Below the pieces are notes generated by a model. It had not been told where the DNA came from, made no database searches, and worked only from the letters and a program-made list of their open reading frames with translations. This document shows positions 1 through 64,000 of a stretch of DNA of 64,000 nt, one piece after another; position 1 is the stretch's first letter, and each line of letters starts with the position of its first letter. Origin of the DNA: Branchiostoma floridae (taxonomy: Eukaryota > Chordata > Leptocardii > Amphioxiformes > Branchiostomatidae); NCBI RefSeq assembly GCF_000003815.2, contig NC_049985.1:13953185-14017184 (forward strand), in the 5' to 3' direction. A program made the translations under genes and the position numbers.

Positions 1-3000
1 CTAAACCCCAATTTACAGCTGATGTATTGAAGTAACTGAGGCAGGGATTATGATGCTCGTAGATTTTGCCTCTAGTCGGCAGAATTACTGTGTTTTCATA
101 TTACCCCTGATCCAGGTAGCCATTTCTTTTAGCATCATCCGTTTAAAGTACATTCCTTTCAGGTAATACCATATACGTCATTACTGATCATCTCCTAATG
201 CCTTTCTGAGACCAAAGATAGGTTACCATTATAGCCGCTACCAGGCTCCACATGTTGCTGAAAATGGTGCAAGTTGGCCAAATAGACAGCTAGCACACAA
301 GAGAAGTTGTCCTGCCAAGAACTACAGTTGCCAATTGGTTTTGGCCGTGCCCCTTTCTTGTGTTGTCTGTCTATTTGGCTAATTTCCACTTTTTTTCCAG
401 GATTTAAACTTTTGTTTAGCATAATTACAAAATTTGTAATTCTAGCTGGTACTCAAAATGACCAAAGCAACTTGATGTATGAGAGAAAATGACCAACAAA
501 CCCCAGACAAATTGAGAAAGATAAGAGGCATTGTCCTAAGTAATGTCTACAGCCTTAGAGTCTAAGCAGAACAAATATTTCATAAAGAACTACAACCCTC
601 AACAGAGCTATTATAAAGGTAATAAGTGTACATGTACCTTCGGTAACTATTTTCCTAAGTTGGCTTTGGATGAATGTGCTTCAGGCAGAATTTGCACTAA
701 TTGTACTCGGGAGAGGGTAATGATGAATTGGTACTAAAATGGCTGTATGCCTGGGGATAATTCAAACAAGACTTTCACGGGTACTTTGTGATGAGAGACA
801 AGAGTTACTGTAGCAACAGTAGCAAAATAATGTGACTGTCATTAGTCGCTTGATCTACCTCATCTCAAAAGCTCTGCTTCTTAGATTGATATATTACATT
901 AGACATTGTTGAGTTTATATAAAGGAGAGCTAGAAATGTTTTAATATACGCCAAAGTCGAGTTTGCATCAGTCTACTATAGTTCAGGGGTCTATCACCAT
1001 TTGAACTATGATGTCATTGATCATGATGTTTAACAGGTTAGAACTTGAGCATTTGGAGTGTCTTAAGTAATATTGAAATTGTAGTAGGCATCGTACTATT
1101 CTAAGATTAGCTCCTGTTTAAAAGATTTGACTAATACACTGTAGTTTCTGTTGTTTTGATGTTAAGTATGTACTCATTCTGATTGGCTTTTATCTTTTGT
1201 GTGAAAAAAATAAAAAAACTTGGTTGACAAGTATTTCTTACCTCTGCCACTAGTGGGGAAAAGTTCAACCTCATTCATGTGATATATATGTACTAATATT
1301 ATATATATGTTGCAAGCAAAGAGGTTTAAATCAAGAGACCTTCAGATGAAAAGAAAGGCTGACAGTAATGGGTTGATCAGAGCCATAACAGACTTTATTT
1401 GTTGTTCTGCCATCTATTATTGATAGAACGAAAGGTCAGGCATTCATAACTACTGGATGTGCCTTGTGTACATAATCTACAAAGTCCCAATTTAATGTTC
1501 TGTAATGTTTATTGATGTATAGTGGAAGTTATCAGTATTATCAGCATTGCTTCCTTTGATAAAAATTTTTACCAGACATTGCTCCTGCAAATTTTGTTCC
1601 TTGCCTTTGTATCTACATGTAGCCTGTTTATGAAGCCTTTGATCAATCTGTAGTAATGATGTGACTACGTGAGGATGTACAAAAGTTCAACACATTGACT
1701 TTGCATAGATAGACTTGGTAGACTAAAAAATGAGGTCACATGGATGTACAAATGTACATTCCAATTTTTTCTCTTTTGGCCACAACATTTCGATTTCCTG
1801 GTTTTAGTTCTTAAATTCAAAAGATTACTGTTAATGCTGAACTGGAAGAACAAAATGGAAATAGAGAGGGGAATGTCTGGGTATGGCTTAATGCATTGAT
1901 ATGCTCAGTTGTAGTGAGTGATTACACAAATGATAGTAAACTAAAATTCAAGTATTCCTCCAAGATATCTGTTTTCATGTTGACATCATGTCAGAGATTG
2001 AAATATACTTACTTTGAAATATCTGAAAACCAAGAGAATAATTTAATGTTGCCTTGATCAAGATCCTGGACTGAGGCTTGACATAGCTCAGAACCATTTA
2101 TTTAGTGCATAATTGATACCATAATAGTTTATGTCTAAAGTAGAATGCTTTCCAGAGTGGATGAAGGTCATGACAATGCATGGCTTATATCAAGTCATTT
2201 TGGTTTGACAGTTTTGATGTATGGGAACAGGAAGTCTTTCATGTACATTTTTGATAGACTGCAGAATCGTACACTAGCACCGATATTGACCCGTCTTTGT
2301 AAAGAAGACAAATTTAGTATATTTCTTGGTTAATTGTACATTGATTGATGGTCTCACTGTTATTGACCAAATTGATGACAATGGTTTTGAAAATGATGCA
2401 TTGTGATTCAAAAGGCCACTATTGAGTCAGACTGCAGATAACCATTGAAATAACACTGCTTTGATACCTACATTCAGGCTCCTACATTTCAATACCTACC
2501 AGAAAACTACAATGTAACTTCAAGTTGTTGTTTAGTTTAGTTGGGGCTAATGTCCTCTGCTGGTATACATTGCGTATTGCATAATAAACTGTATATCCTT
2601 TTCTCTAAGACAAAATTATGCATCGGAGATGTAGCATGTTCATCAATTGCAAAGTGTTGTTGACCTTCACATACATCCAGTTTTCATCTTACTTCTTAGT
2701 GTTTCTAATCTTGATACTTCCAGACTTTGCTAAGATTTTCCCTTTCATATGCAGATCGCTGGCGACAGTAATCTTGTCCCTGACATTGTTGTCGTCTAGT
2801 GTGTCTCCTAAGCCTGAAGCGCTTCCTCTCACATAATCCTGTGTAATATTGCAAAAATGATTGAATATGACACTGTTATCCTTCTAATCTTTGGAGTCCA
2901 TATTGGAGGTCGGTGATATGTTCTCAAGGGTTAGAGCACATCCGGCTCTGTCGTCACAAATTAGAAGCAAAGGGGCACCTGCAGATGTCATCACAGTATT

Positions 3001-4171
3001 CTGTTGTCTGGATTGACGCAGACGCCAGTCTGTAGCGTCTGCTGTTTACAGCAGAGCCACACTGCTGACAGCGATCTTTAATTGAAAGCCCAGCAGATCC
3101 CGTGCAAGTCAAACCAAACTTCCAATTCATCTGTCACAAAGTTTACCCGCAGATCTGTCAGCATCTCTCACATTCCATTCCAGTGCCAACAAGATTATAC
3201 ACAGTTGGGTAACGTTTAGATTCCTTACCATTGATTCAGAAGCAGTTTAAGTACAGTAAACTTTGGAAAAGTCAAAGAATTTGACAGGAAGCCAGATGAT
3301 GTTTTCAAGTTTTCAGGAAGTCTGACATCAAGTATTTGTTTACTTTGGAAACAGAAATAGGAATTGCATTTGGCATAAGAGGCAGACGAAACACTTTCCT
3401 CCCAACATTGAGCAATGGACTATGCAGTGACTTGAGGTCTGTGTAAAAAGAGTTCAAGCCTTAAACTCATCTGACCCTGGCACATGCATGTTACGGAGAC
3501 TTCTTCAATAGACCTCTCCAGCAAGAAATCTCCAGGATCAGAATATAATTTAACTGTGATTGATAAAAGTACCATGAGCCAGTTCTCTAAAAAAAATGCA
3601 CTCATTCCCCTAGACGTCCTCTTAAATTTACCAGCAGGCCTGAGACTAGACAAAATATCATCAAAGACACCGAGATGAAATGATAGCAATAAATGCAAAT
3701 TGAATGTGGTTCTTTTTCAGAAGACAGTCATCAAAGTACATACCTATAAAGTGCAAAGATGAAAGGAACATAGTTCCAGTTATGATTTGCCCAGTGATGA
3801 ATTGCTCCCTAGGGGATTTTACTAGCATTAGTCTTTTTTGTAAAGCTGTCAGAGTACAATTATGTAGTTTCATGTCTAGATCTGATTGATCGTAACTGTA
3901 TCATCCTTTCTTTTGTTTTTTATTGGCAGTGGCCTTGTCAATCAATCAATCAATCTATGATTGTGCAGGCCATAATGTTCCCAGAATATCATGTCAAATT
4001 GTATTTAATGATATGGATGTAATGTTACATTTTGTAGCAAAATTTGCTTTTTTTGGCATAACATTCATTGGAGCTTATCCTAAGAACTGTTTGGCCAATC
4101 CTTTGCTGTGTCCAACACTTAGCTCAGAGATTGGTTACTGTTAGAATAACTTGTTTTTCCTTTTTTTTCAG
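1..4171. other. SDAD1 upstream intron sequence, no exon seen
   Basis: This stretch must be intron of SDAD1, because the exon at 4172 starts inside the protein. I searched for the exon encoding the segment just before FNFYPFLQ and did not find one. A small hairpin (GCAGACGC at 3018-3025 with GCGTCTGC at 3035-3042) and a short TCAA repeat (3938-3955) are the only structures noted. The short open frames here are not convincing. Confidence 0.6.
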
Positions 4172-4229
4172 CTTATCCTCTTCAACTTCTACCCTTTCCT
4201 GCAACGGTTTATGCAGCCCCATCAGAGAG
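4172..4229 (+). CDS. SDAD1: SDAD1 exon ([11 protein letters not shown]...PHQR)
   Basis: This is the first SDAD1 exon seen in the window. A strong acceptor (long T tract then CAG) precedes 4172, and the donor GTACAT follows 4229. It encodes the [17 protein letters not shown] segment of the SDA1 domain and ends with one base of a split codon that becomes E in the next exon. The family has about 350 residues before this point, so earlier exons are off the left end. Confidence 0.92.
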
Positions 4230-7200
4230 GTACATGCATACGCCTCCTGTTCTTTCATATATATATTTTAAAGAAACTTTAAAATAAAATAAGTTCACTG
4301 AGTATAGACTGCAGTGTGTGTTGATGCCTTTTGCACCAAACTATAGAAGTCAGAGATGTGTTTTACTCGAAATTTACAATGCTGCATTCTGTTGCATCTG
4401 GATGCTGCACTTATGCATTATGTGACCACCCAATGTAAGACTTCAATGTAGATGTTGAAAAAGACCCTAGGCTTCAAAGATAGTTTGGCTGGAATTACAA
4501 ATTTAACATCTCAATCCTGGATATAGGAGAATTCTTGTACACAACCAAAATTAGAAAAATTCTCCTATATCCTATATTCTACCAACGTGATGAAATTATT
4601 TTCGGAAGTAAGACAAGAATCTTAATTCCGGGTTGAAAACTCTGGTACTTGACAATATTGCTACATTTACTTTTTGTCATTTTCTGAGCTGGTCCTGTCC
4701 ACTTCCATTAGTTTATTGGTCATTTTGTACACTGTGCATAGATGCACATGCTAGCATTAACTTTCGCAACACTGCTCAATAGATTAGGATGACAGGACTG
4801 GGAAAGTCATTTCCTTGGCAAACTGTCTGAAATGGAAATGAAGGGCATGTTATGCCCAATCAAATGACGGCATGTTTGTATAACATGATTTGATCAGGTG
4901 AAGCTCAAGAGCAGTTGTGCAATACCAGTCCACCCACGTATCCTTTTGATGCTCACAGAAAAATATTTTGTACAGAACAAAGAGACGGATGTCAGATGGG
5001 AGAAAGAGAGACATATTGAAATCTAATGGTATTGAGTATTTGGATTAATAAGGTTCCCCAGTGTATATGGCTTTGTTGTGTAGACACTAGGTCTGTAACA
5101 TGAAACCTAAGCTGACAAAATTGTTAACTAGTCTAGGAAAAGAACGTTGAGAAAATTGTAGATAGTTTGTCAGGAGGTTATTTTTTTTGGAGTGTTTTTG
5201 TGTGTCTTTGTGTCAACATGATAATTCAAAAATCCCTGGGTAGATTATCTGATATTTTGTATGTGGGTAGGTCTTAATAAGACTTCAAAATGATTGGCTT
5301 TTGGGTCCCCTTGCAGTTTGTCATTGTATTGCATTGAAAATCTGATTAACCAGTTTTGATATGTTGTGGACAACCTATTTTTGGTGGAAGATAGTTCTTG
5401 TTGTCTCGTTGTCAAGAATTTGAGGCTAAAGGTTTTGAATATGGAGGAAAATCCTATTCAATTTCATCCTACAATATATAGAACCACAGCTATGCTCCTG
5501 TATATATAGAAATTCAAAGTTGATGAGGGTGTTATAACAACATTATGGTGAAGAGCATGTAATCTGTGGAATTAAAAGTATAGGATAACAAAATAGCGTG
5601 TCCGTTGCGCTTTGTAAATCAAGTCTTGTACTTTTGCCAGCAGCCCTGGGGCATATTTTTCAGCGTTTAGACTGCATAAATCAAGATCAAGATTCTTATA
5701 AGCTTAAGCACCCCTGTAGTTTTGCTAACCAGATATTTATACACCATACACACAATGTAAGTTATGATAGCTACCCGGTGAAATCCCCTGGACATCTTTA
5801 AGGACGCTGTTGTAAATTTGCTAACAGTCTTTTGCCTATAAAGCTTCAGGGATACCAGAAGGAACTTTATCGTACAAGAAACAGAACATAAGCAGAGGTA
5901 GACTGGGTTCAATGTCTTCAAAAGGCTTATCCACAGCATAGGATAGGAGAAATTTGGGGTTCCAAATTTTCACACTGGATGAAATCTGTCATACCATGCC
6001 TTGCAAATTGTTTCTTGATCCTTGTTTTCCCTAGAAATCTGTTCCCTTTGGGTGATGATTACATGGCAGTTCTGTACACACCATTTTTGACTGATTAAGA
6101 AGGTAAACCTGAACTTTATGGAGAAAACATAACTTCAACAGTCCTTTTTTGTGCAGTTGCCATGAAACAAATGAGGTTTCATGTTATTGTAAGTTTTGGG
6201 GCTGTGATACAATAATACAACACTATTGTATGCTGCTGCAGTAGAACTGCATGTGCCTTATTAGTGTGATGAGTAGTGGCTGTTTGCTTCTGAATGATTT
6301 GATATTTTTCCATAGCTTACTCCCTCAAGTTGTATGATGCACAGCCAGATATAGGCCTATTCTGCTTATTCTCAAGTCTCTGACATGTCTGCAATTGATC
6401 CATTGATTGACATTCTTTCAGCTTTGATAATTTGGCCTGTTAGCTGTGCTACCTCTGTTAAACAGGTGCATGGTGTTTTCATTTCATCCAGTATTGGCAA
6501 GAACCAAGCACACTAATACCCAATTTCAATTTGCAAAAATAATTAACAGTATTTTTCAATTTCTACCTAACAACTGTCAGAAGTCTATAATGCATACGCA
6601 TTGATTGTCAATGAGAAAATATGATTTGATTGATCAGATTCAGAGATCCTGCATTGGGAACACTCCATTTGATTGGTGCAGGGTGTATGCAACTTTGCTT
6701 AAAATGTGCTACTTGTCCTTTTAGTATCATCATCATCATCGGTCGACGTGATCAAACATGTTTGCACATGTTTACACACGACGGGGTTATACCGCCCCTT
6801 ACGGGGTGACATACCCTTTCGTATGGCTAATTACAAGAGTATAAGTGGAAGATGGTAGCCATCTTTCACCATGTAAAAATCCATTGAGCAATTATGGGTT
6901 GTTGTCAGGCTGTTTAAACTTTTCCTCTTGCCTATCTAAATGCCCAATACAAAGTTGGTGAGAGGGAAAAGGTTCGCACATCGATTTCCCTTTAGCAGTC
7001 TAACTTACCAACCTACCAATTAGTTCAACTCAAGAGTGATTAATTCTAAAACTAATCACCAGCTAGTGTTAGCTGTTGGAATGTCAGTTGCTTCTAATGA
7101 CGACAGGGTGTGAGTAATTGCAGCTTACACATTGAGTGCACAGCAGGTCCATTGTAGGATGGACCTAAGTGCTGCCTTTAGGCACCAAGGGAAATCGAGG

Positions 7201-10200
7201 TGACTGTTTGTAACTGAAATAAGCAGCTCTGACGCAGTTCTCTGATTGGTCATTGACCTTAAAGGATTTGGTTTGAAAGGTTAAGCTTGGAAGTTAGGAA
7301 GCTGCAAATACCCAATAGATTATGGCTCAGTACCTGGTTCCCGAATGACTGCAACTGACAGAATTATGACATGATTGGAGTCAACAAGCTTTTCTAGCTC
7401 TTTAATCATTCCAGGAATTCATTTACAGTTGCAACTTAAGAGGTGAGAGCGGTTACTGTTCTGTAATGAATTTTAAACAAAAAACGATCGTTGTTAAATC
7501 ATATCTGTTATTAGTCTATTAGTTTAGAAGAATTCAAGGAAAGCCAAGACTGTAATTTATGTTCTTTCTTTGTGCAATTTAAGTTTATCTCTTTGTGTGC
7601 ATTTGTAGTGCATCTTTATGTTTTTGCTTCTCAAAGTCTGTTGCCATAGTACATCAAAAGATTTGAAAAAGTAAGGAGAATAGACCAATCCCATAGCCCC
7701 ACCTACTTCAGTCAAAATGAAAAAATAAGAAGTATAAGCTTAAAAATGTGATACTTGATGGATATGCATCTATCCTGTTTAGGGCATTGAGTTTAAGGAG
7801 TGCAGGGTGTTAATTGCCATTTCCTCTTTGCATGGACTGCTAATTGTGATAGACCATAAGAAAGATTAATTGCCCTTTGTTGGATATGAGGGCCTGTCCT
7901 TGGTGCTGAACCAGTGACTGTTATTGTTAACCTACTCTTTAGTTCATAGGGGACTTACATCACATGCGCAAATGGCCACACATGGCCTTATGGATGTAAA
8001 ATATATGAAATTGATTCTCCCACGGATCGAGGGCATTAACTTTCTAAAAGCTACATTACTATATTGGATGTAATGTGGGGTCTTGTCTTCTCTATTCTTG
8101 CCTGGGAAATGCACACCTGAAATACACTACACCCAACCCAACCAGCAACTATGAATGTTATGACAAATTCACTCATTGATTTATCACAAAACACAACTGT
8201 TATCCATGTAGATAAATCAACTCAGCATGTTTTAACTTCTCCTCATGTTTCCCTGTATTATTAATGGCTACAGCAGGACCTGCTTGTAGGATATTTGTTT
8301 TTGTGTTGTTCCTTGTTAGTATATAACTGATCAGTTTGCAAGAGTGCTCATTACTATCAATCCTACTTAAGTTTTCCAGCATCAAGGCCAATCAAAACAT
8401 GGCTGTATACTTATCCTGAGGCCTTAGAGTTGAGCATATGTGGGCAACTGCAGAACTGTGTGTAACCACAAGGGGGTTTCTTCTCACTATATCAACCTAC
8501 AGATTTATATCTCAGCAAACCCCAATCACACCTTACTGAAGAAATATTCTGATTAATTCTAACTCTTATCAATGAATGACAGTCCTACGCCAAGCTGTAA
8601 GGACTATAATCAAGAGTAATTTATATGTAGTCTAAATCTTGACACACAACCTGGCCCTGTCATTGACTTATTTCCCTTGAGAGTTTTGGTAATTACTTAG
8701 TATCTGCTGCACATACAGGAGATCATACTCCATTATGATTATGCCAGAAGTATTATTTGTAGTTCATCCTTATAATCTTGGCAGTATAATCTGTGTGATT
8801 CACAGTGAATTTCCAAGCTTGTCATTAGTCAGCAAACTGTTTTTTTGTAACCACAATGGATCACATTTGTACTAAAACTAATGTGTTGCATATAATTATA
8901 AGTGTCTGGATTTTTTTATTTCCACTCGCATAGAAAAATACAATTTAATATAAGGCCTAAATGAGCGGTAGTATCATCATTGTGATATGTTTAGCACATG
9001 GAAGCAGCACCACATGCATTACATGTATAATGTACTTGCATGGACTGCAATTTAGCACAAACATCATTTGGGCTTCTCCAACTCAACCTTCTGCCTTACC
9101 ATATTCAGTACAAATTTGCGTAAAATGTTTTTGCACGGAGAGAGTTAGAATGCAATGGCCTACAATGCACTGATCAAATGGCATGTCTCAAGAACAAACT
9201 ACAATGTATGTCATGGAAGCTCATATGTGTTGGTAGTAATAATAGTAAAATGTTCAACTTTTTTTACAACACAAAGGTATACAGGGATCAAGTTTTCCTT
9301 GTGTTGGAAGAAAGTTTGCCATTGTACTCAGAACAAACTGTTACAGGTTTACTTTCATCATCTTACGCAATGTCTGAGAACATAATGTACTAAACTTTGT
9401 TCTTCTCTTTGTTTCCTATTTTGTGCAGAGGTGACCAGGATTCTACTCTGTGCTGCCCAAGCCTCTCATACCCAGATACCGCCTGATGTAAGTTTGTCTT
9501 CATTTTTAATAACAACCATCATCATTATAAACATTTGAAGACATCACTATGACAAGTGCAATTGTTAGAAACAGAGTGTGATCAGTTCATCTGATTCCTG
9601 AAAAAGATGTTTTTTTTCTTGTGCCAATGGAAAAAAACAGATATTTGTGATGCAGCAAAAGGAAGCTCGGTGGAGGTTCTGTAAAACAATTTGGGGAACT
9701 ACATGTAATTAGAATTACAAATTTGATAAAGAAAAATAGACAATGAAAAGGTTCATATCTCCCAGCAGTATCAACGAATTCCAGCTAAAAAGTTGCCTCA
9801 GACTCATTTATGCAGTCTTTGCACTGTGCGCAACACTGTTATTAACCAAGTCGGTTCACAAAAGTGACAAACGACAACCAACAAAACAAATGAGAGCAAT
9901 CTTGGAAAGCTTTAAACATTTAGAGAATGTATGGATGAGGATGACAGTGGTATTACATCATGTACACAATATAAGTCATGGAAGCATTGAACCATAAAAA
10001 TGAGAAGTAATAGTGACATTTTGGAAATATGAGAACATGCTGATACAGTAGTTAATCATGATGTATCATATCTGTTTTATATGGTGATGAATTATCAGAC
10101 ACCACAGTTGCCTGCAAAGAAGTTGCATCTATAAAGCCTGTAGAAAATGAATATTTATGTAAACTGAAACCTCTGCAGAGTGAATTGCATCTCTGTAATG

Positions 10201-13200
10201 GTACCATAAAAGGCTGTCTCAAAAGTGACTGTAAAGTTTTGAGTTTTTATCATGTGGGGAATTTGTACATGTAAACTGGAATCCTGGCTTTTCAGAGAAT
10301 ATCAGACATGTACTACCCACTTTTATAAGGCCAAACTTACCTTTTGCATCGTCCTCCATAAGTCTTCGAAAATGAGCCAAGAATAAATGTGATAGTGAAG
10401 GAATTTTTGTAGGAGGTAATAAATTATAACAGCAAGTCAGTGCACTCTGTAAGTTGTGTATACATGTACAACTGTATGTGAATGCTCAGTCAAGTACAGT
10501 ATGCATGAGCAGTCACATATTTCATGCTGCCATGCATGCTTGTTGACAACGGGTAACTGATTTGGGGGCCTGAAGTATTTGTAGTGTAAACTGATTCATA
10601 CAAAATGCACTTCTTAAAAGTCCATTGCATCTAATGTTTCACGATTTGTTTTTAACTGGAAGACACAGTCTAATCCTTTTACGCTACACAATATATGGTA
10701 CAGGTCGAAGGTAATGTTTTCCTTTCCTTTGATTCTAAGAAACAATATAAAATATAATATAATATAGTGATGTGAAAGTCATCTCCGTTCATCTCATAAA
10801 TCAATGTAATTCAGAGGAATATGTCTGACTACAGCTTTTTTGCAACCACACTTCTAGTAGCAATGAATGACACATACCATTATATAAGTTAATTAAAGAA
10901 TGTCAAGACGACTGTTATATGGATATTCAAGCGTAAGCAGGATGCAGATTAATACGCAAGCTCCAAGGAACTTATCTAATTAACTGCGATTTAGACTTCA
11001 ATCTATCATCCTATTTTCATGCAAATGTAAAACAACCCATATTTTTGTTTTTGCAACACAATTTCCATTTGTATGCTACCTGGAAAATTGATTTGAAACT
11101 TAGTCTAATGAACTGTCGACATACTGTAAAACTTAGTTTTGATGTGGCTTTTGTTGTGAAGGACAACTTTGCAGAGTTAGAAAAATATAATATGTGGTGG
11201 CTTACTACAATATCTGTCCCAGCTTTAAAATTCATATCTTGCCAACTGTTGCATTCATATAATTGTTCCTGTTTGCAGGAATGTTTGTAGACTTTATTCA
11301 GTATGATCTTGAGGTATGTTTTGCAATCAAATACATGTAGCTTTACAGCTTAAATTGACCTGAATATTGATGGTACAAACAGAAGCATAGCAATTATGAA
11401 CATAATAAATCGTAGGAAAAAATTAAAAGGGCAGATTTGATTTCCCTTGTCCTTTGTAACTCACCCTATTACTGATGGAAAGTTGATGTCCAATAAAGGG
11501 TAAAGGTAGGTGAAGGGCACACATGTAGGGTTAGCTTCCCTGGTGGTGAGATTATCCCGGTCAGGTCCCTATATGTGTGGAACACAGCTTCATAAACTTG
11601 TAAAGGCAGGCCATTTGGGACACTACTAATTGTGTTCCAGAATAAGGATTTTGCTTGGATAATCATTAAATTTTCCTGGAGAGTGGATAGGGACGAAATG
11701 TTTGGTGAAGCAGACATAGGGTCACCAATTTATTGCGGCGGATTCCCCTAATTACGCAGCTCAGAGATGTAGAACCCCTCCCGTAAGAATTCCCAGTTGT
11801 AGTGTGAACTGTGGAATCAAATCTACAGAGTTTTTGGGTGGTCTTGTGATGTGCAGTTTTTATTTGATGATCTTTCTTTTAATACATATATTACTATAAT
11901 AACCTAGTTTGCATATTTACATATTACAGAAGAAAAGTTAACTTCCTTATGTATACTATCTCAAAGGGCCAAATGTAATACAGTAATGAGAAGCAACATT
12001 AGGCAATTTTGTGTAGTGTCCTGTGTCTGTGAGTATTCCCATGCAAGTTTGATCAGCTACATGTATGGCCGACATGGCCATGTGAATTTCTTATTTTCAG
12101 AGAATGAATTCTATAAAGATTTTACTAGTAAACCCTACTGGTGGTACAGTTTTACTGAAAAGATTGAACACTTTTGTGCCGATACACACCTCTACACACA
12201 TGTAGCATATCCCTCTGTTGCAACTGAGCAGTCCGTCTTTCCTCTAAAGATGTGCTGTGAATCCAATTCTCATCATTATGAACTCTATAGGGACATTTCT
12301 GAATGTTAGAAGGGAATTAAGGACACCGTTGTGACTGAAGAGATGTTGAAAGTTCCAAAAAAACTACCAGCAATTTGTCAATGTCAGTGTTGGGTGTTTA
12401 TTACTAGAAACTGCTGATGTTTGAGTCTTAGATGGAACAGAAAAAAAGATGTTTTTTTCTGGTGGTAAGCATTCAGGGAAAACAAGATGGGATCTTGGAC
12501 AGGTTGATTGATTGTGGGTGCATTTTCCATGCCACAAAATCCCAATACGATTTTCAATTAGTGACAGAAAATGTTCTTTTTTGCAATGATGCAGAAATGT
12601 ATCTAAAGCATTAAGATATGTTTTCTTTTTGCTTTGAACATCCACTAATTTTTTTACCAAAATATCAGTACTGGTAAGCCTAACGCTTAGCCTGGTATAA
12701 AACCTATTTTAGCTGCCAATTATCTTTGTCATTTTTCACCAGGCTGAATAAGCCATGACCAGTAGTTCTGATAAGCAAGGTTTACGTAATACTATGTTGT
12801 ACCGATTTTCAAACCAGTCCTTATACAATGTACTTCTGTCAAACCCTTTACTTACCAGTATTAAGGTGTCTCAGGTTATAGTGCATTGTTTTATGCCCAA
12901 AGCAAATCTTCTTACTGGATATTACTATAAAATGCATATATGATCATGCGTATTTTGTGTCTTAGATCATTAAAAACACAGTTTTGGAACTCATGTTACA
13001 GGGTGGGTTTCGAATCCTTCCCATTTAATATGCATAACGGGCCTCCTCAACCACGGGACTGCCTTTCATGTTCCTTTCTAAAGACATGTACAAGGGAGTC
13101 TCCTAGTCTCCTGGTTACCAACTAATTAGAACCAGGAACTCAACTGCAAGGCTACTACTAGTTGAGCTACAGGGACATCCCTAGTCTAAGAGTTCAAGTT

Positions 13201-16200
13201 ATCAGGGGTGTCAACCTTCTTTCTTTATGGTTACCAGCCATGGGGATAACATTACAAGTACTAGGGGAAATCTACGGCCGTTAATGCCAATCATAAAGTA
13301 TCACCTGTGCTTCCTTCTTAGGAAATCATCAGGAGGTTGGTAATTGGTTATCCCATGATGTAATTGCTGCCACCAATGACACTACAGACTTGCTCTCATT
13401 GAAATGTGCAAGATGCTGTCGCCAGTCTTAATGAGTTGATTGCGGGCACCATCTTGATTGCAAGCACCATCAAATTGCGAGCAACATCAATTGATGCTTT
13501 CTTGATTTTCCTGCATTGCTGTTTTTTAAATGATTATTCACGATTTTTCTGGCTTTCTAAAGGTACAAGAAAGGAGTGTTTTCAGTAATTTCTAACCCAC
13601 CTTGCTGAACAAAATGTTGTGTATATGTTGTAGCTATCTGTTACAATTGTTTGATACTTTCTAGAAAATTTTATATTATGTAACTTGACCATGTGCAAGA
13701 ATGCAGACCAGTGTCTAAATGTCAACACATGTCCTCTCACTCCAAAAAGAGGTAGCCATGGCAACAACTATACATCCTTCTGAGGAAAAAAGCCTATTAG
13801 TGTACTGTTGCAACAGATTTCATACCTGTCTATAGTACAGAACAATGTGTCCAAAAAAAGCTGTCATTTTTTGGCAATGAAAATGGGGATCTTCCTCATG
13901 AAACATGATTTAAAAGTAGATGAGCATGGAAATGAGATGATCTATTTTTTATATTTTACACATTTCAATGAAATAGAGCCTATAACATCCTTGCTGCCAT
14001 CAAGGCTGGGACATGGGTATCAACGGGGTACCAACGGGGGTCACTTGTCACCCCTTAGAAAAGTCAGCAGGAGACTTATTTAACAGTCACCATCATGGTG
14101 ATCCAAACAAATCCAGGAAAATTGAGTATCCAGGAAAATTGAAAGAGGACTGCCATAAAGACAGTGCTAAGAATGTCCCATGGTGACCAGGAGGGTAGTT
14201 CCTGCAGGTATTACCTGTTGTCTTTCATTAGGAAATCAGTGGGAGATTGATCAGTCACCATGGTGATCTCACAGTGCCATCAAGAATGTACCATGAATGC
14301 GCCAGTTGTTATTAGGACCGGGAGGGCAGGTCCAACAGGCATCACCTGTCGTCCTTCATCAGGAAATCAGTGGGAGGCTTATGCAATGGTCGCCATGGTG
14401 ATCCCATGACGTGACTGTCATCCAGACTGTGAAATGAATGTCTCAGTTGTTATCGTATTTTCTTGATTAAAGTACACACTTTTTAAAGTCCGAAAGTGGT
14501 CAAAGGCATTGCCAATTGGGTTTGCGTACGTAATTTGAGGTTAACGGCCGGACAATTTTAGACAGAAAAGTAAGTGGTCCTATTTCTTATGCAAGTCATG
14601 CACTTCAGTGACTCATCTGGTTCAAGATCAACAGAGAAGAGGTGTTTATTATATTGGAGTTTTGCATTTTAAGTTTCAGCCCCACAGATTTGTCTTCTGT
14701 TAACTCCAAAACGGGTGGGATGCATACTTTAATCAAGAAAATACGGTAATGGTAACCAGTAGGGTTCTAACACCCTAACCTGCCATCCTTCATCCTTCGT
14801 TTGTCATCAAGGGGATCCATTCAAATTGCTGCGGCCAGATTTTGGGACATGAATATCACAATAATCATCATTGTTCATCTGAATTGACAATCATGAAAAT
14901 TAGTTCTCTTGATGCCAATTTCTAGCTTCGAAGGAAGGAGTAGTGTCACCAAATTTAAAGCCTTGATGAAGCTATGAATATGGCATCAATGAAATTGTAT
15001 TCATTTAACTGTTCAATAGGTCATATAATTTTGTTTATTTGGAGGATCATAACATACTTTTATACATGTATGTGACAAACAAAATGTAGAGAATGTTTGC
15101 AAAAATTATTTGAACCAAATCTGCTGTCAGTTCCACTTTTAAATCCTAAACTTCTTCTAGATTCAGTTTTCATTGAGTGTCCCAGCAGATTTGACTGTTA
15201 TGTATGTACTACTTGAAGGTCATGTGTGGTGTAGAGGTCTGTGCACTCTGCCACCTTTCCACTTCTGGGTCAAATTCCGTGGAGACAGTGGGCCCAAACA
15301 CGGGCCAGGGTCGCATTGCTCTTTTGGAGGGCCCCACGCAAAGCCAACAGCCGAATATGTGAGGAAGTTTTTAGGTATTGATCTCAAGCATCAAATCTCT
15401 TCGCAAAAAATACCTCAATACGCATCATTCAAGAAGAGTAAGGGTCACTTGGTGTGTTTGCCGTTGGTTCAAAACACAAAAACCCCTGCAAACCTGCATT
15501 GCACCAGCACTAGGTGCTCCAAAAAGCATCATGATTCACCTCAGTTGAGGGTGACTGATTTACCTGTAGGGTTAAACTTAATGATTTACCTGTAGGGTTA
15601 AACTTAATGCACATATATAAAATCACATTATACATACCCAAGGACAGAGATTATCCCCACCTATTTGTCATTGGTGTTGACGTGGTCTTATCACTGAATA
15701 CATTAAATGTATAGTCCACATTGTGGAAGCCTAATGCACAACCAAGGACAAATGCCCTATTTGCAGTACATATTGATGAGTCCATATCTTTCTATGCAGT
15801 AGGCAATGTCTGAGTCATTGGCAAACCTGGCAGCCCCTTTTCCACGTAGACCTCAATGTAATCAATCATCTGGTGTGGCTGGTGGAAAATGCGTATTGAT
15901 GGTCACACAAACACCAGTTGAAGCTGGAATGTTTGTCACATGTCACACCCTGCATCAAAACTATACATTTTCAGATTTGGCTTCCCTATTATGACAGTTT
16001 TGTTCTCTACAAATGTGTTGCCCATGGGTTATAGAAATGAAGATGAAGACCACACCTATACACCTGATAAAAATGCCCTGGTGCCTTTTTTTAGAAACAG
16101 ATATTAAAGATGCATAGTGTACTTGCAAGTCTTATACATATAGTTAGAAAGAATTGCTTCACAAGCATATGGCTTTGATGAAAGCTAAGCAACACATTCA

Positions 16201-19200
16201 GCCCCAAATTCACGAGCAGCTCATGACAACCACTTTATTTACCTATATTTACCAGTTGTTTTTTGTTTTACCTCCAGATCCTACAGCAGATGTTGATGAC
16301 GGTAGCCAACAATTTCATCACGGAGAGAAACTCCAATGAAGTCATGACAGTAGGGTGAGTGTTGTTAAACTTTGATAAATGATAGTATTGACATAGAAGC
16401 AGAATTTGTACTTTTGTCAGTACATGTCCATTTTTGTACACAAACTATTACGGTATTAGGTATACGACATAGTTTTTTAACTAAAACAGTACCAAAATCC
16501 AAGCATTTCAGCTGGTTCTCCTGCTTTCATTATCAATGAGATTGGTAGCTCTTTCCTTGAGGAAACGTCTAGAGAATGCTAGCTACATGTAGCTATCTTG
16601 TATCTGAGCTGTAGACAGTACAGAAGCTTAAGATGATATTGATCGTACAATCAGCTGTATTTTTATCCCACCGTCCAGGGCTTTACCAGAGGAACATGCA
16701 GGCATAATTGTCTGCCAGTGGATTTCAAATCCCCCGTTTATGTCTCTCCTCATTTTAAACAACTTCTGTGTCAGATTACTTCTGTCACAAGTAGTTTAGT
16801 TTCAAACTTAGTGTCCTGGTTGTGGGGCTGTTCTTCCCTCCACAGATTGAATGCAGTACGAGAGATCTGCGCACGAGCTCCGCTGGGCATGAGTGAGGAT
16901 CTACTCCGAGATCTGGCTCAGTACAAAAACTACAGAAACAAAAGTAAGGAGGAAGGGAACCTTTCTCGGAAGCCTTGAAGTTTGCTTTATAAAGTTTCTT
17001 TTATACCATTGGCAAAAAATATAGGAACATGGAGGTTTGATTGATTGCTGTAGTGTACTAAACATTTCACCCTTGGTGGAAAGATAGGGATGGGCTTTGA
17101 GTACAGTCTTACATGAGTTATTCTGGAGCCATTGCACATTATAAGCTGACTACAGATGCACATCTGAAGTACTACGAGTAACAGATGACTGGTGTCTGTT
17201 TTTGTTATCAACTAAGCCTCTGAAGGTTTATGCTGTTCTTTCTTTCCAAATGCTGATGACATCATAAACAGCTGATTAAAGGAACTTGTTTCTTTTTGTA
17301 CCCTTTACCCAGATGTGTTGATGGCTGCTCGCTCCCTGATTCAGCTTTACCGACAAGTCAACCCTGCGCTGCTGCACAAGAAGGATAGGGTGAGTACAAC
17401 TTAGCAACTGTGTTTGTTGAACTCAGACTGTCTGCTTACCAGACTGTATGTCTACTGCCTGTCCTTGTAACTTTGTAATCTTGGTGCTCATGTCTGAAAT
17501 ATGATAAGAGAAAAGCAGGCAGAATGCCATATGAAAGATTCAAGAATTCAAAACTTTGCAATACGCAAGACAATGTCAGACTTGAGACTTGTCTGGACCA
17601 TGGAGATAAGGCGTCATTGATCTTCCACATGTTGTATGACAGATTGTTTACTGTCTGAAGTCAGGAATGCTTCCATTGATAGGAAATAGTTGATTATTCA
17701 GTGGATTGTATGTTCTGTTCCAATGATATTCATAATTTGTTTACGTATCATGTGTTGTGCTATTTTACTTATTTTGAGCAATAACAACAGCTCATACATA
17801 ATACACACACTTGGAAGGCTGTGTTCTGCATCATCTTTTGCCAACCATTCCTTGAAACAAGTACCAGCAATCCTCAGAGGGCACGCGATCTTGATGCAGG
17901 TTATGTTGATATTTGACCATCTATTGACCCCTGCCAGCAGTTTCAGCTCATTCTGCAGAAACATACACATACCAGATACAGGTCATCTCAGGTCACTGCA
18001 GATTGCATTTTCTCATGAACAGGGCAAGCCCACCGAGGCCAGTGCTGAGGCAAAAGCTCTCCAGTATGGAGAAGTGGATGCGAAAGACTATGTACCCGGG
18101 GCAGAAGTGCTTCCAGAAGAGCAGCCAGAACCAGAGGGTGAAGGTCAGATAGTTTCATACTTACAACTGAAAACTGTCAATACTTTTATTGGTTATACAC
18201 TAACAAGCATTTTTTTATTTTATTGATTGCACACCAACTCATCCTGTTTCCTAATTGTTTCCCATTATCCAATGTATATGTTTTTGAGAAGATTTTGCTC
18301 TATCCACAATAAATAAATGTGAATAAGATAAGGTTAGATTGTCAAGTTATGGAATAAACTGGTTCAGAATCTTTTTTTTATCGTAGGTAAGGCTTAGAAG
18401 TATGGTTTTATAATAACTTTCCTGTGCTTTGTAGCTAAGATGAAATTAACATGACTTATAGCATCTTCCCAAAGTTGACATCTTGTCCTCTCCATGCTAC
18501 AATTTGGCAAGTGTTCAAGCTTGTTCTTCCAGCTACTCAGTCTGCATCTGAAAGATAGAGTTCCATGATAGTTGCTGTTGATGATAGCATCGTTTGTGAG
18601 TTATTTTCTACTGACAAGCGTAATCCTAAATGCTGCTGACGCAGATATTTGTGCTCACACAATCGACATCTATGTGCATTGACGTCAATCAGTATTAGTT
18701 GTGCTTAGCATTTATATTTTTTAGCTACGTTCAGTAACCAAATATGGACAAGGCATTACTACTCATTAGAAACTAACATGAGAACTTCAGAGTTGATTAG
18801 TTTAGTCTACAAATTAAGCTCTTAAAGTTGCAAGCAGTGGCGTTTCCTGTGATGGCAGAATGCTGTCTCTGCTTGATATAATTCCTAGTAGTTTGTTGAA
18901 CTTGTTTCCTTGATTTGAAGACGAGTTTGTGTCAGTTGGCAGTCAAGGCTCTTCAGGCTCAAAAGACTCTGTCTTCCTAGTTTGTTGCGCTAGAAGTTGT
19001 ACTAAATCAAAAGTGTCAAACATCTTGCAGGAAATTATCTCTCCTGGCTGTCAAGACAGTAATATCCATGAAGCCAAACTTGTAAGGTAATATTGCATGG
19101 CTTCATGGTATCACCAAGCTTGATACTCTGTAAGTGTCTGTAAGTTAGAATGTCATTCTGTCAGCCATGTGGCTTGAAAGGTAGTTTTGCAGAGATTGTA

Positions 19201-22200
19201 TGAGCCATTTTGCTGGTGGGATTTCCAAGGGCAAATGAAGGTAAGAATGTTGATTGTGATTCAGTCACAGATTGAGGATTACTGTGTATAAGTTTGTTTG
19301 TCCATACATAATTCATCGTCATCATTTCAGACCAAGGCATAGCATGGGATTAGCGATTGATCAAAAGAAGACTTTTCTGCGATACCATTTTTTTGGCAGC
19401 GTTACAAATGTTCGGCAAATCAGATCCCAGTCCCTAAATCTTAGTTTGAAGACTGAATACTTCGGTTCGTAGGAAATTTGAATGGGGATTTATGTGACTG
19501 TTTTGTAGCTAGGAAGGGTACGTAAATGACAATATTATGTACAAGGCTTTTCAGCTTTTTAGTAGAAGGAAATTGTTGAGGAAGTGTGACTGAATACAGT
19601 GATAAAATGCTGGACAATTTTGTGTGATCAAAGTTTTATGGAAGAGCTGCATCGTCCCCTTGCAGATCATAAAGTTTGGGATGAGTTTTGATGTGTTGCT
19701 GGATACTTTACAAGACACATGCAGTGTAGAACCACCAGTAGTAACAACTGCCTATGTTTCAGTACCATGGACTGCACTTTGATGACTGTGAAAGCCTACT
19801 CTGGACCCATTCTGCTGAAATTAGCAATAATGAAATATACTGTAAACTCACTGAGAAAATTTTTCTCTGACCTGTAGTGTAAATAATCAAAAATATGGCA
19901 GGGATGAGTTGATGATTGCCTTGACTTCTTCACTCAAGTTGTGGTGTGATCAAAGACACTTTGGTATTCTAACCTTTACTGCCTTTGTTGCATGTTTTCA
20001 TGGGTTATGTATGACTCCACATTATTACCATTACCACCATAGCTAAAGATTAAGCTTAGTGCTCATGAATAGGAAGTTAGTTTCATCTCAATTGTAGTCA
20101 TAATTGAGAAAACGGGAGGATAAATTCTGGGTTAAGTCTGACTCACGCAGATTACAGTCTTTAATCTTATTTAGCCAAGGAAGCCAAGTCATGCATTTGT
20201 GAAGGAAGAATGGTACCCACGTCAAATTTCAATTGCCTCCAATTTGATGGAATGGCGTGCTAAATTCTGCTTGAGCCTGTCCTTCCACTGCAGTAGGCCT
20301 GCATGATAAGTTACTTGTGATTGTTCAATTCATCTCAAGCTCTTCTGAAGTGTGTTGAAATTTTTATCACTTGTGCTTTTGTACCCTTGATTGCATGACT
20401 CTTTTATGAATGTCAGAATTGGAGATGAACTGTATGGTGTTTGTTATTGTAGACAGTTCAGTGAGCATGAAAATTGGGTTACCTTTTAGTTTTCTTTGTT
20501 TGGGATGTAACCACATAAATCCATTCTTTGGATCATTTACTGCAGTACATCTTGGTTTGATACCGTTCCAGACAGTATGGCTGCTGTATGTAAAATTTTG
20601 TTTATACAGAAAGTTTCCAAAGTGTCCAGTGATGGTTCTTTGGTATCATGGTCCTGTGCTTTACATTTTTGTTAATAGGACACATGTTTTGTGCTAATTG
20701 AGGTTTTTATTGACCAGAGATACGGTTAGATGTTAGAGTTACATCAGATTCTATGTTATAGATCATATGATGAATTGAATTCATGTACTAGATATTGTAG
20801 TGTGTCTTGAATGTGCTGACAATCGCATGATTCATAATCATAGATTGTCAACTAATTATGTACATGTCTGTCTTTGACTCTAGGTCTATCAGAATTCCAT
20901 TTGAAAACATGAACTGCTCATATAGGATGTTTTACATCCAACCCTTAGTTGACATGAGTACCAGAGAGCCACTTGAAATCAAATTACCCCTGCAGTTTAC
21001 CCTTGACCTATCCGTGACCCGAGGTTGCACTCTTTAATCTATCATCCTCTGGCTTTCCATGTTCACGTCACACTTCTGCCTGAGGTGCTTGAACCTTGAA
21101 ATCAATGTTGCGCTTGTTTCTGTCATTGCCCCCGAGAGGTCAAAGGGTAGTACCTTTTCACCTGGCTTGTGCAAGGCAAAATGGCAATACATAACCAGCA
21201 TGTATTTGATGTGAGATTGTGGGCACCGATATGTATGTATCTCTTACTTTGTCTGTGTCACAATACAAAATGTAGTTCAAGATTCAAAAGACTTTCAGCC
21301 TTTCTTGTTCGGTTTGTGGGCACCGGCATGTGTCTCTTACTTTGTCTGTGTCACAATACAAAATGTACCTTTAGATTCAAAAGGCTAACAGCCTTCCTAT
21401 CTGATGTCAGTGCCACTGCCCGGGCAGTGGCACTGACATAGGGCCCTATTTGGTGAATCAGTGGTATTGGAGGGCACACTTGTGTCTTTTGCAGAGGTTT
21501 TAAGTTCAGTAGAGGTTATGATTTTTAACCTTTAAACCTTTCTGAAGTCATTACGTCATCATTGTTGAGGACATCATGAGATGCCAACTCAGGAAGCTTG
21601 GATCACCTTATGCCACCCTCTTCTCTATCCTCCATTAGCGAGACCCATGTCTCTCCTGACGGTGTCAATGAGAAGGATCACAGGTTAAGTATGATGGTCC
21701 AAAAGAGCCACCTGGATGTTGCAGACAATGCTGACAGCAAAATTTGATTTTCAGACTTTTGAACTTTTTTTACTCTGTACTGTACCTCCCTTTCTGTCAG
21801 GCCAGCGATAGGTCATAAAAAAGTTGCATTACGTTTTGTCCCATATAAGTGGGTTGAACGGGGTGATAGAGAGGCAATCTATGAGAAAATGCACAATCCC
21901 GTTAAAGGAAAAGTAGAACTTTTTGTTGGTACTTGGTATCCTTCCCTGCCACCCCCACAAGATAACATTAGCTCCTGTACTCAAACAACAGGAGCGAATT
22001 GATGCATTAGCATGAACATTTTCTAGACTTTGTCTTAATTTTTCTGTTGGTCTGTCAATATATTTTTTCATCTCACCAGGTGCAACTAGGGAGTTTATCA
22101 AAGGGCCCTACATACACAACAAAAGATGGAAAAAAATGCAATTCAACTTAAGTACATCAATGATGAAACATTGTCAAATTGTGCAAAAAATGACAAAAGC

Positions 22201-25200
22201 ACTCAAAGTTGATCTATTAACTATTCTGCTTAGCTTAGTGCACAGATTACTAATTGGACATAGTTTTGTGCCCTACATCGTCAAATGTAATCTTCCATTC
22301 TATTCTCAGTGAAATCACAGATAGCACATATCCAGATAACTTGTTTATATTCTATTAACGAAGTTAGATCTATTCCACTGAAATGATTGATTTTCTTTAT
22401 TCTTTTCAGTATTACTCAGTCTATTCATCTGTTTTACCCCTTTTGTATCTTATTCATACACATTGAGCAACAAACATGGTGATCACTTGAACCTCTTTAT
22501 TGCTTACTGAGAATTACAGTTTTAATTAGCAATACTGGTGTCCTCAGTTCATGCATTGATTTGATCAATTGAGTATATCTTATATTCCTCTGCCTATGAT
22601 ATGTAAATAATTCAATCATGCCATTTTGAAAGACACAATGATAGTATGTCATGTAATATACTACTGCATTGAATGTTACCTTTACTTGTAAACAAGACCA
22701 TACATTCTGTAAAAATGTACAGATTCACTAGATTTAACTAGACATTTTGCAAAACATTGCTCTGAATAATTTCATTAGTTTTTTTATAATCACTATATAA
22801 ATCTCTTTACACAAATTTCTTATAAACTCTGGTATACATATTTATTCTAACGTTAGCTCAACTCAGTAATTTTAAAAATGTTTTACAGTGGGACACTGGG
22901 TCACAAATAACATTATCATACATGTACTTACAAACAAATTTAACATACAATAAAATAAAATGAAGATGATGGTGATGAATGACAAAAAAGTATAAACAAC
23001 AGAATGATATTATCAAAATTCAATATTTATGGTGTATTGCCTCTGAGAACAGAATCTAGACTAAAACAAGAAACTTTCAGATGATCTACAATTATTTATA
23101 AAAAATTGAAATTGAATGTGTATACAATTTGTTACATATATTAAAATTGCATAGTACACATTTGCTCAAAACATGTATATATCAACTTAAATAATTGAGT
23201 TGGTCAGAAGAGAACCATGTACTTTATTACAAAATTTGTATTATTATCCTGTGGTAAAAGGCATTTCGCCATCAAGCAGACATAGAATAGATCACAATTG
23301 TCATTATATTTCAGCCATACCATATATGGTATGGTGAAATATATTGTATTCGTAATGTTTCTTTCTTTCTTTCTTTCTCCTGTCAAATCTTCAAAGCGAT
23401 TCATCTCCGTCGTTCCGTGACCGAATGACCTGAAATTTAGCACAAAGGTAGAGTGGGTCAATACCAAGGTGTGTTTTTCTGATTTTATTCATATCTGCCT
23501 CTAAAATGATTTTATTGAAGTTTAAAGGTCATGTTTTGACCAAAACTGTATATTGTGGCCCCCTGTTCCCTTGAATTACAATGGAATGACCTTAGATTTG
23601 GTGTAGATAGGCATTAGATAGTTGGTAAAATGATCCAAGTAAAATTTTTGGTATAAACCAATTTCAAATTATTAATTTCTGCACTTTTCTGAGGGGAAAT
23701 TGGTTTTCTTTCGGTCTTCTCCCGTGAACTCCAGTGACCCCAGAGCCCACACGTGCCAGGTGCCAGCTGTCTGGGGAGAGCGAGAGTTAATTACTTTATG
23801 GACGCCAGCCAATCAGCGACGAGAAAGGCGAATGCTAGTTAATATTCATAAGCGGGGCCTTGCAATCCCGTATATACACAAACAGATGCACATTACAGCC
23901 TTACAGTTGCCATATTGTGCCCTGTGCCCGGTTTGAAATTGTAGTTTGCGAGGATTTGGAGTTCAGACAGGGTCATTTGAGCGGTAGCGGACGGTACGCG
24001 TGCATTGAACGTTAGTGGCGATGACTTTACCAACATTCCGCATGGCACTATCAATCATTTTCGGCAGATTTGGACAGGGAAAATTGGACAGTTTGCGTTT
24101 AGTTTTGATACGTAAGTTTGACAGTGGCGAGAATGGATGTATTTTTCCCGAACAAATGTAGGTACTTCTAGTATTGTTGTTGTTCTTTTTTGACGTAAAC
24201 TTTGTACATTAAAATTGTAAGTAACTTTAAACTGCCAGAGTTTGAGCCCAATAAAACACTCTCAGTACCAGAGTATCACCACTGACCTCCGAAAAGAAAC
24301 CCACGAACAAGGTAGAAACACCTATCCTTCAGGTCTCGCACGCTACGAGCAGGAAATTATAACACTCAGACAAGATTACGTCCGATGGCTCAGCGGATTG
24401 CATACAAAGTAAAACAATTTAACAGTGGTATGCAGGGGCATATACTTAACAAAGAATTCGAAGGAAAATGAAATAACGTTATACAGATAAAGCCAAATCA
24501 AATTAACTTGTTGGTCCTGCAGCTGGGATTTTTCAGAAAAGAAATGAAGCGACAGAGTGGTAAAATTCTTGTAAAAATTCGTGACGTCTCCGTTTATAAT
24601 GGCTCATACAAAACAAGAAGAAGATTGAAGTTTTTTAGCTTGAAAAAAAAACAACACTCCTACTACACAGTACCTGCACCTGCTTGACAATTATCAAAAT
24701 GTATGCCCTATAGCTACTTGCTTAAAAAAAAGTTCACTGCAATGATAAATGTACCCACATCACAAGGAGATTATTACGGTATTTAGACCTAGTTATCGAA
24801 GTGGAAATTGTTGAATGGCGTCATGTAATTTCATGATGAAAATCTTAATGGAAGATGCGTTTTTTTTCACTCTCGGAAAAATAGGAGCTGCCGCAATTCT
24901 AAAAACCAATCAGTTATGCATAGGCGCTCCTGTGGAAGATTATATTCTTCCATATGGGCCCGGGGCATATTGGGCAAGCTCTGTTTTGACCTGGAATCAA
25001 TTCACAATATTAGTTCTCTTTTGGGGATAACTTACAGTTAAAATATTGCATTTTTGCGCAGGGGTGACTTGGAACAGTCCAATGTTGCGTGGGAATGGGT
25101 ATGGCTGAAATATGCTGTATTTGCACCCAAGCAAATGTCGGCCTTTCTAGTTGTCTGATATGTTTCTCTTACGGTGCACCAGATGTCATGGTGGGAAGAT

Positions 25201-28200
25201 GGACTAATGAAATAAATACACAGGACATTTCACAAGGTTTGATGTGAAAAGTAAAGCATGGAACAGTATAAATTTACTTGCATAATAGGTGTGAGAAGAA
25301 CAGAAAGTTGTGTACATAACTTACCACCTCGGCAAACTAGACTTCTAGCACTTCAAATTAATCTCTACATCATGCATAGTGAAATGATACCATGCTGGAT
25401 ATATGTGTTACATTATCATGTGGCTTCTGTTATACATCTTTTATATACACTGATCATTGCTTGATTCTTATCATTATTTGCCTTATATTGCCTAAGAAAT
25501 TTTGCTTTCAGTATTAGCGATATGCTGCCATTTTTCATATTTACAATGGATGCATTAACTTGGATGATTTTACATATTCTATAGAATATTGAAGAGATAT
25601 GTGATATGTACATATTTGGAAGAGTTTGTAACATAATGCTACATGAATTCACTTCTCTCTATTTTGTAACTAGTACAAAGTCTTTCTCTAAAGAAAAGAA
25701 ACTGAACACTTTTCTCCTATCACCAACTAGCATGTTTCAATATTGCAACAATTACTCCCATACATGTCTGATAGCCAATAGACTAGAAATTGTAGAGGAA
25801 GTTGCCAAGTATTGCACTGATATTTGATTGTCCATCCATATTTCCTGCTGGGTTATCCTCTTCACTCTGCCACTATAGTGTGGGTTGTCTCCGCGCGCAC
25901 CAAGTTGTTCTGAAAAAGACGGAGTTGTAATCGTGATGAGAAGTGGCGGTGCACAGAAGGCAGTATGTTTGGCAGTACATTAGAGGTTTGAGATGGATAG
26001 AGATGGATGGATGATGGAGTACCAGGATAGGACTCTGTTGTGGATGCTCTGATGGCATACAAATCATGCTCACTTGTTTGAAGACATTGTAATAGTGGTA
26101 CTGATAGCAATAAATGGACTTTTTTGCAAACTGTCTGTGATGAACTTGGTGGATGATGTACAGTCAAACCTGTATTAGCGGCCACCTTTGCATAACGGCC
26201 ACCTGCCCATAGTGGCCACTTTTTGTCGGTCCCTTGGATTCGTAATGATTAAGAAATAGGCTTAGCGGCCACCTGTCCAACGCGGCCACGGCCACACGAT
26301 TTCCGGTCCCGCAGGTACAAAAACACTGCCGATTACGGCCACGCGGACCGCTGATCTATGTTTCGGCACGCGTTCGGCCATATACAGCGGTCGTATCGTC
26401 ACCCTACGCCGGATTTAAAACCTCTTTGACTTATTTTCAAAACAAAACTTCGTAAACTGGCGCTACCCATACGTGCTGACAAACGAGGTCATATAAGGTC
26501 AATAGACGACACCAATATTACGGAGGCAAATTGTGTTAAAGTTACGTTCTAATACACTATCGCTTAGGTTAATTTACATCACAAAAATTTCTAAATAAAT
26601 TGTTACAAAGAAAAATGATATGAACTTCAGACTATGGTGGATTTTATTCTTACATTTATTAAGAGATAAGTCTAAAATGACGTGACTTTTCTTGTGAGTA
26701 CCACATTAGCATAATGGGCGAATCTGACGTGTGAACGCGAGCGGGAACACACGGACGGCGAAGTATCAAAGGATAGAAGACGAAAGATCAAAGAAATATG
26801 ACGATACCAGACAATATCAACTGTAGAACATTTAAAACTTTTTATAGCTTTTGTTTTCTTAATACATATAGTGTAAAAATCATTGCAGTACATGTACAGT
26901 ACTGTATTATGTGAATAAAGATCAGTGGGTACTAAAACCATGTGTAACTTATTGCTTGTGGTCAATTAATTAGCATATTCTCTATAGTGGCCACCTCTCT
27001 ATAGTGGCCAATTTTGACCAGTCCCTCGAGTGGCCGCTATAGACAGGTTTGACTGTACTATCATGACGTCATACAGCAGATTCAGACAGGCATGAGGTGG
27101 TTATTGTTATGCTAATGTTATTCTCGAAACATGCGCAATTATGTTATTGTATATAGTCATGCTAGGAGTTTGTGGAAAGACTAATTGGATTGGTCAAGCA
27201 TTAGATATACTAGATTTTTATCTAACATGCATGTTTGTTTATATGTTGAATGCATGTTACTTTTCGACCAATTGGAATGATGATGATTTAGTTGAAACTT
27301 TTGAACTTCCCTTCTTTCATTTTCATGAAATAGAAACAGCAAGTTGCCTTCTGGCAACAAATGAGCAGTATTGAAAGAAAACTCTTTCAATCCTTATGTA
27401 CATGCTATCACTTCTATCTTTTAAGTTGGCACTTGGGGAAGGGTAGATGTTCCCTTTACTTTAGAATCCTAAAATATCTACTTTTCATATTTGTACCAAC
27501 TGTGCATCTGAACATCTTGTACCATGATCAACATGACTAACAGGCAGGCATGCAATTTTGCTCCTCAAATTTAGCATGGTGTTTAGAGCATGTGTTCTGA
27601 GCAAGGTCATTAGTGGTGGGATGGAACAAGCTGCATGACCGTGAGGTGAACTTGACAGTAAACTTGGTCATACATACCAAACCTTCGTGCCAACTCCATG
27701 GCAAGGTCATGATCTAAGGTCATTGATACAGTGTAGTGCATTAGTTTTAGAGCATACCAACAGAACATTCCATCAGGCTTTTATCATAATGGATTACTAA
27801 AGGCTTGGACTCTACATATAATGGCTAATAGCAACTTTTGTTTGAAGGTCACAGACTGCCAAATGTAAAAAGGGCGATATTATTCTCCTTTCTACTCCTT
27901 CAGAGGATTTGGCGCTAGGAAGAGTAGCACTCTGAGCTACTCCATTATGTCTTATTCAAAGAAAGAGGAGCATGGACATATTTTGGAAAAAAAATCATAT
28001 TCGAAGAGGGGAGGTGACTGAACTAGAAAAATATACAAGTTATTATACATGAGTCAAACTCATGGAAATAGTTTGAAAGTCATTCTGTAGATTTTTGTCT
28101 CATCATAAAAAGGTACTTATTGTGTGTAGAGGGGGACTCTCAAGAGTTAAATTCTCCTACATGTATCAATATTAGATATATAATGCTCATTTGTAGAAAA

Positions 28201-31200
28201 AAACTTTTGTATGCCAATATGCATGTAAACTAAAGCAAAGGTTCTTTTTTGTACCATGGAATTCTTTTTTGTATCTTAACATATAGGATCCTGACAATTC
28301 AATCGACCCAATTCCAGTTCATTGTGTTTGGATAAGTAGGAGAAATAGTTGTTGAAGGAAGGTTTCCATTAGAATCTAATCCATCTACTAACTAAGTAGC
28401 TATATTAAAACGTTGGGTGGAAACAGCAAGTAAATCTAGCAAATATCCCAGTATACAAGATATGAAAAACTGTAAATTCAAGTTGAATGATTAAGGATTG
28501 GAAAGTACATTGCATGGTTAAGTTTTGTGTAACCTGCACAACAACATTGATTTTCAGCACCAAGGACACCACCTGTCAAGTGATGTTGGTATTGCCAAAG
28601 AATTTCAGTGCAGGTCAAAAATGCCCCCTGTCATGCCAAGTGCAAACTGCAGAAGCTGCAGCTTTCAACCATTCCAAATATGATACCCCTTCCTTTGCAG
28701 TCATTCTAGCAAGCAGGAACCAAGCAAGGTTGCCACCTGTCAATCCACATACAAACTGCATGCACATACTTTGCTATTATTGTAGTAATATAAACATATT
28801 ATGTATAAAAATATATCAAACAATGATATAGCTTTGCAGTCCTTTAGGTTTCATCCCCAAAGACCAAGATGCATGATGCATAAATATGTGCATTAAAGGA
28901 AGCTTATACAACCATTTGATTTAACTCTAGCTATTGTAACTAGCAGGCCATTATTCTTGTCATTAGAGTGGAACTTGAAACTCTGCTGCATTACCATAGC
29001 CTTGCCATATGGCATTAATTATGAAGCAAGATGCAAAAAAAAATTATGGACTAAGTGTTACTCATTTTAGTCTGTGTTCTGTAAAATGACCCATATAGTA
29101 GGCTGAAATATAGATCTGCATGCTGAAAGCTATTTGTTGCCCCTGGCTTGTTGATATCTTTTTAAAATAACTGAACAGAGATTGTGAGAATCTACAGCAC
29201 TGAAAGTCTGGCCTGACCTCTGATGGTGACAGTGACACAAGTTCCGCCCCATCAAAACTATCCGTTGTCTCTTCTCGGAGCCTCTCATGTATACGCCCTC
29301 CTGATATGGTCGGTAGGGGCGCTGGAGTGTTGACTCTCGATGATACAGTTCTCTGTTCTTTCAAAAACATGTACATGAAGACTGCGATAAAGAGGAACAC
29401 ACCAAGAGCCCCAGCGCCAATCAGGCTCAGTGCTGCAATTCCAGGGGGTTTGATGACGATCCCCGACACTTCATAGTACGTGACCCCAGGGTCAGAAGTC
29501 ATCATTATTTCGATAGGTCGTGTTTTCTGCTGTCAGAATCAGGATACCTGCCAGTTGGCCAAGGGGTTCCTCCTTCTCATGGGAGAGCCTCTGGCAGCTG
29601 GAATAGATGAGGAAACAGTGTCAGGTACTACTCTGTGTAGTGGTGCGTACCGGTCCGCCGAACCGGACTTAGACTTGCTATAACTTTTGGTTCAAGTCCG
29701 GTTAAAACCGGAACGTCGAAAACCGGTTTTCTGGAAAACCGGAAATCTCTTTCTTGTTGTATACTAGTATCATCTAAAACAACGCTAGATGCCTTTGTAA
29801 CTTAATTAATAAAATAACGTTTTTCTGCGAAAATAAATTGTCCAACCGCCATAAGCGGGCCAAGCACATGGTCGCGCCACGGGAACCAGAGTCCTTTCAA
29901 AATCCAGCAACGCGGCAAAAATGACAGGTTCTGTTTAGCAATATTACCTATGAAAATAACGTATGCGGATTTATTTATCTCCTGGTACAGGTTTTAAGTC
30001 CCATATTCTCTGAAAATAAAGAAAATTTTCCGAGATAAACAAGCTAAAACAAATCTCCGCGACTGTTTACATTTTCCGCTTGCCGGGATATTTCACTGAA
30101 GGCATGGGCGAGCAGCTTGTTAAAAAGAAACACGTTTTAATTTTTAAAAAATTTAAGTTTATAAAGTTATTTTATACTTCTTTCGTTTATCTATGTAAGG
30201 AATAAATTTACAATTAATTTGGAAGGTTGAATGTAGAGTATAAAAACACAACACGCATCATTTCTACCTGCATTACAGTAGGCTATTCCATTGACCCCTA
30301 TGACCTCACAAGCGCCACTGAAATTTCGGGCCGTCACAAAAAGCAAGCGGAAAAGGTCGAATTTTGCCGTGATTTCCAGGGATGCATTACTGCCATTAGG
30401 GCTTTACACACTCCGTCAAGCTAACTCAGAATCTCAGAGATTTTAGCTTTTTACTAGTTTTTTACTAGTGGCTTTACAACCACCTTTAAACAGAGACAAA
30501 GGGAGCCACAGACCTTCTGCAACATGATCCATTGCTCACGGAGTCACAAGTGCTATCTACACAATGGGACGTCACAGTATCAGTGGATTGTCCATTCCTT
30601 GACAAAAGTCCAAAATTTTTGTGATGGAAATTTCAGTGTAGTCGTATTCAGATGTCAATGTAGGCTTTTTCTTTCCCTATCCTTTTCTGTTTAACTCCAT
30701 AAAAATAGAGACACCCTGTAGTATGTGACTACAGACTAGTCTCAGAAGTCTTACAATTATGTACTCCCCAGTATGCCATCCTTCATTCAGTAATATGCTT
30801 CTCTGACAGTATGATGACATGTTGAAATAATTGGTAAGAATGGTAACTTTCCACAATGTAGTATTCACATGCAATGAGGCACACAATGAGGTGATATTTA
30901 CCCACGTCATAACCAATAAATGAACACAGATAGAGATATGAGAACATTTACTGCAGCTATAAAGGTAAAAAGTTGCCTGTGCAGCAGAGATAAACAGAGG
31001 AGCAGGTCTGCATACAAATGTCTGCTTGATCTATCTATGGTGCTGAAAGAGGAGATGTGGTTTATCGTGATACTTGACGTGATGACGCCCCAGGGTTTCC
31101 TCACGGGGGTCTGCGAACAGTTATTTTCTGACGTAGAAGCATTTACAGTCTCTCCAGTGGGATGCTAGATTACTGTGAAGAAGACAATTACATATCCTCC

Positions 31201-34200
31201 TCCCTCTTTTCTGGTAAGTGTTGCTAGAACAGCATAAAGTGGTGGGGTTTACTGTGTTATATCATCAAGGAGTTGCAGCTGTAGGGGGGTGGGGGTTTCT
31301 TTGGAGAAATGGTACTAAGAATTCCCATAGGCTGGATAATGAGAATGCTGGAACTGACTGATAACGGACTCCACAACACATCAAATACTTCAGACTCTTC
31401 CATTGTCAAAAGATGGGGAGGGGCAAGCTGTAGAATGTGAAGTCAGGCAAACAAATGGAGAGAAAAAATTGTCCTGTTCCTCAATTGTCTAAAACACAGT
31501 GAAGCACAAAACTTATAAAAGCATAGAAATTAGCACAGTGTGTCATATCGCAGCATGATACATGGTTTTACGGGAGATTACAAATTTTTTTATGTTTATT
31601 TTTGTATGCAAGGTGAAACATTTTACATGACCCCAAAAAGCTATAAAATAATATAGCCTGGTTGAATGTACCCTGCTACATATATGTATTCCTTAACCTT
31701 CATTAATAATTCTCCCTGCTTATTTTTAGAATAAAAAGGCACATCCATCTGCATATGGTAGTAACGTTACATCACGAAATCTTACTTGCTATTGTCTTGT
31801 TTTTCCTGTATCCATGGATGCATTACTGTTAGTAATCCGATAACAATAGGTAGGCTGTTAAACTGCCATACATGACTATAGGCTGAGTTCAAATGTCAAA
31901 CTTCAAAAAGCAATTACACAAGAAGGATTTGAAAGAAAAAGACCCGAGTCTTTGCCAAAATTGTCTTGAGAAAAAAATATGTGTGTATGAATTATTGACA
32001 TGAATCGAGATTTATACTGACAGGTACCAACTAAGCCTGTCTATCATCAACCCACGTTTTTCTGGTCTAGGGAACATTCTTTCAACACGGTGTGTAATAT
32101 TGCAAATTAGAAATTGAATATAGGGTGGTTCAATGACCTTGTAGTTAGAGTTTTTGACTTTTGCCCTTGTGTAAGACACTTACATCAATATCGTCACTTT
32201 TCTCAGATGAAAATGAGTACCTACATGACTGTACATTTTGGTTTGGTGTGGTTTGGTTTGATACAGATCTCCATTAGTGACTGATATGTCACTATTCTTC
32301 CTGGAGTCCGGAGTGATTTTTAGAGAATCATCAACTCTAGCCTTTAGGCCCGGGACGTGTCTTGGATAGGGCATTCAGTAAAGGTCCTGTGTTTGAGGAG
32401 AATCATACCTGAACCACAACAACAGCCCACCACACTTATCATAAAGAGTTTGTGTCTATCCCAGTGTGAAAGGATCAACTAGATCTGTCCAGATATGCAG
32501 CTTGTACTCTTCAGTACAAACCTGATATGTTTATGTGTGTGTATGCAATGCAAACAAGCAAATATGAATGATAATGTGGAAAACAAGCCTGACCTCATTT
32601 CACTTCATCTCAAGTTTTAACCTAACGCTAGTTCCCCTTTACTGGCAGGGTAACCTATATTTGTTGTTTTTTAAAATAAGGTATTTGATGGTACATGTAT
32701 CAAGTCAAGGATCATGAAGTCGAGGGACGGTGGTTTCAAACTGCAAAATTGTGAAAATATTGCAATTTGAAACCAGCATCTGTCGACATGATATCCCTTA
32801 ATATTCTGTTTGTGAAAACAATGGAAATAGGTTACCCGGCGGATAAAGGTGAACTACTGTTAACTGTGGATGAGAAAAGAGAAGGAAAGACCCAGACATG
32901 AACCACTAACGTTAAATGCAAACCATTATTATTCACTTTGTCACCACAGCAAGAATCACACCATACAATGTCCCTTGAAAACCCATTGGTTGAAGTAAAT
33001 GTTGGTCAGAGTGATGTAATGGGATTCCTATAGTGGTGCAATGATTTAGTATCCCCGGCCACCCCGCAGGATTGACCTGCTGCATATTACGGGTTGTGTG
33101 TTCGTTAATGTTGGAAAAAATCAATAAAGCCGAATTCTTGTGGGTAATTCATACAGATTTAAGAAGATAATGCAGTATGTTCTTAATTAGGGATATCTGC
33201 TCTTTGTAATCAAATATCATGTGTTTTTATCATAATCCTGATCATACCTATTTGCTGATTCAATGCTCTATCAGTAATATGTATGAGTTGCAAAATAGGT
33301 CTCTTAATTGCTTTGAAATGTTTTTGCATCAAGAAATTTGCTACCAACAAAAGGAAGTATCTTTTTAAGCAATTGTATATCTATGTTAAATACAAAGATA
33401 TTGCATTTTAGACGTTAAGTTGATTTTTGTACCGTACACTTGCTACACGTGCTAAATGGAATTGTTTACATCCCAGATCTTTGCTTCGTGCATTTAAAAT
33501 ACTGTTGTCTTTTTTGTAGGCTAGTGGGTATGTAGGTAACAGATACCTCCAACAAAGATTATATAGTAGTACTACAGAGAAAATAATTAATGAATATAAT
33601 TGATCATTGTAGTTTTTTACACAATATGTATAATGTCAAGTCAAATCATGTATAATATCAAATATGCATAATATTTATGTTACATTTTGTGCATATAGCA
33701 TTATCTGCTTGGTATTCTTTACTTATTGCATTGCCCCACACTTATCTATAATAAACTGGAAGGTAAGACATTTATAGCCTGAATGCATCGTAATCTTATA
33801 GGCTAACTGTACATGATCTGAATACAGCTTTGGAATGCTGTACATGCATACTGACAGGGTGTTCTTGGTGTCATAGAATTTGAATTGAATGTCCTAACAT
33901 TCCTGGATGCGCTAAAAATATACATCCTTCACTTATTCCAACCTTCCTGTGCTCTAGTGTCCCCCTGCAGTTATTGCAGGGATGTAGTATAATATGTAGA
34001 ATGAATTAGGTACACGACAGCCCGGCACTGCAATACAATTACCCCCTGTAGCCAGCCTACCCTAACTTTCACCCAGCATATAAATAACGACAGCTTTGGA
34101 TCTGCCGGTCGTGTGGTGCTATGGCCAGTAATCTTCCCTCATCCTGTGAGGTCATACCGCATTTGAAGAAGATACCGCTAACTCGCCTGTCAACAATTCA

Positions 34201-37200
34201 CCACGGCTCCTAACAAAGGTTATCAATAAGAAGAACATACCTCCAGGTTTCCAGCAAAGGGAGGAAGTCTCACCCACATATCCACTTGTGTTCCACAGCT
34301 GTGATGATCTCCTTTGTTCTGACACTACTGTTGGAAGCCACTGGGCCTTTGCAGCAGTCCGTAGCAATTGCCCACACTTAATAATTGATTAGGGTAGCGC
34401 AGTGGGAGTTAGCTCCAGAAACAGCACCTGCTTCTCAAAACTACTTCCATTTCTGTACAAACTGGAGATTTTATACAGTTTGCCTTTGGGATGAAAAAGG
34501 AATTGCGAGAAATAGGTCGGAGCTGTTTGAAATGGTATGCGTCTCCTGATTGATGTTGGGTTGTGGTTGGTGGCGATGCTAATTGGTTGTTGGAAGCATT
34601 GCCGTTGCCAGGTAATGAGAGAAATACAGACTGGCAGGGCGGAGCCTATAGGAAATCGTCTCTTAACATGCGAGGGGAGCACTGGTGCCATTGGTGAATC
34701 CCACTGCCATTAATGAAGCTTGCAATTTGCTTTGATCCATCATATAGAAATTTTAAAAGAATAACAGTTGTTATTTGGTATTTCTTCATTTTCATGCCTA
34801 TAAAGAAAGACTATGGTAAATTTTCTTATGAGGATTTATGACATTTTGTAAGAATTGTTGATGTTTATTTCGGAGCTATTGATTATGCTAAGCTCCAGCC
34901 TTTTGTAGATTCTAGAAATTCCCTCATTGGTGCCCCTTGGAATATTGACTTTTTCTACTGCTGCCTGTTCATTGATTGAAGAATGCCTTGTTTAGCCTAC
35001 CTTAAGCATGCTCAGTAGGCTGTCAAATGCTCATTACATTTCTCATATTGATGTGCTGGGATATAGAAAACTACTACTTGTACTTACATTACTTGTACTT
35101 ACACAACATATCATGCCTTGTGGTAAGCCTTTTGGTATTACAAAGGTGACATATCTCCTGCATTTATACAGCATGTGCCAAGATTCTTGGTATTCTGTGC
35201 TGTTTCAGATCAGCATATGTCTGTCTAAAGGTATACCGTTATATCTGGTAATAAATAGCCTTGATTGTCACCATATTTCCAGACTCAAGATAGATAGCCT
35301 ATAGAATATTCTACTTTGGGGGCTCTTTCGTCCTTGAATAGCATATGACTAATGACTCCCCTCAGTCCTAGTATATCATGTGGCTATGCATATAAATCAG
35401 CACTGTTTTAATGAAATAGCCCCAATGTCAGCAAATAAGTGGTGGTCTTTAAATGTTAATGCATCATTCCTTAGACTGTTACAGAAAGATTTCCACATTG
35501 ACAATGTTATGTCTACTCAAAAGCTACCCTTAAGAAATTAAATTTGGCTTCAAAATGTCAATGTTGGCAACATTAACCCCCTACAAAATCACTGCTTTCT
35601 CCAAATGGCAATCCACAAAGGGTCAGTTGTGACCTGGCCAACGTTCTGACTTAATGACACCCTGGGCATTGCTGGTTTACTCTGGGTAATTTGTTACAGA
35701 TCATTGTCTCTGTCATGAGGGTCTGCATGGGGGAATGCTGGCAATGCTTAACGGTTAATTCTGGAGTACATGTAGGTAACGCTTAACGTTAAATTCAGAA
35801 AGACCAACAATGGCTTAGTGGTAAATTCCAAAGCTTCTGTAGGACTCACCCACTTAAATGTAGTGACGGAACTTTTGCGTCATAGCTCTCTGTGAGGTGT
35901 GGAGGCAGTGACAACAAAATCATCTTGAATGCAATGTATTCAGGAGTATGATCTCCAAGGGTTCTTTAGTGTTGCCTCCACAGGTCTGGTCCTATGAAGA
36001 ATGTCTGAATAATGGTTGACGATGAACACAGGATAACAAATAATATGTGACGTACTATTAAACTGTCCAATAATGCTTCCCCAACAATATGCTGATAATG
36101 CTTGACATTGAATACAGATGCCCAGCTACGATTAACAGTGAATTAAAATAGCTCGCAACGCTTAATGGAAAAGGGCATGTAGACCCTCCGTAATGCTTTA
36201 GATATAATTTCACTGAAGCCTTCTTACTTCCGCTATGCAATACCAGTCACTTAAGTGCTAACTCTACAGTAGAATTTGGAATCTATACTACAGATATATT
36301 GCAGTGGTCAAAAATGCTAAATGGCAAGAATTTAATAATTAATGGTTAACAGTAAACTAACAGATTTGTTCTGTTCTTTTCTATGACTTTCAGACAACAT
36401 TTGCCAGCACCAATATTTATGCAGTGATACTACTATAACAGTAACTACTGTACAAGCATTTTGATGCAGTGTGACTGTCTGTGCTAAGACTTCCTGGCCC
36501 CTATCCCAGAGTTGTTCAGCTTCAGCTTTTTGAATACCAGTCAGTATCTAGGTGGCACCCTGCCAGATATGGCAGTCTGTCTAGAAAATGATATGAGAAA
36601 AGAAAATTGTTATTCACTGTCGTGAAAACAGGGTCGGCACAAATGAGGAAATGATGAAAATTCAATATTCTCCAGTCTAACCACTAACCTGATGAAGTAC
36701 GTATCAGCAATGAAATCATGGGAGTTTTGAAAGCTATGTAATGACATTAGGGCTGCAGCAATTAAGATTAGCACTCCCCACTTTTTCAATGTATTTCATT
36801 TTGATCTAGCTCCTCGTGGCTTTGGTTAGTATGAAATTACCCATGACCATTGCTGAAATAAACGATCATTTCTCTCATACTAGTATATCATTCAGTCTCT
36901 TCTTGGACCTTTTCCATATTCTAAGTAACTTGCCTGGCTTGGAATACAATTTTCTCTCCAACCCTATGCAATGGCTTTGCCTTCAGATCATTCTAATAAC
37001 CTGACATATCATCATAGCAGAGATGGATGTTTCAATCACTGTAGTGACTTCCACTTCCACTGCCTTTCATCAATTTACAGCCTCGAAATTCTGTACTTTT
37101 CCACAGAAAGAGCCTTGCTCATAATTTTCAAATTGGTAGCGCTTTATTTTCAATAAAAGTTACGGTGCTGTTTATACTTTTTGTGGCATTGCAACCATTG

Positions 37201-40200
37201 TCTTTGGAGGTGCCTTTCAGTATGCTTCCCCCTGTAATATAATATAATGTGCATGTGTGGAGTGCAGACAGGTAAAATACAGCGCTGTGTGAAAAGCAGC
37301 CGTTTATCTTGTGGCACAGACGGGTTTTTGTCAGCGCTGCAAAGACTCTATCTGTCATGATTAATAGCTGCAAACCCCCAGGGTATTGGTTGGAGATGGT
37401 GCCATTCTTTCCACCCATGGATGTGTCCTGTGATGTGGAAAATGTGATGCCTTTTATATGGGATGTATGCATGTTGCATGCTGATGTTGCTATGTATGCT
37501 ATTGCTATGGAGGGAGTATGTAGCCTGGAGTCCAGCCTTGTTTGCTTTAGTCTGGCAGTTAGCAACCTTCGGGAGAAGACTTAAGCAAACAGGGCTGGAC
37601 TCCAGGCTAGGGAGGATGCACATTTATCAGAGTGTTAGAAATCTACCTGTTTTGAGGAACAAACATTTATATTGTTATATTGCTGTTAATAATGTTTTAC
37701 TACCACTATTTGCATTAAAAGATTACATGTGCTATGTTAAAGTTATGCATTCTGCTATCATTTCAATAAATATCTAATGATTTTATCAATTCATCTAAAC
37801 GNNNNNNNNNNNNNNNNNNNNNNNNNNNNNNNNNNNNNNNNNNNNNNNNNNNNNNNNNNNNNNNNNNNNNNNNNNNNNNNNNNNNNNNNNNNNNNNNNNN
37901 NGGAATTAGTGGAGTATCTGATTACCACTCGGTGTTATAAAGTCCTATGTTCATGTGAACAACACTTGTTCTGTACGTTGACGTACAAAGTTTATTCAAT
38001 TTGTTCTCGTAATTTATTGCACCAGTAAGCCCTTAAACGTATAGATGCCTGCTGATATAATGTGTTCATTTTCTAATTGGTGCAGCATCCAGTTTACTGA
38101 TTTTTGTCAGGTTTGTGTCTGTTAATAAAATTGTACTTAATGAGTTTCAAAATGCAAATGCAGTTTCATTGTGGTATGTTGAAAGGAACGTTTCATTTCT
38201 TTTCGGAAAGCAAAATTATTGAGATTTTGATTCATTACGTCAGTGGTTATGGGCCACAAACTCACTCCATCGGGGTAGCTTGGAATCTTCTCATTTGAAA
38301 TCAATTAGATAAAATATTAGTCAGTGTATTTTACATATATCAAAGAGGGATACACTTTTGTTGAAGTTTCTTCCACGAAGATCCCTTGAAATTTCGAGTA
38401 GTAAGCAATTTTCCACATGCAACCGCCTCCCAGCCCACGTCAGATCTCTGCACAATTCTGGATTTCATAGAGGTAATTCTCCACATCGTGACTTAGGCTC
38501 TGGGTCATTTCAACTTGAGAAGGATCAGAGGACTGATCGAAAGCGTCGGTATATAAGCGCTTTATTTTGTGCACGGATATATGGTCCTAAAATTGTAACA
38601 TCGTAATAACACATCAAAATCGCGACACCCCTTCCCAACATGCGACACTCCCTTGGGACAAAATGGTGGCGCCCATGGACGCCAACGAAAACAATATACT
38701 AGTAGGTTTTGTTATCGCAGGCCTGTAATAAATTGCTATTTGTTCCAACATATGCAACTATACAAAAGTAGTTGTCTATACATGCGACGTTCCGGGCGAG
38801 CTCTCTCCGGTCACCGACCTTCCAAAATTTCCACATGGCTGGGGAGGACGCGAGACGCCGCCAGCGAGACCCCGACGGCTGTTTAATAACACCAAGGAGG
38901 TTAAAAAAGACCTCGTCAGAGAACTTGATGCTGTGCCTTTAGGAGATTCATAAATAGAATAACTGACAAATTCAGTCGGTAACGATTTTTGTATGCAAAA
39001 AAAAAAAATCAAGTTTTATTTGACTCTTTTGACAGTAGACCTCCACAAAACTCAGTAGATACATTGTATATAGCTTTCACATCTTTCCTGTATGTACAAT
39101 GCTCACAGTTCCCTACTCAAGTCAATCTATACACTGTCACCAGTCTTCACCAAACACGATTAGAATGTGCTAAGATTCAGGATGGATGCTTTTTTTCCGT
39201 TCAATGAATGTTGATCAAAGGCAGATATTTCCTCATGATAGCCATCACTTGAGTTGTACAATGTAAAAGTGGAAAGGACATCATATTCTGACTGTATTTC
39301 TTCACTACCTGCTAGCAGAGAGACTGCACCAGTACACACTATGAACATGTACAGACTCCAGATGTTACAGAAGGTATGAATCCTTTATAAGAATAAGGCG
39401 TACTAAAATTACATACCGGTAATTATAGGTTTGTTACAATGGCCATTTCTACACCAAAATCTTACATCATGTCTGTCAACCCAGTTCACATGAGATGGAA
39501 ACAATTGGAGATTTCTTTGATCCGACCTGGTCCTCCCCTCCCCCATCTAAGTTTGTGCTACTCAATATCACTAGTTCATGAAAGGACTTACTATACAATG
39601 GACTAGATATCCTTTACCATATGAGATGACCACAAGCTGACCAGTGTAAAAGCTACAGGTGGTAAGTTTTTTGAAAGCCCATGTTCCCAAGTTTCTGAAG
39701 GATGTATAGTATCCTGTGTGGTAACCATGTGCTACCGCCCGACAACCATCTGTTTGAGATCCTTGAGGCTGTGTTCTCTGGCGACCTGCAGGGCGTGGTC
39801 CAAGGCATGGATCTGCACCAACAGCTTAGCTACCTGCTTAATGCTCTCTCTGTAAGGAAAGGGGATGCAAAAATGAGCGAGTTGTGGGGTAATCAAAACA
39901 TGTTACAACTAGACACATGTTCGATGTAGACACAGGCTTTGTGGCACTGGAACTAACCTACTCACTGTAAAAACCGAAAACTCTCCTTGTTTTAAATATG
40001 AGGTTCAACAACCAAACCTCCAAACAACCAAACAATCAAACAAATAATGATTCTCCAGAAATTTGGACTCCAGGTCAAATAGCAAATGTAACATAGCCAG
40101 ACAATATAATTACTGTTGGTCACTTCTTTTGTGGCCAAGAGCATGTTATCATTTTATTTAGTTATGAAGTTTTCATAGCTTTAGAATGCTACAACAAATA

Positions 40201-43200
40201 CTGTGGATATCCGCCAAATAATGTTAAATTTTGGACAACACTTACGACATTTGTCAGTTTCTTAAAAACATGAAATCTGTAAAAACAGGTACAAATCAAC
40301 ATTTTACCCGTCATGCATATGGCGCATCTGAAGACTAAAAGCAAGGAGGTTAAAGAAGGACTAAAAGCAACGAGGTTAACCTCCTTGCTAAAAGTCATAT
40401 TTTGCTGTATAGTTTATTGTGTCCACCCCTTACCTTGCTTTTCTCCTGACTATGTCGGGACAGCCGATGCTGTTCTTGTGTAGGTTGAAGTTTAGGAAGA
40501 TTTTAGGATCTCTTTCCATTGCAACTACCATCTCTTTTTAACCTCCTTGATCATTACCACACGGCGTACGGTGAAAATGGCACATAATGGGTGAATGTTG
40601 GTGAAACACGGTGAAAATGTGTCACCCGGATTCGCATTGTTCCCATGTAAATATGGAAGGGTGAAAGCAAATATTGCACCTACGTGACAAAAGAGTGAAA
40701 CATGGTGAAATGACGGTTTCACCCCTAGTAAAACAAACAGCAATTACGTCATTGTGTGTTTCACGAGCTAGCGACGTGCTCGCCGCTGTCCAGTCGACGG
40801 CATTGGGACTGAAGACTGCCCGCCCAGTTCCTCAGCGCAAGCCGAGGATTTTTTTCGCATTGCCGCTAGCTCCGCAAGCCGTGGAAATATCTTTGACACT
40901 GGGATTGAAGACTGCCCGCCCAATTCCAGGATTTTTTACGCTTGCAGCTAGCTAAGACGTGCACGTGATCGCAATACGCACCTCTGATTGGTTGATCCTA
41001 CAGCTTTAGGGGGTTCCCCGCTATCTACTTTCTTTGCTGCCCCATGATGCTTTGCGCCCACCCGTGTCAAAGAAAATTTCTTTTACATTTCTACGCACAC
41101 GAAAAACGCTATATTCCACAATTACATTGCAATATTGCCGTGTGGTAGTGACAGATTGTGAGATGAAGATTTCCTTCAACTGCTGGCATTGTAACGTTGT
41201 TATGCTCTGAACTTGCCAAGGACGATAACGTCCTTGGAACTTGCCCAGTGTTTCTTGACCGCCTAATCGTAAGGTCCGACCTACCCCTACCTACTGGGAG
41301 GAAAGACACCACAACGTTTGGACCCTTTCGTACGCGCCGTGTTCACTAAGAGAAACGAAGTGTGACTGATATCCATCGAATACACGTACGCAAAGATACC
41401 TTAAATGTTTTCTCTTTACCTTGCAGATATAGTACAAGTTGAATCGCGGAGGTCTTTGGTTGAATAGACGTCTACAAATACGTTGTGCAGGGCACATTGC
41501 AGGTCCTTTATTCCTGCTAATAAGCCATGCATAAACCAAGCAGCACATTCATGGCAGGCCGATACGTATGTCATACATACTAGTACTTGCATGGCCTTTG
41601 GCAATACCATCGAATCTGCAGGGTAGAATATCTCGCTAGCACGGTATGGCATGGTCGACCCGGACGGACGGACGGACAGACGGACAGCAATCTAATATCA
41701 GTCTGATTGCCTTTCGCCGCGGAAGCGCGGCGAAAGACAAAAAAAGATTTAACATGTTAGATGATACTGGTGTCTTTAGCCTGTGTGTGTCTGTAGCACT
41801 TCAGTGTCAGTGGTAGGAAGATTGACCCACCGGTACTAGTCAAACCTAGATTCAGCAACTGTTGAAGGAACTGAGGTATAATGGTTGCTGAGTACAGGTG
41901 GTTGCTCATGACAGGGTGGGGTTAACTAATAGATGTAACAATGGACAGGACTGTTTTAATGTGTCCTGTGACTGGAGGCGGTTGCCTGTGTCAGGTGGTT
42001 GCCCAACCAGGTTTGATCGTAATACCTGTGCCTGGGCTTTGAACATATATACAGATTTATAACTAAGTGATCCTTAAGAAGGGTTAGAAATGTCACAAGT
42101 CTTTGACACTGATATTTCATATCACATATAGATGACAATGAAAATAAAGGGACTGATTCACTGAAGTGATTTTATTTCCTACAGATGATGGTTGGGAGGA
42201 GGCCAGCTGCAGTGATGAAGATGATGATGACAGCGAGGGATGGGTGGATGTGCAGCATTCCTCAGATGAAGAACAGGTGGGTTATAATACATAGCAGGAC
42301 AGTAGCAGCACCTGTACAAATGACCACTTCAGCTACATAAGGACCACTGGTCTGTTAGATAGTTGTTGTTTTTTCCCATAGACACAAGCATAAAGAATCT
42401 TGACTACTTGTACTTGTCCACAAAGGTCAGAGTTTGTTGGTCTCCTGCATGGGTAGTCTTTTTGGGTAGGGACTTCTTGTAGACTTTTTATTTTGTGTAG
42501 AAAGGAAAAAAATAAACAGAAATCTTGGCAAAATTACACTGTGCTAAGGACAGCATATCAATCTGTTATGAAACCAGAAGGGATGATGACAGCCCATTTA
42601 TTCATTTGGAATTAAGTAGGCACTTGCATTCTCAAGGATGTTTTATAATGTCCTTGGTACTGTAAATGCAGAAATGTTCGTGGTAGTTTTATGCTCGGGG
42701 TTTTTATGTCGGCCACTTCACCGCGAATTTAAAACCACAGCGAACATTTTACCATGATAGTACTATGTGATTACAGTCTATGGCGCTACCGCGAAATTAA
42801 AACCACTGCAAAAACTCCATTTTCCTGCTACCGCGAAAGTAAATCCCCGCAAACTTGAATGCATTTACAGTATTCTAAACAGTCCTTGGTTCTTGCTGTT
42901 AGTTAGAGACATATGGTTTGGACACTTTGTACATTTGTATTCTGATTGTGGGGAGTCCTAGGCTTATGTGCTTGATGTTTATCTGAGTGATGGCAGGTAC
43001 ATGTGATTTTGGCATTTTGCACTCTGAACGGTCCACTGTGGTCAGCTGCATCTGCACATATTTAGGACTGTAAAAAGGGGGATTTAGCCAGTCAGTGTCT
43101 GTTTCCCTTTAGTTATGAAAAAGGACACATAAAACCTACTGAATTGGCCAGATGAGGCCAACATCAACTCTCATAATTCCACCAGGTGCCATAATACCCA

Positions 43201-45851
43201 CACATTATCTCACTATACATGATAAAAATACATATTACCTTACATTTAAAGTGATTAAAAGAGATGTACCAATGCAGCATCAATATAAATTACACTTCTG
43301 ATATTTAACATTAGCTGTTCAAGACTATCTTGAGAAGGCCTCTATAACAATTTTTTTTTAAAAGTGACAAATTCTTTCCTTATAATTGTCATTGTGGCAT
43401 CCCCACCCAATAATAGAAAGGGGAGGGCTGAAGATTGACAGAATTTGTGCCGCTTCAATACCATACAGACACACAGTCACTGAAGCATGGTGCCTGCGTT
43501 TAGAGATCATTGACTTCATTAGCTCCTTTATTGTTTTCCTTAATTATCTAATTTTCTGCTCCACTGTACAGCAGCTAATTGGTTAGGCAGCTCATTTTAA
43601 GACGGGATAAACAGCCATTGTCTCAATGTAGAATTATTGACAATGATCTCGTGTCCAAAATGTTGTAGCAAATTTTCACCGTTAAAGCTTTCGAAATGTG
43701 AATGATAAAAATCTTTTACAAAAGGTATATTGTAGCCTAGAACAACTTGGTTACACAGTTGTATTTAGGAGATTTGTGGTCATAGATAAAAGTTAAAAGA
43801 TGATATGTTTGGCCCCCCTTGTACATAGGGAGAAGACACTACAGCAGAGGGTGAGAAGTTAACACCAGAGATGGCCAAGAGAAAGGCAGCTGCCATCAGC
43901 CAGAGTAGGATCCTGACACAGGAAGATCTAAAACTCATCAGAGCAAAACAGGTATGCTATGTTCACTGAAACAGTCCCTTGACAGAATTTTGTTGCACGG
44001 TATGGGAAAAATTTTCAACCATTCTGTCCTCTGTGACGGGTAGAAATTAAAGTTCAGTTTGATTTTCATCATATTGTCATCAGTATCACTTAACTTATGT
44101 AAAAGTTTACATGTTTTACGTTTCCTTGAAAAAATGCTGGAAATACATGTAGCATTTTTGAGGGTGGTACAGATTGTACAGAATTTCCTGGGAGCATGCT
44201 TCAAACCATTAAACTGATTGAATTTTTTAAAACTGGAGAAAGAGCCCAAATGACCAGAGACTTAGTTTGCTTAGTGCACAACTAGTAGTAGTTTTCAACA
44301 AGGTAATACTGACTTCACTTCTCAGTAGAAATACCTTCCACTTGTCTAAGACCATGCCATCTTGCATTCATTTATACTGTATCATCACTTTCCAGATCTC
44401 CAAAGAGATGGAGAAAGCTGCACCCAAGGGAAAGGGGAAAAAGAGAAAACTTATTCAGATTGAAGACAGAGACACAGGGTGAGTTCATGAATGATTCTTG
44501 GCAGATGAAAGAAATATGTAGGCTGTATGGGAGGCAAACAATTCTCTTCTGCCTTCCTACCTACAATTCTTTCTATTTTCTTCATGTTAGAATGTAACAT
44601 TGTACTCTGTAAATTTCACACATTGATATATTAAAAACTGGTACTTTACGTGTTACAGTGCGGAGTTGCCATCTCTGTCAGACATTGAGAGAATCCACAA
44701 GAAGCCCAAATCAGACAAGGATACACGACTGGCCACTGTCCAGGTAAGGAAGCGAGCAGCTATGCACGGCTGCACTGGTGTCATAAAATTGTCTTGCATT
44801 TTGGTTGTTGTAACCCATGATAAAGTGTACTAGGATTGTAAGACAAATGTAAAGTCTTTTTGGACATAGTACATATCAGAAATGGAGAACAGACAGTCTT
44901 GAATTGTTTTGAATTGTATTTTGTATACGTTGAAGTCAAATTCGCTTTCTAAATGTCTCTTAAAGTTTTTGGCTATTGTAATGTAAAATTGTTCTTTGCT
45001 AAATATAGTATTTTCTACATACAAATGTACATACTTCCTGTATAATACAGTATATCTTTTAAAACAGTAGGTAGCATGTTATTGTATGACTGTTTGTAGA
45101 TGATATTCTGTATAATTCTTTATTGTAGGCTGGTCGGGAAGGAAGGGAAAAGTTTAGTAGCAAAAAGCACAAGAAGAACCAGCGGTCCAGCACAACAAAC
45201 AAGGTACTATGGCCTGCATTTCCATTGTTTTAGCACAATGCCATCACTATAAAGTTGAAAGATTAATACAACATGAGTCAAAAATGGTGCTGCTATTTGT
45301 TAGATAATCAATGCCATACAATTTGTAAAAACCTGATACGTATACCCAGTTTTGTGTTGCAACCAACACAGTCATAATGGAGCTTGCCATTGTGAAAGGA
45401 ATAGTAGAATTTCTGATGTTGAAATTCACTTTCTTTGGTTCCTAGGAAAAGAAGAAGAACAAGGCTTTCATGATGATGAAACAGAAGAAGCAGGTCAGGG
45501 GGAAAGGGAAGAGATCCTTCAGAGACAAACAGGTGGGTGGCCATGTTGTCTGTCCTGCCATACCTGCTGTAACCACTAGGGGGCAGTAATGAGCTAATGT
45601 CCTTGTGCAGTGTAGCATTTACATGTAATGTATAGATAACAGAGAAGAAGTAGAAACCATCCACAAATATTGTTCTTTTGCTATGTTTTTTTAATACCTT
45701 CACCAGCAAGGTTGTGTTTCTGTTTGTCTGATATTTGGTATGTGGTAAGGTCTTGATGACACCTCTCTAACCTCACCAGTCTAAGATCTGATGTTTTTGT
45801 TTCCAGATTGCACTAAGAGATTCACTTCTCAAGAGGAAGAAGCAAGCGTAG
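4172..45851 (+). CDS. SDAD1: SDAD1 (SDA1 homolog), C-terminal half, 13 exons
   Basis: Protein SDA1 is a nucleolar/nuclear factor needed for maturation and export of the 60S ribosomal subunit (known for the yeast and human family). Thirteen exons join in one phase: 4172-4229, 9429-9487, 16278-16354, 16846-16943, 17313-17389, 18023-18137 (or 18143), 42185-42276, 43829-43951, 44396-44478, 44659-44743, 45129-45203, 45446-45532, 45807-45851. The sum is divisible by three and gives 357 (359) residues. Family landmarks are visible in order: [103 protein letters not shown]. The acidic stretch before VQHSSDEEQ and the lysine/arginine-rich tail are typical. The N-terminal half and its exons must lie upstream of the window. 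I am sure of the family; exon edges are read from splice consensus only. Confidence 0.95.
4230..9428. other. SDAD1: SDAD1 intron
   Basis: Intron between two certain exons, 5.2 kb. It holds a short inverted repeat at 4519-4572 and a CpG-containing, possibly repeat-derived patch around 6730-7230. No further exon or RNA gene was recognised. Confidence 0.8.
4519..4572. repeat. 15-bp inverted repeat, short foldback
   Basis: GGATATAGGAGAATT at 4519-4533 is followed 24 bases later by its exact reverse complement at 4558-4572. This could fold into a 15-bp stem. It is probably a degraded inverted-repeat element; no clear target duplication was found. Confidence 0.6.
9429..9487 (+). CDS. SDAD1: SDAD1 exon ([20 protein letters not shown])
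   Basis: The acceptor TTGTGCAG and donor GTAAGT bound the exon. It encodes [19 protein letters not shown], matching the conserved 'EVTxILLxAAQASH' of the SDA1 domain. It enters with two bases of a split codon and leaves at phase 0. Confidence 0.92.
13003..13180 (-). repeat. Candidate tRNA-derived SINE
   Basis: Read on the minus strand from about 13180, the sequence starts GTCCCTGTAGCTCAACTAG, which resembles the acceptor and D arm (A box) of a tRNA. A weak B-box-like GGTTCTAAT follows at usual tRNA spacing, and then an unrelated tail. It does not form a complete tRNA cloverleaf, so I call it a SINE candidate, not a tRNA gene. Confidence 0.35.
14030..14450 (+). repeat. Degenerate tandem repeat, ~130-bp unit
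   Basis: Phrases such as GGAAATCAGTGGGAG (14231 and 14362, 131 bases apart), ACCTGT-GTC-TTCAT and CACCATGGTGAT recur in the same order. A more diverged copy begins near 14040 and a distant relative lies near 13300. This looks like an old tandem duplication of a noncoding unit. Confidence 0.5.
14453..14746. mobile_element. Tc1/mariner-like MITE (CCGTATTTTCTTGATTAAAGT ends)
   Basis: The ends are inverted repeats: TCGTATTTTCTTGATTAAAGT on the left and the reverse complement of CCGTATTTTCTTGATTAAAGT on the right, with one mismatch. A TA dinucleotide flanks each side (14451-14452, 14747-14748), the target duplication of Tc1/mariner-type transposons. The 294-bp interior has no coding capacity, so it would need a transposase from elsewhere. 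Confidence 0.8.
15195..15330 (+). repeat. Candidate tRNA-derived SINE head
   Basis: The stretch TGGTGTAGAGGTCTG near 15227 resembles a tRNA A box, and GGGTCAAATTCCG near 15268 resembles a B box at about the expected distance. Together they suggest the head of a tRNA-derived SINE. The 140-residue open frame that overlaps it shows no protein-like features and is probably fortuitous. Confidence 0.35.
15556..15607 (+). repeat. 26-bp tandem duplication
   Basis: TGATTTACCTGTAGGGTTAA plus ACTTAA occurs twice head to tail without a mismatch (15556-15581, 15582-15607). The perfect identity suggests a recent duplication. Confidence 0.9.
16278..16354 (+). CDS. SDAD1: SDAD1 exon ([13 protein letters not shown]...)
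   Basis: The acceptor CCTCCAG and donor GTGAGT bound the exon. It encodes [20 protein letters not shown] and then EVMTV, a strongly conserved helix-loop of the SDA1 domain. The exon ends after two bases of a glycine codon. Confidence 0.94.
16846..16943 (+). CDS. SDAD1: SDAD1 exon ([15 protein letters not shown]...)
   Basis: The acceptor CTCCACAG and donor GTAAGG bound the exon. It encodes [20 protein letters not shown], then [12 protein letters not shown], matching the family motif 'INAIKEI..RCPLAM..ELLQDLAQYK'. It leaves with one base of a split asparagine codon. Confidence 0.94.
17313..17389 (+). CDS. SDAD1: SDAD1 exon ([17 protein letters not shown]...)
   Basis: The acceptor TTTACCCAG and donor GTGAGT bound the exon. 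It encodes [20 protein letters not shown], then HKKDR, the conserved segment ending in the basic residues just before GKPTEAS. It leaves at phase 0. Confidence 0.94.
18023..18137 (+). CDS. SDAD1: SDAD1 exon (GKPTEAS...[12 protein letters not shown])
   Basis: The exon begins right after a CAG acceptor with GKPTEAS and carries [15 protein letters not shown], both hallmarks of SDA1 proteins. Two in-phase donors are possible: GTGAAG after 18137, or GTCAGA after 18143, which adds two residues. The first fits the donor consensus better. Either joins to the exon at 42185 and restores an aspartate codon. Confidence 0.9.
21219..21400 (+). repeat. 97-bp tandem duplication, diverged
   Basis: GTGGGCACCG...CTTACTTTGTCTGTGTCACA...CAAAATGTA...GATTCAAAAG...CAGCCTT appears at 21219 and again at 21316. 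The two copies differ by small indels and substitutions. Confidence 0.8.
21404..21439. repeat. 36-bp perfect palindrome
   Basis: The left arm ATGTCAGTGCCACTGCCC (21404-21421) is followed directly, with no spacer, by its exact reverse complement (21422-21439). It adjoins the second copy of the 97-bp duplication. Confidence 0.95.
23306..23342. repeat. 37-bp near-perfect palindrome
   Basis: CCATACCATA at 23315-23324 is followed directly by its reverse complement, and the symmetry extends through ATATTTCA/TGAAATAT with one bulged G at 23314. It lies just before a TTTC microsatellite. Confidence 0.85.
23358..23377 (+). repeat. (TTTC)5 microsatellite
   Basis: Five uninterrupted TTTC units. The following sequence (to about 23700) is more CpG-rich than its surroundings and may be a transposon remnant, but no ends were found. 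Confidence 0.85.
23860..24020 (+). promoter_or_regulatory. Candidate TATA promoter inside the SDAD1 intron
   Basis: TATATACA at 23871-23878 sits in a locally CpG-rich stretch (23700-24060) unlike the AT-rich surroundings. A start about 30 bases downstream would place transcription near 23905, followed by an ATG at 24021 and a strong donor at 24112. This is inference from composition and spacing only. Confidence 0.3.
24021..24111 (+). CDS. Candidate short first exon, unknown
   Basis: An ATG at 24021 opens 30 codons, starting [18 protein letters not shown], that run into a consensus donor GTAAGT after 24111. A possible acceptor at 24230 (CTGCCAG) would give a 118-base intron and stop 15 codons later. 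I do not recognise the peptide, and it may be noncoding. Confidence 0.2.
24221..24412 (+). other. Open frame without ATG, 63 codons, protein-like
   Basis: This plus-strand frame contains [20 protein letters not shown] then [20 protein letters not shown] before the stop TAA at 24410-24412. The composition looks like a charged helical protein. It has no start codon, and no acceptor with a good pyrimidine tract was found, so it could be an exon of an unseen gene, a remnant or chance. Confidence 0.25.
26161..27055. mobile_element. TA-flanked DNA transposon remnant (CAGTCAAACCTGT ends)
   Basis: The left end CAGTCAAACCTGT (26161) and right end ACAGGTTTGACTG (27055) are exact inverted repeats flanked by TA on both sides (26159-26160, 27056-27057). 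Next to each end are several copies of AGCGGCCACC or ATAGTGGCCAC, arranged inward as subterminal repeats. The 895-bp interior has no transposase frame, so this is a non-autonomous Tc1/mariner-type element. The ends resemble a family seen in many invertebrate genomes (from memory, unverified). Confidence 0.85.
29062..29597 (-). pseudogene. Minus-strand exon with membrane helix, apparent frameshift
   Basis: A strong acceptor (TTTCCTCATCTATTCCAG on the minus strand) precedes 29597. From there one frame reads [20 protein letters not shown] then [13 protein letters not shown] and stops at TGA 29494-29492. The next frame then runs [18 protein letters not shown], a hydrophobic helix [29 protein letters not shown] and a polar tail to a stop at 29062. 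Dropping one T near 29495 would join the two into one membrane protein with an outside NTT glycosylation site. So this is either a broken gene, an assembly error, or the membrane segment is a separate exon starting near 29529. I do not recognise the family. Confidence 0.45.
29641..29760. repeat. AACCGG-rich repeat fragment
   Basis: The motif ACCGG or its complement occurs at least eight times in about 100 bases in both orientations (ACCGGTCCG, GAACCGGAC, GTCCGGTT, AAACCGGAA, AAACCGGTTTT). It looks like the end of a transposable element that may extend to about 30430, where the base composition returns to normal. No target duplication was found. Confidence 0.4.
35740..36210 (+). repeat. Degenerate ~30-36-bp repeat (AATGCTTAACGGTTAATTC)
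   Basis: Variants of AATGCTTAACGTTAAATTC recur at about 35743, 35779, 35810, 36013, 36096, 36157 and 36192, with similar spacing between neighbours. They suggest an old, decayed minisatellite. The region has no coding frame of note. Confidence 0.45.
37521..37609. mobile_element. ~90-bp foldback element, copy 1
   Basis: The ends TAGCCTGGAGTCCAGCC and GGCTGGACTCCAGGCTA are exact inverted repeats of 17 bases. The flanks GGGAGTATG (left) and GGGAGGATG (right) match at 8 of 9 positions, as expected for a 9-bp target duplication. The interior carries CGACCTTCGGGAG-like sequence (AACCTTCGGGAG) shared with copy 3. It is too short to encode anything. Confidence 0.85.
37802..37901. other. Assembly gap (100 N)
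   Basis: Exactly 100 N, the usual placeholder for a gap of unknown size. Sequence on both sides belongs to the long SDAD1 intron. The open frame drawn across it is meaningless. Confidence 1.
38893..38904 (+). repeat. Solo CAAGGAGGTTAA end
   Basis: A single copy of the 12-base end motif found in the foldback elements at 40342 and 51969. No partner end was matched. It follows a CpG-rich stretch (38540-38880) whose function I cannot name. Confidence 0.5.
39732..39849 (-). CDS. Nested antisense gene, exon 2
   Basis: On the minus strand a textbook acceptor (TGCATCCCCTTTCCTTACAG) is followed by 38 codons, [20 protein letters not shown] then [18 protein letters not shown], and a stop at 39734-39732. 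Codons are GC-ending in most positions, as in real exons. The first base completes the split arginine codon left by the exon at 40434, so the two join in phase. The peptide forms an amphipathic helix pattern. If a weak donor after 39736 (GTAGCA) is used instead of the stop, the exon also joins in phase to the one starting at 29597. I do not recognise the protein. Confidence 0.6.
40256..40286 (-). other. Possible cassette exon between the antisense exons
   Basis: On the minus strand the acceptor CTGTTTTTACAG and the donor GTAAGT bracket 31 bases that could read [10 protein letters not shown] after completing the split codon. Inclusion would shift the frame of exon 2 and stop at once, so it could act as a poison exon. 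It may equally be chance. Confidence 0.2.
40342..40387. mobile_element. 46-bp foldback with CAAGGAGGTTAA ends
   Basis: CAAGGAGGTTAA at the left and TTAACCTCCTTG at the right are exact inverted repeats, flanked by an exact 7-bp direct repeat CTAAAAG (40335-40341 and 40388-40394). The inside contains CTAAAAGCAACGAGGTTAAC, a partial copy of the left end with its flank. Confidence 0.75.
40434..40531 (-). CDS. Nested antisense gene, exon 1
   Basis: The minus strand reads [20 protein letters not shown] then [12 protein letters not shown], ending with two bases of a codon at a consensus donor GTAAGG after 40434. Phase 2 matches the acceptor at 39849. An in-frame TAA lies just upstream in a CAAGGAGGTTAA repeat copy, and there is no pyrimidine-tract acceptor, so either this is the true first exon (ATG 40531 or 40519) or the insertion cut off an earlier part. 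There is no signal peptide. Together with exon 2 it would make a 71-residue protein. Confidence 0.55.
40538..40549 (-). repeat. Solo TTAACCTCCTTG end
   Basis: A single end motif of the CAAGGAGGTTAA family, directly upstream of the antisense first exon. It supplies the in-frame stop before that exon's ATG. No partner end with matching flanks was found. Confidence 0.55.
40560..40725 (+). repeat. GGTGAAA-rich degenerate repeat
   Basis: The phrase ACGGTGAAAATG occurs twice and GGTGAAA or its complement TTTCACC several more times in about 165 bases. It ends in GACGGTTTCACCCC, which is inverted relative to the start. It may be an old inverted-repeat element. Confidence 0.4.
40801..40935 (+). repeat. 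96-bp imperfect tandem duplication
   Basis: GGGACTGAAGACTGCCCGCC near 40805 recurs as GGGATTGAAGACTGCCCGCC near 40901, with GGATTTTTT and GCTAGCT following in each. The 96-base period is a multiple of three, so a chance open frame repeats LGLKTARP twice. The area is CpG-rich with a CACGTG at about 40963 and an inverted CCAAT box near 40987, so it may be regulatory. Confidence 0.6.
41661..41687 (+). repeat. GGAC microsatellite
   Basis: Six to seven GGAC/AGAC units directly follow GGTCGACCC. Next comes a GC-rich hairpin at 41711-41736. Confidence 0.8.
41711..41736. repeat. GC-rich 11-bp hairpin
   Basis: CTTTCGCCGCG (41711-41721), loop GAAG, then its exact complement CGCGGCGAAAG (41726-41736). 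With the GGAC run it resembles the tail of a transposable element of unknown type. Confidence 0.75.
42185..42276 (+). CDS. SDAD1: SDAD1 exon, acidic segment ([12 protein letters not shown])
   Basis: The acceptor CCTACAG and donor GTGGGT bound the exon. It encodes [19 protein letters not shown] then [11 protein letters not shown], the acidic linker shared by the family. It follows the longest intron of the gene, about 24 kb. Confidence 0.95.
42277..43828. other. SDAD1: SDAD1 intron with one MITE
   Basis: Intron between certain exons. Apart from the TA-flanked element at 42660-42871 nothing was recognised. Confidence 0.8.
42660..42871. mobile_element. 212-bp MITE (CTGTAAATGCA ends)
   Basis: CTGTAAATGCA at the left and TGCATTTACAG at the right are exact inverted repeats, flanked by TA on each side (42658-42659, 42872-42873). 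Inside are repeated ACCGCGAA(A/T)TTAAAACCAC blocks. It is a non-autonomous element of Tc1/mariner type by its duplication. Confidence 0.85.
43829..43951 (+). CDS. SDAD1: SDAD1 exon ([18 protein letters not shown])
   Basis: The acceptor ACATAG and donor GTATGC bound the exon. It encodes [20 protein letters not shown], then [20 protein letters not shown], corresponding to the 'RKAKAAAISTSRVLTQEDF' region of vertebrate SDAD1. Both ends are phase 0. Confidence 0.95.
44396..44478 (+). CDS. SDAD1: SDAD1 exon (basic linker)
   Basis: The acceptor TTTCCAG and donor GTGAGT bound the exon. It encodes [20 protein letters not shown] then QIEDRDT, a lysine-rich linker typical of nucleolar proteins. It ends after two bases of a glycine codon. 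Confidence 0.93.
44659..44743 (+). CDS. SDAD1: SDAD1 exon ([15 protein letters not shown])
   Basis: The acceptor GTTACAG and donor GTAAGG bound the exon. It encodes [20 protein letters not shown] then DTRLATVQ, matching the conserved '[22 protein letters not shown]'. It leaves at phase 0. Confidence 0.95.
45129..45203 (+). CDS. SDAD1: SDAD1 exon (AGREGREKF...)
   Basis: The acceptor TATTGTAG and donor GTACTA bound the exon. It encodes [20 protein letters not shown] then STTNK, aligning to 'AGKTDRKEF..KKTKTNPFSSSTNK' of vertebrates. Both ends are phase 0. Confidence 0.94.
45446..45532 (+). CDS. SDAD1: SDAD1 exon ([13 protein letters not shown]...)
   Basis: The acceptor TTCCTAG and donor GTGGGT bound the exon. 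It encodes [20 protein letters not shown] then GKRSFRDKQ, matching 'EKKKQKNFMMMR...KRSFREKQ'. Both ends are phase 0. Confidence 0.95.
45807..45851 (+). CDS. SDAD1: SDAD1 last coding exon with stop
   Basis: The acceptor GTTTCCAG opens the exon. It encodes [14 protein letters not shown] and then the stop TAG at 45849-45851, corresponding to the basic C-terminus 'LALRDALLKKRKR' of the family. Confidence 0.95.
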   Translation: MALRDSLLKRKKQA

Positions 45852-46420
45852 TCCAGGAACATTGAAAGCTAGATTTGTCTTGTATGGGAAGAACACAATG
45901 TCATATTACTATGTTACAATGAAAATCAGACTACCTTGTATCATATTCCATACTGTATCATGCAGCACTGAAATGGAATTGAATTATGCAAATTAGAACA
46001 ATTTACTTGATGTTGCCTCCTTGTTTGTTATTCATACAACATTTTGGTTTTCCCAATCCAAAAACAAAGAATGATGCTCTTGTCCCATCCCTTATAACAT
46101 TCTATGTCTGCATTTCGACAATTTAACTAAGTCGGTCTCTGCTCTATTATTATAAATGCTGTATGTATCTACTATTCCACTCAATAGCAATTGTCACAAA
46201 TGTGCACAACTAAGTAGATGTAGTTGATGATAATGTTACAGTCACTGTTAATCAGTTTACCTGATGTTGATCTCAGGATTATCTACAAACCACGATACCC
46301 ACTGTGTGGATTGCATTGAATTCCATGAAGCTATTTCAGTGTGATTTTCTTTTACCAAACATGCAATGCAAGGAAGCTGGTCAATTATGATTCATCAATC
46401 AAAGTACGATGTGGAATAAA
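45852..46420 (+). other. SDAD1: SDAD1 3' untranslated region with AATAAA
   Basis: The sequence after the stop is AT-rich and noncoding. The first clear AATAAA polyadenylation hexamer is at 46415-46420. I infer that the transcript ends shortly after it. Confidence 0.55.
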
Positions 46421-46861
46421 TCAACTCCTAAAAAGTTATGTTGCTGTGTATTGATTGAAGTTGATTATTTGAGTGGCTGATGGTGTGAAGTAAATGAGTA
46501 ATGAATTTTATGTAATTGGATCAGTGTAAGGCCTGTGATGTCAGAGCAAGGACGTTATATTGGTCAGAACAGAGATTGAAAAAGAATTTGCATACCAGAG
46601 CTAGATTTTTACTGACAGATGGGTTCTTAAAAGTGATGGATTGAGATGCTGATATAGATTAATATGAACTGCCATTGATAGGACATGCCCAATTGCCACT
46701 TTCACTTGCCAGGGATAATTAGACTATTGGACTAGTCCAACCAGCACATTCATATGAGTAGATTCAAAAGAAGATGTGAAGGAACAAAAATGAAAAATCC
46801 ATTGTTCGGTATACAATACTTTGTGTTTAGTTAACCTCCCTGCGATGATCACTTAGATTTC

Positions 46862-46930
46862 TTTTTTTTTTTATTCTCATGCTGGCATCAGTTTTTGGAT
46901 ACCCAGAAGATGTCATCCATATAATCAAAT
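46862..46930 (+). repeat. T-run + CATCAGTTTT repeat, copy 1
   Basis: A T run followed by ATTCTCATGCTGGCATCAGT, then CCAGAAGATGTCATCCATATAATCAAAT. The copy near 59740 has CATTTGCACGCTCGCATCAG, then CCAGATTATCTCATCCATATAATGAAAT. They are clearly related members of a dispersed family. Confidence 0.65.
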
Positions 46931-46952
46931 CATACTTCATGGAGGTATGAGA

Positions 46953-47042
46953 TAGCTTGGGTACCATCTTTTGGAGTAACTAGCTCAATCTTCCCCAGCA
47001 AAAAGATTGAGACAATTACTACAGAGGAAAGTACCCAGGCTA
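46953..47042. mobile_element. ~90-bp foldback element, copy 2
   Basis: The ends TAGCTTGGGTAC and GTACCCAGGCTA are inverted repeats with one mismatch. The flanks GGTATGAGA (46944-46952) and GGTATGGGA (47043-47051) match at 8 of 9 positions. An inner hairpin (CTCAATCTT/AAGATTGAG-like) differs from the other copies, so only length, end motif and duplication size are shared. Confidence 0.7.
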
Positions 47043-47889
47043 GGTATGGGATCTTCAATTTCTTGTAAATTTTAACTGTAACTGTACAAATTATATTTTA
47101 TCTGTGGGGTAAATTCTTGGTTCAACAGTTCTTCCATGACTGGGGTCCGTGGTAGTGGATTTCATTTCATTTTTTCTATCTATTTAACCAGGAAAAACAC
47201 TGACAAAAAAGTGACGAAAGGGTATCGAGGGTCAATGTTTGAGTTTACATTCCTCAATATTTACCACGAAATGACATTAAATGCTAACATGACAGAAAAG
47301 CATAGCAGGTGGTGTGTTTTGGATGAAAATTTTGTTTTGGCCTGAGGCTCATTACCAGGTATCCATACACCTTGAAAGTGAAGCGGTTCCCTGACCTAGT
47401 TTGACCTCTGATGTGCTGTAAAACCTGAAATGAACTGGGGTCTGCCCGCTTAACCCTCTTCCATGGCAAAGAATACTTACATCACAGTCACAAATGCAGG
47501 AAATACAATAATGGTGACATCACATAACCAAAGCAATGACTGTGGTACAATATAAATTCACATTGGATTCAACAACCTGTGCAGAAAGGGTAGAAACTGT
47601 GATTTGAAGGAAGAAACATCATACTAACATGCTATAGTACAAAATATGTTCTCCCCTAGGGATGAGTATTGACTTCCATCAAGGCAAATTGAGCCTCATG
47701 TGGTGGGTGGTTCCATTCAAGCAGAAGGTGGTTAAATGGCTCTGCTGTTGACATTCTTTGAGCATGTTAAAGATAATAAAAGATCCCACCACATTTTTGA
47801 TAAAAGTGGAGATTTGCCCTTATAAATTTTTTCCCAAACTGGGGACATCCCTATCTCATGCCTTCTATCCTGTCACTAAAGAAGGTATA

Positions 47890-48021
47890 GTGATGACACG
47901 AAAGAAGAAGAAGATTAAAGAAGTGATGACACGAAAGAAGAAGAAGATTAAAGAAGTGATGACACGAAAAAAGAAGAAGATTAAAGAAGTGATGACACGA
48001 AAGAAAAAGAAGACTAAAGAA
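47890..48021 (+). repeat. 33-bp minisatellite, 4 units
   Basis: Four nearly identical 33-base units start at 47890, 47923, 47956 and 47989. Because 33 is a multiple of three, an open frame (47758-48087) carries four VMTRKKKKIKE units. The frame has no splice context or recognisable flanks, so I do not call it a gene. Confidence 0.95.
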
Positions 48022-48656
48022 GGTGAAAACAATGTATTGAATATTTTATGCCCTCTCTGGCCTAGGGCAGCAGCTTGTTTCATGTAACGTTACAAAGAGC
48101 AACTTTTCCATTTTCAAAATGTAAGGTTACGCATTTGATTTTAGAAACTGAAAAAATTGTAACGCTTATTAAAATTAAAGTGAAATAGAAGGTTATAAAG
48201 AAATGTCAACATTTTTCTCCCAAAGCTATAACTTACTAACGTTACATGTAGTATGACCACAGCAAATAAATTTTATGGATGGCATCGTCTGCCGACTTCA
48301 AACATACTTAGATAGGGCAACAACAACAAAAAACAAGATGGGCACACAAAAAACAAGATTGCAAATGTTCAAAATCAACACCATTAACATAACAAGAATG
48401 ACAAAATATGGCATCACAAACAGTAAGGCAGTCGTGTGAAAGTGCACTAGTGTAGTGAAAGTGACACTAGTGTGGTAGACTACTCATGGTTTCCATCTTG
48501 GTGCCACTCATACAACTATCCAGCAAGTTTCACTTCTGCAACTTAGCCTCCATAGCAAGCAGGCTCTCTTGTTTGTTTGTTTTCTGAAATGAGGCAAAAA
48601 TTGATGAGCGCATGGATGTCATCCATAAAACTTACTTGCTGTGGCCTATATTGAAG

Positions 48657-48749
48657 TAGCCTGGAATCCAGCCTTGTTAGCTTTGTTTCGCCGAGTGGCG
48701 ACCTTCGGGAGCGGAACAAAGCTATTAAACAAGGCTGGACTCCAGGCTA
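48657..48749. mobile_element. ~90-bp foldback element, copy 3
   Basis: The ends TAGCCTGGAATCCAGCCTTG and CAAGGCTGGACTCCAGGCTA are 20-bp inverted repeats with one mismatch. An exact 9-bp direct repeat ATATTGAAG flanks it (48648-48656, 48750-48758). Inner arms GCTTTGTTTCGC.../GCGGAACAAAGC extend the hairpin. Confidence 0.9.
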
Positions 48750-49049
48750 ATATTGAAGCTGTGAGTTATGTTGACATAACGTTACCCTGGGGCAAATAGA
48801 TAATGAGGGTCAAATAGGTGAAAATAGTTAACGTTTAATGATAGTTGACGAATGGAGATGACGAATTCATTGTTCTTCTACTGATAAAGACTGTGAATAA
48901 ACAACACCTTCAGCAGAAGAGCACTTTTAAAACACGTCATCGATCGAAACTCAAAATGCCCCACTTCCCAGAACGAAAGGGTGTTTTCCCGGGTAAAACA
49001 CACCCCTCCCAAATATGGAGGTGGGTATTGTTCTGCTTCCTGAGCAGGT

Positions 49050-49190
49050 CAGCTGGCCGGCATCTGACCAATCACAGCGCTGAATATCAATCTAATTACG
49101 TGACGTCCTCATTTGACATGCAACTCTCCCATCGACCAGTTGTAGCTAAAAGGGGGAGGGGATTTCCCAAAGTTGTAGGTCTAGTATGCG
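49050..49190 (+). promoter_or_regulatory. Promoter of gene 2: CCAAT, CRE-like, kappaB-like sites
   Basis: CCAAT lies at 49068-49072 (GACCAATCACAG, an NF-Y type site), a CRE-like TGACGTCC at 49101-49108, and GGGGATTTCCC, a match to the NF-kappaB consensus, at 49158-49168. No TATA box is present. They lead into an exon with a strong donor at 49246. Factor names rest on motif match only. Confidence 0.5.
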
Positions 49191-49245
49191 TGTAACCAAG
49201 ACCTAACCTCTACGGCCAACACATCGAGACCTCAGCGATCATAAG
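49170..49245 (+). other. Candidate noncoding first exon of gene 2
   Basis: The sequence before 49246 is followed by the consensus donor GTATGT (49246-49251). No ATG opens a useful frame. The next plausible exon on this strand starts at 55950 and begins with untranslated sequence, so this would be a 5' untranslated exon. Its start is a guess. Confidence 0.4.
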
Positions 49246-51968
49246 GTATGTGTTTGTAGGCTGCTATTTTGCCGATTTTTGGCACTTTCCCATGCGATCT
49301 TGCGTGACCTCCCTTGACCTAACAAAGTTATCGTGCCGATATGCTATCAGGTGGTGGGCACGTTGAAATGCCAGCACGAAGGCCGCTGGTGTAACATGGA
49401 AACACTTCACTCTACGGGCGCGTGGAAGCGTCTTAGCTTACATCCAGTATTCTAGTAAGATGCTAGGAAGTTGTGTGCTCCATATCCACTTTAGATCGCT
49501 GCTAAATCCAAGCTATAGGACTTTCTAGGGTCCCACCTTGCTTCGGATCTATCGATCTTCGTGTAGATTATGTTTACATACACACCCCTGTTCTGGTTGT
49601 AATCAACACAATCTGCACAAGACAGTCATGATATCTCTACATTACACTGAAATGTGGTGAAACAGCATTGGACATAGCCTAGTACTTAGCAGAAAGTTTG
49701 AACTGTGGCCTGGTTTAGAGTACTCTACTCCAACTAGAAATCAAACGCTTTCATTTTTGTACACATGCCCTGAGCGTGGGCTGGAAAACATGTCTGGCAG
49801 GTTCCTCAGCTACACTGAACAGCCCCAGGCTCAGGATGACTCATGGTCACAAAAACACCACGGTGATTCAGTATCATTCACGGTCAGCGAATTGTACCTT
49901 TGAACAACTATCCAATATAGAAAGAACGGTACCATGCTCTTAACATGGGCTGTGATATACGTGTAAGGAAAATGGAAGACCATGGTTTAGTAGTTCTGCA
50001 TTTTGTTGTAAAGGTGAGTTTGGGTTTGAGTTGTGTCACGCTGAGGCCATTCAAAATCAAAGAACCTGAGTCTGCTTGAATAGCAGTGTACCTTGACAGC
50101 TCCCACCCCATGAAGAAAAATCTCTACAACTTTTATTGAGCCACATATTTTACTCAGACAAGAGTAATAGAATTAAGGTTGTAGTTATCAACTAGTCATA
50201 TAATTTCATTGTGCATGAAGAAAACACAGTGTCAGGAATGTAAATCACTTTTTTCTTGGGGGGGGGTACATTTCTGCATGAGGAAAGGGTCGTCTAAAGA
50301 AGGCAAAATATTCTTGTGTGTTCTTGCCAGGTACTAGTATGTAGAACATTTTTGCACCGGTGGAAACTTTCTTCATGAGATATTTCTTACACCTACAACA
50401 GGTGGTCATAGGTGTGGACTGTGTCATCATCACTGCTTTTAATACAGTTGAACTGAGGAAAGCTTTGTCATCTAACAAGTGACAGATAAGTTTTTGTGCC
50501 CCAAAATGCTCTCAAACACACACATATGCATACATAAATACATACATGCATAGACAGTACACATACATACAAGTGTATATCATAGAATGGACAAAAAACT
50601 GCTGTACTGTATAGTAGCATACTCGTAGTATTATAACACAATGAAAATTTACGTAGCATTTCTAGGGTTAACATTACCTTGTCTTGCTGTGTTATTGAAT
50701 ATTAATGATATACATGATAACATGATAATGATATCATAATGTCACTTCCAGTTCCATGCATTTCTTGCACATACTACAAATGTCACCTGAATGTTAAAGG
50801 GTCTTCAGAATTTTTTGGAATTTGTAAGATTTTTCATTGGATTTGTGGTCATATTTATCTCCTATCAGCTTTTCAATGATCGTTGCAGAATCCATCATTA
50901 TCATGAAAGTGAATTATTTATGTTACTTCTAACAAGACAGGTCAGGGGCTACTACATTTTTTTTGTATTTCTAACAAGCAGTTCGACTATCAAGTGACCC
51001 TTCAATACATAGTACTAGTAGTAGAATCTATGCCTTTTTCATGTCCATCAACATGTTTCACGTTTTTGCAAAATACCAGTAAACATTTTTATCCTTGATC
51101 ACTGATGTATCACAAACCTGTAGAAGATGATAGTGACCAAAATTCTTCCATGTGACCAACACTTTAAGAACACAGATCTATGGCTTCAAGGCATGCTAGC
51201 GCAAGTCTGTGTATAGTGACATGGTCCTTGGCTCAAGGATATTTTGTGATGACTCCAATAATTCATATCGATTGTTTCAAATGATCCTATTCCTAGTGTT
51301 AGTGGTGTGCCCCTCCCCAACCCACATCCTTAAAATTCTGATGTTATGTTGTGTTCTTTTCATTTTTCAATAGGCTTCAGTCAAACATCAAATAAGTGTC
51401 CTGACAGTCACGTTTTCGAATTGTTGAAAAGGGGTTATTTGTTGTGCCTAGATGCTCGGTCTCATTATTATTCATATGTTGTTGTTAAAACATAGTCCAT
51501 GTTTGATGAAATTGTCTATTGTCTGGATTCAAGAGAACAAAGTTTTTGTGTACAATCACATGTGTCTAATCTGTATTGAAATCTCTTGGTTATCAAATGT
51601 TCGATGACACTATTGATTTGAAATACTGAAGCTATTCAGAAAAAACAGACGCCATCTTTTGGTACGTGACCTTGGAGCACGTTGTGTTTACCTGTCCAGG
51701 TGAGCATACCATTTCATACTCACTATTGTATGCATGCTTGGCACTGTGACCTTTGGCCTCTGTCTCAGCTGTCTAGCTCGTTCTTTTTCGTTGTTGTCCT
51801 CTATGTGATTTGATTTTGACATTGATGTTAGACTGGTATCCCTAGAAAATTGTTGTCTTGAATTATGATTGCAATTTGCAAACAATAAACTGGTTGGTTG
51901 TTGGAGTACTAGTAATTTCCTTTTAAAACTACATGTACATCATTGTTGTTTTCCTATCTGTCTCTGAG

Positions 51969-52002
51969 CAAGGAGGTTAAACTCTTTCTTTTAACCTCCT
52001 TG
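51969..52002. mobile_element. 34-bp foldback with CAAGGAGGTTAA ends
   Basis: CAAGGAGGTTAAA and TTTAACCTCCTTG are exact 13-bp inverted repeats separated by only 8 bases, and an exact 7-bp direct repeat CTCTGAG flanks them (51962-51968, 52003-52009). The end motif and duplication length match the element at 40342. Confidence 0.8.
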
Positions 52003-53227
52003 CTCTGAGTTTGCAGCCACATGTACAAACAGGCATAACAAAAAAATGAAATGAGTGAGAACAGGAGTCATGAGGCTCAAGTGTGACCAAGCTCCTTGGT
52101 GTGACATAAACCGTTAAAAGTTTGCTTCAGTTTTGCAACCATACACATTTTCAGAGCAAGATTTCTTTAGTTTTGTACTGAAAATATGAACTCAACTAAT
52201 TTGTAACAGTTAACCACTCACAGTCAAAACAGTACCGGTAACTACAGATGTAGAATATACTTTATAGGGCATTACTCAAGAGAAATACATGCTAGTTAGA
52301 GTTGTAAAGTAAATAGTGATGATGAGCCCCCCTCCCCATGTTGCTGTTTTGGGGGTGCCCCCAATCCATTGTAATTCCCTGTATTAGCATATAGCAGACA
52401 ATAGCAGCACCCAGCACCCTAAATGAGCTATTTATGAAGTTCCCTCCAGTGGATCATTCAACCCACAAGTCCCTCCCACCCCATCATACTTTCACACCCT
52501 GTGAAGCCAGATTAGCATGCTTGTGACAACCATTAAATTGGGCTTGCACATTATTGTTACAAGGTCCCTACTGGGTGACATGGGATCTTACACTTTAGGT
52601 AGCAGTGGGTGTTAGAGCTGACACAGTTGGTGTTATGTCCTTCTCTTCCTACCAGTTTCACATAGGAGCTTTTATCAACATAGCTCTGCAATAGGCCTAG
52701 GAAAAAATGTATTTTCAATTACACCTTGAAAATTTAGAGTCTGTAGCTACAGATTTTCTTTTTTAGATTTCAGCCAAAGTGATCCAGCAAACACTGTTGA
52801 ACAAAGTAAAATATCAGGACACTCGTATTCTAATCTAATATCATTCTAATCATCCAGTATACATTGTCAAGACTCAAAGCACAATTTTCTATTTGGGCAC
52901 AAATGACGACAATGTTTTGGAAAACGATTCTACAACATTTTTATCACTAACACAGTTAGGCCAGTAGGGTGTCAGATTAAAAATTGTGTCTCTTGCCAGT
53001 GCTATGGGCAGACCAAAAAAAGGTAAGGGTTGCAATTTATAGATAGGGTCAGGTGACCAAAAACACAAACATTTTTTTCCTTACAACATTTCATGTTTCA
53101 CTCAGGGATTACAGCATGCAAACTGTTGTCTCTTCAGCAGCAAAACCAACAGTTTTGCTATCAGCTTATAGAGATTTGACTGATTAAACTGTCAGAATCA
53201 GTTTGTTTTCTTCACCACATACCTGTA

Positions 53228-53242
53228 CCCCCCCCCCCCCCC
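53228..53242 (+). repeat. Poly-C run (15)
   Basis: Fifteen uninterrupted C. Run length is likely to be error-prone in sequencing. Confidence 0.9.
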
Positions 53243-55949
53243 ATCAAAACTAGATTGGCACTGTTCTATATTGCATGTAGATATATTTAAAACTTGTCAT
53301 ATGGTACACTGCATCTAATCACAAATAGGAAATTGTATGTTGTAGTTGTTGATTATAGACCCCAGTAATTGTTGATTATAGGTTCTGTTCATTGTTCTAC
53401 ACATGAAAGGAAGCTTGCTTTTCCTTCCAAGTATGTTCCCAAATTTACACAACATTGTGCAACTTCCTGGGCATAAGGTAACATGATCTCCACTGACTAC
53501 AAGGAAGGATGGAAGTACAAGTATTTCTCAGTATAACCAGCTGCTGACTTTCAACCTGGCATCACATTTTGACAGGAAGAAGTTTGAAATGTGGTTGTTA
53601 TCTTTTATGTGATGTGACATGTCAGGTTTCCTTGAGTCAGCAGGCACAGGGCACAAGGCCCAATTTATTGTATTTATTGTTCTTTGTCAGTGAGCAAATG
53701 ATGAAAACTCCTATATCTGTTGTACATTACAATTTTGATTGAGTTTTTTTAATGATAAAAGTGAAATACTTGAAATGCTTAGAGGACTAAGTATAGAGTT
53801 TTCCTTTGCATGTTGTATATATGTATGATATAAGACACAATAGAGATGGTATTTGTCTATCTGTTACCATTAGTCTGTCTTTTGTCAGTGTTGTTTATAT
53901 ACCACTGTGGTTATGATAACCTGCTGGCCAGCCCCTATAATCATGTATGCCATGCTTGACAGTGAGTTTGAAATGTTGAGAAATCATCCATCTTTAACAA
54001 TAGAACTAGGTTAATGTCTTGCAATGCGAAAACCTTTCTATCATTTGCAGAGCAAAAACTTTTGCCAGCTATATATTGTGGCTGTATGTCAAACTGGAAA
54101 GTATCAGAAGTCCCTCCGATGTCAACCAAGTTCAGAAGATACTGTTCTACGTTCAGATCACCTAATAATTTTGTGCTATGGTATGTAAAACAATGCTATA
54201 TAACAATGCTATTTAAGTCAGACATTTGTGAGTTGGTGCATTTCTGTCAAATGTCAGGGGAGGTTTCATTGACCTGAAGTCATCTGCTTATCACAAGCTC
54301 AAGGTTCAAGATATGTGCAAAATACGGTCAGAGCTGACTTGATACATTCGTAGCTAAGCCTAAATGTCACACTCAGGGTCTAGAATCTGCCGAGTAACTA
54401 AATTATGAGTACTCAAGGTGCTTGAAATGCATAGATGTTAAACTTTGCATCCTGTACCTATGTAAAAAAGAGTTTTGCCCCTAGGGCATGTCTGCAGGTA
54501 GCTGTTGTTTCAGTTTTCTATTGACGTCAAGGATGCCTCCTTCGTGCAGGTATTGTTACATGGTTACCTGCAAGTGTCAGACAGTTCAACCCCTACTTTA
54601 TGAATAGTCTGTAGGAGCTACATGCTCGCTGTGGAACAGAGTTCAAAGGTAAACAGGTGTGCTATTTGTACAGGGTCAAAGTCTAGGCGTCTATCGTCGT
54701 CTTTTCAGAATCATTAACCGTGACCCACAGCGTCATGCAGCAGACTGTCACCAGAAAGTGAAGTTAAGCACTAGTTTCCCCAGGCAATTCTAACCACTGT
54801 TGAGAAACCCTGTTTTGCTTTGATGGTTGCCATTGTTTGCTGTAAGGGGTGCTTGGCGTGGACACCTGATACCTTATCAAGGTGAGGCGAATATAGGTGT
54901 GTACAATAGGAATTTAGTGTTGTTTGCTTTCCTGTCTGTTGCCTACAGACAAGGGCTGAATTTAGGGATAAACGTGAACTTGAATTCTTTCACGGTGGAC
55001 TAAGAAGCTTTAACTATCTAACTGAAAATGAAATACCTAGCCTGTTCATTTGAGTAGGTGTGGTTAGTACAGTGTAGGTACTAGTATTGTTGTAGGGGAT
55101 CTCTTCATGTCTGAGTAGTACCCAAGGCCTTTGTGATGAAAGCTACTTGCTACAGCTTAGAACAATTCAGATTTGGTTCTGATAGTCAGTCAGATTACAT
55201 GGGCCCTAGAATCAGTCAACCCTCATACCTGTACCTGAATAAGTGCCTTGTCCAAGCAAGGTGAACAGCAACTAGCTGAACCTGATACTGCATACCTGTA
55301 CCCAGGTTCAGGGTCAGTGCCCTGTAAACAAAGTAGAATGCTTTAAAGCCTTGAAGGTATGGAGTTTTTTATTTTTTCATTTTCTTGCCCTTTCTTTCTT
55401 GGCCTTTCTTGTAAAAAGCTTTTGATGTTGATAAGTTTAGCTCGATCTACTCCCTACTTGATCTATTCCCAACGGGAAGGCTGATTGCAAAAAACAGATC
55501 AAAGGAAAAGGTCATGTTTTACCCACCAACCTCTGCTTGGAGAGTATTTCCTTCCACAGGTTGCAAATTGAAAGGGTTATACCTGCATTTGTACATATTG
55601 AAAAGCACTTCAGACCTATGACTACTGAAGTCACATGCAGTATGTGGATTTTGATATGCTAAGTGAATGATAGCTGTGTTTGTATTAGAGTTCACAGGAA
55701 CCAGAGTAAACTATTCAGAATCACACATTACAGTACATCACAGTGTATTACCTCAGTTATCACCGGTATTCGATGGTAGGTTGGCTCAGCAATGCCTTAG
55801 CAGCTTGGTTTCAAACTGAACATAACATGTACAATTCCTACTTCTTACTGAACTGGGGAAATAGTCAATCTTTTTTGCATATTGTATGAGCAATGAAGAA
55901 GTCTTGTGCTAAATGTATTTTTTCTAAATGGATTTATTTGTTCTTACAG

Positions 55950-56054
55950 GGACCACTTGAGTGACAGTTGTACCTTAGCTGTAGTAGGATGACGTTAGTA
56001 CAGCATAAGCAGGGACTGACATTCGACTTCGCAAGCAACAACATGGACCATGAG
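55950..56054 (+). CDS. Gene 2 first coding exon
   Basis: The acceptor TTCTTACAG precedes 55950 and the donor GTATGA follows 56054. The first ATG at 55989 opens MTLVQHKQGLTFDFASNNMD then HE at phase 0. An in-frame TGA at 55962-55964 supports this ATG as the start. The next exon at 58251 joins in phase. I do not recognise the N-terminus. Confidence 0.6.
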
Positions 56055-58250
56055 GTATGAAGAGAGGGAGGGAGTGGATATCAACTGTTATTCTTTGCCT
56101 CTTTTCTGCATTGCCTCTGTGAAACTGTACCTTTTTTCACCACATTTCTCACCACCAATTTCAAACATCATTCATAGCAATAACCTTACTGACACGTTTG
56201 AATGGACATTGAGTTGCCAAGTAAATACAGTTTAGCAAGTCCATTGCTACAATATTCATACATTTTTTGTTCACCATAAGACCTGAAAATTGGTTGACAA
56301 TTGTGTGATTTATTGAATGCAGACTTGTATGGCAGTGTCATATGTAATTCATAGACCAATAGATCATTATTGGCAACATTGGAAGCCAGACTCAAAGAAT
56401 TCAAATTACAAGTAATTTTTCTTCAAAAATTCTAAGCTGTTTACATTTTTGTCTGGAATCTCACGTCATAGTCTTTTTGCAAATTGCAGGTGGCTATTTG
56501 GAACACTGAAATACTTTCATTAAAGGTCAATAGTCCCATTAGTATGGGCATGTTTAAGCAATTATTAGATCCATTAGATATAACATATGATTATGTCCTC
56601 TTATGTGCAAATGTCCATCATATAAACTATTGGTTTTATAGTGTACATCATTAACAGCTCATATATGTACTTGCACAACTTTGTCTTTGCCACCTCTTAC
56701 TCTTGTTCATTTTGCAAATTCAATCTGTTTTCTGCACCCCTCTAGATTTTACCAATGGAAGCAACAATTAAAAGAGTATATTCATGTGACTTCAGGCAAG
56801 ATATAGCCCAACATGTTGCATGTCATTAAATCATAATTCAATTGTTTTGTGTACTATGAGAACTTTCAAACATTCTGAATGACACAGAAGAGCAGAAGAA
56901 AGTATGCTGACGAAGCACATTGGACTAGTATGCCAAATAATGAGCCATCAATACGGCTAACAGCATTTGCTATGACACCCTCCAAGCTGTTATAGAAAAT
57001 TCACTATTGAATATGCTCTAGTGAGGGATATTGGAGGTAGGGGAGTGCAGAAGACCAGTACTGCAACTCAGTCGACTGTCGCTGCTCTTGTTTTTCTATT
57101 CTCTCCTGTTTCACAGATCTTCAAAGTTCCAGGGTAGCACATTGTAGCCAACGCTCTGTCTTCCCTCAAGCAGTAAGAAAGTAAGAAGACATGGCAGAGC
57201 GTCTTGTGGGAGCCCGGTGAACCACCATACATCTTAGAAGTGTTGCTAATCAAGATTCAAGACTTCGTTATTATATCTAATATACTGTAACAGTTGTTTA
57301 ATAGCTGTTCGTTCTTCTGTTGTTTGTAGCTTTTGTTTTCTTTTGTTGTGTTGTGTTGTGCTAGTAGATTTCACTGGGCCTTTTCTTGGAGCTGTCTACA
57401 TATAGAAGCCTAGTGAAAGACACTACACTCAGTTTCCTGTACTGTCTAGCTGCTAACTTGTCTGTCATCTCTCTATCCCTACCTTATACTCTACATTAGT
57501 AGTAACTGTTACAGTTTATATGTATTCTAAATGTCAACATTCTAACTGTCTCTCTGGAGCCTTATCCTACGAGTATACAAAATTTGGTGCCAAAACGGCA
57601 AAAGGCTTCTTCAGCTGGAAGAAGGTTAAGAATCAATTTGAAGGATTTGATCTTACACATTTCTACTTACAGTCAATGAACTTATTTATTTTTCCCAGTT
57701 TAGTTGGCAGTGTTGCTACTGTAATGAAAGTTTTTTAAGCAATGACTAATGCATTCTTCATTAAAAAACAATATCATAATTTTTGTACTTAAAACCAAAA
57801 TGCTTTTTTTGTCATACACAATATAGATAAAGGAACATGTCACTCACTCAGTCCCATAGTTAGTAGTAGTTGTCAGGTCAGTCTGTCTGTAGACTGGGGC
57901 AGTCTGTCTGTCCTAGGAACATCCAGCTGACCGGAAAGAATCTAGATAGCTCCAAAGACTCTATAGAATTACATGTTCTATGATTGTCTTATGGAAATGT
58001 TGTGGATTATGTTGTGCAAGGTAACAATCAACAAAATGAGCTCAAATCATAATCTGCCAATATAACAAAATTTTGACAAGAAATTATAGTGTATTGCAGT
58101 GCTCATAGTGATAGATGGTGATGTTATCATTGCTATTGACAGCTTTCTCGTTAACTTACCGGTTCTGAGGTTTGGTTCCAAGTTTTTTAACATTGAAAGT
58201 TGCCATGAACTTGAAATAAAAGTACAACTAACTGTGTTATCTATTCCCAG
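56055..58250. other. Gene 2 intron
   Basis: 2.2 kb between two phase-matched exons. No repeat family or further exon was recognised. Confidence 0.6.
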
Positions 58251-58377
58251 GACCAGTCTAACCCGGCAGTTATTGTAGAACCCATCGAGAGGCCAGCTGT
58301 GGAGATAAAGGAAGAGGTGGAGTTTGTCTACATTGACTCAGTTGTAGAACATGAGGAAGAAGTTGTGAGTGACACAG
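58251..58377 (+). CDS. Gene 2 second coding exon, acidic
   Basis: The acceptor CTATTCCCAG and donor GTAAGA bound the exon. It encodes DQSNPAVIVEPIERPAVEIK then EEVEFVYIDSVVEHEEEVVSDT and leaves one base of a split codon. IKEE fits the SUMO attachment consensus (hydrophobic-K-x-E), and such acidic IKEE segments are common in N-termini of nuclear regulators. That suggests, but does not prove, a nuclear protein. Coding status is well supported by splice sites, open frame and composition; the family is unknown. Confidence 0.75.
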
Positions 58378-59739
58378 GTAAGAGTTGCCGCTGTTGAAGT
58401 GCACCTATTCAGAAAAGAATGCTAACAGTAACACAGCACATATACTGATATAGTAACTGTATACAGACCCAAGAATGGCCGAAAATTTGGGGTTATAAGT
58501 CCCAATCAATTTTAGCGTTGGTTAGTTAAAGTTTAGTTTATCCATAATGTCATTTACTACTACAGATAAACTTTCATGCTAACATACCCAACAATGTTAC
58601 TCAACAAGAGCTGCAGCAATAAGATATAAGAATCACACTTTTGCCTGCATATTATTCTCTGTTTAACTTTGCAGTTTCTTCAGTCATGTTAGATTTTTTG
58701 TTGCAAAATATTTTTCAATAAAGCTGATAGACATTTGAAAATCTCACTCTACAAGACCATTCTCAGCTGTAAAGGGGTGTAACAAGTTTGCAGGCCATTA
58801 AATTGTAGAATATTAATGAGTAGACTACCTACCAAGAGGAAAGGAGCTGAAGAAGAAGACTGTTACAGAAATACTACATACTTTATGTCCCGTTTACCCT
58901 TTCACATATCTTGATGCCCAGTGATGTAAGCTTTGTGAGTATAGCTACTGTAATGTTGACACTAGCATAAGAACCAAGTACAGCACATAATTCTCATGTT
59001 GAAAATTGCATCAGCATATTTTCGACTCAGTGACAAGCCATTTTGCTGACATTGACAATAAACATGTAAAATACAACACATATTATAGGCTGCAAAGAGA
59101 ACTGTTAATGAACTCAACATCAGTTCTGCCCATCTTGTGATGTACCTTTCCTTATGGGCAATGATAATACATTTGTATGCTGTAACATGTTCCATTTAAC
59201 AAGGCTGCACAGTGATACTGCGTAATATGTCACATCAAGGCTTGGTCACATTATGTGATCATAGAGAAGGTTGGCTCAGCCCTCTTGTGATGAAGTACAG
59301 TACTGCAACTTGGCTGGTCAGCTCTAAAAAGAGCTGCTACAAGCCATGCAAACAGAGAGCTTGACAAACACTTGATGAAGACTTTACAAAGAGTCTGCAG
59401 AGGTTGAACAGTAGATTTAGGCTATGTTGACTTGATTATATGGATGACATCAACTTTTGCCCATTTCTAGAAATAGAATAAAAAGTTTTTAACCACACTG
59501 TAAATCATACAAAGCAGCTGTAAAATGAGCATTTATATGCTGTAGATTTAAATTGCCGAAATGGATACTAATGTCATAGAAGGCCAAAGTAAATTCCAAC
59601 ATCAAAGAAGATGCAGAAGAACAAAAATGAAGATAAAAATCTATTTTTTTGTTATACTTCACTCAGTGCGTTAAGTCATTTGTCCAATCCTTCTGACTAC
59701 TGATAGATTTCATACTGAATGCAACTCGTTTTTGCCAAA

Positions 59740-59810
59740 CTTTTTTTTTTTCATTTGCACGCTCGCATCAGTTTTGAGGTTTCCAGATTATCTCATCCAT
59801 ATAATGAAAT
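59740..59810 (+). repeat. T-run + CATCAGTTTT repeat, copy 2
   Basis: A T run then CATTTGCACGCTCGCATCAG, ending CTCATCCATATAATGAAAT. The head is repeated exactly inside the neighbouring element at 60007-60043, and a diverged relative is at 46862. Confidence 0.7.
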
Positions 59811-59823
59811 CAACATGGCCTTA

Positions 59824-60297
59824 GGCCACACCAATTTTATTTGTTGTTTTTCGGATTTTTTCAAAAAAAAATTAGGTCAGTCGGTAAAAAAAAAAACACT
59901 TTTCAAAAAGTCGAAGGTAGGAGAAATTGGACAGGATAACCTAAACTCAACATTTACAAAAATGTAAGGGGTCCCTGGTAGCAAAGTCCAAAGCTTGCTT
60001 TGCAACTTTTTTTTTTTTTCATTTGCACGCTCGCATCAGTTTTCATAAAAAATGTAAGGGGTCCCTGGTAGCAAGTCCAAAGCTTGAAGAAAAATTATAA
60101 ATGTACCGTCCAAAATAGCCATGTACAGCCACTGGAATTTGAGGCCCATAGTTAATTTGAGAAAGGAGAGGCAGTGAAATTTTGTCAACACGAGGTGTGG
60201 CCATCAATTTCGAAAGTTTTTGTTTCTTTTTTTAAATCGGAAAAAATGGGTTCGGGAAATCCGAGAAACATTACAACAAATAAAATTGGTGTGGTCT
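59824..60297. mobile_element. TA-flanked inverted-repeat element with internal insertion
   Basis: GGCCACACCAATTTTATTTG at the left and the reverse complement of GACCACACC-AATTTTATTTG at the right are long inverted repeats with one mismatch, flanked by TA (59822-59823, 60298-60299). Inside, a ~40-base phrase (AAAAATGTAAGGGGTCCCTG...) appears at 59958 and again at 60047, with a T-run/CATTTGCACGCTCGC repeat head between them. This looks like a second repeat that inserted and duplicated its surroundings. Confidence 0.75.
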
Positions 60298-62609
60298 TAC
60301 CTGGAAATGATGCCACAGGGGACATTAGCAAGGCCAAGTTACTGAGCTCATTTGTGTATGTCATACTTCTTCATGTTAGATTCATATTTCATGAATGTTT
60401 TATGTGTTTCAAGTTGACTGGTTTATGTGCAGTCCAGCTGGCGGGCAATGAGTCCCAGTAAAAGCTTCATTTGTAGAATAGCCATTGGCGAAATAATGGC
60501 CAAGTAGTTTGATATTGACTCTTTGCTTTTAATATGCGATGTAGTGAAATGTACTACAATGTCATGTACATGCATTATAAGTTAGTTCATGCCTTTGCAA
60601 TGCATCATGGGAGCTCCTGAACAAGATTTGCACTGAAAAAAAAAGAGCCATTTTCAGTGCAGGCAATAAAGTTCCAGTTGTTTTGTTGTTAAACATGATT
60701 GGATTGACCAGTTGAATTAATTTGATTAACTGATGTTCCTTGACCTGCTGCCCTACCCTGTATTAAACCCAATGTGGCATTGGTAGGCCAAACTTATATA
60801 TGATTTTACTTGGGGTCTGTTCGGTTAATGACATTTATTTTGTACATGAAAAGACCACCAAATAAGGAGGCATTATATTGCTGTCTTCCAATTCTTCCCT
60901 CTGACAGAGATTGTTTTATGAAGACTTCCTGTCTTGAGGGATATGGTGGATATTTAGTTCAGTGCCCATAATATAAGTATAATTACTGGTTATAATGATT
61001 TGAATATTGGCATCTAAAACAAAGTCATTGTTTTCAAAGGCCTGTTTGGTGACAGGATAGATTTATGAATAATGATGATGATATTTTGAAGAAAAAAGTT
61101 CCTGTCAGTTTCTGCCAGTTCTTGTGAAAGATCCGGATCTAATGTTAGAGCCAGGAATTTCGAGATTTTGTATTTTTATTAAGATAATTTCCAATTGTAT
61201 TCTTAGATCTTTGAACAACGTTATCATGAGGTTGGGAAGCTCTTGTAGAGAAAAATCTGATAACAACTTTAGACATGCATTCCTGGGAACTTTGACAGCT
61301 GCACAGCAGGGTTGGGTCTGAAAAAATTAGCTGTACTGTATACAGCATGGCTCCTTACCAACTTATTGCCCCAATCCAAGAATGTGTCAGGGTTCTTTTA
61401 AACTTGCAAGATATTAAAGCTTAAGGACGACTGCTGTGTTGGTGTTACTGTTAGATCAGATATTTGTAGACAAAAGGATTTTGATCGATGTACGTAAAAC
61501 AATTGAAATTTGCGGTGTTGTTAATTAAAGTTTATGTGATATCAAAACAGCCTCATTACTCATAATTTGGGTACCTACTGGCTGGCAAAATACACCTGGT
61601 AATTATTATTATTATCATACTAAGGAGATGTCAGTATTTTGTAAAAACTGTGGAAAATAACCTCTTGATTTTCACTTGCATAGAATTTTAATGATGGTTT
61701 AAATTCAGGGCTACTTTCAGGCCTGGTCTAGTGGAGGCTTACTTGCTTGTAGAAGTTTCTTTGAATCAAAGTTCATTTATTTTGCCAAAACTGTATTTTC
61801 TGTTGTTTTTTTGTTATTTTTATTTTCGACTCTGTTTTATGAGAGGAAATTAGTTTAACTATGCTCAGGTCCAGCTACTGTACATACCCGCTGGAAGACA
61901 GCCAAGTTTTGATAAATTTTACCAGATGTGGACTACCTGGAGAGAAGTGTGGGCACCTACCTAAAACCCTAAGTTGGCTGCAACAAATCAGTGATAATGC
62001 GATTTTAAAATGCTGTCAGTTAGAAAATTCCTGTCGATGTGTTGCCTTCAACCTCTTTGATCGCTTTTGGCATGTTTTTGGTTTGAATTTCGCAACATAA
62101 CAGGATTATATAGCATCTGTTTGCCGCTTTGTTGACCTTTTGCTCTGCAAGGGTTGTCCCTCATCGGCTTGTGCACAACAGACCGACCAGAAATATCCCT
62201 CCGCCCACGTGTAAAAATCTTTAACCTCGCGCAATTTTAGCTCCTAACGTGGCAGTTTTTATGTTGAAGTAACCAGACAAATTTTTTAATCTCTAATCAA
62301 AACTATTCTCTATATGAAAACTCAGAAAATGGCAACGATTTGCTGTTCAATCGTCTCTGCGGACTACAACCCGGAACTGGACCCCGTCGAGAATTTCTTT
62401 TGAGTCTTGTTGCGCTCTGCCATTGGCTACTACCACTGCGTGCGAATTGCATATAAAACATCGATTTTTGGAAGCCTCTTGACACATGAAGCATATTCAG
62501 CTATTACATCTTAACATTCTGTGTCAGAAATATCCATTTTTGGTGAAAATATCGGCAGTGTTTCCTAGTCTATGTAGAAATGGTACTTTTCTAAAGTTGT
62601 GTGTTGACC

Positions 62610-62713
62610 AATGACAGAGCAGGGCACATATTCGCCAGTATTTAGGAGCGTATGCAAATTATTTCCGGCTTTTCTCGTGCGGATGGATACACCCTTGAGA
62701 GTTGGCAGCGAAG
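62610..62713 (+). promoter_or_regulatory. Promoter with octamer and ETS motif
   Basis: ATGCAAAT, the octamer bound by POU factors, is at 62652-62659 and ATTTCCGG, an inverted ETS site, at 62660-62667. AAGATGGCGG at 62711-62720 overlaps the start codon and matches the YY1 motif often found at the start of TATA-less housekeeping genes. CpG density rises here and stays high to about 63250. Confidence 0.5.
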
Positions 62714-62771
62714 ATGGCGGTCCCCGTCCAGGAAGTGGCTAGCAAGAGTCTTGATCTGCTTCTGAAAGCCG
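62714..62771 (+). CDS. Alternative first exon, MAVPVQEVASKSLDLLLKA
   Basis: An ATG at 62714 opens MAVPVQEVASKSLDLLLKA and then one base before the donor GTAAAA. The split codon (G + AC) becomes aspartate with the acceptor at 63940. The CpG-rich promoter and YY1-like start context support a real start. The protein family is not recognised. Confidence 0.6.
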
Positions 62772-63939
62772 GTAAAACAATTATTATTCCCAAATTGTAG
62801 TCAAAGACGGTAGATAGAGTCATCCCGGCGTGTTAGGGAGAGTTTCAGCGGGAACGACGGTGGTATGCCGCCGCAGTAGCCGTTCCCGCTCGCTAACCAG
62901 GAAGTGGGTCCGGTTGTGTTGACTTCGTGCGTGGCTCTACTCGCTTCCTGATTCTTTTCTACCGCCTGCTGTAAATATTTCGGTCATGGTCGTGCCAAAA
63001 ATGTAGATGATGACTTCCAGATGTTCCCACAGCATAAATTTTTACAGTTTTTGTGAGCATTCCTTGTGTCTTTCGTGCCATATTTCGCTTAGATTGAACA
63101 CGGAAGTGGTGCGTTTGTCCTCCGTGAGGATTTTTGGACACCGCCGAGTGGCGGGCTCTCTTACCTGCTATTGGCCCGCGTGTTGACGGATTTAGCTCGC
63201 AAAGAACCTCTTCCATAATCGATCTCCGCTTTCTTGTTGTCACATTGTGACGTTCTGTACCGGATAGAATTTCGTGTATACGTTTGGGAGTTGGAAATCC
63301 GTATGTTTAGTGTGTGTTTGTGAAATGTAGTGCCCTTTGTGGTGTGCCACCATGACCGTGGGGGTAACCAGGAAGTGAGGAGGCCCAGTGTGGTGGTCCC
63401 ATGCGATCACAGTCTTAGGACACTGGCATATGGGAGGACTGTCCAAAACATAAATCATTGTCAAACCAGACCACTGAAAATTCAAAACCGAGAGAACGTC
63501 AATCATGGCTTGCTCTCACTGACCGTAGGCACCCATAATGCAGTGTTATCTGGTCAACAGAAGTAGCATTTCCAAGACCAAATTTTCAAAACAAACTCTT
63601 GGGCCACATGGCAGATAATGAAATCTATGCTGGTGTATTAGACCTAACATCATTCGTACCAGTTGATCCAAAAAGACATGGAAAAAAATTCAGCATAATA
63701 TGTTGGAAAAAAAAGCATTGTGCTTATTTGTAGTAATTGTTTAATTAGTATTTAAGTATTTTAACTGTGTACTTGACTAATTTCTAGTTCAATTGAACTT
63801 CAAATATAAACTTGCATTGTTGTCAGTACTGTATGGAACTGTATGTGTTACTACAATACAGAGAGGCAAAGTCCTCTGCTAAATTCTGTGGCTTTTGTAA
63901 TTAGTTTAAAAGGTGTAATGTTGTGGAATTCATTTTCAG
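62772..63939. other. CpG-rich first intron
   Basis: The first half is CpG-rich and carries GGAAGTG motifs at about 62902, 63102 and 63373 plus an inverted pair GCGGGAACGACGG/CCGTTCCCGC near 62848-62890. The second half is AT-rich. No exon was seen. Confidence 0.5.
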
Positions 63940-64000
63940 ACAGGAGCCTCTCCCTGCTTCTACACCTGGTAATATCAATCACAGTTGTAGATGGGTTCAT
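63940..64000 (+). CDS. Next exon, partial at window end
   Basis: The acceptor CATTTTCAG precedes 63940. The frame continues DRSLSLLLHL. It either stops at a donor GTAATA after 63968, giving a 29-base exon, or reads on as VISITVVDGF to the edge. Both upstream donors (58377 and 62771) are phase 1 and would enter this frame correctly. Confidence 0.5.

Follow-up and report, generated by a model that had tools for sequence, protein, structure and literature searches.

What are foldbacks of a few tens of base pairs that stand between perfect 7-bp direct repeats? Two such units lie in a stretch of 64,000 nucleotides of the Branchiostoma floridae genome (C7:13953185-14017184, in the following called the window; the genome comprises 513 Mb in 431 contigs). 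Most probably these foldbacks are excision scars left behind by a cut-and-paste transposon resembling the P superfamily, with a 7-bp GTNNNAC-like target and a staggered cut of about 21 nt, which were healed by alternative end joining.

According to this model a transposon with the ends CAAGGAGGTTAA... would insert at palindromic GTNNNAC-like sites and produce 7-bp target duplications. On exit, the transposase would cut one strand at the extreme end of the element but the other some 21 nt further in, and each flank would keep a 3′ single-stranded stub with at most about 21 nt of element sequence. These stubs would be joined by the host via 1-3 annealed bases, at times after copying some of the flank as filler. 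The expected product is the repeat, at most 21 nt of the left end, at most 20-21 nt of the right end and again the repeat, mostly with 19-42 bp between the repeats; one of the two stubs would often be trimmed nearly away. By title and abstract, no published description of such scars was found in the open-licence literature (amphioxus P elements, MITEs with 7-bp duplications, genome-wide transposon footprints), and none of the papers containing CAAGGAGGTTAA or its complement deals with this subject among the matches listed.

Foldbacks and solitary ends in the window

The 46-bp unit (40342-40387, plus strand) lies between two exact copies of CTAAAAG (40335-40341 and 40388-40394, plus strand) and the 34-bp unit (51969-52002, plus strand) between two exact copies of CTCTGAG (51962-51968 and 52003-52009, plus strand), both as an earlier note on this DNA had described them. 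The 34-bp scar consists of the left stub CAAGGAGGTTAA(A) and a right stub of about 20-21 nt, (A)CTCTTTCTTTTAACCTCCTTG. When 12-nt arms flanked by 7-bp repeats with at most one mismatch were searched for in the window, two cases were found versus none in any of five simulated order-1 Markov sequences.

The solo ends reported together with these units are also seen in the window sequence. The one at 38893-38913 (plus strand) is the 21-nt end CAAGGAGGTTAAAAAAGACCT, a one-sided scar without partner end or second flank repeat, whose 21 nt recur identically in four other loci (L015, L018, L032, L064). For the other, a one-sided end CAAGGAGGTTAA at 40538-40549 (minus strand), no matching 7-bp repeat was seen. 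A single 1657-bp element reaching from 38893 to 40549 was rejected, as the flanks ATAACAC and ATCATTA differ and the homology with other copies extends beyond both ends.

Scars with related ends are present as well. At 41209-41244 (plus strand) the sequence CAAGGACGATAACGTCCTTG (41217-41236) is found between 8-bp repeats GAACTTGC, and a probable scar of the CAAGGACGTTAT family, recognised by eye, is located at 46540-46569 (plus strand), where CAAGGACGTTATATTG (46547-46562) stands between GTCAGAG and GTCAGAA (6/7 identical). Both belong to the CAAGGACG group. Elsewhere in the genome, 7-bp-repeat scars were found for the related ends CAAGGACGTTATATC (L040) and CAAGGAGCTTT (L105, L132), whereas no 7-bp case occurred in one simulated set of equal size.

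Further repeats of the window are two foldbacks with the ends TAGCCTGGA, at 48657-48749 (9-bp direct flanks ATATTGAAG) and at 37521-37609 (33-nt arms with 94% complementarity), which look like one MITE family, and a tandem repeat of about four 33-bp units at 47889-48020.

Genome-wide abundance and 7-bp flanks

The 12-mer CAAGGAGGTTAA occurs 3393 times in the genome (1688+1705), versus 41 times (21+20) for the reversed control, and close inverted pairs with 0-30 nt between the ends number 389 versus none for the control. From these 389 pairs, 50 were scored for their flanks, all on contigs C1 and C2 and three of them (L013, L017, L136) being copies of the window's own 46-bp unit. Exact 7-bp repeats flank 37 of the 50 pairs; if one mismatch is allowed, the number rises to 45. 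From base composition, an exact 7-bp repeat would arise by chance with a probability of about 9e-5 per pair. Exact repeats of 5, 6 or 9 bp were found in none of the 50 and of 8 bp in a single pair (L042), which is one of the five pairs with more than one mismatch at 7 bp (L014, L020, L042, L135, L165). In this sample the excess of 7-bp flank identity over chance, on which the earlier note had made its reading depend, is therefore clearly present.

The 46-bp unit and the repeat that carries it

While coordinates and flanks of the 46-bp unit stand, it is not a simple hairpin: it holds a third CTAAAAG (40361-40367, plus strand), which is probable templated filler, and must therefore be regarded as a complex join. 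Read by eye, it is composed of the left stub CAAGGAGGTTAAAGAAG, filler resembling flank and end (GACTAAAAG CAACGAGGTTAA) and the right stub CCTCCTTG. Nor did the unit insert independently at 40342, because it is carried within a multicopy repeat. The segment 40200-40560 has 36 matches in the genome, and 29 of these, the window's own counted, are whole-length with 94-100% identity. This young repeat covers at least 38562-41744 of the window (plus strand; at least 3.2 kb) and terminates at a GC hairpin and an A-run near 41744; the copies compared (L139-L144) are about 99.5% identical to each other. Our guess is a retroelement or a Helitron-like element. The scar at 41209-41244, which is also present in the copies L013 and L139, is a passenger of the same young repeat too.

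Three copies of the repeat (C149, C6, C1:24622406) contain a 55-bp form of the scar in which the second end is unmutated, and the 46-bp form of the window was probably derived from it via loss of 9 bp and one substitution. A diverged paralogue at C9:12515034 represents the empty site: it has a single CTAAAAG and no insert, and the sequence continues gap-free. This is a paralogous site and not another haplotype. Taken with the strong excess of 7-bp target duplications, it bears out the claim that the units originated by transposition.

In the copy C6:18436369-18438289 the two halves of the scar are matched separately, about 1.56 kb from each other and with four bases in common (TTAA, window 40376-40379), a pattern which suggests that a TTAA-specific element may have inserted into the scar. 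The match C7:15931264-15931443 ends at the same point.

Target site and probable superfamily of the parent element

At 81 scar sites, the 7 bp before insertion show G at position 1 (50%) and T at position 2 (74%), with A and C at positions 6-7; outside of the duplication, T at -3 (67%) and A at +3 are preferred. As both strands are pooled in these figures, symmetry is built into them. We therefore refer to a count per site, for which 89 sites were separated by their flank sequence, so that near-identical repeat copies may be counted repeatedly: T2 occurs in 61 and A6 in 72 sites, the two coincide in 47 and are both missing from three, and T-3 is combined with A+3 in 38. Because T2 and A6 occur together in individual sites, the symmetry of the target is real. 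Duplications of 7-8 bp with a GT..AC palindromic core, as they characterise the P superfamily, are thus found here.

Within this superfamily the closest resemblance in target choice is to Galileo, for which the available parts of two papers describe duplications of 7 bp, rarely 8 bp, GTANTAC-type palindromic cores (GTAGTAC / GTATTAC) within a wider palindrome and a target motif beyond the duplication (PMC2775673, PMC4168063). The same partial sources show differences. Galileo is known from large copies with long inverted repeats, whereas here we deal with scars only, and the outer flanking target base of P, 1360 and Galileo is A in contrast to the T at -3 found here, which counts against an assignment to P.

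An RNase H domain of the P-type transposases was detected at three places in the genome, and the two larger of these transposase-like loci have long open frames (L096 on C19, L097 on C11). Within 2.6-3.0 kb on each side of the C19 and C11 loci no inverted ends were found that have a 7- or 8-bp repeat in common, and the loci were rejected as the parent; the 12-mer is present nearby in one exact copy (L153:959) and in several with one or two mismatches, all unpaired. A CAAGGAGGTTATGG match beside the C11 locus was discarded, since by eye it has the appearance of coding sequence. For the C6 locus the check covered its 3.2 kb. Among the places examined no intact copy of a transposon with these ends was found, and hence we infer both the superfamily and the 21-nt stagger from the scars. 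As no transposase is linked to the ends, the match to the P superfamily rests on the mode of action.

The missing link to a parent or a transposase also speaks for the main alternative, in which the scars derive from a transposon of another superfamily, for example a hAT-like or an undescribed one, that combines 7-bp duplications with a long stagger. GT...AC target cores occur in hAT elements too. However, hAT excision proceeds via hairpinned flanks and leaves few element bases, which counts against a hAT parent. We consider another superfamily unlikely, although its odds overlap with those of the P-superfamily-like parent: the 7-bp, sometimes 8-bp, GTNNNAC duplications fit Galileo, and P is known to cut with a long 3′ stagger, the accessible part of one study giving 17-nt 3′ extensions for the Drosophila P transposase (PMC7776569).

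A limit near 21 nt

The 21-mer end CAAGGAGGTTAAAGAATCACT is found at 42 places in the genome, all of which were read. Every one of them lies between 7-bp direct repeats (41 exact, one with a single mismatch, L004), and seven are just 19-26 bp long. The 42 places represent about 36 independent events, because 36 distinct contexts were recognised in 41 loci, one of them being another GTCTTAC-repeat copy, before L163 joined the set. Seven of the places (L102, L104, L120, L124, L126, L128, L130) are copies of one repeat. Beyond nt 21 the 42 places have no common continuation that is unexplained by the partner end. Therefore, no intact element of the CAAGGAGGTTAAAGAATCACT subfamily resides at any of them. 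The second subfamily CAAGGAGGTTAAAAAAGACCT, to which the window end at 38893 belongs, likewise shows no common continuation beyond 21 nt at its nine distinct sites.

The lengths of the scars are limited in a similar way. The 50 sampled pairs measure 26-42 bp, with the addition of the three 46-bp copies of one site, and the search had permitted 54 bp; of the sites with exact repeats 87/89 are not longer than 42 bp (19-48 bp range scored). Longer scars are L025 with 60 bp, L070 with 48 bp and one mismatch, and L022 with 43 bp, which is doubtful. The largest stubs, as seen from scars only, comprise 21 nt on the left and 20-21 nt on the right.

One 39-bp scar (GTCTTAC) is located within at least seven copies of another repeat, from which it follows that scars are heritable and can be spread by repeats that carry them along.

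Junctions between the stubs

The common length classes of 39, 37 and 33 bp correspond to the left tail ...CACT pairing, through its final 2-3 bases, with one CT after the next in the right tail. Among the 36 contexts, 12 have a junction overlap of 3 nt, 15 of 2 nt, three of 1 nt and two of 0 nt; three joins have a negative value (filler or later substitution) and one was unscored. The right end ACTCTTTCTTTAACCTCCTTG used for this counting was itself read from joins, and the 3-nt class may therefore be 2 nt. An overlap of at least 2 nt is present in 27/36 joins compared to 16/38 under uniform joining, which is a simple null (binomial p ~6e-5), and if the duplicate is dropped in 26/35 (p 1e-4). 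Flank-like filler was found in the 46-bp scar of the window and in L025.

The sites thus carry the marks of an excision footprint, namely both target duplications, stubs truncated from the inside, and microhomology or filler at the joins. The closest counterparts are the P footprints of Drosophila melanogaster, which in the portion of the source at hand show the same order of duplication, TIR stub, optional filler, opposite stub and duplication, with annealing of 3′ tails at microhomologies and templated inserts, which depend on Pol theta (PMC2895639), and we infer Pol-theta-type repair for the amphioxus scars as well. According to the same partial source the duplications and tails there are 8 bp and 17 nt long, as opposed to 7 bp and probably about 21 nt here, and the footprints were produced in the laboratory from a marked element, whereas here they accumulated naturally and no resident parent was found.

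Loss of one end with both repeats intact

A second sample started from single ends and comprised 70 exact 12-mers in 59 loci within the first 12.7 Mb of C1, a subset of the 100 places listed. Four of the 59 loci (L044-L047) had been picked as possible longer elements, and ends too close to the edge of a locus were left out. Within 90 bp, 27 of the 70 ends have an exact 7-bp repeat, 12 a repeat with one mismatch and 31 none, versus 53 exact and eight one-mismatch cases for 2360 random anchors. The repeats of the 39 matched ends are spaced by 19-48 bp, including stubs of 2-7 nt. Leaving aside four weak cases (L047, L082, L084, L088), the matched ends are either part of an intact pair or face an arm which was eroded from the inside while both repeats survived. 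Examples for the latter are ATATAAT-CAAGGAGGTTAAAATCACCTTG-ATATAAT (L044) and CTTATAC-CAAGGAGGTTAAAAATCACTTG-CTTATAC (L092). The 31 ends without a repeat could stem from one-sided or decayed scars and in principle also from intact elements; for 29 of them a BLAST of the downstream DNA, often just 100-500 bp, gave matches of 17-21 nt only and no full-length family with a shared interior. As about half of the sampled single ends have a recognisable repeat, a rough extrapolation from this one stretch of C1 to all 3393 places gives a genome-wide figure of the order of 1,500, which is an estimate and not a count.

Copies in which one arm is cut down to a few nucleotides between intact repeats could not have jumped as they stand. 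We therefore do not follow the earlier note in viewing the units as very small mobile elements: many sites keep both 7-bp repeats with one end mostly or wholly lost from the inside, nearly all lengths stop at about 42 bp, and the joins fall on short microhomologies. In favour of ultra-short MITEs of 20-46 bp, mobilised by a transposase acting on little beyond two ends, it could be argued that identical 39-bp and 37-bp units occur at unrelated sites with 7-bp duplications and that the C9 paralogue provides an empty site. But the same choice of 2-3 annealed nucleotides accounts for the identical units, and P transposases require long subterminal sequence. Two intact ends, as expected for a MITE, are not what many sites with intact repeats offer, where one end is down to a few nt; exact repeats also enclose the 19-26-bp units among the CAAGGAGGTTAAAGAATCACT places and more units of this kind in the 70-end sample. 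This makes mobility of the foldbacks themselves very improbable.

The Anopheles gambiae MITEs derived from P elements are, as far as the available section of their description goes, comparable in being short and in having P-type ends and target duplications as their boundaries (PMC1562414). According to the same section they differ in that they are non-autonomous, possess an interior and have duplications of 8 bp, while the units described here have no interior and often miss most of one end.

Least of all do we favour internal-deletion derivatives, whose interior was lost without excision via abortive gap repair or slippage between inverted ends: P elements do produce internal deletions and the product would likewise consist of two end fragments within one target duplication, but endpoints should then occur at many interior positions, whereas nothing is shared past nt 21 in 42/42 places and just 3/50 pairs, all copies of one site, exceed 42 bp though up to 54 bp had been permitted.

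Scars as a possible record of germline repair

Excision followed by end joining, as we propose it for these sites, is an ordinary mechanism; what is unusual is its natural scale, and the source element was not found. A tentative and rather doubtful explanation for this is a P-like family that exits so efficiently that practically no resident copies are left in the assembly, against scars numbering roughly a thousand or more. The remaining copies of such a family would have to be very rare, be carried by other individuals, lie in DNA missing from the assembly or be excised almost completely, perhaps at a set time in development. In that case numerous independent repairs of germline breaks, all with identical ends, would be archived naturally in this genome.

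If the scar reading is right, very small palindromes between target duplications, which are easily annotated as ultra-short MITEs, can be the tombstones of a departed transposon. A chordate genome would then offer many near-identical natural double-strand-break repair events, with known ends and flanks and in many replicates, and the spectrum of germline end joining, that is the choice of microhomology, the copying of filler and the trimming, would be readable from the sequence and datable.
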